From IMG/VR virus record IMGVR_UViG_3300031578_000197, positions 1 to 33,820 of that record: a stretch of 33,820 nucleotides of DNA; one strand, given 5' to 3'. The position numbers and the translations under genes are program-made. This DNA comes from a virus. Within the stretch, counting starts at the first letter, position 1. The number at the start of each line of letters is the position of its first letter. Shown here in pieces: positions 1 through 33,820 of the stretch. The notes beneath the pieces are model-generated. The model searched no databases, had not been told where the DNA came from, and saw only the letters and a program-made list of their open reading frames with translations.

Positions 1-144
1 CGCTGCTTCCGTACACTGTGTGCAACGGCCCCCAGTGGTCTGCGGATGAAATCACTAGCAGAGGGCACGAAACATGGTGCGCTCGTTGACGCGGTCCATC
101 AGGCCCGCGAGGCGGCCGTAATGCTGAAGGCAATGAGCCAATGA
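1..144 (+). CDS. C-terminal end of an unidentified protein (5' end outside window)
   Basis: An open frame runs from the first base to a TGA at 142-144, giving at least 47 residues that end in a helical, alanine-rich stretch. The next start codon (152) follows only 7 bases later, and its Shine-Dalgarno sequence (GAGGG, 142-146) overlaps this stop. That is the tight spacing seen throughout the left arm, so I read this as the end of an upstream operon gene. An internal ATG at 46 could also start a very short protein. Nothing in the visible part identifies a family. Confidence 0.45.
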   Translation, partial: RCFRTLCATAPSGLRMKSLAEGTKHGALVDAVHQAREAAVMLKAMSQ

Positions 145-151
145 GGGTACA

Positions 152-352
152 GTGGAGCAAAAGCTACAGTGGACTGGATTTCCAAAATATCGGGATGCAA
201 AGAAACAATTTGAACGGAGGTACGCAGCGGACTGCTTGAGTCACGCACAAGGCAACGTTTCGGAAGCGGCCCGAATATCGGGCAAGGACCGACGCGACTT
301 CTACGATCTGCTTCGGCGGACGGGGATACAACCAGGAGATTTCAGGAGATGA
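152..352 (+). CDS. Small Fis/NtrC-C-terminal-type helix-turn-helix protein
   Basis: This 66-residue protein starts at GTG 152 behind a good Shine-Dalgarno sequence (GAGGG). Residues 15-60 resemble the DNA-binding tail of Fis and of sigma-54 activators (HTH_8 type): a first helix with a FERRYAADCL pattern, then GNVSEAARISG and DRRDFYDLLRR as the helix-turn-helix. In that family the domain binds DNA as a dimer. Here it stands alone, without the AAA+ or receiver domains, so it is probably a small phage regulator or nucleoid-type DNA-binding protein. It overlaps the next gene by 4 bases (ATGA-type). The A1-like protein at 25424-27031 carries a second HTH of the same general type. Fold assignment is fairly firm; target and role are unknown. 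Confidence 0.8.
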   Translation: MEQKLQWTGFPKYRDAKKQFERRYAADCLSHAQGNVSEAARISGKDRRDFYDLLRRTGIQPGDFRR

Positions 353-588
353 TGCGATTTGTTGGAGTTCTATCTACCGCAGCTTTGATATTCATGTTAG
401 GTTGCGGGACCGGCGCATATTTCGTCGGTAATTACGCGTACATCCAGGGGGCCAAGGCGGCCTTTACTCGATGTCTAAATATGTCGGGGAGCAACGTTGA
501 AGCAGAATCCTACTACCCGGAGATCCCCAGCCGACGAATTCGATGCGGAGCGTCCGTGTTACTTTCTCATGGGCTGGATCAAAAGTGA
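349..588 (+). CDS. Small membrane-anchored or lipoprotein-like protein
   Basis: This 79-residue protein has two consecutive ATGs (349, 352) and overlaps the stop of the HTH gene. AGGAG at 344-348 sits close upstream. Residues 4-30 are strongly hydrophobic and contain MLGCGTG, which could be a weak lipobox (Cys at 19) or simply a membrane span. The rest is short and polar, with no recognised domain. Its last 92 bases overlap the longest form of the following ORF in another frame. That is a larger overlap than elsewhere in the arm, so either this gene's end or the next gene's start may be misplaced. Function unknown. Confidence 0.55.
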   Translation: MMRFVGVLSTAALIFMLGCGTGAYFVGNYAYIQGAKAAFTRCLNMSGSNVEAESYYPEIPSRRIRCGASVLLSHGLDQK

Positions 589-835
589 TCTAGCAGAGGC
601 TGGAGGCTATTGGAGCCTAGTCTGCGAAGAACGGCTCACATACGGTGAGTGCTGTAAAGTATACGAGCTGGGCCTAGCGCCCTACGATAAATTTATGACT
701 GTGTCAAAGGCAGAATTCGAAACGCTAGGCATCCCGGGTGATCGGGCGGCATCGATCTACTTTGATTTGGAACGTCAACGAGAAGTCAGTCTCCGCGGAA
801 ACAGCGGAAAACGGGAGAAGAAGCAAGATGAGTAA
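497..835 (+). CDS. Hypothetical small phage protein
   Basis: This 112-residue frame opens at TTG 497, which has a good Shine-Dalgarno (GGGGAG, spacing about 6). An in-frame ATG lies at 569 (88 residues) but has no visible ribosome site. The TTG start would overlap the preceding gene by 92 bases; the ATG start would reduce this to 20. From about residue 25 the protein has a mixed aromatic/acidic composition typical of small soluble phage proteins, and it ends in a basic tail. I recognise no family. The stop overlaps the next start by 8 bases, which fits translational coupling in one operon. Confidence 0.5.
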   Translation: MKQNPTTRRSPADEFDAERPCYFLMGWIKSDLAEAGGYWSLVCEERLTYGECCKVYELGLAPYDKFMTVSKAEFETLGIPGDRAASIYFDLERQREVSLRGNSGKREKKQDE

Positions 836-1040
836 GACAACGTACACGGACCTCGGCAAGGTTGGTATCGAGCGCGCGAGCGCCAAAGCCGTTCTGATCA
901 CACGCGGCGACAAGGAGCATTGGATCCCGCTCTCCGTTCTCGAGCCGGACACGGCCACGCGGGTGATCGCCAAAGCCACAAGCCTCGACCACTGCGAAGT
1001 CGCAGACTGGTTCGTCGAGAAGGAAGAGATCGCGGTATGA
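828..1040 (+). CDS. Small conserved-looking phage protein upstream of dCMP deaminase
   Basis: A longer frame reaches back to 738, but the start chosen is ATG 828 because GGGAGAAG (813-820) lies just upstream and the N-terminus MSKTTYTDLG looks natural. The 70-residue product has a beta-rich first half, with KAVLITRGDKEHWIPLSVL reading as two strands joined by a turn, then an acidic helix near the C-terminus. Short proteins with an 'I/V-P-x-S-x-L/I' strand like this occur beside phage replication genes, but I cannot name a function. It overlaps the dCMP deaminase gene by 4 bases (ATGA), so the two are probably translated together. Confidence 0.65.
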   Translation: MSKTTYTDLGKVGIERASAKAVLITRGDKEHWIPLSVLEPDTATRVIAKATSLDHCEVADWFVEKEEIAV

Positions 1041-1528
1041 GCGCCGACTGGCCCCAGCGATGGATGGACATGGCCATGCACGTATCGAAGTGGTCTAAGG
1101 ATTCGTCTTCGAAGGTCGGAGTCGTCATCGTGGGCAACAACAACAGGCTGCTCTCGATTGGCTACAACGGGTTGCCCAGAGGCTGCAACGATCGCGTCGC
1201 CACGAACCCGGAGCGACACGAGAGCGGGAACCCGGAGAAGTACATGTGGTACGAGCACGCGGAGCGGAACGCGATTTACAACGCGGCTGCTGAAGGCATT
1301 GCTCTTCGAGGATCCACCATGTTCGCACCTAACGCGGCTTGCTGCGACTGCGCACGAGCTGTGGTTCAGAGCGGCATCAGCAGGTTCATCTACTACAACG
1401 ACGGCCCGTTCTTCGAGCGCCAGGATTGGGTCGATAGGCTTAACACGGCCCTTGTCATCTTCTCCGAAAGCGGAGTGGCCGCGATCGGAATTGCCGGATA
1501 CCCGAGACTAGGATTGAGGTTGACATGA
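1037..1528 (+). CDS. Deoxycytidylate (dCMP) deaminase
   Basis: Predicted to convert dCMP to dUMP, the substrate of the thymidylate synthase encoded directly downstream. The start ATG 1037 overlaps the previous stop by 4 bases. The 163-residue protein shows the cytidine/deoxycytidylate deaminase zinc site: HAE at 74-76 (His74 zinc ligand, Glu76 proton shuttle) and Cys102/Cys105 in a C-x-x-C. The usual PCxxC has Ala in place of Pro (ACCDC). The substrate-loop region around residues 41-72, GYNGLPRG followed by a loop with HES and EKY, matches dCMP deaminases of phage T4 type rather than cytosine or tRNA deaminases. Length agrees with compact phage forms. Gene order deaminase-thyA makes the pathway role nearly certain, though dCMP versus another deoxycytidine substrate is inferred. 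Confidence 0.92.
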   Translation: MSADWPQRWMDMAMHVSKWSKDSSSKVGVVIVGNNNRLLSIGYNGLPRGCNDRVATNPERHESGNPEKYMWYEHAERNAIYNAAAEGIALRGSTMFAPNAACCDCARAVVQSGISRFIYYNDGPFFERQDWVDRLNTALVIFSESGVAAIGIAGYPRLGLRLT

Positions 1529-2361
1529 GATCCAACACAGGCGAAGGCCGATACCTCGAACTGCTCCGCGACGTCATGCTGAACGGTGTAACGAGCGACA
1601 ATCGAACTGACACGCCAACGCGCAAGGTATTCGGTCGCTTCTGGAGCTGCGATGACGTAATCGAGGACTTCCCACTGCTGACGACGAAGCGAGTTCACTT
1701 CAAGAGCGTCGTGGCGGAGCTGATCTGGTTCCTCAGCGGATCGACGAACAACAACGACCTGAACTACCTGGGCTGTACAATCTGGGACGAATGGGCCAAC
1801 GACATCGGGGAGCTGGGCCCAATCTACGGTCGGCAGTGGCGCTACTGGAGAGATCGGCACACGGTCGGCGAGGAAGACGTCACCGACTACCACGACCAGA
1901 TCGAGATGATGCTTTATCTCCTGGCAAACGAGCCCGACAGCCGGCGCATGCTGGTCTCGGCCTGGAACGTCGCCGATCTTCCGGACATGGCTCTTTTGCC
2001 TTGCCACTACGCGTTCCAGCTTCAGGTGACTAACGGCGAGCTGAACATGATGGTGAACATGCGATCGATCGACATCTTCCTTGGGTTGCCGTTCAACATT
2101 GCCAGCTACGCGCTGCTCCTGAGGATGTTCGCCCACGTCACGGGATACCGCGCGAAGCGGCTGTGCTTCAGCCTGGGCGATCTTCACATCTACGAGAACC
2201 ACATGGAGCAGGGTCGCATTCAACTCACACGCGGCCAGCTGGACGCACCCCGGGTAGGTCTCGCGGACTCAATCGGATCGATTTTCGACTTCCGGCCAGA
2301 GCACGTCGAACTTCGGTCGTATAACCCACATGCTGGGTTGAAGGGGAAGGTGGCGGTCTAA
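1525..2361 (+). CDS. thyA: Thymidylate synthase (ThyA type)
   Basis: Converts dUMP to dTMP using methylene-tetrahydrofolate. The 278-residue protein has all main ThyA blocks in order: the phosphate-binding loop with Arg27 (DNRTDTPT), FPLLTTKR at 49-56, GPIYGRQWR at 98-106, catalytic Cys160 in LLPCHYAFQ, Arg180-Ser181-x-Asp183, GLPFNIASY at 187-195, and GDLHIYENH at 218-226. Asn191, the residue that selects uracil over cytosine in this family, is present, so it should be a dUMP methylase and not a dCMP hydroxymethylase. The C-terminus ends KVAV, like the usual VAI/VAV closing residues. The ATG overlaps the deaminase stop (ATGA). A 93-base gap with a leader element follows, so this gene probably closes its transcription block. 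Confidence 0.97.
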   Translation: MRSNTGEGRYLELLRDVMLNGVTSDNRTDTPTRKVFGRFWSCDDVIEDFPLLTTKRVHFKSVVAELIWFLSGSTNNNDLNYLGCTIWDEWANDIGELGPIYGRQWRYWRDRHTVGEEDVTDYHDQIEMMLYLLANEPDSRRMLVSAWNVADLPDMALLPCHYAFQLQVTNGELNMMVNMRSIDIFLGLPFNIASYALLLRMFAHVTGYRAKRLCFSLGDLHIYENHMEQGRIQLTRGQLDAPRVGLADSIGSIFDFRPEHVELRSYNPHAGLKGKVAV

Positions 2362-2390
2362 GCAAAAGGGGATTCGGATTTTCAGATTTT

Positions 2391-2440
2391 TTTGAAAAAA
2401 GAGCGACCCAATTTCAGAACGGCCGACATTTTTCTGACGG
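2391..2440 (+). promoter_or_regulatory. Leader element, copy A (candidate phage promoter or leader)
   Basis: This lies in the 93-base gap between thyA and the gene at 2455. It starts TTTGAAAAAAGAG, then 7 variable bases, ATTTCA, 11 mostly different bases, and a T-rich block ending in CTGA. The same series with the same spacings recurs at 3364-3413. The distance from TTTG to the next ATG is 64 bases here and 65 in copy B. Both copies sit between tightly packed gene blocks. A TTGAAA resembles a sigma-70 -35 box, but no good -10 box sits 17 bases on. A phage-specific promoter or an RNA leader therefore seems more likely. The repeat itself is directly visible; its role is inferred. Confidence 0.6.
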
Positions 2441-2454
2441 CCCCAGGAGACAGG

Positions 2455-2847
2455 ATGATCGGCATCAACCAAGCCATCAGCGACATGCTCGAAGCGGTTG
2501 AGCGCAACGTCAAGCGTCTGGACAAGATCCGGCAGGCCGGCGGCGCCCTCGGGAGAGGTGCGTTCGGAATGCGTACGGACCTCCTTCACACTGCCGCAAA
2601 TCTGCGTGGTGCCATGGGGGACATCGACAAGCCCGACCACGTCTGCCCGCTCTGCGCTCAGCCGAAATATCAGGTTGAGCTAATAAAATTGATCAAAGGG
2701 CTCAAGTCCTGCGAGGTTTGGGCCGATGATGGTCAGAGCTGGACGATCGATGTGGCTGCCTTCGAGGGCAACCCGGATGCGGTCTGCGGGGCGATGATCG
2801 ACATCATTCGGGGTGAGTACATCATACCCGTGAAGGAGAAAAGCTGA
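2455..2847 (+). CDS. Hypothetical protein with a CxxC pair
   Basis: The start ATG 2455 is preceded by AGGAG (2445-2449), an excellent ribosome site. An in-frame TTG at 2392 was rejected because it lies inside the repeated leader element. The 130-residue product begins with an amphipathic helical region (about 1-60), followed by HVCPLCAQ with a C-x-x-C pair that could hold a zinc ion or form a disulfide. A short alpha/beta segment ends EYIIPVKEK. No family is recognised. It is the first gene of the short block 2455-3337 behind leader element A, and its stop overlaps the next start (TGATG). Confidence 0.7.
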   Translation: MIGINQAISDMLEAVERNVKRLDKIRQAGGALGRGAFGMRTDLLHTAANLRGAMGDIDKPDHVCPLCAQPKYQVELIKLIKGLKSCEVWADDGQSWTIDVAAFEGNPDAVCGAMIDIIRGEYIIPVKEKS

Positions 2848-3131
2848 TGCCCCTAGTAATCCTTGAAGGCGGCGAGCAGCTCTTCTGCCACCCGCTGGCG
2901 CGATGCGAGGGCCACGCGTGTTGTGTCCATAACCCCAGCGACCACCATATGCGGGGTTGGCGGCAGCACTGGCGTGACGATGCCCAGAAGATGGAGCGGC
3001 TGTGTCCGCACGGGATCGGGCACCCGGACCCGGACGATTTGGCGTACCAAGAGCAGGTTTGCCACGCGAACGTTGCTCTCGCTCGCATCCATGGATGCGA
3101 TGGATGCTGCTCAGAGAAGGCCAGCAAATGA
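2847..3131 (+). CDS. Cys/His-rich small phage protein, probable zinc binder
   Basis: This 94-residue protein contains about nine cysteines and nine histidines, in clusters such as FCHPLARCEGHACCVH, a HWRDDAQKMERLCPHG segment, a GHPDPDD motif, and a C-terminal HGCDGCC. The spacing suggests one or more zinc sites. The conserved-looking order of HWR, CPHG, HPDPDD and HGCDGCC agrees with a small protein I recall from other tailed phages without a known function. No catalytic signature was identified. It is translationally coupled to the genes on both sides (TGATG and ATGA overlaps), so it is probably made in step with the CxxC protein upstream. Confidence 0.7.
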   Translation: MPLVILEGGEQLFCHPLARCEGHACCVHNPSDHHMRGWRQHWRDDAQKMERLCPHGIGHPDPDDLAYQEQVCHANVALARIHGCDGCCSEKASK

Positions 3132-3337
3132 AAGTTCGAGTCGAGCGCCTAGAGCACAGAGAGAGCACAGTGGTCATGTTCGAGTTCACGGATCATGAAA
3201 TCCGTCGGGCGGAGACGCTCACCAGCCTGGGTGGCAGGCTGCGACCCCCACGTATTGACTTTAGGCGGGTGTTCTCCAATCCGTGCCCGCGGGACTGGAT
3301 TCAGTACGTGTCCTGGTTGACTAGTGAGGTCGACTAA
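3128..3337 (+). CDS. Hypothetical small basic protein
   Basis: The start ATG 3128 overlaps the previous stop by 4 bases, which decides it over the longer frame reaching back to 3002. The 69-residue product is basic in its middle (repeated arginines, GGRLRPPRIDFRR) and ends in a tryptophan-containing stretch. No domain or signal is seen. It is the last gene of the block between the two leader elements, and an untranslated gap of 91 bases follows. A small nucleic-acid-binding or inhibitor protein would fit the charge, but this is only a guess. Confidence 0.6.
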   Translation: MKVRVERLEHRESTVVMFEFTDHEIRRAETLTSLGGRLRPPRIDFRRVFSNPCPRDWIQYVSWLTSEVD

Positions 3338-3363
3338 CATTTTGACTTCGAATAATAAATTTA

Positions 3364-3413
3364 TTTGAAAAAAGAGAAGACTGATTTCAATTGCCGTCAC
3401 CTTTTCCTGAAGC
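3364..3413 (+). promoter_or_regulatory. Leader element, copy B (candidate phage promoter or leader)
   Basis: Second copy of the element at 2391-2440. TTTGAAAAAAGAG (3364-3376) is identical; after 7 other bases comes ATTTCA (3384-3389), and after 11 more a CTTTTCCTGA block (3401-3410). The next start codon (3429) lies 65 bases after the first T. The region just upstream (3341-3363) is unusually AT-rich for this genome. The ORF that could be read through it from TTG 3365 is out of frame with the downstream gene, whereas in copy A it is in frame. This argues that DNA or RNA sequence, not a peptide, is conserved. Confidence 0.6.
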
Positions 3414-3428
3414 GGGGCACACACAGCC

Positions 3429-3854
3429 ATGACGAAATTCAAACGGGTACTTTCACCACTGCTTCATGCGACATCGTACGTCGGGCTGCCTCACAGAGGG
3501 AAGCCTTGCCGGGAAGATGGCAAGCTCTGGCTCTGGGCCCCGGACTACGGATATTCTTTCTGCGTCGAAGAGATCGACGACGTCTTCAAGCCCCTGCCTG
3601 CTGGTCAGTGCGTTCGGCTTGAGGTTGGTGCCGTGCCGTTTATCAACTCGGTCCCCTACCGGGTGAACGACGCGTGCGGGATCTCCAAGCTGGCTGATCA
3701 GATGCTGTTAGCCGCCTTCGGAGCTACGGATTTCGCGCACCTGGAAACAATCATCGGCGAAGAGTTTTTCGATCGCTTCTGCGTGACGATCCCCGACTTC
3801 GAAAACGGGTATCCGGAAGAGGTGGCCATTCACTATCGGGTGGTGTTGGTATGA
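3429..3854 (+). CDS. Hypothetical protein, first gene of the third left-arm block
   Basis: This 141-residue protein starts at ATG 3429, 65 bases after the start of leader element B; no strong Shine-Dalgarno is visible. It is rich in aromatic residues and glycine in its first half (an LWLWAPDYGYSF stretch), suggesting a small beta fold. The second half is more helical, with ADQMLLAAFGATDFAHLE, and it ends in a strand-like tail. No signal peptide, membrane span or metal motif is evident, and I recognise no family. Its stop overlaps the next start by 4 bases. Confidence 0.65.
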   Translation: MTKFKRVLSPLLHATSYVGLPHRGKPCREDGKLWLWAPDYGYSFCVEEIDDVFKPLPAGQCVRLEVGAVPFINSVPYRVNDACGISKLADQMLLAAFGATDFAHLETIIGEEFFDRFCVTIPDFENGYPEEVAIHYRVVLV

Positions 3855-4051
3855 AGAAGTGCTGCTTCGAGCGACAAAGGCGCGGCCCCATCAATCACTT
3901 CGTCGAGTGTGGGGATGCCTGCACGAAATGTCTCCTCGCATACTATACGGACCTGCTGATTCTGGAACTGAAAGACAACAAACCGGTCAAAGCGTTCGAG
4001 CGCGCTCAAGATGTGCGCCGACAGATAAGGGAACTCCCAAGTGAAGCTTGA
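3851..4051 (+). CDS. Small Cys-containing hypothetical protein
   Basis: This 66-residue protein starts at ATG 3851 with an ATGA overlap. Its first half has five cysteines, beginning with MKKCCFER and including VECGDACTKCLLAY, which could bind a metal in a C-x4-C-x2-C arrangement. The second half is a charged helix ending RQIRELPSEA. The size, coupling and composition match small regulatory or zinc-ribbon-like phage proteins, but nothing specific can be assigned. It overlaps the following gene by 11 bases. Confidence 0.6.
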   Translation: MKKCCFERQRRGPINHFVECGDACTKCLLAYYTDLLILELKDNKPVKAFERAQDVRRQIRELPSEA

Positions 4052-4508
4052 ACTCATCGAAGAAGTTCCGCGCGTCGCAGGCCGCCGCTTCAGGAACAAG
4101 ACCCTGGAGACTGAGATACGCTGGGACGGCCTGAGCGCGCTGCCCCCGACCGTGTTCGACACGTTCCGCATCTCCTACCGGACCAACGTCTACCGTGGTC
4201 CAGACGGCGAGCTGTGGAGCTATGACGAACTGCTTCAGCATCACGTCGACAACGATGTCAGGTTTCCCGGGACGTCCCACTTCAGCGAAGCGGTGGACTT
4301 CGAATTCTGGTACGACTGGGGATCCGACGGGCACGTCGAGTGGGAATATCAGGGGACGTGGCGCTTCTTCATGCACCCGGAGACCGAAGAGGAAGAGCGC
4401 GAGTGGCAGTGGGTGAACGAGACCAGCGGCGACGATATTCAGAACCTCCTGGCCGAGTACCTTTACCAGATCAACCGAGACAAATGGGAGAAGAATCGTG
4501 CCGAATAA
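4041..4508 (+). CDS. Hypothetical acidic protein
   Basis: This 155-residue protein is placed at GTG 4041, with AGGGA about 9 bases upstream. It is strongly acidic and rich in tryptophan and tyrosine. A central segment of alternating aromatic and charged residues (FEFWYDWGSDGHVEW) is followed by an EEEEREWQW stretch. This pattern suggests a compact beta-sandwich-like or DNA-mimic-like acidic protein, but no family is recognised. There is no signal peptide or membrane span. It overlaps both neighbours by about 11 bases, placing it in the continuous left-arm operon. Confidence 0.6.
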   Translation: MKLELIEEVPRVAGRRFRNKTLETEIRWDGLSALPPTVFDTFRISYRTNVYRGPDGELWSYDELLQHHVDNDVRFPGTSHFSEAVDFEFWYDWGSDGHVEWEYQGTWRFFMHPETEEEEREWQWVNETSGDDIQNLLAEYLYQINRDKWEKNRAE

Positions 4509-4986
4509 CAAGATCATAGATCCAGGTCGACCCTCACTGGCCTCGCGCCTGAACGCGCAGATCAGGGATGGAACGGCCGGCAACAAAAAGACCAACAAGG
4601 CCGAGGTCCGCCTCTTCAAGCAGCGAATTCGAGACGGCCTCGATGATGACGCGGCCCGCAAAGATACGAAGATCTCTGCACGGATGGCCCAGGACATCAA
4701 AGCCGGTCGCACTTGGCCGATGGTGATCCTTCTCGTCCTGGCTGTCTGCACGATGGGGAACTCCTGCGACAGCGGTGGTGATGGTGGCGGCGATCGGCCC
4801 TACTGCGAGTACTTGGCTCGCCCACTCTGCCGCGACGTCACCACGACCTACCCTTGCCTGTGTCTCTACGGACTTGAGGCAGTGACGTCAGAGGCTGATG
4901 AGCGCGAGTTGTACAACGTCACCCCCACACCCGGGTATATCTTCGAGGGAGGGCCCGAGGGAGGGCAGTCCGGCGATGTGTTCTGA
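4498..4986 (+). CDS. HTH-like N-terminus joined to a membrane/lipoprotein-like C-terminal half
   Basis: This 162-residue frame starts at GTG 4498. Residues 35-72 read as a small helix-turn-helix like those trailing homing endonucleases: a helix with KQRIRDGLDDD, then KISARMAQDIKAGRTW. Directly after comes a hydrophobic run (about 74-90, PMVILLVLAVCTMGNSC) followed by a Gly/Asp linker, which looks like a lipoprotein signal with Cys at 90. A Cys-rich exterior-type tail follows. Either this is a DNA-binding domain tethered to the membrane, or two genes share one frame and an internal ATG (around MAQD or MVILL) starts a secreted lipoprotein. The sequence does not decide between them. It overlaps the sigma-like gene at 4986 by one base. 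Confidence 0.6.
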   Translation: MPNNKIIDPGRPSLASRLNAQIRDGTAGNKKTNKAEVRLFKQRIRDGLDDDAARKDTKISARMAQDIKAGRTWPMVILLVLAVCTMGNSCDSGGDGGGDRPYCEYLARPLCRDVTTTYPCLCLYGLEAVTSEADERELYNVTPTPGYIFEGGPEGGQSGDVF

Positions 4987-5453
4987 TGGAACAGGAACTT
5001 TTCGAAGGGACGTTTTCCAAGCTAAAGGTGTCCGTTCACAGGTACTTCTCCGGACAGGATTTGGATACGCGAAGGGACATAATTCAGGAAAGCCTGCTTC
5101 AGGCCGTTCGCCGTGGGCTCATTGACAAACCACTGACCTGGAGATCAGCGCGTTCGCTATCGATTGACGCGTATCGAACGGTGAGTGGACCTGCGCAGGG
5201 CTCGTTCTTCCGACACGTCCCGTTCAGCACCTGGAACGATGTGCTTTCGCTCGCTGATCCACCCAACCAGCTAACAGACATAGAGGTCAAGGATAAAATG
5301 CTGAGCGCCGAAGAGCAGGTATTCCAGGACATGCTATGGGCGGAGGAAGGCCGAGGAGTCGATCTGGCGCGGGAGCGGGACACTCGAGCCGCCCTGGACT
5401 CGATGCCCTTGTCCCTCGGGGACTATCTGAGGCTGCTCGAATGTCCGTGCTAA
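4986..5453 (+). CDS. Short ECF-sigma-factor-like protein with region 2 but an incomplete region 4
   Basis: This 155-residue protein starts at ATG 4986. Residues 25-68 resemble sigma-70 region 2 of extracytoplasmic-function sigma factors: a DTRRDIIQESLLQAVRRG segment corresponds to the usual 'D-x-E-D-I-x-Q-E-x-F-x-x-A' helix, and WRSARSLSIDAYRT to the 'W-L-x-x-I-A-x-N-x-x-x-D-x-x-R' core-binding and -10-recognition helix. The C-terminal part begins like region 4 (ALDSMPLSLGDYLRLLE) but stops before the -35-binding HTH would be complete. It could be a phage sigma factor for a special promoter class, or a decoy that binds core RNA polymerase. Two unusual leader elements lie upstream in the same arm. 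The match is by eye and moderate. Confidence 0.55.
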   Translation: MEQELFEGTFSKLKVSVHRYFSGQDLDTRRDIIQESLLQAVRRGLIDKPLTWRSARSLSIDAYRTVSGPAQGSFFRHVPFSTWNDVLSLADPPNQLTDIEVKDKMLSAEEQVFQDMLWAEEGRGVDLARERDTRAALDSMPLSLGDYLRLLECPC

Positions 5454-5462
5454 TATTCGGCC

Positions 5463-6017
5463 ATGGACGCAGCCCTTGGATGGATCGGCGATTTAATCAG
5501 ATATTTCGCCCGCTTGGTGCCCCGGCTCCAGCTGGTGCGCATAACAGAGCGGGCGATCAAGTTTCGCCGCGCGAAGGCGATAGAGATCGGCCCTGGGCTA
5601 CACTGGTGGTGGCCGGTGACGACCGAGGTGGACGTCTACCCGGTCGTCCGGCAAGTCGTCAGCCTTGAGCAGCAGATGATTCAGACGCACGAGGGCAAGA
5701 CCATCGTCGTCGATGGCGTGATTGTGTACACGGTCGATGATCTGTACACGTTTTGCGTAGAGAATCACGATGCGGAGGAGAACATGGCGCAGCTGGCACA
5801 AGCAGGCATGCGTAAGGCAGTGCTCTCGACCTCGATGGAGGAGATCGGAAGCGGTCGAGCGAAGTTCGACAACCGGCTGACGGCGGAAGCACAGAAAAGT
5901 TTGCAAGGATTTGGGGTTGCGATCGAATCAATGCGACTCCAAAGCTGCGCCGAGGGCACTGTACATATACATGCGGGCACGGCCGTCAGCATTGGGGTCT
6001 CTTCCAGTGGCGAGTAA
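5463..6017 (+). CDS. SPFH / band-7 domain protein (stomatin-prohibitin-HflC type)
   Basis: The 184-residue product begins with a weakly hydrophobic helix (1-25), then shows the SPFH signature: VRITERAIKFRR, GPGLHWWWPVTTEVDVYPV (43-61), a VVSLEQQM strand, TIVVDGVIVYTVDDLY (79-94), and the helical QLAQAGMRKAVLSTSMEEI followed by an FGVAIESMRL strand. These are the conserved steps of band-7 domains, which form membrane-bound rings and in bacteria (HflK/HflC) control the FtsH protease. It lacks the long C-terminal coiled coil of full-size members and has only a weak N-terminal anchor. A phage copy could interfere with host HflKC or organise the membrane; this is inference. It starts 10 bases after the sigma-like gene. 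Confidence 0.85.
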   Translation: MDAALGWIGDLIRYFARLVPRLQLVRITERAIKFRRAKAIEIGPGLHWWWPVTTEVDVYPVVRQVVSLEQQMIQTHEGKTIVVDGVIVYTVDDLYTFCVENHDAEENMAQLAQAGMRKAVLSTSMEEIGSGRAKFDNRLTAEAQKSLQGFGVAIESMRLQSCAEGTVHIHAGTAVSIGVSSSGE

Positions 6018-6288
6018 GTGGTATCAGAACAAGTGGCAGATTCGACGCCTTCAGGACGAGCAGGCGGAGAAACCAACTGACACCCCCGGGTACGCTATCG
6101 CGACTATGGTTCAAGCGACGTCGGTAGAACAGCTGATCGAGAACCAGCGCTTGATGTACGACGTGTGGACGCGTAACGTTAAATTCCACAAGCCACGGAA
6201 TCAGGCACCGGAACCGATCGAAGAGACAGACGCGTATGTCGTGTACGCCCAACAGATGGCCTACCAAGGTAAGGAGATATGGAAATGA
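6007..6288 (+). CDS. Hypothetical small protein coupled to the SPFH gene
   Basis: The start is set at GTG 6007, inside the end of the SPFH gene, with GGGG about 9 bases upstream. An in-frame ATG at 5971 would lengthen the overlap. The 93-residue product is polar, with a basic N-terminus (ASKWYQNKWQIRRLQ), a central helix (SVEQLIENQRLMYDVW) and an acidic C-terminal part. No domain is recognised. Overlap with the SPFH gene upstream and an ATGA overlap with the membrane protein downstream suggest a coupled group of envelope-related genes. Confidence 0.55.
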   Translation: MASKWYQNKWQIRRLQDEQAEKPTDTPGYAIATMVQATSVEQLIENQRLMYDVWTRNVKFHKPRNQAPEPIEETDAYVVYAQQMAYQGKEIWK

Positions 6289-6488
6289 CTGAACGCAAAT
6301 GTCCCGGACTCGGCCTGCTTCTCGTCGCCGTAAGCGCTGCTGTCTTTTGGGGCGGCACTGCCGGCTGCGTTTGGTACGCCTACGCGAGGCATCAAGAAAC
6401 GACTGCCATCCATGGCGCCTGCGAAGAGCTGATCGCGCATGGCTGGGAGATCTCAGCCCCCGACTGCGTGACGAGCCTTCGCCCGTGA
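6285..6488 (+). CDS. Small single-span membrane protein
   Basis: Two ATGs lie close together (6279, 6285). I choose 6285 because AAGGAG (6271-6276) is then 8 bases away and the ATGA overlap with the previous stop is restored. The 67-residue protein has one hydrophobic span at about residues 8-34 (LGLLLVAVSAAVFWGGTAG), then a short polar domain with three cysteines. It is probably an inner-membrane protein with its tail outside. It is the first of two consecutive small envelope genes just after the SPFH gene. Function unknown. Confidence 0.6.
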   Translation: MTERKCPGLGLLLVAVSAAVFWGGTAGCVWYAYARHQETTAIHGACEELIAHGWEISAPDCVTSLRP

Positions 6489-6784
6489 GACCGTCGAGCA
6501 ATTTCACCATCCTGGGCTGGGTTCTTTTTGTGGTGATGGTGCTCTACGTTGCCCTGATCACGATCCCCAGCGCCAGGGCCGATGAGCCGACCCCGCGTGC
6601 GAAGTTGATTCTCGAGATACGAGACGAAAAGCTTAGAATATTTGAATACGAAACATCCCGGCTGCTCTGCCACGTATCCATCGTTGACGTCAAGATGATA
6701 GGTTCGCAGGTGTCCGTGACGTGTGTGAGAAAAGATGAACACAGACATACCAAGCCCATTCGAGTCAGACCCCCGCTACGCTGA
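6485..6784 (+). CDS. Small exported protein with a signal-peptide-like N-terminus
   Basis: The start is GTG 6485, which overlaps the previous stop by 4 bases (GTGA); the longer frame upstream is a shadow of the preceding gene. The 99-residue product has a basic/polar start, a hydrophobic stretch at about 10-28 and a signal-peptidase-like PSARA-DEP site near residue 32. The mature part has alternating hydrophobic residues (KLILEIRDEKLRIFEYE) and two cysteines, suggesting a small periplasmic beta domain. No family is recognised. Its last 50 bases overlap the small coiled-coil gene at 6735. Confidence 0.6.
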   Translation: MRPSSNFTILGWVLFVVMVLYVALITIPSARADEPTPRAKLILEIRDEKLRIFEYETSRLLCHVSIVDVKMIGSQVSVTCVRKDEHRHTKPIRVRPPLR

Positions 6785-6878
6785 ACAACGCGTCAAGCTG
6801 AAATCAGAGCGCGACGAACTCCTGGCCCAGCTGTTTGGGCTCAGGGAGCTGCGTCGAAATATAGAAGGAACAAAGTGA
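6735..6878 (+). CDS. Very small coiled-coil protein (47 residues)
   Basis: This gene is short but plausible: ATG 6735 to TGA 6876-6878. The product starts MNTDIPSPFES and continues as one heptad-like helix (EQRVKLKSERDELLAQLFG and on). Only a weak ribosome site (GTGAGA) precedes it. Its stop overlaps the ATG of the next gene (TGATG), which fills what would otherwise be an untranslated gap in a closely packed operon. It overlaps the exported-protein gene by 50 bases in another frame. It may be a structural or binding partner of the long coiled-coil protein that follows; that is inference. Confidence 0.5.
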   Translation: MNTDIPSPFESDPRYAEQRVKLKSERDELLAQLFGLRELRRNIEGTK

Positions 6879-7771
6879 TGGCAACTGCACCGATCAACGT
6901 GAAGATAGTTATTGACCGTAGCCACTTGGACGAGGTATTGGTGGATCTAGAGCGAGCACTCGCGATGAAGCAGGAGCTGACGGTCGACCTGAGGTCGGAG
7001 GTTGCTGAGCTGAAGGCCCAGCTCGAGTCCACGGAGAAGGCCTATGATAAGGCGCTCCAGGACAACCTGCGCCTCGCTGACACCTTGAGAGTGGAACAGG
7101 TCGGGCCGTACGCGGCTCGGGTGGAGCGGATGCAGGACCAGAGACAGAAGTTTCATGTTGATACGAGTTCTATCTGCAGCAGCACCGACTATGAGGGAGT
7201 CTACAAGAAGATGCGGGAGCAGGAGGCGCGCGTCCCGGAAATCAAGCCAACACACCCGAGTCTTGATCTCATGTCCACTGAAGCGTACGAGGAGATTCTC
7301 TCCCTCAACGTTCCTTCCCGGCCGGAGATGGGGGGTGCCCCTGTCATCGATGACAGTGACTTCACGCACGAAGCGGCAACGTTTGAGGAGGCTCTTCACT
7401 GGTTCCAGGCCTTCGGTCCACAGGAGGCTGACCCCGCCTGCGCTCCTGGGAGCATGCCGCAAGTGATCTCTGGGCTCCGTCGAATAAACCAGGACGTCAA
7501 CCGCCGTCATCGTGAGGCCCAAGGCGATCGCGCGAAGATGAAGGACACGCTCCAGAGATCGCAGAACGCGAACCGCAAATACAAAGCGCGTCTAGCGCAA
7601 CAGAAACCTCAGTTGGAGGCGCTCCAGGAACTGGCCAATGCGGCCTTTCCTTTGTACGAGGCGCTCAACGAGGGTATGCCATTTCTCGGCTTCCCTGAAA
7701 AACTGGTGAAGCTGTGTGAAGACTTCCATAACAAATTCAACGAAGCAGCGGAGGCACTAAGTCATGAGTAA
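6878..7771 (+). CDS. Long coiled-coil hypothetical protein
   Basis: The start ATG 6878 is preferred over GTG 6875 because of the TGATG coupling. The 297-residue protein opens with VKIVIDRSHLDEVLVDLE, then shows a long heptad-rich coiled coil at about 20-70 (ELTVDLRSEVAELKAQLES). An acidic, proline-containing middle region follows (100-190), then a second basic helical stretch at 210-260 with many R/K/Q and an amphipathic C-terminal helix. This layout suits a scaffold- or adaptor-like protein, but no specific family is recognised. It is the largest unassigned gene of the left arm and overlaps the following membrane-protein gene by 8 bases. Confidence 0.65.
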   Translation: MATAPINVKIVIDRSHLDEVLVDLERALAMKQELTVDLRSEVAELKAQLESTEKAYDKALQDNLRLADTLRVEQVGPYAARVERMQDQRQKFHVDTSSICSSTDYEGVYKKMREQEARVPEIKPTHPSLDLMSTEAYEEILSLNVPSRPEMGGAPVIDDSDFTHEAATFEEALHWFQAFGPQEADPACAPGSMPQVISGLRRINQDVNRRHREAQGDRAKMKDTLQRSQNANRKYKARLAQQKPQLEALQELANAAFPLYEALNEGMPFLGFPEKLVKLCEDFHNKFNEAAEALSHE

Positions 7772-7985
7772 ACACGATCGAGTAGAATTAGTAGGCGGAA
7801 TCTTTGGTTTGACGTTCGTCATCCTTTTCTTTGGCAAAGTTCTTGCGCTTGGCCAGTTCGGGACGTGGTCCTGGTGGTGGATCACCTCACCACTCTGGGC
7901 CCCGCCCACTGCCCGCATGGGTGTCGGTTTCGCTGTTAGCATCGTCCGCGGCCTCTTCCGATCGACCATGCAGCTGTTCAAGTGA
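7764..7985 (+). CDS. Small phage membrane protein of the 'transmembrane Fragile-X-F' kind
   Basis: This 73-residue protein starts at ATG 7764. It has two hydrophobic segments, residues 9-30 (VGGIFGLTFVILFFGKVLAL) and about 37-62, separated by a tryptophan-rich turn with WSWWWITSPLWAP. That W-S-W-W-W-x-x-x-P-L-W signature is characteristic of a small family often annotated in phages as transmembrane Fragile-X-F proteins, with no established function. A topology with both ends inside is likely. It overlaps both neighbours by a few bases. A holin role cannot be excluded, but it lies far from the lysis genes on the other strand. Confidence 0.7.
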   Translation: MSKHDRVELVGGIFGLTFVILFFGKVLALGQFGTWSWWWITSPLWAPPTARMGVGFAVSIVRGLFRSTMQLFK

Positions 7986-8296
7986 GCTTCGACGAGGAAC
8001 CGCTCGATCCACACGGCGAGTGCCGCGACGAGATCAGGCGGCTGGAGGCCAAGCTGCGCGCCTGCGCGCCACTTGGCAGTTGGATGTCGGCCGCGCTCGA
8101 CGATCCGAAGGTCTGTGACGAGATGAAAGTCTTGATCAACCCATTCCTGTCGGCGATCGAGCCGTACATGGAGGACTGCACTGCAGATCAACTAAGCGAT
8201 ACGTTCGCACGGCTGGCCGGACGCACAGGCGTCATAGAGGGGACGATACAAACGTACAGGGACTTCAGGGGGAGGGACGGGCTCGGCGATGACTGA
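7982..8296 (+). CDS. Hypothetical helical protein
   Basis: This 104-residue product starts at GTG 7982 (GTGA overlap with the previous stop). It is acidic and predicted largely helical: an N-terminal amphipathic helix around ECRDEIRRLEAKLRA, a middle region around KVCDEMKVLINPFLSAIEPY, and a C-terminal helix ending in a charged tail. Three or four cysteines are scattered without a metal-site spacing. No family is recognised. It is the last small gene before the virion-like gene at 8315, from which it is separated by 18 bases. Confidence 0.6.
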   Translation: MSFDEEPLDPHGECRDEIRRLEAKLRACAPLGSWMSAALDDPKVCDEMKVLINPFLSAIEPYMEDCTADQLSDTFARLAGRTGVIEGTIQTYRDFRGRDGLGDD

Positions 8297-8314
8297 CCTG
8301 CTACCCTCCCAGGC

Positions 8315-8875
8315 ATGTCCAATCGCAGTGTTCAGCTTAGAGGCCCCGACAACAACACACCCGCGGCAGTTGACAGCTTCTCGGGTCATCTAGTCGTGAT
8401 GGACAGCGTCCACGCGCAAACTCATGCCGGCCGCCTATTCGGGACTGGGGTGTTTGATGTCGCGCTGGCGGATGCTGCTAGCCTGGACCTGCTGATCATC
8501 ACCGCGGCGAGTGGTGTAAATCACCTTCGGGCGGACATCGTTGCTGAAGGAAACTCAGTCGGGTTTTTGTATGAAGGAACAACGGTCACCGCAAACGGCA
8601 CCCCTATCGTTCCAGTAAACAGGAACAGGCTCAGCGCCAACGTCGCCTCAGCTCAGTTTTTCACGGCCCCTTCACTCCAGACGCTAGGTACAGAACTCGG
8701 GCGTGGCTATCTCGTTGGGGGAGACAAAAGCAAGACAGTCGGAGACGACTCCTCAACTTTTTCGGAATGGCTGCTTGCCCCTAGCACAACGTATATGATC
8801 CGCCTCACCAATATTTCAGCCGGTCCTGAGATTGCTTCTCTCAACGTTATATTCTACGACACGTCCATCGCCTAG
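8315..8875 (+). CDS. Jelly-roll-like virion (decoration/capsid-accessory) protein candidate
   Basis: This 186-residue protein starts at ATG 8315. It is beta-rich, with small residues and hydroxyl side chains typical of virion surface proteins. The order of segments is HAGRLFGTGVFDVAL, an LLIITAASGVNHLRADI strand pair, GFLYEGTTVTANGTPIVPVNRNR, then near the end a WLLAPSTTYMIRLTNIS and LNVIFYD strand pair. I recall this layout (H-x-G-x-x-F ... V-N-R-N-R ... W-x-L-x-x-x-T-x-Y-x-I-x-x-T-N) from phage proteins usually found near capsid genes. It may be a head decoration or fibre-like protein. It lies on the strand opposite to the tail genes and ends the left arm, sharing its stop region with the convergent gene. 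Confidence 0.65.
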   Translation: MSNRSVQLRGPDNNTPAAVDSFSGHLVVMDSVHAQTHAGRLFGTGVFDVALADAASLDLLIITAASGVNHLRADIVAEGNSVGFLYEGTTVTANGTPIVPVNRNRLSANVASAQFFTAPSLQTLGTELGRGYLVGGDKSKTVGDDSSTFSEWLLAPSTTYMIRLTNISAGPEIASLNVIFYDTSIA

Positions 8876-9246
8876 TTAACCACGCTCTCGTCAGCGCCGG
8901 CGAGATCGAGCGACGCGTGTTGGGCTTCGCAAAGGGCCCGGTACACGGGCTCGAGAAGCGGCGTTCCCGACATCACCAGCGACATCAGCATTGCATGTGA
9001 GTGGCCCAGGGAGACGGCTTCCATGTCCCCGGGTATGTGCAGGTGGAGTGAGCCGTCAGCTTTCGCGACGATCGCGGCGTCGCCTTCCTCTAATGAGATC
9101 TGGCTCTCCTCGCTCCATCTCCGACCCGTCACCTGTGTGTAATCCTGATTCTTCAATTTCTCTATCCACGGCCTGACCATCTCGATGGTAGCCTTTACGC
9201 CCGTGCCGGCCTCCCCTGGGCATGTCCCGGAAGGCGTCACGCGCAA
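8872..9246 (-). CDS. Hypothetical protein, last gene of the right arm; possibly frameshifted at its 5' end
   Basis: The frame spans 124 residues from TTG 9246, but the first ~14 residues look unnatural, and internal GTG 9240 or ATG 9180 are also possible starts. In another frame, ATG 9283 begins MATKDTIKGIRKFARDAF, a very gene-like N-terminus. A +1 shift at CCC-AGG (9220-9215) would join it to this frame just before GEAGTGVKATIEMVRP. The body has a helix (WIEKLKNQ), acidic segments, and a beta-like ADGSLHLHIPGDMEA stretch. No family is recognised. It overlaps the end of the convergent left-arm gene by 4 bases, so there is no room for an intergenic terminator. Confidence 0.55.
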   Translation of the reverse strand: MRVTPSGTCPGEAGTGVKATIEMVRPWIEKLKNQDYTQVTGRRWSEESQISLEEGDAAIVAKADGSLHLHIPGDMEAVSLGHSHAMLMSLVMSGTPLLEPVYRALCEAQHASLDLAGADESVVN

Positions 9247-9261
9247 ACTTTCGAATTCCTT

Positions 9262-9750
9262 TTATCGTATCTTTCGTCGCCATCCTGCCACCGCTAGGGC
9301 CAGTACCCCCATCGCCAGCATAACAAGGAGGCCGGGTTCGGGTACAGACCACATCCTGGCCTGAGGCATTGGAACCTCGTTGCTAGCGGGGGAGACCCTC
9401 GTCTCGAGAAGAATTGCCTGCTCCTCCGGGGTCATGTTGACGCTGGCCCAGATGTCGGCCGATTGTTCCCGACGCAGCGTCACATGCATGTGCGCGTTGG
9501 TCATCGTCTCGCCTTCGCGGAAGGTTCCGAAGCGCCCACGGAGCAGGCCTCCCCCGATGTCCTGGATGTCAGTGACATTCGAGCAGGACAGTTCATCGAC
9601 GTTCACGCGAAAACTTTCGTAGCAAAGCTGGTAGCTGATCAACGGAAATTCCGGATCCACCACGCGTCCGTCGTCACGAAAGTCTACCTGGAACTGTTCA
9701 CTGACGACGTTTGTGTCAGGATACGTCTGCCCTTCGTATTCAAACGGCAT
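9262..9750 (-). CDS. Protein with a C-terminal PEP-CTERM sorting signal
   Basis: The start ATG 9750 has GAGG 8 bases upstream, so I prefer it to GTG 9768, giving 162 residues. Most of the protein is beta-rich, with cysteines at two sites. The last 27 residues form a textbook PEP-CTERM signal: VPEP at 136-139, a hydrophobic span with GLLVMLAMGVLALAVAG, then the basic end WRRKIR. In bacteria this signal is recognised by exosortase (EpsH/XrtA) and is linked to exopolysaccharide or biofilm matrix export. Unusually, no N-terminal signal peptide is visible, although PEP-CTERM proteins normally have one. It may be a host-derived gene or a C-tail-anchored phage protein. It overlaps the ATG-9283 frame downstream. 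Confidence 0.8.
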   Translation of the reverse strand: MPFEYEGQTYPDTNVVSEQFQVDFRDDGRVVDPEFPLISYQLCYESFRVNVDELSCSNVTDIQDIGGGLLRGRFGTFREGETMTNAHMHVTLRREQSADIWASVNMTPEEQAILLETRVSPASNEVPMPQARMWSVPEPGLLVMLAMGVLALAVAGWRRKIR

Positions 9751-9752
9751 AA

Positions 9753-9989
9753 CTATTGCCTCACACACGCACCGGTGAAGTCGAAGTAAGCCGTCGCGCT
9801 ACCGCCCACGGTTACGTCGTTTGTGTCCCGGGTTTGTGACCCACGTTGGTGGTACCCGGCGCGACCCTCTTCGTAGTCACCGTTGCTCTCAGAGCCGAAC
9901 ACGCCTAGCTCGATCCCTGATAGGCAGGGCTTTTGGCTGGTAGCGCAGCCAACAGCAAGCAGCATAGACAAAAATAGACAAACACGCAT
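9753..9989 (-). CDS. Small lipoprotein
   Basis: This 78-residue protein begins MRVCLFLSMLLAVGCATSQ, a short type II signal peptide with a probable lipidated Cys15 (lipobox AVGC). The mature part is short, polar and glycine-rich, with cysteines at 22 and near the C-terminus, and has no recognised domain. Its ATG overlaps the primase-helicase stop (TGATG). It is therefore cotranscribed with replication genes although it is envelope-directed, together with the PEP-CTERM gene downstream, which starts 2 bases after this stop. A surface role such as superinfection exclusion would fit a phage lipoprotein but is not shown. Confidence 0.75.
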   Translation of the reverse strand: MRVCLFLSMLLAVGCATSQKPCLSGIELGVFGSESNGDYEEGRAGYHQRGSQTRDTNDVTVGGSATAYFDFTGACVRQ

Positions 9990-12337
9990 CAGAAAATCTC
10001 CTCGTTTGGCATGGGCATTTCGATCTCTACCTCATCCGGGGCATCGATCCAATCACCCTGTTTATATACTTTCATCCATTGCTCGCGGCAAACGTCCAGG
10101 TTGGAGAACTGGTAGACCCGACGACGCCCCTGGGAGACCGACGACAGCCCGAGTTTCGGGGCGGCGACCTTCGAAAGAAAGCGTCCGAGATGAACGTTGT
10201 TTCTTGGAGAGCGGTGACTATTTCGCTTCGTGTACTCCAGGTAATCGTCAAAGAGAGTCTGGGTCAGCATGAGTTGTGGCCACGGAACGCTACTCGGATC
10301 TTCGTTGAGCATCTGACCGCTGCACAGTTTCGTGTACCACCACTCCTCTTCGAGGTTGTAGCTCTGGAGCTGCTGCTCTTGTAGCGCCTTGGTGGTCGGC
10401 ACAGTTCGCACGTTGAAGCCTGTCAGATCGTGGTTTAACAGGGAATACAGAAACCCCTCCCGTCCACCGTTGTCCATCTGCTTCTGGATCGCACCGAAAT
10501 ACGCGATGTCCTGCTTGTGATCCTCGCTGACGTCAAGCACCAGGAAGCGACGCTCGCTCCGGCTGTGGGCGGGAACGACCCAGTCATGGTTCGACGCCAT
10601 CATCAGGTGGATGCAGTTAGTCGCGGCTTCGATGTCGATACCTTTCGACTCAACTGCCATAACGTCCTCAGTCACGATCATCTTCAGCGCGCCTTCGTGC
10701 TTCTTGTCGCCAGCGTAGAAAGCCTCGTCCGCGAACAGGAAGACGCAGTCACGGAGATGGGCGTTGAAGTTCCCGACCAACTGGCTGGAGTGGCCGACCT
10801 GTAGATAGTGTCTGCCCAAAAGGGCGCCTAGCTGCTTCGCGACGAATGACTTTCCCGTGCCCTGTTCACCACGCAGAACAACCGCCGTCTGTCCGGGTTC
10901 ACCGGGTCGCTGGATCATGCGAGCCATCCACCCCAGTAGGTAGCTGAAGAGCCTGTCATTGCCCCGGCAGACGTTCTCTCGGATGTGCTCCTGGAGCTTG
11001 TCCCACTTCCCTGGGCGGGCTTCACATGCGAATCCTCGCCAGAGATTATACGCGTCCGGAACTTCTTTGTTTGGCACAAAAACAACCCTCTTAAATTGAC
11101 GACGTTCAACGTTCTTCAACCACCAGTCACCGAGTGGCATGTACTTTGGATTTCCATCCTTATCGGCTCCGACTTCAACGGATCGATTCATGTGGGCGTT
11201 CCTGAAATCTCCGAAGCTGAGGTTCGTGAGACGCGAGCGCTGCAAGATCGGATCCGTGATCTCCTCTACCACGCGGCACTTGCCGCCGTAATTTTCGATC
11301 ACCGCATAGCGGTCATTCATTTCGGCCAGCTTAGGGTCAATGGCGAATTCCTTCGCCTTCCCGATTTGTCGCTTGGCATAACTCTCGACGTTGACGCCCT
11401 TGTCGAGCACAGAATCGCTGATGCCGAAGTCGGGGTCCGTGATCAGCGAATAGATGACCTCGTCGGGCACGCTGCAGCGCACGAGATTACAGACACAGTC
11501 GAACAGCCAGCTCGATCGTGAATCATCATCCTTCGGCGGCTCGTCGGGGTGACGGCCCTGGACGACGATGACCTTGACCCGATCAGGTACGTTCCATTCG
11601 TCCAGTTCCTCCATCGTGCCGATGCGGGGAACGTTTCCACTGACATCGACGGTCTGCGTGGAGGTGCCAAACATCTCACCGCTTTGCGTCGGAGCGGCTG
11701 GCGTGAAGTCAGAGAGCGGGTAGACGCGGGAGTGATCGAAAACTTTTAGGGTGGCCGTCTCTTCCGAGCGCCCCTTCTTTCGCTTCTTCACGTCTGGAAT
11801 GTTGACTGTCCCAGGCAGACGCATGATGCGATCGACGTTATGGCAATCGTCAGCACCGAACAGCAGTTCGAGCTGCAGGTTCCAACGCTTGGCCGTCTCC
11901 GCGAGCGCGATGTCGCCATTGATCTCGTATTCTTCGTCAAGTCGCCAGAACCCTTGGTAGCCGCCGCCGGAGAAGATGATCACTGTGGGTTTCGGGACAC
12001 CGGCTGGCGGACTCGTCAGTTGGGCATACGCTCGCTCGCGTTCGTCGTCTAGGTTCTTTCCTTCACGGGGATCAACATCGACGTGTAACCACTTCATACC
12101 GCGCATCTCGGTGCGGCCCGCCTTCTTTGTCATTGGGCCGATGGTCGGATTGACGTGGAAGTAGATGTTACGAGTGCCGTTGTATAGGTCGAGCCATTCC
12201 GCGCATTCGACGTCGGTTTCTGAATCAAATGTGGCCGTTGTGATCGATTTTCGATCAACAGCAATAGCGGTCAGAACCCAGAGCCCTTGTGGCTCCCACT
12301 GTTTCAGGAATGCAATCGACGCGGGTGTGTCTGTCAT
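9989..12337 (-). CDS. Prim-pol / superfamily-3-like primase-helicase (DUF5906 type)
   Basis: This 782-residue replicative protein has two parts. The N-terminal archaeo-eukaryotic-type primase-polymerase domain (about 1-190) shows WLHVDVDP, with metal-binding Asp87 and Asp89, a GGGYQGFW strand (125-131), and the NVDRIMRLPGTVN closing motif (167-179). The C-terminal helicase (about 450-690) has Walker A GEQGTGKS (490-497), Walker B VFLFADEAF with Asp537/Glu538, a following MASNHDW sensor, and RSERRFLVLDVS with the arginine finger region, as in D5/DUF5906 phage helicases. It would open the duplex and make primers for the PolA encoded just upstream. It starts by overlapping the VRR-NUC stop (4 bases). 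Length is normal for bifunctional phage enzymes. Confidence 0.93.
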   Translation of the reverse strand: MTDTPASIAFLKQWEPQGLWVLTAIAVDRKSITTATFDSETDVECAEWLDLYNGTRNIYFHVNPTIGPMTKKAGRTEMRGMKWLHVDVDPREGKNLDDERERAYAQLTSPPAGVPKPTVIIFSGGGYQGFWRLDEEYEINGDIALAETAKRWNLQLELLFGADDCHNVDRIMRLPGTVNIPDVKKRKKGRSEETATLKVFDHSRVYPLSDFTPAAPTQSGEMFGTSTQTVDVSGNVPRIGTMEELDEWNVPDRVKVIVVQGRHPDEPPKDDDSRSSWLFDCVCNLVRCSVPDEVIYSLITDPDFGISDSVLDKGVNVESYAKRQIGKAKEFAIDPKLAEMNDRYAVIENYGGKCRVVEEITDPILQRSRLTNLSFGDFRNAHMNRSVEVGADKDGNPKYMPLGDWWLKNVERRQFKRVVFVPNKEVPDAYNLWRGFACEARPGKWDKLQEHIRENVCRGNDRLFSYLLGWMARMIQRPGEPGQTAVVLRGEQGTGKSFVAKQLGALLGRHYLQVGHSSQLVGNFNAHLRDCVFLFADEAFYAGDKKHEGALKMIVTEDVMAVESKGIDIEAATNCIHLMMASNHDWVVPAHSRSERRFLVLDVSEDHKQDIAYFGAIQKQMDNGGREGFLYSLLNHDLTGFNVRTVPTTKALQEQQLQSYNLEEEWWYTKLCSGQMLNEDPSSVPWPQLMLTQTLFDDYLEYTKRNSHRSPRNNVHLGRFLSKVAAPKLGLSSVSQGRRRVYQFSNLDVCREQWMKVYKQGDWIDAPDEVEIEMPMPNEEIF

Positions 12338-12750
12338 CTTCTCAACGTTTCGTCCAGATCGGCGGTGGCAACGCGCCCGTATGAATGCAGTATTGCGCAG
12401 TCGACGAGTCTATCACGCGGAACGCGGCCGACAAGCTCCCATGCGGTCAGTCCATCGAACAACAGGTTCTCGACCGTGCCGCGGGAACCCACACGTAGCA
12501 GCAGCCATGCACCCCCGCCTGCATTCCACCGACGGCGGAGGAAATTGCGCTGCTGTTGCGTGAAGTGATCGATCACGACTGTCGTGTCAGCCTGCTTCGG
12601 CCAGCGAGGGAGATATTTCAGCTCGAGCCAGCCTCGTAGGCATTCCACATCGGGACAGCCTGGGTTGGCCGGGTTCTCGACAGCCTGCGGATCGGAGCGC
12701 ATCCGCTTCAGCGCTTTGATGACTTGAGATCGGTAGGTGTATTCACTCAC
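12334..12750 (-). CDS. VRR-NUC-type nuclease (PD-(D/E)xK fold)
   Basis: This 138-residue protein shows the compact VRR-NUC signature. NPGCPDVECLRGWLELKYLP (28-47) supplies the Gly-x-Pro-Asp and Glu-x-Lys catalytic residues (Asp34, Glu43, Lys45), followed by a helix (FTQQQRNFLRRRW) and a strand with AWLLLRVG. In phages such enzymes act as structure-specific, Holliday-junction-type nucleases or process replication intermediates. It lies between PolA and primase-helicase with 4-base overlaps on both sides, so it belongs to the replication operon core. The exact DNA structure it cuts cannot be read from sequence. Confidence 0.85.
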   Translation of the reverse strand: MSEYTYRSQVIKALKRMRSDPQAVENPANPGCPDVECLRGWLELKYLPRWPKQADTTVVIDHFTQQQRNFLRRRWNAGGGAWLLLRVGSRGTVENLLFDGLTAWELVGRVPRDRLVDCAILHSYGRVATADLDETLRR

Positions 12751-14816
12751 ATCGATTCTCCCCAGCTTGGTCCCATCTCAACGTCCACCTTCGAAGGAAC
12801 GGTGAGCTGTGGAATGCAGTGTTCCATGATCTCGGCAGCATCCTGGGCATCCCCCGCACCATGAAAACTACCCGTCAGTTCATCGTGGACCTGGAGCTGC
12901 ATAAAGTGACCCGCATTATGAACATCGACGAGCGCTTTCTTCGTCTGATCCGCCGCCGACCCCTGCACGATGCGATTCAGCGCTTTCTGTGTCCAGTCGT
13001 ACTTGCCACTCGCGCCAACAGGGAAATGGCAGTGTCGGCCCAGGATGGTCTTGACGTAGCCGCGCTCTTCGGCTTTCGTCTGCGCGAGCTTCGCCAGCTC
13101 ACGGATGAAGGGAAGCTTCTCATCGAACGTCGCGAGCAGCGCACGGCCTTCTTCACCCGCGCCTTCCATCATGCGACCGCCGGTCTCGTTCGCGTACGCT
13201 GCCGCATCGGTGCGGTTCATGTAATCGAAGTACCTCGTATCGTCCCACTTCCGCCCGTACACCACCCACGCAGTAGACAGACCTAGCTTGCGGCACAGCT
13301 TCGCTCCGCCCAGGCCGTAGATCTTGCCAAGAAAGATTTCCTTTGCGGCCTTGCGCTTGATGCCAGCCATCTTCGCGACCATGTCATGGTTGTCGGTGGC
13401 CCGGTTCGTTCGATACTGATGGCAGGCAGCGACGGCTGCTAGGTGAGCTTCCCTGGAGATGCCCGTGCCCTTGTGGGGTCTTCCGATCGGGGTGTTCTCC
13501 GCGTAGTGCATCATCGTGCGCGGTTCCTGCTGCGAATAGTCGAGCGAGCCCCACGTCATCCCGGGCTCAGGTATGTAGATCGCGCGCCACATCTTCGCGA
13601 ACTCATCGCGGGACGGTTGCTGTTGTAGGTTGGGCTTCTCGCTGGACAAGCGACCATACCGAGCGCCGGACCCATCATCCGCTGCCGCCTCACTCTCCGA
13701 GTCGTTCTTGCGCAGCTGGTTGAACGTCGAGTGGATGCGGCCGTTCACCATGTGCTCGCGAACCGAAGCGGCGAAAGTGGTCCGCAGCTTGTTCGTCTTG
13801 CGCGCCCACAGAATGCGTTCAGCAACCGGGTGGTCGATCGCCGCCAGGACTTCCTTGTCGATGTTCGGTTGGCCCTTCGCGGTCTTCCCTGGCGTGATCC
13901 CGATCGCTTGTAGCGCAGGAGCTACAGCGCTCGCAGCCATGATCCCTTTGCCAAGCCCGATGCGGACGCCGGTCAGCCGGTGAATCTCATCCAGGGCAGC
14001 AGCTTCTTCCCCACGGGACCATGCCTCAACCTGAGCCAGCCGATCCTGATCGATTAGGACACCACGCCGGCGCAGTAGCGTCAGGACGGGCTGTACGGAG
14101 CACTCGAGGTTGAAGATGTCCCAGAGACCCGCCTCTTCGATTCGCTTCTCCTGGAGCCGTAGGAGCGCCAGAGGCTCGTCCACATCGCCAAGGCCATACG
14201 GGCCCACGAATCTCGCTGGAAGCTTCCAGAGGCCCGCCTTCGGATCGACACCAAAGTGGTCGGCCGCGTCCTTGAGCAGGCTCTCGTTCTTCCCTTCGCG
14301 ACCGTAGCGGGCGGAGATGGCTTCGAGCCCATAGTTGAACTGCAGCTCGTCCAGCAGGGGCTCTGCCACCCCGATATCTCTCCAGGTGCAAGCGCCCCCG
14401 ATGAAATCCGCGCCCTCCTGGGCCATCCAGTCGCCGTCATAGCCCAGGTTGCAGCCGACGAGCTGCCCCTTGAACGAGCGCGCCTGGGCTGCCAGATACG
14501 CCAGCGCCGCGTCAGGATTCTCGACGTTGTCGCCGCCCTGATGGCGCAGCGGAACGTAGAACCCAGGCCCGCCTTCGATGCGGAAGCTGTAGCCAACGAG
14601 CATCGTGTCCGCGCGGCGCGCGCCGCAGCCCATCTTCTTGAGGTCAGGGTCTTTCGTCTCGACGTCGATCGCGACGCGAGCGGTGGAACTGACTGGCCAA
14701 TTGGGCAGCTCGCCGAGGCGAGGCGGACGCCAATCAGACTCCGGCGTGAACATCGGGATCTGAGTTTCGGCACCCTTGGTCTGGTCGGAGTGCTTACGAC
14801 CCTTGGGCTTCGCCAC
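12747..14816 (-). CDS. polA: Family A DNA polymerase with 3'-5' exonuclease, Leu at the Phe762 position
   Basis: This 689-residue polymerase has no 5'-nuclease domain. Exonuclease motifs are intact: DVET (Asp51, Glu53), NLGYD (Asn123, Asp127) and YGLGD (Tyr207, Asp211). Polymerase motif A is LDYSQQEPR with catalytic Asp426, slightly divergent from DYSQIELR. Motif B is RKAAKEIFLGKIYG (488-501) and motif C is QVHDE (His644-Asp645-Glu646). Aligned with E. coli Pol I, Leu496 takes the place of Phe762, which affects nucleotide discrimination and speed. Leu types in virioplankton have been linked with slower or temperate replication styles. A thumb region and QxxAAD-type motif are also present. The start ATG overlaps DUF3310 by 23 bases. 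Confidence 0.95.
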   Translation of the reverse strand: MAKPKGRKHSDQTKGAETQIPMFTPESDWRPPRLGELPNWPVSSTARVAIDVETKDPDLKKMGCGARRADTMLVGYSFRIEGGPGFYVPLRHQGGDNVENPDAALAYLAAQARSFKGQLVGCNLGYDGDWMAQEGADFIGGACTWRDIGVAEPLLDELQFNYGLEAISARYGREGKNESLLKDAADHFGVDPKAGLWKLPARFVGPYGLGDVDEPLALLRLQEKRIEEAGLWDIFNLECSVQPVLTLLRRRGVLIDQDRLAQVEAWSRGEEAAALDEIHRLTGVRIGLGKGIMAASAVAPALQAIGITPGKTAKGQPNIDKEVLAAIDHPVAERILWARKTNKLRTTFAASVREHMVNGRIHSTFNQLRKNDSESEAAADDGSGARYGRLSSEKPNLQQQPSRDEFAKMWRAIYIPEPGMTWGSLDYSQQEPRTMMHYAENTPIGRPHKGTGISREAHLAAVAACHQYRTNRATDNHDMVAKMAGIKRKAAKEIFLGKIYGLGGAKLCRKLGLSTAWVVYGRKWDDTRYFDYMNRTDAAAYANETGGRMMEGAGEEGRALLATFDEKLPFIRELAKLAQTKAEERGYVKTILGRHCHFPVGASGKYDWTQKALNRIVQGSAADQTKKALVDVHNAGHFMQLQVHDELTGSFHGAGDAQDAAEIMEHCIPQLTVPSKVDVEMGPSWGESM

Positions 14817-15192
14817 GAGCGGCCTCGGTCAACGATGTTACCAGGAGGACGGCGTGATTGAGCTGGTTGGCGTTCCACTTATTCGCCAGGATGGAGATGA
14901 GAATCTTTTCTCGGAAGTCGGTGATCTCGTTCGCGGTGAAGTAGTCGTTAAGCGCCCTCGGTCCGACTCCGCCCGTCGGCACGTAGCCGTTGTGCTGCTC
15001 TTCCTCGATCTTCATAAGGAAGTGAGCGATCTTTTCGAGATCCTGGATGCCGCCCTTGTCCCGCCAACGCGTGGCGTACTTGATTGCGCATCCTTCGAGG
15101 AAGCCGATTCCGTTTCGGGAGATGAGATCCCAGGGCTGGAGATCCCGGTTCTTGTAGTGGTCGCCACCGACCTGAATTGCGTTCGCGCTCAT
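14794..15192 (-). CDS. DUF3310-family protein
   Basis: Residues 7-62 of this 132-residue protein match the DUF3310 pattern well: VGGDHYKNRDLQPWDLI, then NGIGFLEGCAIKYATRWRDKGG, then DLEKIAHFL. In that family the 'GGDHY', 'QPWD', 'N-x-x-x-F-x-x-G-x-x-x-K-Y' and 'DL-x-K' elements are conserved. Members are common in phage nucleotide or replication regions, sometimes called nucleotide-kinase-like, without an established activity. The C-terminal ~60 residues are outside the core and look helical. Overlap with PolA (23 bases) and with the upstream gene (4 bases) indicates coupled translation. Confidence 0.88.
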   Translation of the reverse strand: MSANAIQVGGDHYKNRDLQPWDLISRNGIGFLEGCAIKYATRWRDKGGIQDLEKIAHFLMKIEEEQHNGYVPTGGVGPRALNDYFTANEITDFREKILISILANKWNANQLNHAVLLVTSLTEAARGEAQGS

Positions 15193-15446
15193 GCTGCCTC
15201 CGGTTTCCCGTCGATCGGGGGTTCTAGATCCAAGACTTCGTCGCCCTCCATGCTCACATGCTGGTAGGTTCCCGTCCAGTACGCAGCGTAAAGCTGCCTG
15301 TGCTTCCAGGAGAGTTGAGACAGATGAAACAAGTCCTTCGCCTCGACGACATATTCTTTGTATTCGTCATCACCATACGTCCACGCGTAGAACCAGTTGT
15401 GCCCCTCCAGCTTCTCCCAGTATTCCTCGATGCTAAGACGGAGCAT
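15189..15446 (-). CDS. Hypothetical small acidic protein
   Basis: This 85-residue protein is rich in aromatic and acidic residues (IEEYWEKLEGHNWFYAWTYG near the start, then DLFHLSQLSWKHRQLYAAYW). This suggests a small mixed fold with an exposed aromatic surface. No metal motif, signal or membrane segment is seen. It overlaps the previous gene by 14 bases and DUF3310 by 4 bases. I recognise no family; the position suggests an accessory replication or nucleotide role, but that is not supported by any motif. Confidence 0.6.
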   Translation of the reverse strand: MLRLSIEEYWEKLEGHNWFYAWTYGDDEYKEYVVEAKDLFHLSQLSWKHRQLYAAYWTGTYQHVSMEGDEVLDLEPPIDGKPEAA

Positions 15447-15732
15447 CCGGGGCTTCGATCATCGCCTTCGTGATTTTGAACCCTGGAATTTCCTCCCCAA
15501 GTAGGTACGAAGCAACCACGGTCCCGCCTTCTTCGCTTATGCTGGTTACCAGGAGCAGGAGCACTCCGTTCGGCAGTAGCTGAAGCGCATGGCTGCAGCG
15601 GCCGAATTCCTCGTTGTCGCCGATAGTTCGGATAACCGTGAGACCCGCAACGATCTCAGGTGGTGTGATCATGCCTTGAGCAGCAGGTCGCTGGGCCTGC
15701 TGTTGTGCAACCCTTTTGTTTTTTGTGGTCAT
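15433..15732 (-). CDS. Hypothetical small protein
   Basis: This 99-residue protein starts with a basic, glutamine-rich tail (TKNKRVAQQQAQRP), followed by a small beta-rich domain with VAGLTVIRTIG, HALQLLPNGVLLLLVTS and VVASYLLGEE strands. The TGATG overlap with the PLA2-like gene upstream ties it to that gene. No family is recognised. The hydrophobic LLLLV run is short and flanked by polar strands, so it is more likely a buried strand than a membrane span. Confidence 0.6.
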   Translation of the reverse strand: MTTKNKRVAQQQAQRPAAQGMITPPEIVAGLTVIRTIGDNEEFGRCSHALQLLPNGVLLLLVTSISEEGGTVVASYLLGEEIPGFKITKAMIEAPDAPS

Positions 15733-16175
15733 CAGTTTTCCTTGTTATGTGCCAGCAGCCGCTCGAGATCTTCGTGCGACGGCATCGGCCGTTCTTTCCA
15801 GGGCCACGTCAAGGGCGTCCAGCCCAGGAGCGTGAGCCCTATGAAGTATACAAAGGGCACGAAGGCGGTACCTACGAAGTAGAGGGCTCCGCGAACTTTT
15901 TTGCCATCAAAGAGCAGCGCCAACGACCTGTGCTGGAACCGCTTGTCCATGCAGACGGCCAGCTTGTAATCGATGAACGGTTTCTCCGTGAGGAGCCCGC
16001 GCCATCCGCCCTTGCCGACGTGGTAGCCCAGGTCATGGATATCGCAACAGTCGTCGAAGTTCGCGCCCCCGATTTCGTCTGGAACGAGCTTGCCGAACCA
16101 GCCACTCGGGCCGCAGCCGTTGGGAAGGAATTTGGTCGGCTTGAAGCCGAACGATTCAGCGAGAGTTCGCACCAC
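15732..16175 (-). CDS. Phospholipase A2-like protein with a hydrophobic C-terminal span
   Basis: This 147-residue product starts at GTG 16175, or more likely GTG 16172 given AGGAG 6 bases before it. Residues 19-52 show a PLA2-type core: NGCGPSGWFG and VPD, then FDDCCDIHDLGY, with the diagnostic C-C-x-x-H-D-x-x-Y arrangement (His47, Asp48, Tyr51 as catalytic and supporting residues). A later IDYKLAVCM (68-76) places an Asp in the expected second helix. The family hydrolyses the sn-2 ester of phospholipids, usually with Ca2+. Residues about 97-118 (ALYFVGTAFVPFVYFIGL) form a probable membrane segment. There is no signal peptide. Activity is inferred; the disulfide pattern of secreted PLA2s is only partly present. 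It lies beside several tiny membrane-protein genes. Confidence 0.7.
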   Translation of the reverse strand: MVRTLAESFGFKPTKFLPNGCGPSGWFGKLVPDEIGGANFDDCCDIHDLGYHVGKGGWRGLLTEKPFIDYKLAVCMDKRFQHRSLALLFDGKKVRGALYFVGTAFVPFVYFIGLTLLGWTPLTWPWKERPMPSHEDLERLLAHNKEN

Positions 16176-16335
16176 AGTCTCCTATTGATTCAGCCGTCGC
16201 TTGGGCAGCTTCCGCCAGAATGCGCGTCACTTCGATTGTCTCCACTCGAGCAGCGAGCATGACGTAGGTCTGGACGCCACCAAACAGAATTCCGGAGACC
16301 ATGCCGACTAGCGCCAAGATCTCCCTGAGCTTCAC
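16156..16335 (-). CDS. Tiny single-span membrane protein (59 residues)
   Basis: GTG 16335 overlaps the upstream stop (GTGA), with AGGA 7 bases ahead. The product begins MKLREILALVGMVSGILFGG, with a hydrophobic span at about 5-27, then an amphipathic, glutamate/alanine-rich helix and a cysteine near the end. It overlaps the PLA2-like gene by 20 bases in another frame. Size and topology fit small phage inner-membrane proteins such as holins or spanin-type partners, but it lies away from the lysis genes. Its tight coupling to the PLA2-like gene suggests a joint membrane role. Confidence 0.6.
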   Translation of the reverse strand: MKLREILALVGMVSGILFGGVQTYVMLAARVETIEVTRILAEAAQATAESIGDCGANSR

Positions 16336-16586
16336 AGGAAGATCCTACGGACGGTCACCCCAAGGACGGTCCCTCCGAGCCAGAAGCCCATGTCCATGCG
16401 AGTGTCACGCGGTCGATCGATCGGCCACTGCAGGAAGAACTCGTACCCGTACAGCGTGGAAGCGCTGATGACTCCATCCTCGGCCAAGCCCAGGAGGAAA
16501 CCGATCGCGGTGTGCGCAATCTGGTCAACGATGTTCTTCATCTTCTTGTTCAGGTTGTCGTACCATCTCGGTGTGGGAATCTTCAT
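16332..16586 (-). CDS. Small phage membrane protein
   Basis: I choose ATG 16586 because AAGGAG lies 8 bases upstream and the ATGA overlap with the preceding stop is restored. The 84-residue protein has a basic N-terminus (KIPTPRWYDNLNKKMK), a hydrophobic segment at about 24-42 (IAHTAIGFLLGLAEDGV), a middle with EFFLQWPIDRPRDTRMD, and a second hydrophobic stretch at the C-terminus. The 'D-x-x-A-H-x-x-x-G' and 'Q-W-P-x-D-R-x-x-D' features recall small phage membrane proteins I have seen in other genomes, with no assigned function. Two spans with both ends in the cytoplasm are likely. Confidence 0.65.
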   Translation of the reverse strand: MKIPTPRWYDNLNKKMKNIVDQIAHTAIGFLLGLAEDGVISASTLYGYEFFLQWPIDRPRDTRMDMGFWLGGTVLGVTVRRIFL

Positions 16587-16801
16587 GAACCGTCTCCTTC
16601 GCCCATTAAGTGTTGCCAATAGTAAAGCATAGAACCGTCAATCGGTGGTGCCGGGGGCGGCTCGGGCGTGCCCGCTTTCTGCCGTGCGACCATCTGCTCA
16701 ATCTCGAATGCCCCGATCGCCTCGATCTGTTTGATGAACTCGGCCCACTCCGCGTCGGTGCAGTCCAGGTCCATCTCAGCTCGAACGGGCGGGGAGGGCA
16801 T
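16583..16801 (-). CDS. Hypothetical small acidic protein downstream of RNR
   Basis: ATG 16801 lies 2 bases after the ribonucleotide reductase stop; a longer frame to 16873 would run into that gene. The 72-residue product has an acidic helical region (CTDAEWAEFIKQIEAIGAFE), then a proline-rich linker PEPPPAPP and a short tail with YYWQHLMGEGDGS. No domain is recognised. Coupling to RNR suggests coexpression only; no redox motif such as CxxC that would mark a glutaredoxin is present. Confidence 0.6.
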   Translation of the reverse strand: MPSPPVRAEMDLDCTDAEWAEFIKQIEAIGAFEIEQMVARQKAGTPEPPPAPPIDGSMLYYWQHLMGEGDGS

Positions 16802-16802
16802 T

Positions 16803-18554
16803 CTACTCGCAGCTCCGGCTTCCGGTCGCGGGGTCGAACGTGCAGGCCTCAGGTGCGCTGTCGTCGACAGCAACCATCATGCCTTCGCGCTTGCCCCCGT
16901 TCGTAAACGTAGTGCAGCCCTTGACCCCGCGCTCCCACGCGGTGACATAGATCTTCTTGAAGTCGTCCCACGGCGTGGTGTGCGGAACGTTGAGCGTCTT
17001 GCTCACCGCGGAATCGACGCGGGTCGCTGCGACGGTCAGCACGCTCAGATGCTCCGCGATCGTCACATCGTTGGAGACCTTTCCTCGAACGCCCAGGTTG
17101 GCGGTGCCGTAGTCTTGCAGCTCCATTTCAACCTGCCCTTCCGGCATGTTCACGAGCCGTCTTTGGGTGTGTCCGAAGACCGGCTCAATGCCAGAGCTAA
17201 CATTATCAGCTGCCAGGGATATGGTTCCGGTTGGCGCAATAGACGTGAGATGAGAATTACGGATTCCATGTTTTCGAATCTCCTCTTTCGCGTCGGGGTG
17301 CAGCTCCTCGATGAACGCTCCCTCCAAGTAGCGATCTTGGTCAAACAGCTTGAACGGTCCCTTCTCACGCGCGAGCTTCGCTGATGCGACGTAGCACTCG
17401 GTCTGCAACGATTTGAGAATGCGTGCCTCGAACGTCAGGAACCCCGGTGATCCATAGGGATACCCCAATGCCTCAGCGGCGTTCGCGAGTGCGGTGATTC
17501 CGATGCCCATTCGCCGCTTACTCTGCGCCTCTTGCTGCTGCTCGAAGAGCGGGTACTTCGCACGGTCGATCACATTGTCCATCGCACGCACGACGGGCGG
17601 GATGTCCTCCGCGAACTGGTGCCAGTCGAACCCGACCGCTGCTCCGCCCGTCCCCATCTGCAGATACTTCACGAGGTTGAACGACCCCAGGAGGCAGGCT
17701 CCATACGGGGGTAGCGGCTGCTCGCCGCACGGGTTGGTCGCTGCAATGTCCTCGCAGTACCAGAGGTTGTTCATCTTGTTGATCGTGTCGATGAACAGCA
17801 CCCCGGGTTCGGCCCAGTCCCAGGTCGAGCGCATAAGCATTTCCCAGATGGCTGCAGCGTCTACTTCTCGACGGACACGCCCATCAAAGACAAGCGGGAA
17901 AGCAGCTCCCGTTGACAAGCATTCCATGAACTGATCTGTGACGGCGACAGAGACGTTGAATCCAGTGAGACGAGCAATGTTCTGCTTAGCGTGGATGAAC
18001 TCTTCGATGTCGGGATGATCGATGCGCATGACTCCCATTTGTGCCCCACGTCGGTGGCCCGACGAGGCAACGCATCTGCAAACGGCGTCGAAGATTTCCA
18101 TGAAGCTAACAGGTCCAGAAGACTTAGACCCGAGCCCTCGGATATCTGCTCCACGAGGTCGGAGAGACGAGAAGTCGTAGCCAATGCCACCCCCCATGCG
18201 CATCGTCTGCGCGGCTTCGGTCGCACGGCCCATGATCGAACCATGACCTTCAATGAAAGAGTCTTCGATCGTACCGCTGACATAACAGTTGTACGGAGTG
18301 ACTCCCTTGCTGCTGCCCATCGCAGCCTGGATGCGGCCCGCCGGCATGAAGCGCATGTCGCGCAGGATGTCACGGAACTCGCGGTAGTGTGGTTCGCTGT
18401 CGGTCATCGCTGACGCGACGCGGTTCATGGCCTCCGGAAAGCCCTCACCTGGGCCTCGGTATTTCTCTGCGTGTAGCTGATCACAAAAGGGGTGCTGCGG
18501 GCCGAACTCGTTCAAGGAATCTCTCCGGTAGTGCTTGGTGGGATCGGGCATCAT
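16803..18554 (-). CDS. nrdJ: Class II (adenosylcobalamin-dependent) ribonucleotide reductase
   Basis: Reduces ribonucleotides to deoxyribonucleotides for phage DNA synthesis. This 583-residue single-chain enzyme shows RNR signatures: PYNCYVSG with redox Cys90, RMGGGIGYDFSSLRP (119-133), SSGPVSFM (145-152), GHRRGAQMG (166-174), NPCGEQP with thiyl-radical Cys276 and Glu278, and the phosphate-binding IAPTGTIS loop. The C-terminus carries the regenerating cysteines Cys571 and Cys582 (SRSCE). No small-subunit or activase gene is nearby and there is no N-terminal ATP cone, which together with the sequence style indicates the monomeric B12-dependent class. It therefore needs host cobalamin, and it works with or without oxygen. 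The start overlaps the helicase stop (ATGA). Confidence 0.93.
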   Translation of the reverse strand: MMPDPTKHYRRDSLNEFGPQHPFCDQLHAEKYRGPGEGFPEAMNRVASAMTDSEPHYREFRDILRDMRFMPAGRIQAAMGSSKGVTPYNCYVSGTIEDSFIEGHGSIMGRATEAAQTMRMGGGIGYDFSSLRPRGADIRGLGSKSSGPVSFMEIFDAVCRCVASSGHRRGAQMGVMRIDHPDIEEFIHAKQNIARLTGFNVSVAVTDQFMECLSTGAAFPLVFDGRVRREVDAAAIWEMLMRSTWDWAEPGVLFIDTINKMNNLWYCEDIAATNPCGEQPLPPYGACLLGSFNLVKYLQMGTGGAAVGFDWHQFAEDIPPVVRAMDNVIDRAKYPLFEQQQEAQSKRRMGIGITALANAAEALGYPYGSPGFLTFEARILKSLQTECYVASAKLAREKGPFKLFDQDRYLEGAFIEELHPDAKEEIRKHGIRNSHLTSIAPTGTISLAADNVSSGIEPVFGHTQRRLVNMPEGQVEMELQDYGTANLGVRGKVSNDVTIAEHLSVLTVAATRVDSAVSKTLNVPHTTPWDDFKKIYVTAWERGVKGCTTFTNGGKREGMMVAVDDSAPEACTFDPATGSRSCE

Positions 18555-19768
18555 ACCACGATCGTGACAGATTTCGCTGCCCGAGTGATTGCGGTGTAGA
18601 GCCAGCGTTGCGCGTCGTCCCGAAATGCGCTCGACTCATCGAAGACCATCACGTTGTCCCACTGCGAGCCCTGGCTCTTGTGGCAGGTGAGCGCGTAGCC
18701 ATAGTCGAACTCCTGATGATCTTTCTTCGTCCACCAATCGATCTCGGCGTCCTTTGGGTTCTTTCCGAAGATTTCTGTCCAGGCAGTGACGCCCAACTCG
18801 TAGCCGTTCGTGACGCCGTGCTCCTGAATGAGCATGTCCACGAGGTCATCTCCACACTCGACCCAATCGACCGTCCAGAGCGTGCCGTTCAGGATACCCA
18901 GGTCGCGGTTGTTCCGCAGGCACACGACCTTCTCGCCCGCGACCACGGTGTGGGTGGGGTCGTATCCCAACAGCTCGCGACATCTCGCATTGATCCCGTG
19001 GCGCGTGGCGTTTCGCCCACAGATGATCTGATCCTGGGCCATCACGAACGCAGGGTCGAGCGTTCCGCTCTTCATCACGCGGCTGATGCCATAGTCACCG
19101 ACCTTCAGCGTCTTCCCTTCGCGCACCAGCGTCGCAAGGTGAATGATCGGATCGTTCTCAGCCTGACGGTGGATGCTCGTGAGCATGTAGTCCGGCTCGT
19201 GCTCCGTGAAATACCCTCCGCTCGCGACCGGCGGCAGCTGGGCTGGATCGCCCAGGACGAGGATCTTCGTATCGAACGACAGCAAGTCCTGACCCATGTC
19301 CATACCTACCATCGAGCATTCATCGATGATCAGTAGGTCCAGGTCACGAACCTCGGAGTCCATGTTCAGGACGAACCCTGGCTTGTTGATGTCGGTCTTT
19401 TCGCTGGCGATCTGTTTTTTCAGGGCCTTGATGCGACGCAACTTCCGATCGCTCACACCGCTATCCATGAACAGCACGCCCAGCTCAGACTCTAGTGTCT
19501 CGAGTCGTCGCTTCGACTTCGAGTACGGGGTGTAGATGAGCGAGTGAATCGTGGTCGCTGGGCAGCCCTTGCTAACAAGTACTGAAGCAGCCTTGCCCGT
19601 GTACGCGGCGAAAGCCACCCGACCACCGGTCGTCTCAGCAAGATGTTTAGCAAGCGTAGTTTTTCCAGTGCCCGCATAACCGAAAAGGCGAAAGACTTGT
19701 TCGGCTCCACCGCGATACCACTCCGCCACTGCACGCAGGGCGCTCTCCTGATCTGGTGACCAGTCCAT
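18551..19768 (-). CDS. RecD/Dda-like SF1B DNA helicase
   Basis: This 405-residue helicase has Walker A GYAGTGKTT (30-38), an AYTGKAA motif (motif Ia, around 55-61), DECSM (motif II, about 149-153), GDPAQLPPV (motif III) and a LTSIHRQ box (motif IV). Near the C-terminus are CHKSQGSQW (motif V) and YTAITRA (motif VI). These are typical of the compact RecD2/Dda group that move 5' to 3' on single strands. It probably helps replication or recombination fork progress. GGAG 7 bases ahead of ATG 19768 gives good initiation. A strong hairpin lies a little upstream (19787-19830), which may control expression. Confidence 0.93.
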   Translation of the reverse strand: MDWSPDQESALRAVAEWYRGGAEQVFRLFGYAGTGKTTLAKHLAETTGGRVAFAAYTGKAASVLVSKGCPATTIHSLIYTPYSKSKRRLETLESELGVLFMDSGVSDRKLRRIKALKKQIASEKTDINKPGFVLNMDSEVRDLDLLIIDECSMVGMDMGQDLLSFDTKILVLGDPAQLPPVASGGYFTEHEPDYMLTSIHRQAENDPIIHLATLVREGKTLKVGDYGISRVMKSGTLDPAFVMAQDQIICGRNATRHGINARCRELLGYDPTHTVVAGEKVVCLRNNRDLGILNGTLWTVDWVECGDDLVDMLIQEHGVTNGYELGVTAWTEIFGKNPKDAEIDWWTKKDHQEFDYGYALTCHKSQGSQWDNVMVFDESSAFRDDAQRWLYTAITRAAKSVTIVV

Positions 19769-19786
19769 AATATATCTCCAAGAGAA

Positions 19787-19830
19787 GGGACACCCCCCGC
19801 GTGACTCCCCAGTTACAGGGGAGGTGTCCC
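19787..19830 (-). terminator. Long GC-rich hairpin upstream of the SF1B helicase; terminator or attenuator
   Basis: GGGACACC at one end pairs perfectly with GGTGTCCC at the other (8 bp). The stem can continue through CCCC/GGGG with one bulged base to about 12 bp. An inner CCCC-7-GGGG hairpin is an alternative. On the minus strand the stem is followed by TTCTCTT, a weak U tract, and then by the helicase ribosome site. It lies in the 137-base gap 19769-19905, between the ssDNA-binding-like gene and the helicase. The rest of that gap shows AT-rich sequence but no clear promoter. Confidence 0.55.
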
Positions 19831-19905
19831 TAACAAACCGTTTGCCTGACTTGGTTCCAATACCCCATCAAAAAAATCAATGGTAGCCAGACGCAGAGAA
19901 CATCT

Positions 19906-20757
19906 CTAGAACGGTATGCCTGTCTTTGGATCGATGTCGCCAGATTCGCCGCCCTTTTCGGACGTGGACATATCGGCCTTGGCGATGCCCTGCTTCACCA
20001 TTTTGTGCATGTCCTTGCCAGCGAGGAACCGCTCATCGTTCGAGCCCAGAAGGCTGTTGATCAGCTTGCCGTTGGCGGGGGACAGCTTGAAGTTGCTGTA
20101 CTCCTGGCCGGCCTTGTTCTTCTCGTCCTGCGTCGTGATCTTGACGTAGTGCGCGAAGAGATCCGGCTTGATCTTGCCGCTCGGTGTGGTCAAAACGAAC
20201 ATGCGGATGGCGCTCATCCACTTCCGGTAGATCTTGATCTTCGAGGACGTGAACGAGATGATGACCGGCATCGGCTCGTTGTTCTCGGCGACCAGAATGC
20301 CATAGACGTCGAACGTTTCGACGAGATCGTGGCCCTCTTCAGTCTTGACCGTCCCGAAGGGAAGATCGTTTGCCTTCGCTGCGGCGAGCGCATCGACCAC
20401 GAATTTATCCGTGATCTCATAGGTTCCGACGAACCCACCCCCATCGTCCTGGGGAATCCACTCGTTGTAGATATGCTTGGTGACAGAGGGCACGAAATGC
20501 ACCTCGTCGTAGCACTCCTGAGTGACGGTGTTGAAGAGCTTGCCCGGTTCGGCGCCCTCGATCCCACCCTTCTCAACGGACTTCACTTCAGGGCTGAGCG
20601 CCTGGAGAACACGCAGGAACGGTACCTGGATGTCGCTGTTGTCCTGGTTTTCAAAACCCTCACCCGAATACGCGGAGTAATCGACTTCAGTGCTGACGGC
20701 GTTTCCGGCAGTTGTCGCAACGGCCGAATCGTCGGCCACCTTCTCGTTCTTGGCCAT
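19906..20757 (-). CDS. Candidate single-stranded-DNA-binding protein
   Basis: This 283-residue protein starts at ATG 20757 behind AGGAGG. Features: an acidic N-terminal tail with EVDYSAYSGEGFEN, IQVPFLRVLQALSPE (43-57), EGAEPGKLFNTVTQE, a beta-rich core with aromatic residues (VHFVPSVTKHIYNEWIPQ, IISFTSSKIKIYRKW), and an acidic/glycine C-terminal part ending DIDPKTGIPF. The 'P-F-L-x-x-L-Q-A-x-S-P' and 'GA-x-P-G-x-x-x-N-T-V' pattern is common in phage replication modules, where I recall it annotated as ssDNA-binding or DNA-binding protein. It resembles neither T7 gp2.5 nor an OB-fold SSB closely. Position between helicase genes supports a replication role; binding itself is inferred. Confidence 0.55.
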   Translation of the reverse strand: MAKNEKVADDSAVATTAGNAVSTEVDYSAYSGEGFENQDNSDIQVPFLRVLQALSPEVKSVEKGGIEGAEPGKLFNTVTQECYDEVHFVPSVTKHIYNEWIPQDDGGGFVGTYEITDKFVVDALAAAKANDLPFGTVKTEEGHDLVETFDVYGILVAENNEPMPVIISFTSSKIKIYRKWMSAIRMFVLTTPSGKIKPDLFAHYVKITTQDEKNKAGQEYSNFKLSPANGKLINSLLGSNDERFLAGKDMHKMVKQGIAKADMSTSEKGGESGDIDPKTGIPF

Positions 20758-20830
20758 GTTAGTAGGCCTCCTGTGTTGGTTTGCAGAGGGTTCTTTAAGG
20801 GCCCCCAGTGCTTCAGCCCATGAAATTCAG

Positions 20831-21874
20831 TTACCTGTCCTGGTACGCAATGATCCAGTATGGAAGCGCCGCGTCGATCTGTGGCCCCTGCTTCGTGTCC
20901 GAGACACCCCACCAATCTTTGGAATCTTTTTGCCAACAGAAAAACGCAGGGTACGGGGACTGGATTCTACGCTCCAAGTTAGTGAGCGAATCGATCGACA
21001 TCGGTTTGCCGGTTGCCATCAGGTATAGCGCGTCGAAGTACGGGTTGTCGTCCTTTCGCATGAAACAATGAATCCGTTTGATCCATCGGCGCGTGCCCTT
21101 TTTTTCTTTATGAAATTTTTGCAGAAGGAAAAGTGAGTGCGCGTCCATCGCGTTTAGGCTGAATGAGAATGTTCGCGTAAAGATTCGGTTGTAGTGGATG
21201 GTTGTAAGCGGCATCAGGCGAAGGAACAGTGAACACGGTGGCTTCCCTTTCCCCGTGCAGGCATGATGCAGGGCCTTGACTACGAGTCGCTGTGCCGCAT
21301 CGACTTTGTGCGCGCTCGTTCCTGTGCGCCCTGCGTGATCGATCAGCGACCAGTTCGTTTTTCGGAACCGGTTGAGGAGCGCTGAGATGATCGCGCTAAC
21401 TTCCGACCTTAGCTCCGGCACGTATGTGAATGCAGCAGTCAAGCCGAACAATACGCCGCTTAACTGGTCGCGTGTCGTCTTGGTGATGAACGCGAAGCCT
21501 TCATGCTCGTACAGTCGGCCCGCCTTGATGTGCTGGCCGTAGCTATTCGTCGGGCTTTCCAGCGACTTGACCGCGTCGTATCCGATCCGTTCCCATGAAC
21601 CGGCAAGAGGGAAGGCCCATCGCGCCAATACCCCCGGCGTACCGGATACATGAGTCAGGAGATAGATTCCGCCGAGGGCGTTCCGTGCCGCCTCAAGGTC
21701 GCTTGCATTACCGCGTGCAGCGTATCGGTATGCGGCAGCGGCAAGGTACATCCCTGTGAATACCGCGTTGTCGTCGTCGGTGGCATAGCGGATCGGCTCG
21801 ATGTCCTTCATCGTCACAAACGAGATCCCGCAGACCTGATGCCGCGCCTGATATTCCGCTTCGATCTCGTCCAT
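20831..21874 (-). CDS. Predicted helical-repeat (alpha/alpha-toroid-like) protein of unknown function
   Basis: This 347-residue protein starts at ATG 21874, preferred over GTG 21877 because GAGGAGGAG lies ahead. It consists of repeated helices with glycine/alanine turns: DDDNAVFTGMYLAAAAYRYAA (33-53), ALGGIYLLTHVSGTPGVLAR, TRDQLSGVLFGLTAAFTYVPE (near 135), and a later LNAMDAHSLFLLQK. The 'D-N-A-x-x-T-G', 'S-G-x-P-G-x-L-x-R' and 'T-R-D-Q-x-S-G-x-L-F-G-L' blocks look like inner helices of an (alpha/alpha)-barrel such as glycoside hydrolases or lyases use. No catalytic pair can be named. It sits inside the replication operon without an obvious link to it, so it may be an acquired accessory gene. 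A 73-base gap with a strong ribosome site follows. Confidence 0.7.
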   Translation of the reverse strand: MDEIEAEYQARHQVCGISFVTMKDIEPIRYATDDDNAVFTGMYLAAAAYRYAARGNASDLEAARNALGGIYLLTHVSGTPGVLARWAFPLAGSWERIGYDAVKSLESPTNSYGQHIKAGRLYEHEGFAFITKTTRDQLSGVLFGLTAAFTYVPELRSEVSAIISALLNRFRKTNWSLIDHAGRTGTSAHKVDAAQRLVVKALHHACTGKGKPPCSLFLRLMPLTTIHYNRIFTRTFSFSLNAMDAHSLFLLQKFHKEKKGTRRWIKRIHCFMRKDDNPYFDALYLMATGKPMSIDSLTNLERRIQSPYPAFFCWQKDSKDWWGVSDTKQGPQIDAALPYWIIAYQDR

Positions 21875-22194
21875 CACTTCTCCTCCTCAGTCGGCTTGTC
21901 CCATACTGGAAATGCAATTAGCTCTTCCTTGTTATGATACGAAAGCCGATCCTGAGCGATTCGTCGCTTGAGCTTCTCCGCAGCCAGCGCGGCCTCGGCC
22001 TTCTTCCTACCCCAGAACTCTGCCCGTTCGTTCTTGTACGCGGATCGTACAAATCCGACGGGATCGAGGTCGAACTTATCCAGCTCCCCGTAGGCTTCAC
22101 CGACGGCCATACGCATCTCCCACCAGAGACCCTGCTGCTTTTCCAGCGCGGCCTCGGCCCTCTCGGCGCAGGCTTTCCATTCCGCCGCTCTCAT
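21874..22194 (-). CDS. Coiled-coil hypothetical protein
   Basis: This 106-residue protein is almost entirely helical and charged: an N-terminal ERAEAALEKQQGLWWEMRM helix, then AYGELDKFDLDPVGFV, then a second heptad stretch with RKKAEAALAAEKLKRRIAQ. The RAEAALE pattern also occurs in the protein at 24542-24925, hinting at a shared short module. No domain or signal is seen. It is coupled on both sides (4-base overlap upstream, TGATG downstream). Confidence 0.6.
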   Translation of the reverse strand: MRAAEWKACAERAEAALEKQQGLWWEMRMAVGEAYGELDKFDLDPVGFVRSAYKNERAEFWGRKKAEAALAAEKLKRRIAQDRLSYHNKEELIAFPVWDKPTEEEK

Positions 22195-22775
22195 CGTCGC
22201 GTCTTCGGTAGCGTGATTTTGGAGATCGTCTGCCGGTGCCCGCCAAGCATTGCAAGGGGAACCTCTTCCCCATCTTCGAGCTTGGCCCGGATGAAGGCCT
22301 TGACACTATTCGTCTCGACGCCTTCGAAGTGCGCCATGTTCAACCGGCCTTCGTACTTCGCGCAGTACTCAGCGAACTGCTTGGCTGCGTCGCCCTCGCC
22401 CTTGTCGAATTTGAATCCAAACTCTTCCTTGACCAGGAACTCGCCGTCATTCGCGATCAGCCATGCGATGGCTTCCGCTTGGCGTTCTTTGGGGATGCTG
22501 AGTCTGAGAGTCTCCGTGACCGTGATCTCACTGCCGTCCCGCAACTTGAACGAGGACATGTTCAGCGAGTCGAGCAGCTCGGGAATCTGCTTCCACGAGA
22601 TCTCGCGCACCTGGGCCTCGAGATCTTTGACCTCCGCCTGTCGCTCAGCGATCTTCGCCTCCAGCTCTTTCTGGCGTTCGGCCAGTCCTGCTAGAAGTTC
22701 TAGGTCGCCACCGCTGACTTCGGTCTGGCCGTAGCCGGAGTAGTCAATCTCGGGGGTAGTCGCTTTCTGGGTCAT
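22191..22775 (-). CDS. Conserved phage replication-module protein with coiled-coil N-terminal half
   Basis: This 194-residue protein starts at ATG 22775 (AAGG 9 bases ahead). After a PEIDYSGYGQTEVSG tail comes a coiled coil at about 25-55 (LAERQKELEAKIAERQAEV). A domain follows with LLDSLNMSSFKLRDGSEITV, an AIAWLIANDGEFLVKEEF segment and a C-terminal VKAFIRAKLEDGEEVPLAML. The 'L-x-S-F-x-L-x-D-G', 'A-x-x-W-L' and 'V-K-A-F-x-R-x-x-L-x-x-G-x-x-x-P-L' order recalls a family frequent beside SSB and helicase genes of podo- and siphoviruses, without a known function. It shares the E-[IV]-D-Y-S-[AG]-Y tail motif with the candidate ssDNA-binding protein. It overlaps the upstream gene by 32 bases. Confidence 0.65.
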   Translation of the reverse strand: MTQKATTPEIDYSGYGQTEVSGGDLELLAGLAERQKELEAKIAERQAEVKDLEAQVREISWKQIPELLDSLNMSSFKLRDGSEITVTETLRLSIPKERQAEAIAWLIANDGEFLVKEEFGFKFDKGEGDAAKQFAEYCAKYEGRLNMAHFEGVETNSVKAFIRAKLEDGEEVPLAMLGGHRQTISKITLPKTRR

Positions 22776-23109
22776 TGATATCTGCCTTTATTTCGACGTA
22801 CGCCTGATCTCGTCCTGACCACTGCAGGATATTCACACGGCCGTCATTCATATCTGCCGCGACGGACATTGCAAGTCCTACGAGGCATTGGTTCCCCACC
22901 AGTAGTAAGTGGTCATTATCCGAAAAAGTGTCGAGCTTTTCGTATAGCTCGGTGATTATTCCGCCGACCCCGTATGGTCTCGCGCTAGGCGACAGGAGGA
23001 ATTCGATCTTGCCGAACTCCTCCGCCTGTGTCAAGTCAAATCGAGAGATCATGTCCCCGGAGTTTGGATCGACCTTCATCTGTTTCTGTACGACGTAGAC
23101 TACAGCCAT
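22744..23109 (-). CDS. Conserved-looking small phage protein near the SNF2 helicase
   Basis: This 121-residue alpha/beta protein starts MAVVYVVQKQMK. It continues with a SRFDLTQAEEFGKIEFLLSP segment, an ITELYEKLDTFSDNDHLLLVG stretch and a hydrophobic GLAMSVAADMN helix. The arrangement resembles a short protein I recall from phage replication clusters with no assigned role. No catalytic or metal residues stand out. It overlaps the helicase gene upstream by 10 bases and the coiled-coil gene downstream by 32 bases. Confidence 0.6.
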   Translation of the reverse strand: MAVVYVVQKQMKVDPNSGDMISRFDLTQAEEFGKIEFLLSPSARPYGVGGIITELYEKLDTFSDNDHLLLVGNQCLVGLAMSVAADMNDGRVNILQWSGRDQAYVEIKADINDPESDYPRD

Positions 23110-24545
23110 TCCGATTCCCTATCTCCGAGTGTCTCTGCGGACACCATCCTCTTTCGTCTGAGTGAGTTCACGATGTGATAGTCGATCGATTGTGAAGCCA
23201 TCAGGTCGGTGACGAGCACCGAAGTATCTTGACCGATTCTATGATTTCTGTCCTCGGCCTGCAACCTGTGCCTGGGCACGAACGAGTTGCTGTAGAAGAA
23301 CATGCTCTTTGCGCGGTTGAGGGTTAGCCCAGTTCCGCCCACCGCGGGGTTGGCCACCATCCACTGCACCTCGCCTGCCTTGAACTTGCGCTTCGCTTCC
23401 TCGCGGCCGTCCTCGTCCACGCTCCCGTCCAGGCGCACAGCGGTGTCGCCCAGGCGCTGCATGATCTGTGTGATGTCCATCTTGAAGCGGCACCAGATGA
23501 TCGCGGCGTGCGGCGTGTGATCGAGCAGCTCAAGCAGAAGCTCGAGCCTGGGGTTCTGGTCACCGATCAGCTGGTACGGTTCAGCGAACTCGCCGGCCTC
23601 TTCCGGTGTGGGGAGATAGCCACAGGCCACCTGCTGAAGCCGGAGCTGGCGGACGATCGCGAGATCCGCCTCCCACTCCATGCCATCGATCTCGGCCCGG
23701 TACTCGTCCTTGATCATGTTGTAGACACGCGTCTGCTCGGTGGTCATATCGAATCGCGCCTTCGAGTATAGACGCGGAGGCAGGTCGAGGACATCTTCCT
23801 TCAAGACGCGTGACGAGATCCCCTGCAGCCACTCGTGTAGCTCGTCAAGGTTCACGTAGCCCGTGCAGAACTCGCCGCCGTTCGGCGCACCCATGAACGT
23901 GCCAAAGCGGTGCTTGAAGGCCTGGAACGTCGGGATCTTGAACTGCTTCCAGTAGTCCTGGTCGAGGAACCGAACCGGCGCGTAGACATCGAACGGACTC
24001 TGGGCTGTTGGCGTGCCGTCGAGGATCCGTTTGTAGACGGGGTACTTGCCAGCGGCGATCATGCTCTTGGTCCGCTTCGCCCCGGGTGTCTTGACCTCAC
24101 CCGACTCGTCGCAAACCATCATGATGCCTTGCTTCATGAGTTCCCAGGCGAGTTCCTTCCCTTCCTGGGTCATGAACCCGGAGTAGGGCATGGTCAGCGT
24201 CTTGAAGCCAGCCTTGTAGTTGAGCAGTTCCTTCAACTCTCGCTTGTGCCAAAGTGTCTTCTTCTTGGCGTTCAGGAAGCTAACGCACAGCGCGGACTCA
24301 GCGATGCGATCCGGGAGGTGAACGGGCAGCTCGTCCGTCCGCCAGTTCTGGTGAACGGCGTTCGGTGCGACGACTAGCAGGCCATTGATCTCGCCCGCCT
24401 CGTAGAGATAGGCCGCCGTGTCAACGACGATCTTCGACTTCCCAGTTCCCTGCTCGTGGAAGTGAGCCCAGGCGTGCAGGTCGCGAGTCTTTTCAAAGTC
24501 CTCCCGCTGGTGTGCGAAGGGGACCGTCTTGTACTCGTAGGTCAC
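23100..24545 (-). CDS. SNF2-family DNA helicase/translocase
   Basis: This 481-residue superfamily 2 ATPase has a Q-motif region (Gln13 in PFAHQRED), Walker A EQGTGKS (31-37), VVAPNAVHQNW (motif Ia), VCDESGEVK (144-152, where most SNF2 enzymes have DEAH/DEGH), LDGTPTAQSP (motif III), and IIWCRF and RLDGSV in the second RecA lobe. VGGTGLTLNRA is motif V, and QAEDRNHRIGQ is the hallmark motif VI with its arginine finger. Length fits the single-domain phage type used in replication or recombination. It lies in the replication operon and overlaps neighbours by 4 and 10 bases. Confidence 0.93.
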   Translation of the reverse strand: MTYEYKTVPFAHQREDFEKTRDLHAWAHFHEQGTGKSKIVVDTAAYLYEAGEINGLLVVAPNAVHQNWRTDELPVHLPDRIAESALCVSFLNAKKKTLWHKRELKELLNYKAGFKTLTMPYSGFMTQEGKELAWELMKQGIMMVCDESGEVKTPGAKRTKSMIAAGKYPVYKRILDGTPTAQSPFDVYAPVRFLDQDYWKQFKIPTFQAFKHRFGTFMGAPNGGEFCTGYVNLDELHEWLQGISSRVLKEDVLDLPPRLYSKARFDMTTEQTRVYNMIKDEYRAEIDGMEWEADLAIVRQLRLQQVACGYLPTPEEAGEFAEPYQLIGDQNPRLELLLELLDHTPHAAIIWCRFKMDITQIMQRLGDTAVRLDGSVDEDGREEAKRKFKAGEVQWMVANPAVGGTGLTLNRAKSMFFYSNSFVPRHRLQAEDRNHRIGQDTSVLVTDLMASQSIDYHIVNSLRRKRMVSAETLGDRESEWL

Positions 24546-24925
24546 TTCGCGTCTCGCCGGGCGCTGTCAATGTAGTTTTCTAGGTTCGGATATAGGTTCA
24601 GAACCGCGTCAATCGCGGCCTTCGCCTCCTCCAGCTCGGCGCGGAGATCCAGCACGGTTTGATATGCAAGGCTCCAGCCGTAGTCACCCTGCTTCGCTGG
24701 GTTTTGATTGTTCCCCTCTGCCGCCACAAGGCACCCGGCTAGACGTACCCGCTCCTGCTCCAGCGCAGCCTCGGCTTTCTCTATGCGAAGAAGGCGATCA
24801 TCAAGCCGGATAGCTGCATCGGCGTTGATCTCCGTCAACCGATCAACCTCGGCGCGGAGGGTGGCGATCTCTGTATCCAACCGCTTCCACTTGCCATCGT
24901 AGTGTTTGACTTCTTCGTCGGTCAT
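24542..24925 (-). CDS. Coiled-coil hypothetical protein
   Basis: This 127-residue protein begins with a long heptad region (about 14-65: ATLRAEVDRLTEINADAAIR and on). A GCLVAAEGNN turn and a second helical part with YQTVLDLRAELEEAKAAIDA follow. The GNNQNPAKQGDYGWSLAYQ segment recalls other phage coiled-coil proteins without known function. ATG 24925 is preceded by a purine-rich run (GGGGGGGGG), an unusual but strong ribosome site. Its stop overlaps the SNF2 start by 4 bases. Confidence 0.6.
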   Translation of the reverse strand: MTDEEVKHYDGKWKRLDTEIATLRAEVDRLTEINADAAIRLDDRLLRIEKAEAALEQERVRLAGCLVAAEGNNQNPAKQGDYGWSLAYQTVLDLRAELEEAKAAIDAVLNLYPNLENYIDSARRDAK

Positions 24926-24935
24926 CGCCCCCCCC

Positions 24936-25427
24936 CTATCTGTACCCTTTGATTCTCGGCAGTTCGAAATGAGGTCCGTCGATGAAGACCTTCTTGCCGG
25001 GATAGCGAGCCTTGCGGCGCGCGACGTAGTCGGCGACTTCCTTTTCCACGTAGCCCTGCTGAATATTACCCAAGCGGCGATCCCAGACTCCGCCCCAGCG
25101 GATCGGCACTTCGATCTGTAGGGAGACTTTGCGCGCGGCCTCAGCCAACGGATAGATCAATTCCCACTCCCAGCGGAGCTTCCCGTTGAAATACGGGACG
25201 AGATCCACTGCATGTCCGTAGCCGTCGTTGCCCTTGAGGTGACGGGAATTCATCGTGCGGCTCGCACCGAGATCCACAAGTTGCCGCTGTTCTGCCAGTA
25301 GACGAAGCCCGTCGTGGACACCGAAGTCCACAGGACTCTCGTCGAGCAGGCAGCCAACGAACTGCTGCAGGTCCGGGTGGACGCCTTCCATCTCTTTCTT
25401 CGATCGTCGTGATAGTTTCCAGCTCAT
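24936..25427 (-). CDS. M15-type peptidoglycan peptidase (endolysin, L-Ala-D-Glu/D-Ala peptidase class)
   Basis: I choose ATG 25427, which overlaps the upstream stop (ATGA), over the longer frame to 25448. The 163-residue protein has the M15 order: FGVHDGLRLLAEQ (36-46), GASRTMNSRH with zinc ligand His63, GYGHAVDLVPY with Asp75, WGGVW (111-115) and DGPHFEL with His153. The segment between His63 and Asp75 is about five residues longer than the usual S-x-H-x-x-G-x-A-x-D. Family members such as T5 endolysin cut peptide links in the cell wall. No signal peptide is present, so release would need a holin. The spanins and candidate holins lie about 1.6 kb upstream in the same operon. Confidence 0.88.
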   Translation of the reverse strand: MSWKLSRRSKKEMEGVHPDLQQFVGCLLDESPVDFGVHDGLRLLAEQRQLVDLGASRTMNSRHLKGNDGYGHAVDLVPYFNGKLRWEWELIYPLAEAARKVSLQIEVPIRWGGVWDRRLGNIQQGYVEKEVADYVARRKARYPGKKVFIDGPHFELPRIKGYR

Positions 25428-27031
25428 GCTTTGTGCTTCCCTTTCCATATCGTGAGTATCTGTCGACGGCCGTTTCGCATCGTGGCGATCATCGACTGGG
25501 ACCAGCTGGATAGCCCGTCGTTGTAGCCTTGGTCAAGGTCACCCCAGATGCCCGCGACTGCCACGCCCTGGAACAAAGCGGGCGTATGGAGGTGACCAAT
25601 GTTCAACTTCGAGCTGACCTTGGCGAAAGCTGCAACCCCGCCCCGCGCTCCGTGCGCCCCGAGGTGGCCATGCTGCCCGAACTGGATCCCCATTCGAATA
25701 TAGTTCTCGTCGCGCCGCAGGAAGCTGACGGCCTTGTGTACGCCCATCGTCTCGCAGACGTGGGCGGGCAGGTAGAACTCCTTGTCCCCGCTCTCGATCG
25801 CCTTCAGCTTCGCGAGCACACACTCTGTCAGGAAGATCGCGTTAGGCGGATCGTCTTTCCAGTCAGCGTAGGCTGTCCACTTCTCGACCATGTCATCGTG
25901 GTTCGAGTTCACAACAACCGTCTTGCACCACGGGCGGCGGGAGGTCGCAGACAGGAAGTGCGTCGCGCGACGCATCATCAGCTCAACGCTGTCCTTATCC
26001 TCAGCGTAGGCCTCGAACTTCTTGTACGGGTCTTTGTCGTCGTGGTGGTTGCGCGGTGGATCGAACAGGTCGTGCATGAACTGCTCGTCGGGATGCAGCT
26101 CGTCGAGGATCCCGCCCTTGCCCCAGGTGCGCTCGAACAGATCCGTGTCCGGCTTCTCGAGATGAACGTCCCCCCAGTTGCACGCGAACACCGTCTTGCC
26201 CGTCGCCTTCTTGGCCTTCCCTCCCTGGGCGACCACGTCCAGGTCATAGATCTCACCGCTGGGCCCAGCGTGCAGCTGGCGGACCCACCAGTCGCCGTCG
26301 GAGTTGACCTCCGCGACGAGGCAGCCATACGCGTGGTGATGCTCTGCCTTGATGCCCGCCTTCTTCTGGAGGTAGTTCATCTGACCGATGGTGCCAGTGG
26401 TGTACATGAACTTCGCGGGGTCGAGCTTGCTGGTCGCGACGCACTGCAGATCCATCGTCGCATGTGGGAAGATCGAACTGTCCGATCCCGTCAGGGTTTC
26501 GTAACCGGTCATCGGGCGGGCGGTGGTGGGAAGGTCGTTCGTGTGACCACACCAGTGGAGCCCTGGCGCGAGCGCGAGATACTCGTCGGAGAAGAACGGG
26601 GCGGCCATCGGATCGAACCAGAGTTCGCTCTCACGCTCGGTGGCAGTACCCGGCTTGACTGACATCTTCCCATACGAATTTTTGTTGTACGTGAAGCGGG
26701 CGATGTGCAGTTCCGCGTCCCAGAACTTCTTCAGCGCGAGGACGTTCTCCCAGACGGCGGGATGGATGTGGGTGTTGCTTTGGAGCGACGTCAGCAGGTA
26801 GCGCTTAACGACCTTGCCCTTCGGTAGGGCCAGCTTCCGTGCAGCGTTGGCCTTGATGCTGCCACCAGCCAACGGCTTCTCGTTACGAAGCCCCAGCTTG
26901 TTCACGTAGTGGTAGACGGTTCCGCGTGAGATGCCTAGCTGCGTTGCTACACTGCGGACGTTGCCGTTTGTCTCTTCCCACTTGGCGACGATCAGCTCGT
27001 CGCTTAATCCCTTTTGTCGAGTATCGCTCAA
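25424..27031 (-). CDS. HTH plus metallophosphoesterase protein resembling phage T5 A1
   Basis: This 535-residue protein has a Fis/HTH_8-type helix-turn-helix at residues 11-47 (NGNVRSVATQLGISRGTVYH). A long middle region and a calcineurin-like phosphoesterase core follow: GDVH (287-290), an Asp in DLFDPP (321-326), NSNHDD (375-380, the GNHE/D motif), QHGH (453-456) and GHLH (479-482). The order of D, GD, N-H-D, H and G-H-x-H matches two-metal phosphoesterases. T5 A1, needed for host DNA breakdown and second-step transfer, is the closest relative I can recall. Cutting host DNA would feed the phage nucleotide genes. Family assignment to the fold is firm; the A1 link is moderate. Confidence 0.75.
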   Translation of the reverse strand: MSDTRQKGLSDELIVAKWEETNGNVRSVATQLGISRGTVYHYVNKLGLRNEKPLAGGSIKANAARKLALPKGKVVKRYLLTSLQSNTHIHPAVWENVLALKKFWDAELHIARFTYNKNSYGKMSVKPGTATERESELWFDPMAAPFFSDEYLALAPGLHWCGHTNDLPTTARPMTGYETLTGSDSSIFPHATMDLQCVATSKLDPAKFMYTTGTIGQMNYLQKKAGIKAEHHHAYGCLVAEVNSDGDWWVRQLHAGPSGEIYDLDVVAQGGKAKKATGKTVFACNWGDVHLEKPDTDLFERTWGKGGILDELHPDEQFMHDLFDPPRNHHDDKDPYKKFEAYAEDKDSVELMMRRATHFLSATSRRPWCKTVVVNSNHDDMVEKWTAYADWKDDPPNAIFLTECVLAKLKAIESGDKEFYLPAHVCETMGVHKAVSFLRRDENYIRMGIQFGQHGHLGAHGARGGVAAFAKVSSKLNIGHLHTPALFQGVAVAGIWGDLDQGYNDGLSSWSQSMIATMRNGRRQILTIWKGKHKA

Positions 27032-27046
27032 GGGGCGCTCCTGCTG

Positions 27047-27319
27047 TTAGTGATGTCCCATTCCCGCGGACGACTTGATGGCTGACCAAAGAAAACTGAA
27101 GAACCCTGTGACCATTAGCGCCAGAGCGACTAGGAAGCCGCGCGTCTTGGCTGATTGCCACGTAAGACGCATAGCACGGATGAACTGGAAGTCGGCCTGA
27201 GCCTCCAATGGATGACGAGCGTCCACCCCGAGTCCTGTCAGCGTAATCTGCACTGTCTCATGCGCAGCCTTTTTGGCCACATCATTGATCAGCGCTTTCG
27301 TCGACTCGTCCCATTCCAT
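27047..27319 (-). CDS. Small C-terminally anchored membrane protein, candidate holin or lysis accessory
   Basis: This 90-residue protein starts at ATG 27319. A polar helical N-terminus (DESTKALINDVAKKAAHET) leads to LGVDARHPLEAQADFQFIRAM and then a single hydrophobic span at about 60-82 (GFLVALALMVTGFFSFLWSAI) with a short basic/His tail. The 'G-V-D-x-x-x-P-L-E-x-Q-x-D' segment followed by a C-terminal span occurs in small phage membrane proteins near lysis or tail genes. It overlaps the o-spanin gene by 38 bases. A holin-type function is possible by position but is not supported by a specific motif. Confidence 0.65.
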   Translation of the reverse strand: MEWDESTKALINDVAKKAAHETVQITLTGLGVDARHPLEAQADFQFIRAMRLTWQSAKTRGFLVALALMVTGFFSFLWSAIKSSAGMGHH

Positions 27320-27740
27320 CTGCCGTAGGCTCCTGGTTGTAGTACCGGAGCTGCCACATCACCTCTTTGGTGAATCGAAGCAGCTGGCCATTGTTACGTG
27401 CTGCTGCTTCGTATTCCGTCGGAGCGAGACAGAAGTACACTTCGTCCGGATCTCTCCAATGCCCAGGGGCCATCACGGTCCACTTGAATGTTTCCAGCGT
27501 CAGGGGCTGGGGATACGGAATTGGCGGCGTCGGATCCGGGAGTTCGATTATCTCCGTCACAACCGCGGGAGGTGGAAGTACAGTTGAGCAGCCCGATGAT
27601 GCGAGCAGTACCGCGATTAGCAATCCGCTCCAGTAGCTCCGGCTTTTCCCGAGCCAAGCGCTCAAGGCGCCCGCTAGAAAGCGTTTTCGCAATGCTGCGG
27701 TTTTCGCTTGCAGCGTCGTAACGCACGCGAACTTGGTCAT
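27282..27740 (-). CDS. Outer-membrane lipoprotein spanin (Rz1-like) with an extra C-terminal domain
   Basis: ATG 27740 has AGGAG 7 bases ahead. In this 152-residue protein a hydrophobic stretch at 39-50 ends ASSGC, a likely lipobox with Cys51. The proline-rich segment that marks Rz1-like o-spanins follows (VLPPPAVV and PDPTPPIPYPQP). Beyond it, WTVMAPGHW and DEVYFCLAPTEYEAAARNN form an added C-terminal domain not present in lambda Rz1. The N-terminus before the signal is about 38 residues, long for a lipoprotein. A start nearer the signal cannot be excluded. It is nested in another frame within the i-spanin gene, as in lambda. Confidence 0.75.
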   Translation of the reverse strand: MTKFACVTTLQAKTAALRKRFLAGALSAWLGKSRSYWSGLLIAVLLASSGCSTVLPPPAVVTEIIELPDPTPPIPYPQPLTLETFKWTVMAPGHWRDPDEVYFCLAPTEYEAAARNNGQLLRFTKEVMWQLRYYNQEPTADGMGRVDESADQ

Positions 27741-28011
27741 TCAACGTCTCCTGATATTTCTGAGCCGAGGCCTGCCATCGAGCGGCGGCTTCTTTCTGGA
27801 TCTCCAGGCTAGCAATTGTGATCTCGTGCGCCACAACCTGAGCGGCTCGAGCTGCTTCCGATGCGGCCAGCTTCTCGACAGTCCGCTCATGCATCTTCAC
27901 AGCGAAATACACACCAGCGATCACGACCAAGATGACGAGTCCGATCGCGAGCTTCTTGCCATGCTTGGCCGCCAGGATCGCGAGAGACGGAGGGATGAAT
28001 AGCGAGATCAC
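27394..28011 (-). CDS. Inner-membrane spanin (Rz-like)
   Basis: GTG 28011 overlaps the stop of the upstream membrane-protein gene (GTGA); the frame further upstream is a shadow. The 205-residue product has one N-terminal span at about 20-42 (LAIGLVILVVIAGVYFAV), then a long periplasmic coiled coil with EKLAASEAARAAQVVAHEI and QKEAAARWQASAQKYQETL. This is the type II-in/coiled-coil layout of Rz proteins. The C-terminal ~80 residues overlap the Rz1-like gene and have low complexity (Ser, Asp, Arg). They are probably little constrained in this frame. It should pair with the o-spanin to fuse inner and outer membranes at lysis. Confidence 0.75.
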   Translation of the reverse strand: MISLFIPPSLAILAAKHGKKLAIGLVILVVIAGVYFAVKMHERTVEKLAASEAARAAQVVAHEITIASLEIQKEAAARWQASAQKYQETLNDQVRVRYDAASENRSIAKTLSSGRLERLAREKPELLERIANRGTARIIGLLNCTSTSRGCDGDNRTPGSDAANSVSPAPDAGNIQVDRDGPWALERSGRSVLLSRSDGIRSSST

Positions 28012-28247
28012 GGTTTGTCGTTCCAGATCGCACCGAACACGTACGTGCCGGTGATCGAGATGAGTGTGGTGAAGCCCATCTGAACCGCTGTCAGGTGGAT
28101 CGCGGAGCCGGAGTCCTTGTAGAGCGCCCAGGCGATACAGCCCATGGAGAACCCTACCACAGCGAACATCAGCCGGCGGCGCTTCTGCCAGGAGTGCCCG
28201 CCTACGTTGCGGTCGTCGACAAGCTGTCCTTGGGCGAACTCTTCCAT
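28008..28247 (-). CDS. Two-span membrane protein, candidate holin
   Basis: This 79-residue protein has a polar N-terminus (about 1-24, ending WQKRRRLM), a first span at 27-43 (FAVVGFSMGCIAWALY), a short loop with DSGSA, and a second span at about 52-74 (TAVQMGFTTLISITGTYVFG), then a short acidic end. Two spans, small size and position directly before the spanins suit a class II-type holin. The pattern 'R-R-R-x-M ... G-A/T-Y-V-F-G-A-x-W-x-D' recalls phage membrane proteins with that tentative role. A hairpin sits immediately against the start codon, with no clear Shine-Dalgarno. Confidence 0.65.
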   Translation of the reverse strand: MEEFAQGQLVDDRNVGGHSWQKRRRLMFAVVGFSMGCIAWALYKDSGSAIHLTAVQMGFTTLISITGTYVFGAIWNDKP

Positions 28248-28280
28248 GCGGGCATTCTAGCCCACTCGACAATTGCCCGC
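28248..28280 (-). promoter_or_regulatory. Hairpin abutting the start codon of the candidate holin gene
   Basis: GCGGGCA (28248-28254) and TGCCCGC (28274-28280) form a perfect 7-bp inverted repeat with a 19-base loop. An inner GGGC-TAGAAT-GCCC hairpin is possible instead. On the minus strand the 3' arm ends directly before ATG 28247, and no ribosome site is seen in the usual place. The structure might restrict translation of the holin candidate or end transcription of the fibre gene. There is no U tract. The remaining 20 bases to 28300 show nothing notable. Confidence 0.45.
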
Positions 28281-28300
28281 TGGGGTGTGGGTGATCAGCA

Positions 28301-29566
28301 TCACGTTGAAGTGACCGGCCCCCCAACGAGCATCCCGCACAACCGAGCGAACGTGACGTCATGGCTGCTGGCGCCCGTATGGTCGATCTGAAGCTGGACC
28401 GAATCCGTGTTGACCATGTCCATGTAGCCCGACAGACAGAAGACAGTTTCCGTCGTGCCTGTCGTGAGCCCTCGTTGCCGTGCGATCGTCTTTGAGCCTC
28501 CTGTTACCTTTTGAATCTGAACGTCGAATATTGCGCCCGCGTCCACATGCTCAACAACAAGATACGCCGTCCAAAGATATGTCCCGTTGAAGTCCGTTCC
28601 AGTCGGGATCACGAGTGACGCGCTGGCGCCAGAGACGAACGGATTTGTCAGGTAGGAGGCGGGCTCTCTTCGCCATGTGTCCTGCCCGTTGGAGTTTCCA
28701 ACGGGCGCCGCAAAGGTGATTGGGGTGAAGCCCGCGCCTGTCACGATAGTCTGGGGTGATCCAACGGGCAACTCCGCGAAGACGCGGGCCTGTTCCAGAT
28801 ACATCATCTGGCCCTTCTCGCGATACTCGACAGCGACAACTGCTGCTCCCGAGCCCTCCGCGGTAGCCTTCTGCGAAATCCAGCCGAAGCGGGATGGAGT
28901 TCCCAGGTGCGAGAACCCTGCATCCTGCAGCACACCCGCGTTGCTGGCGAGCCGGATCGAAGGGGCGCTGTCCCCGACCAACGTTCCGGTCGCGCTCCGG
29001 CGTTCCACGATCCGATTGATCGTATCGCCGCTCAACAGCGGAGTGAGCTGGGTATCCGTGGCCAGTAGGTCGACGAACGGAGTCGTGAATAAATTCGCCG
29101 CAACCGTGATGGTGCAGACGTCCACGAATGCGTTGCCGAGAAGGGTAGAGATCGAAAGCAGCCCGTTGATGTCCGACGCGATGTAGTACAGGCCGTTCCC
29201 GCGCGTGGAGCTGAACGTGTCCCCTGCGGTCACAATCTTCTGCCCATTGCCAAACATGTCCCCGGCCGCGATGGTCAGCACCGTACCTGTGTACGAGACC
29301 TTTACATCCTTCGGTGAGAACCGACCGTTGCCTGCGTTGTTCGTCTCTACGTCGCTCGACACCAGAATGTCGCGCGGGATCGCCGCGTCTTGCAGACGAG
29401 CGGCTGCCAGCTCGTCGATCATCGTGTCCACGGTGATGCGGATAGCCTCGAAGTTGTTCTTGAAGTCAGCTGGATAGTTGAGGTACTGGGACAAACCACC
29501 AACCACCCCCTGGCCAGTGTCGAACGCCTCCAAATAGGCCGGATTTGTTCCGAGTTTCGTTGCCAC
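28301..29566 (-). CDS. Tail-fibre or receptor-binding-like virion protein
   Basis: This 421-residue protein is the last of the structural run before the lysis genes, where fibre genes often lie. Its N-terminal part (about 1-60) is helical, with LEAFDTGQGVVGG and an FEAIRITVDTMIDELAAARL helix, a likely attachment or trimer region. The rest is beta-rich with many Ser/Thr/Gly, and the C-terminal ~130 residues (from DTWRREPASY on) look like a jelly-roll: YLWTAYLVVEHVDAGAIFDV, then KTIARQRGLTTGTTETVF, then VQLQIDHTG strands. No catalytic motif was found. The assignment rests on composition and position. Confidence 0.6.
   Translation of the reverse strand: MATKLGTNPAYLEAFDTGQGVVGGLSQYLNYPADFKNNFEAIRITVDTMIDELAAARLQDAAIPRDILVSSDVETNNAGNGRFSPKDVKVSYTGTVLTIAAGDMFGNGQKIVTAGDTFSSTRGNGLYYIASDINGLLSISTLLGNAFVDVCTITVAANLFTTPFVDLLATDTQLTPLLSGDTINRIVERRSATGTLVGDSAPSIRLASNAGVLQDAGFSHLGTPSRFGWISQKATAEGSGAAVVAVEYREKGQMMYLEQARVFAELPVGSPQTIVTGAGFTPITFAAPVGNSNGQDTWRREPASYLTNPFVSGASASLVIPTGTDFNGTYLWTAYLVVEHVDAGAIFDVQIQKVTGGSKTIARQRGLTTGTTETVFCLSGYMDMVNTDSVQLQIDHTGASSHDVTFARLCGMLVGGPVTST
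28684..28706. repeat. Perfect 10-bp inverted repeat inside the fibre-like gene
   Basis: GCCCGTTGGA is followed by GTT and then by its exact reverse complement TCCAACGGGC, giving a 10-bp stem with a 3-base loop. It lies within the coding frame, just before the predicted C-terminal beta domain of the fibre-like protein. There is no following U tract on either strand, so it is not a typical terminator. Confidence 0.7.
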
Positions 29567-30033
29567 TATGCCACCTCATTTCCGTCTGCATCTAGAATAA
29601 CTTGGTTGCCAAAGCCTTTGACGCCCCATGCTAGATTCGTTGAATAGTAGTCGAACGCACGCCGTCCGGTCGTGAAGCCTTTGGGTGCGCCCGCTGTCAC
29701 TGTGTCAGCACTCTCGTCCAGCAGCGCGACAACTGCTACCGCTGTGATGCGATCCGCGGAACCAATCACGATCCATCGACCGCCGGCGTTGCGTGCGATC
29801 TCCACAGCCTTCCCTTGCTGGGCATACGCGCGTCCGCCCTCACCGTTCGACGATTTGACGACCACATCTCGGAGCGGTCGTGAGGCGCCAATGTCCACAT
29901 CAACAACAAACACAGTCCGTTCGAGCAAACTCGCGTCCATGTTAAGGATCTTGGGCTCTGTCAGGACGGTGCCGCGGCGAATCTCCTGTCGCGCGCGGAT
30001 GTCGCGATCGATGAGCTTCTGTACTTCGTTCAC
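29566..30033 (-). CDS. Virion-associated hypothetical protein
   Basis: This 155-residue protein sits between the fibre-like and hub-like genes, with 1- and 4-base overlaps. It has an N-terminal charged helix (VQKLIDRDIRARQEIRRG), then a beta-rich domain: LLERTVFVVDVDIG, PLRDVVVKSSN, GRWIVIGSADR. A tail with WGVKGFGNQVILDADGNE follows. The fold looks like a small beta-sandwich used as tail or baseplate connectors. No family is recognised. The role is inferred from the neighbours. Confidence 0.55.
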   Translation of the reverse strand: MNEVQKLIDRDIRARQEIRRGTVLTEPKILNMDASLLERTVFVVDVDIGASRPLRDVVVKSSNGEGGRAYAQQGKAVEIARNAGGRWIVIGSADRITAVAVVALLDESADTVTAGAPKGFTTGRRAFDYYSTNLAWGVKGFGNQVILDADGNEVA

Positions 30034-31673
30034 GGATGAACCCCTATGGTTGTCTCAAACAAGGCCAGCGTCGCAATTTGGTTCTGCGACCTGGAGAGCG
30101 TACGACCGATCTCCAGAATCATGAACTCGCGACCATCCGGCAGCAAAAACTTATCCAACGGCTCCAGCCGTAGATCATGAACCATCGTGCAGTTGTAGAG
30201 GTTCCCTCTCTTGCGGGCGGTTCGCAACTCGCGCATGGCGATTGCGTCGGCCTCACCCTGGGTGTCGATCAGGTGGTTCTCGACGGTAATGTTTCGGATA
30301 TCAACGAACGCGAACTGGCCCACGCGGGCGACGCCACGGATCTCCTTGAAGACGTACTCGTACGGCTCACCGATGACCTCGTAGTCGCCGCGTCCGATGG
30401 TCGCCTGGATGAGCGCGATAGCAAGAGAAGCGACGGTCTCAAGGATGCGTCCAACCGAGATTGTCGTCCCGGAGGAGGCGCCGAGACCTGCGACGATCAC
30501 AAGATCCGGGATGTACTGGGCGACGATCGCGAGCGCATACAGGACAACCACAAGCGGCGCGTAGAACGCCCCCTCCACTTCAATGCGGCCAGACCGAGTG
30601 CCTGTATCATCATCCGTGGTCAGCTTCAGGCTTTCGGCTCCGAACGGGATCAGAGCACCAGTCACGGACGAGATCACATTCAAGCGGGCGTTTTCGGCCT
30701 GCTGTGTTCGATCACTTGACCACTGAACTTTGATGGAAGCGTCACCGCCGAAGAAGCCCAGGGTCACGCCGGCCGATGCGAGCGCCTGTGTGGGCTGAAC
30801 GATCTTTTCCATGGTCGACTGAAGCCCGACGATCTCGACTTCGTTGACATCCTCGAGCGGGCTGAAGGGTCGGCTGAAGCCCTCGAACGGATCCAAGTTG
30901 AGGTAGGTGACACTGGGGCCCTTGGTTGAGGTATTTTCAGTGAAGACCATCACCCCTCCACCGTTGAAATACGGGACGAAGCCATCGACGAACGAGAACT
31001 TCGCCATCGAAAGCAGGGGGCTCTCATCGACAATCTGCGTGGTGCTCTGCGTTGTGACCTGTGTGCCAACCCCACCCAGGTTGAACTCCGCGTCAGCGAG
31101 CCCCGCCTCATCCACCAGGATCGAGCGCATGATGAATTGGTAGGGCGTGCCCTGCCCGAAGTTTTGGCTCGTCGTTTTTACCTTCAACAGTGACGAGGTG
31201 CGATCCTCGGCAGCCACCTGGAGGATCAGGTTGCCCGCGCGGTCTGTCATCTCGGCGCCCGCGCGTCCGATGATCGTACCTGTGAAGGTAGTTACCCACT
31301 TATCCTCGGTCAGCGACGAATCACCTTCAACGATTCGAATCCCGTTTCCAGGCTTGAGCCAACGCTTCGCACTGCCGTTAACCGGATCATACACTGTGCC
31401 TCTGTCAACGATATTGATAGAGATGCTATTCCCCTGGATGTTCCCCTGGGCCACATCGCTGGAGCGCTCAGTCATGACCACCTCGGACACGACGTTCGTG
31501 ATATCCAACGGACCCGCAAGCGCGTCAAGCGTGGCACCCTGCACCAGCCGAGAGATGTTGTCCGGCACGACCAGGGATCTGGTGCTGACGAAATCGTAGA
31601 CGTAGACCTTGTAGTCGTATCGTCGAAATCGATCGGTCTGAATAGGCAGCAGCTCCGTGCTCAAGGCTCTCAA
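30030..31673 (-). CDS. Baseplate-hub or tail-tip-like protein
   Basis: At 547 residues this is the largest gene of the structural segment. The first ~280 residues are beta-rich with hub-like features: TDRFRRYDYKVYVYDF, VVSEVVMTERSSDVAQGN, a NSISINIVDRG strand, TGTIIGRAG and LILQVAAEDRTS. Phage hub and late-control-D-type proteins use such repeated beta domains to form the tail tip ring. An odd feature is a hydrophobic, helical insertion at about 360-420 (APLVVVLYALAIVAQYIP and on), which could be a fusion-type or membrane-interacting segment. The C-terminal part again reads as beta, with LYNCTMVHDLRLEPLDKFLLP. Family assignment is tentative. Confidence 0.5.
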   Translation of the reverse strand: MRALSTELLPIQTDRFRRYDYKVYVYDFVSTRSLVVPDNISRLVQGATLDALAGPLDITNVVSEVVMTERSSDVAQGNIQGNSISINIVDRGTVYDPVNGSAKRWLKPGNGIRIVEGDSSLTEDKWVTTFTGTIIGRAGAEMTDRAGNLILQVAAEDRTSSLLKVKTTSQNFGQGTPYQFIMRSILVDEAGLADAEFNLGGVGTQVTTQSTTQIVDESPLLSMAKFSFVDGFVPYFNGGGVMVFTENTSTKGPSVTYLNLDPFEGFSRPFSPLEDVNEVEIVGLQSTMEKIVQPTQALASAGVTLGFFGGDASIKVQWSSDRTQQAENARLNVISSVTGALIPFGAESLKLTTDDDTGTRSGRIEVEGAFYAPLVVVLYALAIVAQYIPDLVIVAGLGASSGTTISVGRILETVASLAIALIQATIGRGDYEVIGEPYEYVFKEIRGVARVGQFAFVDIRNITVENHLIDTQGEADAIAMRELRTARKRGNLYNCTMVHDLRLEPLDKFLLPDGREFMILEIGRTLSRSQNQIATLALFETTIGVHP

Positions 31674-32266
31674 GGGATTACCTCACTCACGAGCAGGAAG
31701 TCCCACTCCACCACGCGGTCAATCAGCCCAGTGGGGACGGCGTCCAGCGTGCCAGCTGGGTAAAGCCCGTTGTCCTTCACGTCCAGTTTGCCAGCGGTAC
31801 CCCCCACGCGGATGTCCAGAAGCACCACGTTGTAGGCCACCGTAGTTCGATCACTGGGGGCCCACTGTAAAAAGTTCTCCGGGGCAGCAGCCGCCGGCGG
31901 GTTCACAACCAACTCGTACATCCGGCGGAATTGCGCCGTTGTCATCGGCGCGACTCCGCCTGGAGCCTCCCACCTCTCTGTTACGATCGTATCGTCTAGA
32001 TAGTTTTGAGTCACAAACGGCTGCGTAGTACCCAGCGTGCGGAACGTGTCCGACGAGGGCGTGGGGAGCGGGGCCTGATCGAAGTTGATCGTCCGGTCGG
32101 GGTTCTTGTTGTACGTGACAATTGGGAAGTTGGCCGAGTCCGGGTGAGTCATCGTGCGAAGCGCGGACGGATTTCCTGCGCTTGCCGCGTCAACGATGAT
32201 GATGGGGAGCGTAGCGGTCGTCGCCTCCCCCACGAGGATTTCCCAGATCTTGCTTTCTGTGGGCAT
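31670..32266 (-). CDS. Tail/baseplate-region hypothetical protein
   Basis: This 198-residue protein overlaps the hub-like gene by 4 bases and abuts the Ig-domain protein upstream (1 base between). It is beta-rich with proline turns: IWEILVGEATTATLPIIIVD at the N-terminus, PIVTYNKNPDRTINF, YNVVLLDIRVGG, and a C-terminal VVEWDFLLVSEVIP. An alanine/proline linker (PPAAAAPENF) breaks the middle. It looks like a tail accessory or connector protein, but no specific family is recognised. Confidence 0.5.
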   Translation of the reverse strand: MPTESKIWEILVGEATTATLPIIIVDAASAGNPSALRTMTHPDSANFPIVTYNKNPDRTINFDQAPLPTPSSDTFRTLGTTQPFVTQNYLDDTIVTERWEAPGGVAPMTTAQFRRMYELVVNPPAAAAPENFLQWAPSDRTTVAYNVVLLDIRVGGTAGKLDVKDNGLYPAGTLDAVPTGLIDRVVEWDFLLVSEVIP

Positions 32267-33424
32267 CTATAGCTCCGAGTTCGTAGGAATAACAATTTTC
32301 AAAACAGCGTCCGTGGACAGCGTTAGAGGCGCGGTGTAAGTCGCGGAGATCTGACCGTTTGTATCTGTGCGCCCTGTTTGGTCGGATGCAACGGATCCAG
32401 GTCCGCTGTCAATCTCCACCCAGGCGTTGAGGTTGGGAACGGGTACACCGAACTGATCTACCACTGTCCCAGTTACCCGAGTGGCGCCGCGGATGTACAC
32501 AGTGCGGTCGATCGCGAGTGTACCAGTATAAGTCAGCTCGGGGATGTCGAACGCAAAAATAAAGCCGAACACGAATGGGTCCGGATTCGGAGACGGGTCA
32601 GCGATGCTCTTTCCGAATAGCGCGAAGGCCGTTTTGCCACCTGTAGACCCGGTTGGGATAGTCCGGCGCAGCCAGATGGGGCTGTTCGCGTTCGCGGGGC
32701 GGACCCCCGTGGCGCCACCGGGCGTCGCAAGACCCTCTGAGTACCGAAGGTTGATCAGCTCCGTGCCGCCCCAAACGTTAGAGAACGGCCCTCCAGAATC
32801 AGCGAAGTCCACATTACCGAACGCGCTGAACGGATCGTCAGTCGTAAGCGTGATGTCCGGAGCGTTGCAGGCGGTAATGGCTCCCCCTGCTGCCATGATC
32901 TCTATCGTCGCTGCGCTAGGGGTCAGCGGCTCAATCCAGAACTGGAAGTCACCCTCAGTGCTGCCCCCACGCTGAAAGAAATAAATCATGAGATGATCGA
33001 CTACGCCGGCCGAGGCTTGGGCCAAAGTCACATCCGGGAATAAGTTCTCAGCCTTGCTGGTGCGGATCGTATCCGAAGCGGCGGTGAGAGCGGGAAGCTC
33101 ACGGTCAAGGGTGACCACACCTGTGTCGATGGCCACAACCTTTCCAACAGCCGGCGCGGCATTCCCGGTCACGACCATGATCCAGTCACCAATGGCAGGT
33201 ACGTCTGTCTCTCCCGTATCCGGGGTACTCGCGCTTAGCTTGTTGATCGCAGGGGACACACCGTCGAGCGTGGCTTGGGCGTAGGGGGCAGACTCAGCGA
33301 TAAGTGCAAACGTATTCACGCTCGGGGTCCAGCCGCCAAGACTCAACAACGGATTCGACTGTGCAACGAAGGAGCTAACCGCCCCAGAGTACAGGAACCT
33401 TGCTTGCTCCCCTGTGAGCGCCAT
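32267..33424 (-). CDS. Virion surface protein with a C-terminal Ig-like (Big_1/invasin-type) domain
   Basis: This 385-residue protein starts at ATG 33424 (TAATG coupling with the gene upstream). The first ~300 residues form a large, glycine- and threonine-rich beta region typical of tail or fibre proteins. Residues about 314-370 show a bacterial Ig-like fold of the invasin/Big_1 kind: RVTGTVVDQFGVPVPNLNAW, then GSVASDQTGRTDTNGQISATY. The 'V-x-D-x-x-G-x-P-V' and 'T-D-x-x-G-x-x-x-x-x-Y' strands are typical of that fold. Such domains on phage virions help loose binding to host surfaces. Confidence 0.7.
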   Translation of the reverse strand: MALTGEQARFLYSGAVSSFVAQSNPLLSLGGWTPSVNTFALIAESAPYAQATLDGVSPAINKLSASTPDTGETDVPAIGDWIMVVTGNAAPAVGKVVAIDTGVVTLDRELPALTAASDTIRTSKAENLFPDVTLAQASAGVVDHLMIYFFQRGGSTEGDFQFWIEPLTPSAATIEIMAAGGAITACNAPDITLTTDDPFSAFGNVDFADSGGPFSNVWGGTELINLRYSEGLATPGGATGVRPANANSPIWLRRTIPTGSTGGKTAFALFGKSIADPSPNPDPFVFGFIFAFDIPELTYTGTLAIDRTVYIRGATRVTGTVVDQFGVPVPNLNAWVEIDSGPGSVASDQTGRTDTNGQISATYTAPLTLSTDAVLKIVIPTNSEL

Positions 33425-33820
33425 TACGCGACCGCCTCACACTCGTCAAGCTCTCCGGCTAGATTAGTGCCATACGTTATGTGAGCGAAAGCGATTCCAT
33501 TCGCATCCGTGGTTCCTTGCGAAACCAGAAGCGTTCCGTGGCCCGTCCCGACGCGTACGCTTCGATGCCGCCACCGAACGTGAATTTGAGCGGAAGGCCA
33601 AGAGCCAACCGGCGTCAGAACGCCTGTAGCGTACGCTACCGTGTAGTCGGTCGTCTCGTCGAGCATCGTAGGCCCAGGTTCATCATCGACACCCCCTCCG
33701 CTGCGGACTTCCAGATAACCATCCTCATCAATCTCGTCCGTGGCAACTGTGAACGTGCCCGCACCCAACGCCGTACCATCGAAATTCTCATCCCGAGTTG
33801 AGACCTTGTGGAGCGTGAAG
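33424..33820 (-). CDS. Virion-associated protein, N-terminus outside the window
   Basis: The frame stays open to the right edge, so the start is not visible; an internal TTG at 33768 is not needed. At least 131 residues are visible, starting FTLHKVSTRDENFDGTALG. They are beta-rich, with acidic turns (DEIDEDGYLEVRSGGG), VLTPVGSWPSAQIHVRWRHR and a GIAFAHITYG strand ending before an acidic tail. Composition resembles the protein downstream. It may carry an Ig-like domain too: TTDANGIAFAHITYGT is similar in layout to the T-D-x-x-G-x-x-x-x-x-Y strand there. Probably a tail or fibre component. Confidence 0.55.
   Translation of the reverse strand, partial: FTLHKVSTRDENFDGTALGAGTFTVATDEIDEDGYLEVRSGGGVDDEPGPTMLDETTDYTVAYATGVLTPVGSWPSAQIHVRWRHRSVRVGTGHGTLLVSQGTTDANGIAFAHITYGTNLAGELDECEAVA

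Follow-up and report, generated by a model that had tools for sequence, protein, structure and literature searches.

The window is the whole 33,820-nt stretch of virus record IMGVR_UViG_3300031578_000197, which carries phage replication genes encoding a primase, a DNA polymerase and a class II ribonucleotide reductase. An open reading frame on its minus strand (9262-9750; ATG at 9750, TAA at 9264-9262) encodes a protein of 162 amino acids with the C-terminal sequence ...SVPEPGLLVMLAMGVLALAVAGWRRKIR. This gene is placed among the replication genes, not the structural genes, and adjoins a lipoprotein-like gene; its product is probably non-structural. The features of the locus are the following:

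8872..9156, minus strand: second gene downstream, 94 aa when read from a TTG (listed ORF 8872-9246), conserved in the same relatives
9056..9283, minus strand: gene directly downstream, encoding a basic protein of 75 aa; it starts (ATG) within the final codons of the PEP-CTERM gene, with which it shares 22 nt
9262..9750, minus strand: phage PEP-CTERM protein without signal peptide, 162 aa; homologues in L002, L003, L004 and L006
9265..9282, minus strand: basic C-terminus WRRKIR, overlapping the start of the next gene
9283..9333, minus strand: 17-residue hydrophobic span, residues 140-156; the sole transmembrane-grade segment, a helix in the predicted model
9334..9345, minus strand: VPEP box, residues 136-139; invariant in 5/5 phages, all four codons varying synonymously
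9346..9750, minus strand: body, residues 1-135; net charge -12, two cysteines, predicted to be beta-rich (low confidence), with a conserved N-terminus MPF-EY-GQTWPD and no hydrophobic stretch
9753..9989, minus strand: small upstream gene, 78 aa; its N-terminus has a hydrophobic stretch and then a Cys, by eye resembling a lipoprotein; kept in L003, L004 and L006, absent from L002
9989..12337, minus strand: primase/helicase-like gene (DUF5906, phrog_1829), the landmark for finding relatives

Profile searches revealed a PEP box, a hydrophobic helix and a basic cluster, all at the extreme C-terminus of the protein, where both domain models were matched over their full 24 positions. Pfam PF07589 (cut-off 20.7 bits) matched residues 135-160 with 23.8 bits and an E value of 4.4e-5 (26.4 bits in the whole-record search), and NCBIfam TIGR02595 (cut-off 16 bits) matched residues 136-162 with 16.6 bits, a narrow pass (19 bits when the entire record was searched). 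Across all six frames of the 33.8-kb record, this open reading frame was the single PEP-CTERM match of both models. The model search detected ordinary signal-peptide-bearing PEP-CTERM proteins used as positive control, PF07589 had 0 matches at E<=0.01 in 31 other, more distant viral records, and no PEP-CTERM match above cut-off (TIGR02595, PF07589) was obtained in 14 control genomes, indicating that the match is more than chance. Judged by its models, the protein is a member of the PEP-CTERM domain family, in agreement with an earlier note on this DNA, which had recognized this signal in the VPEP, the hydrophobic span and the WRRKIR end and had proposed TIGR02595 as a check on it.

Relatives were found by scanning viral contigs with the window primase, and their primases were 78-79% identical to it. 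One contig (L007) ends before the PEP-CTERM region, and the comparison comprised the four relatives that extend past the primase. In all four, a homologue sits next after the primase, or next but one past the small lipoprotein-like gene; each homologue ends in PEP-CTERM and passes both TIGR02595 and PF07589, so that the motif was retained in related phages as the earlier note had proposed to verify. Identity to the window was 25-45% for the PEP-CTERM homologues, compared to 78-79% for the primase and 59-67% for the gene just downstream. The VPEP box was invariant in the five phages, with a synonymous change at each of its four codons, and the same pattern was seen at several helix positions occupied by Leu or Gly. 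An invariant box with synonymous codon changes in otherwise diverged proteins implies that the tail is selected as protein, and this comparison of five sequences, belonging to one tight phage group, thus shows selection on the tail at the amino-acid level.

The following gene (ATG at 9283) shares its first 22 nt with the end of the PEP-CTERM gene. This overlap partly forces the conservation of WRR, but neither VPEP nor the helix falls within it. The overlap as sole cause of tail conservation was therefore ruled out for VPEP and the helix and is possible for WRR. Together with the TIGR02595 margin of 0.6 bits in the window protein, it would be compatible with a trivial resemblance, the product being an ordinary phage membrane protein or the tail being kept merely through the shared nucleotides, but the agreement of 5/5 homologues with both models, the location of the box and helix, and the 0 matches in 31 other viral records make this explanation quite improbable, as it is disfavoured by the conservation pattern. 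A search with the alignment detected no homologue in 24 of these 31 viral records or in six isolate phages (Simon, AIIMS-Plu-RaNi, PaMx11, RHph_I65, Pam3 and MW2), the latter also giving no PF07589 match above cut-off, while two members of the alignment included as controls were recovered with E below 1e-72. The bacterial genome contigs were found to encode no relative at the sensitivity of the alignment scan. The tail peptide gave no tblastn match in collections of phages and plasmids, a result that does not speak for absence, as the query was probably masked by the low-complexity filter. Within the records searched, the trait is limited to one tight phage group.

Further analyses of the N-terminus revealed none of the signal peptide that characterizes a canonical exosortase substrate. 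In all five proteins the best 19-residue hydropathy was 1.9-2.2 in the tail versus <=0.72 before the PEP box, and the in-frame codons upstream of the start (16 in the window, 1 in L003, 14 in L004, 22 in L006 and 5 in L002) were never hydrophobic. In addition, all five starts are preceded by a purine-rich stretch and followed directly by conserved residues. The signal peptide that the earlier note had reported as missing was thus not gained by moving the start, and its suggestion of a wrongly placed N-terminus had to be abandoned, given at most 22 upstream in-frame codons in any of the five phages. The upstream gene of the window stops 2 nt short of the PEP-CTERM ATG, and here as well as in L004 and L006 the open frames of these neighbours share some codons. 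Such an arrangement would suit a misplaced start or a frameshift fusion, in which the true protein would take its signal sequence from the lipoprotein-like gene. The short, non-hydrophobic upstream room, the conserved residues after the start and the purine-rich stretches argue against it, and a fusion is excluded because L002 is without the upstream gene; this explanation was considered refuted for the five sequences, its residual probability being negligible. About 97% of PEP-CTERM proteins are estimated to have a signal peptide after start-site correction (Haft et al. 2006, PMC1569441), and the absence here is thus both real and unusual. As the absence was tested and is real, the protein was not classed as a canonical exosortase substrate.

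A strict pattern scan of viral contigs (VPEP, 17 or 18 residues, WRR/K) recovered PEP-CTERM proteins in L064, L068, L069 and L072, with N-terminal signal peptides by eye. These proteins and a second one encoded by L004 have the C-terminal tag in common with the window protein but, unlike it, carry their own N-terminal signals, and some of the contigs may be host DNA. The second protein of L004 (IMGVR_UViG_3300017971_000037; 9572-10303, minus strand) has 243 aa, a signal peptide by eye and a TIGR02595 score of 18.6 bits; its gene lies close to the first one in convergent orientation and directly follows a predicted tRNA-Gln and an RNA-ligase-like gene, and no relative of it was detected in the viral or genome contigs searched. 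L063, an apparently unrelated viral contig, encodes at 131-457 (plus strand) a protein of 108 aa whose N-terminus is hydrophobic and which ends in VPEP...WRRKK (PF07589 14.5 bits, below the cut-off of 20.7), possibly an independent phage case.

The bodies of the five proteins comprise about 132-153 residues and are acidic, with 10-15 basic residues, and the number of cysteines outside the helix is even in all of them (2, 2, 4, 2 and 2), weakly suggesting an oxidising compartment. The basic end of the tail has 3-4 K/R, and its N-flank has a net charge of 0 to -4. Two predicted structures were of low confidence (pLDDT 63 and 58); the C-terminal helix comprised residues 139-161 in the low-confidence model, and a fold search with these models yielded no match at E<=1e-3. 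No match was found in PHROGs or PADLOC. A fibronectin-III-like body, considered by eye from WSEWSN in L002 and L006, was without Pfam support and was rejected.

Comparison with known systems showed that the window protein has the same PEP box, hydrophobic helix and basic C-terminal cluster as exosortase (EpsH/Xrt) substrates (TIGR02595/PF07589; PMC1569441), and likewise a fast-changing body without known relatives, but it is phage-encoded and has no N-terminal signal peptide, and the host exosortase is putative. With bacterial tail-anchored proteins (PMC5525287, PMC6794478) it shares the lone C-terminal helix, the lack of an N-terminal signal and the short basic tail, a likeness of tail features; the PEP box, however, is not described for those proteins.

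A single C-terminal hydrophobic segment with no other targeting signal was found in all five proteins, and the tail anchor envisaged by the earlier note is therefore well supported as predicted anatomy. With no membrane segment other than the C-terminal helix, targeting through the C-tail would be the simplest route; model and natural tail-anchored proteins insert in E. coli without a signal peptide or SecYEG (PMC6794478). We favour, with a probability of about 0.5, an envelope protein that lacks a signal peptide, is anchored by its C-tail and probably has its PEP box recognized by the exosortase system of the host. The acidic, probably beta-rich body of about 132-153 residues would be held in the host membrane solely by the PEP-CTERM tail, and recognition of VPEP by the host exosortase system would be the obvious reason for the conserved box. 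The charge bias, with a basic C-terminus and an N-flank that is neutral to acidic, would place the body outside and the RRK end inside, exposing VPEP to exosortase. Such an orientation fits the charge bias, the acidic bodies and the even cysteine counts, and leaves the membrane crossing of the body unexplained. Against this reading, the exosortase model puts the PEP box on the periplasmic side (PMC1569441), which an ordinary tail anchor, with a cytoplasmic body, would not allow.

The main rival is such an ordinary anchor: a C-terminus of host PEP-CTERM descent would hold a phage protein at the inner membrane with its body in the cytoplasm and its C-terminus outside, and exosortase would never read the PEP box. 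The absent signal peptide is consistent with this, as are the Sec-independent insertion of such proteins (PMC6794478) and the tails of ElaB/YqjD, where a Gly-rich helix and then a positive patch ending in di-arginine (PMC5525287) resemble the window tail minus the PEP. An anchor, however, does not need VPEP, yet all five proteins, diverged as they are, keep the box while its codons change synonymously, and the charge bias, although weak evidence, indicates the opposite topology; we regard this alternative as possible but somewhat unlikely.

Counted within the favoured reading, that of an envelope protein anchored by its C-tail and read by exosortase, is a full exosortase substrate, in which the body would cross as a long N-tail or by another signal, exosortase would cut the tail and the body would reach the surface. 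This version agrees with the charge bias, the acidic body and the even numbers of cysteines, and E. coli ProW, whose long N-tail is translocated without a signal peptide, is a precedent. On the other hand, a folded body of 132-153 residues with 10-15 basic residues is a demanding N-tail, and hydrophobic signals are present at the N-termini of the remaining PEP-CTERM proteins from viral contigs, so this version seems doubtful.

Speculatively, the tail-anchored product might alter or block the host surface during infection, as in superinfection exclusion, or compete with host substrates for exosortase. The low conservation of the body and the lipoprotein-like neighbour suggest a host-surface role, e.g., superinfection exclusion. 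Envelope proteins of phages that act in superinfection exclusion include Llp of T5. Such proteins, among them P22 SieA (PMC10883804), are phage products sent to the host envelope, and the putative envelope protein of the window resembles them in this and in adjoining a lipoprotein-like gene; no sequence relation was found, and the likeness offers a lead only. A tentative extension, which we hold to be rather unlikely, is that these phages engage the host exosortase directly, with the protein acting as a decoy that blocks host PEP-CTERM sorting, or as a substrate that takes an unrecognised export route and is displayed against other phages. If true, phages would have taken over an enzyme of bacterial protein sorting. 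The open-licence papers searched, a limited set, contained no account of a phage-encoded PEP-CTERM protein. Exosortase/PEP-CTERM sorting is poorly understood, and a conserved PEP box without a signal peptide would provide a natural test of what exosortase needs and of its exploitation or blocking by phages.

Regarding the host, the earlier note had taken the tail as a hint of a bacterium with exosortase, whose exopolysaccharide or biofilm export might be a target of adsorption or evasion. No exosortase (PF09721) was detected in the phage contigs G000, G003, G005 and G007, as would be expected if the enzyme is that of the host. The second, signal-peptide-bearing PEP-CTERM protein of L004 supports a host with a PEP-CTERM system, so the hint stands strengthened as a reasonable inference, the four phage contigs themselves adding no enzyme to it. 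The terminase and helicase relatives belong to phages of unrelated hosts (Shewanella, Rhizobium, Pseudomonas and Pseudanabaena), and for this uncultivated phage group the tail offers a host clue, pointing to an exosortase-positive host with an outer membrane.

Some observations concern the surrounding genes. The 75-aa protein at 9056-9283 (minus strand) is 59-67% conserved, and its piece DTIKAIKK..RELFREMPKGG recurs in L092, which has no PEP-CTERM match. The window has no predicted tRNA; in L054, the other long relative, a predicted tRNA-Lys (6157-6232, minus strand) lies beside an apparent 3' part of another tRNA, near the same RNA-ligase-like gene as in L004. The DNA polymerase at 12747-14816 (minus strand) has DpoZ (aminoadenine-incorporating) as its best NCBIfam match, at 252 of the 500 bits of the cut-off, and since this score is about half of the cut-off it gives no evidence of modified bases. 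At 4498-4986 (plus strand), a protein of 162 aa, 55-60% conserved in two long relatives, has about 70 polar residues followed by an internal hydrophobic stretch and a Cys-rich region; its frame may contain a second start, or the protein may be a lipoprotein whose N-terminus is unusual.
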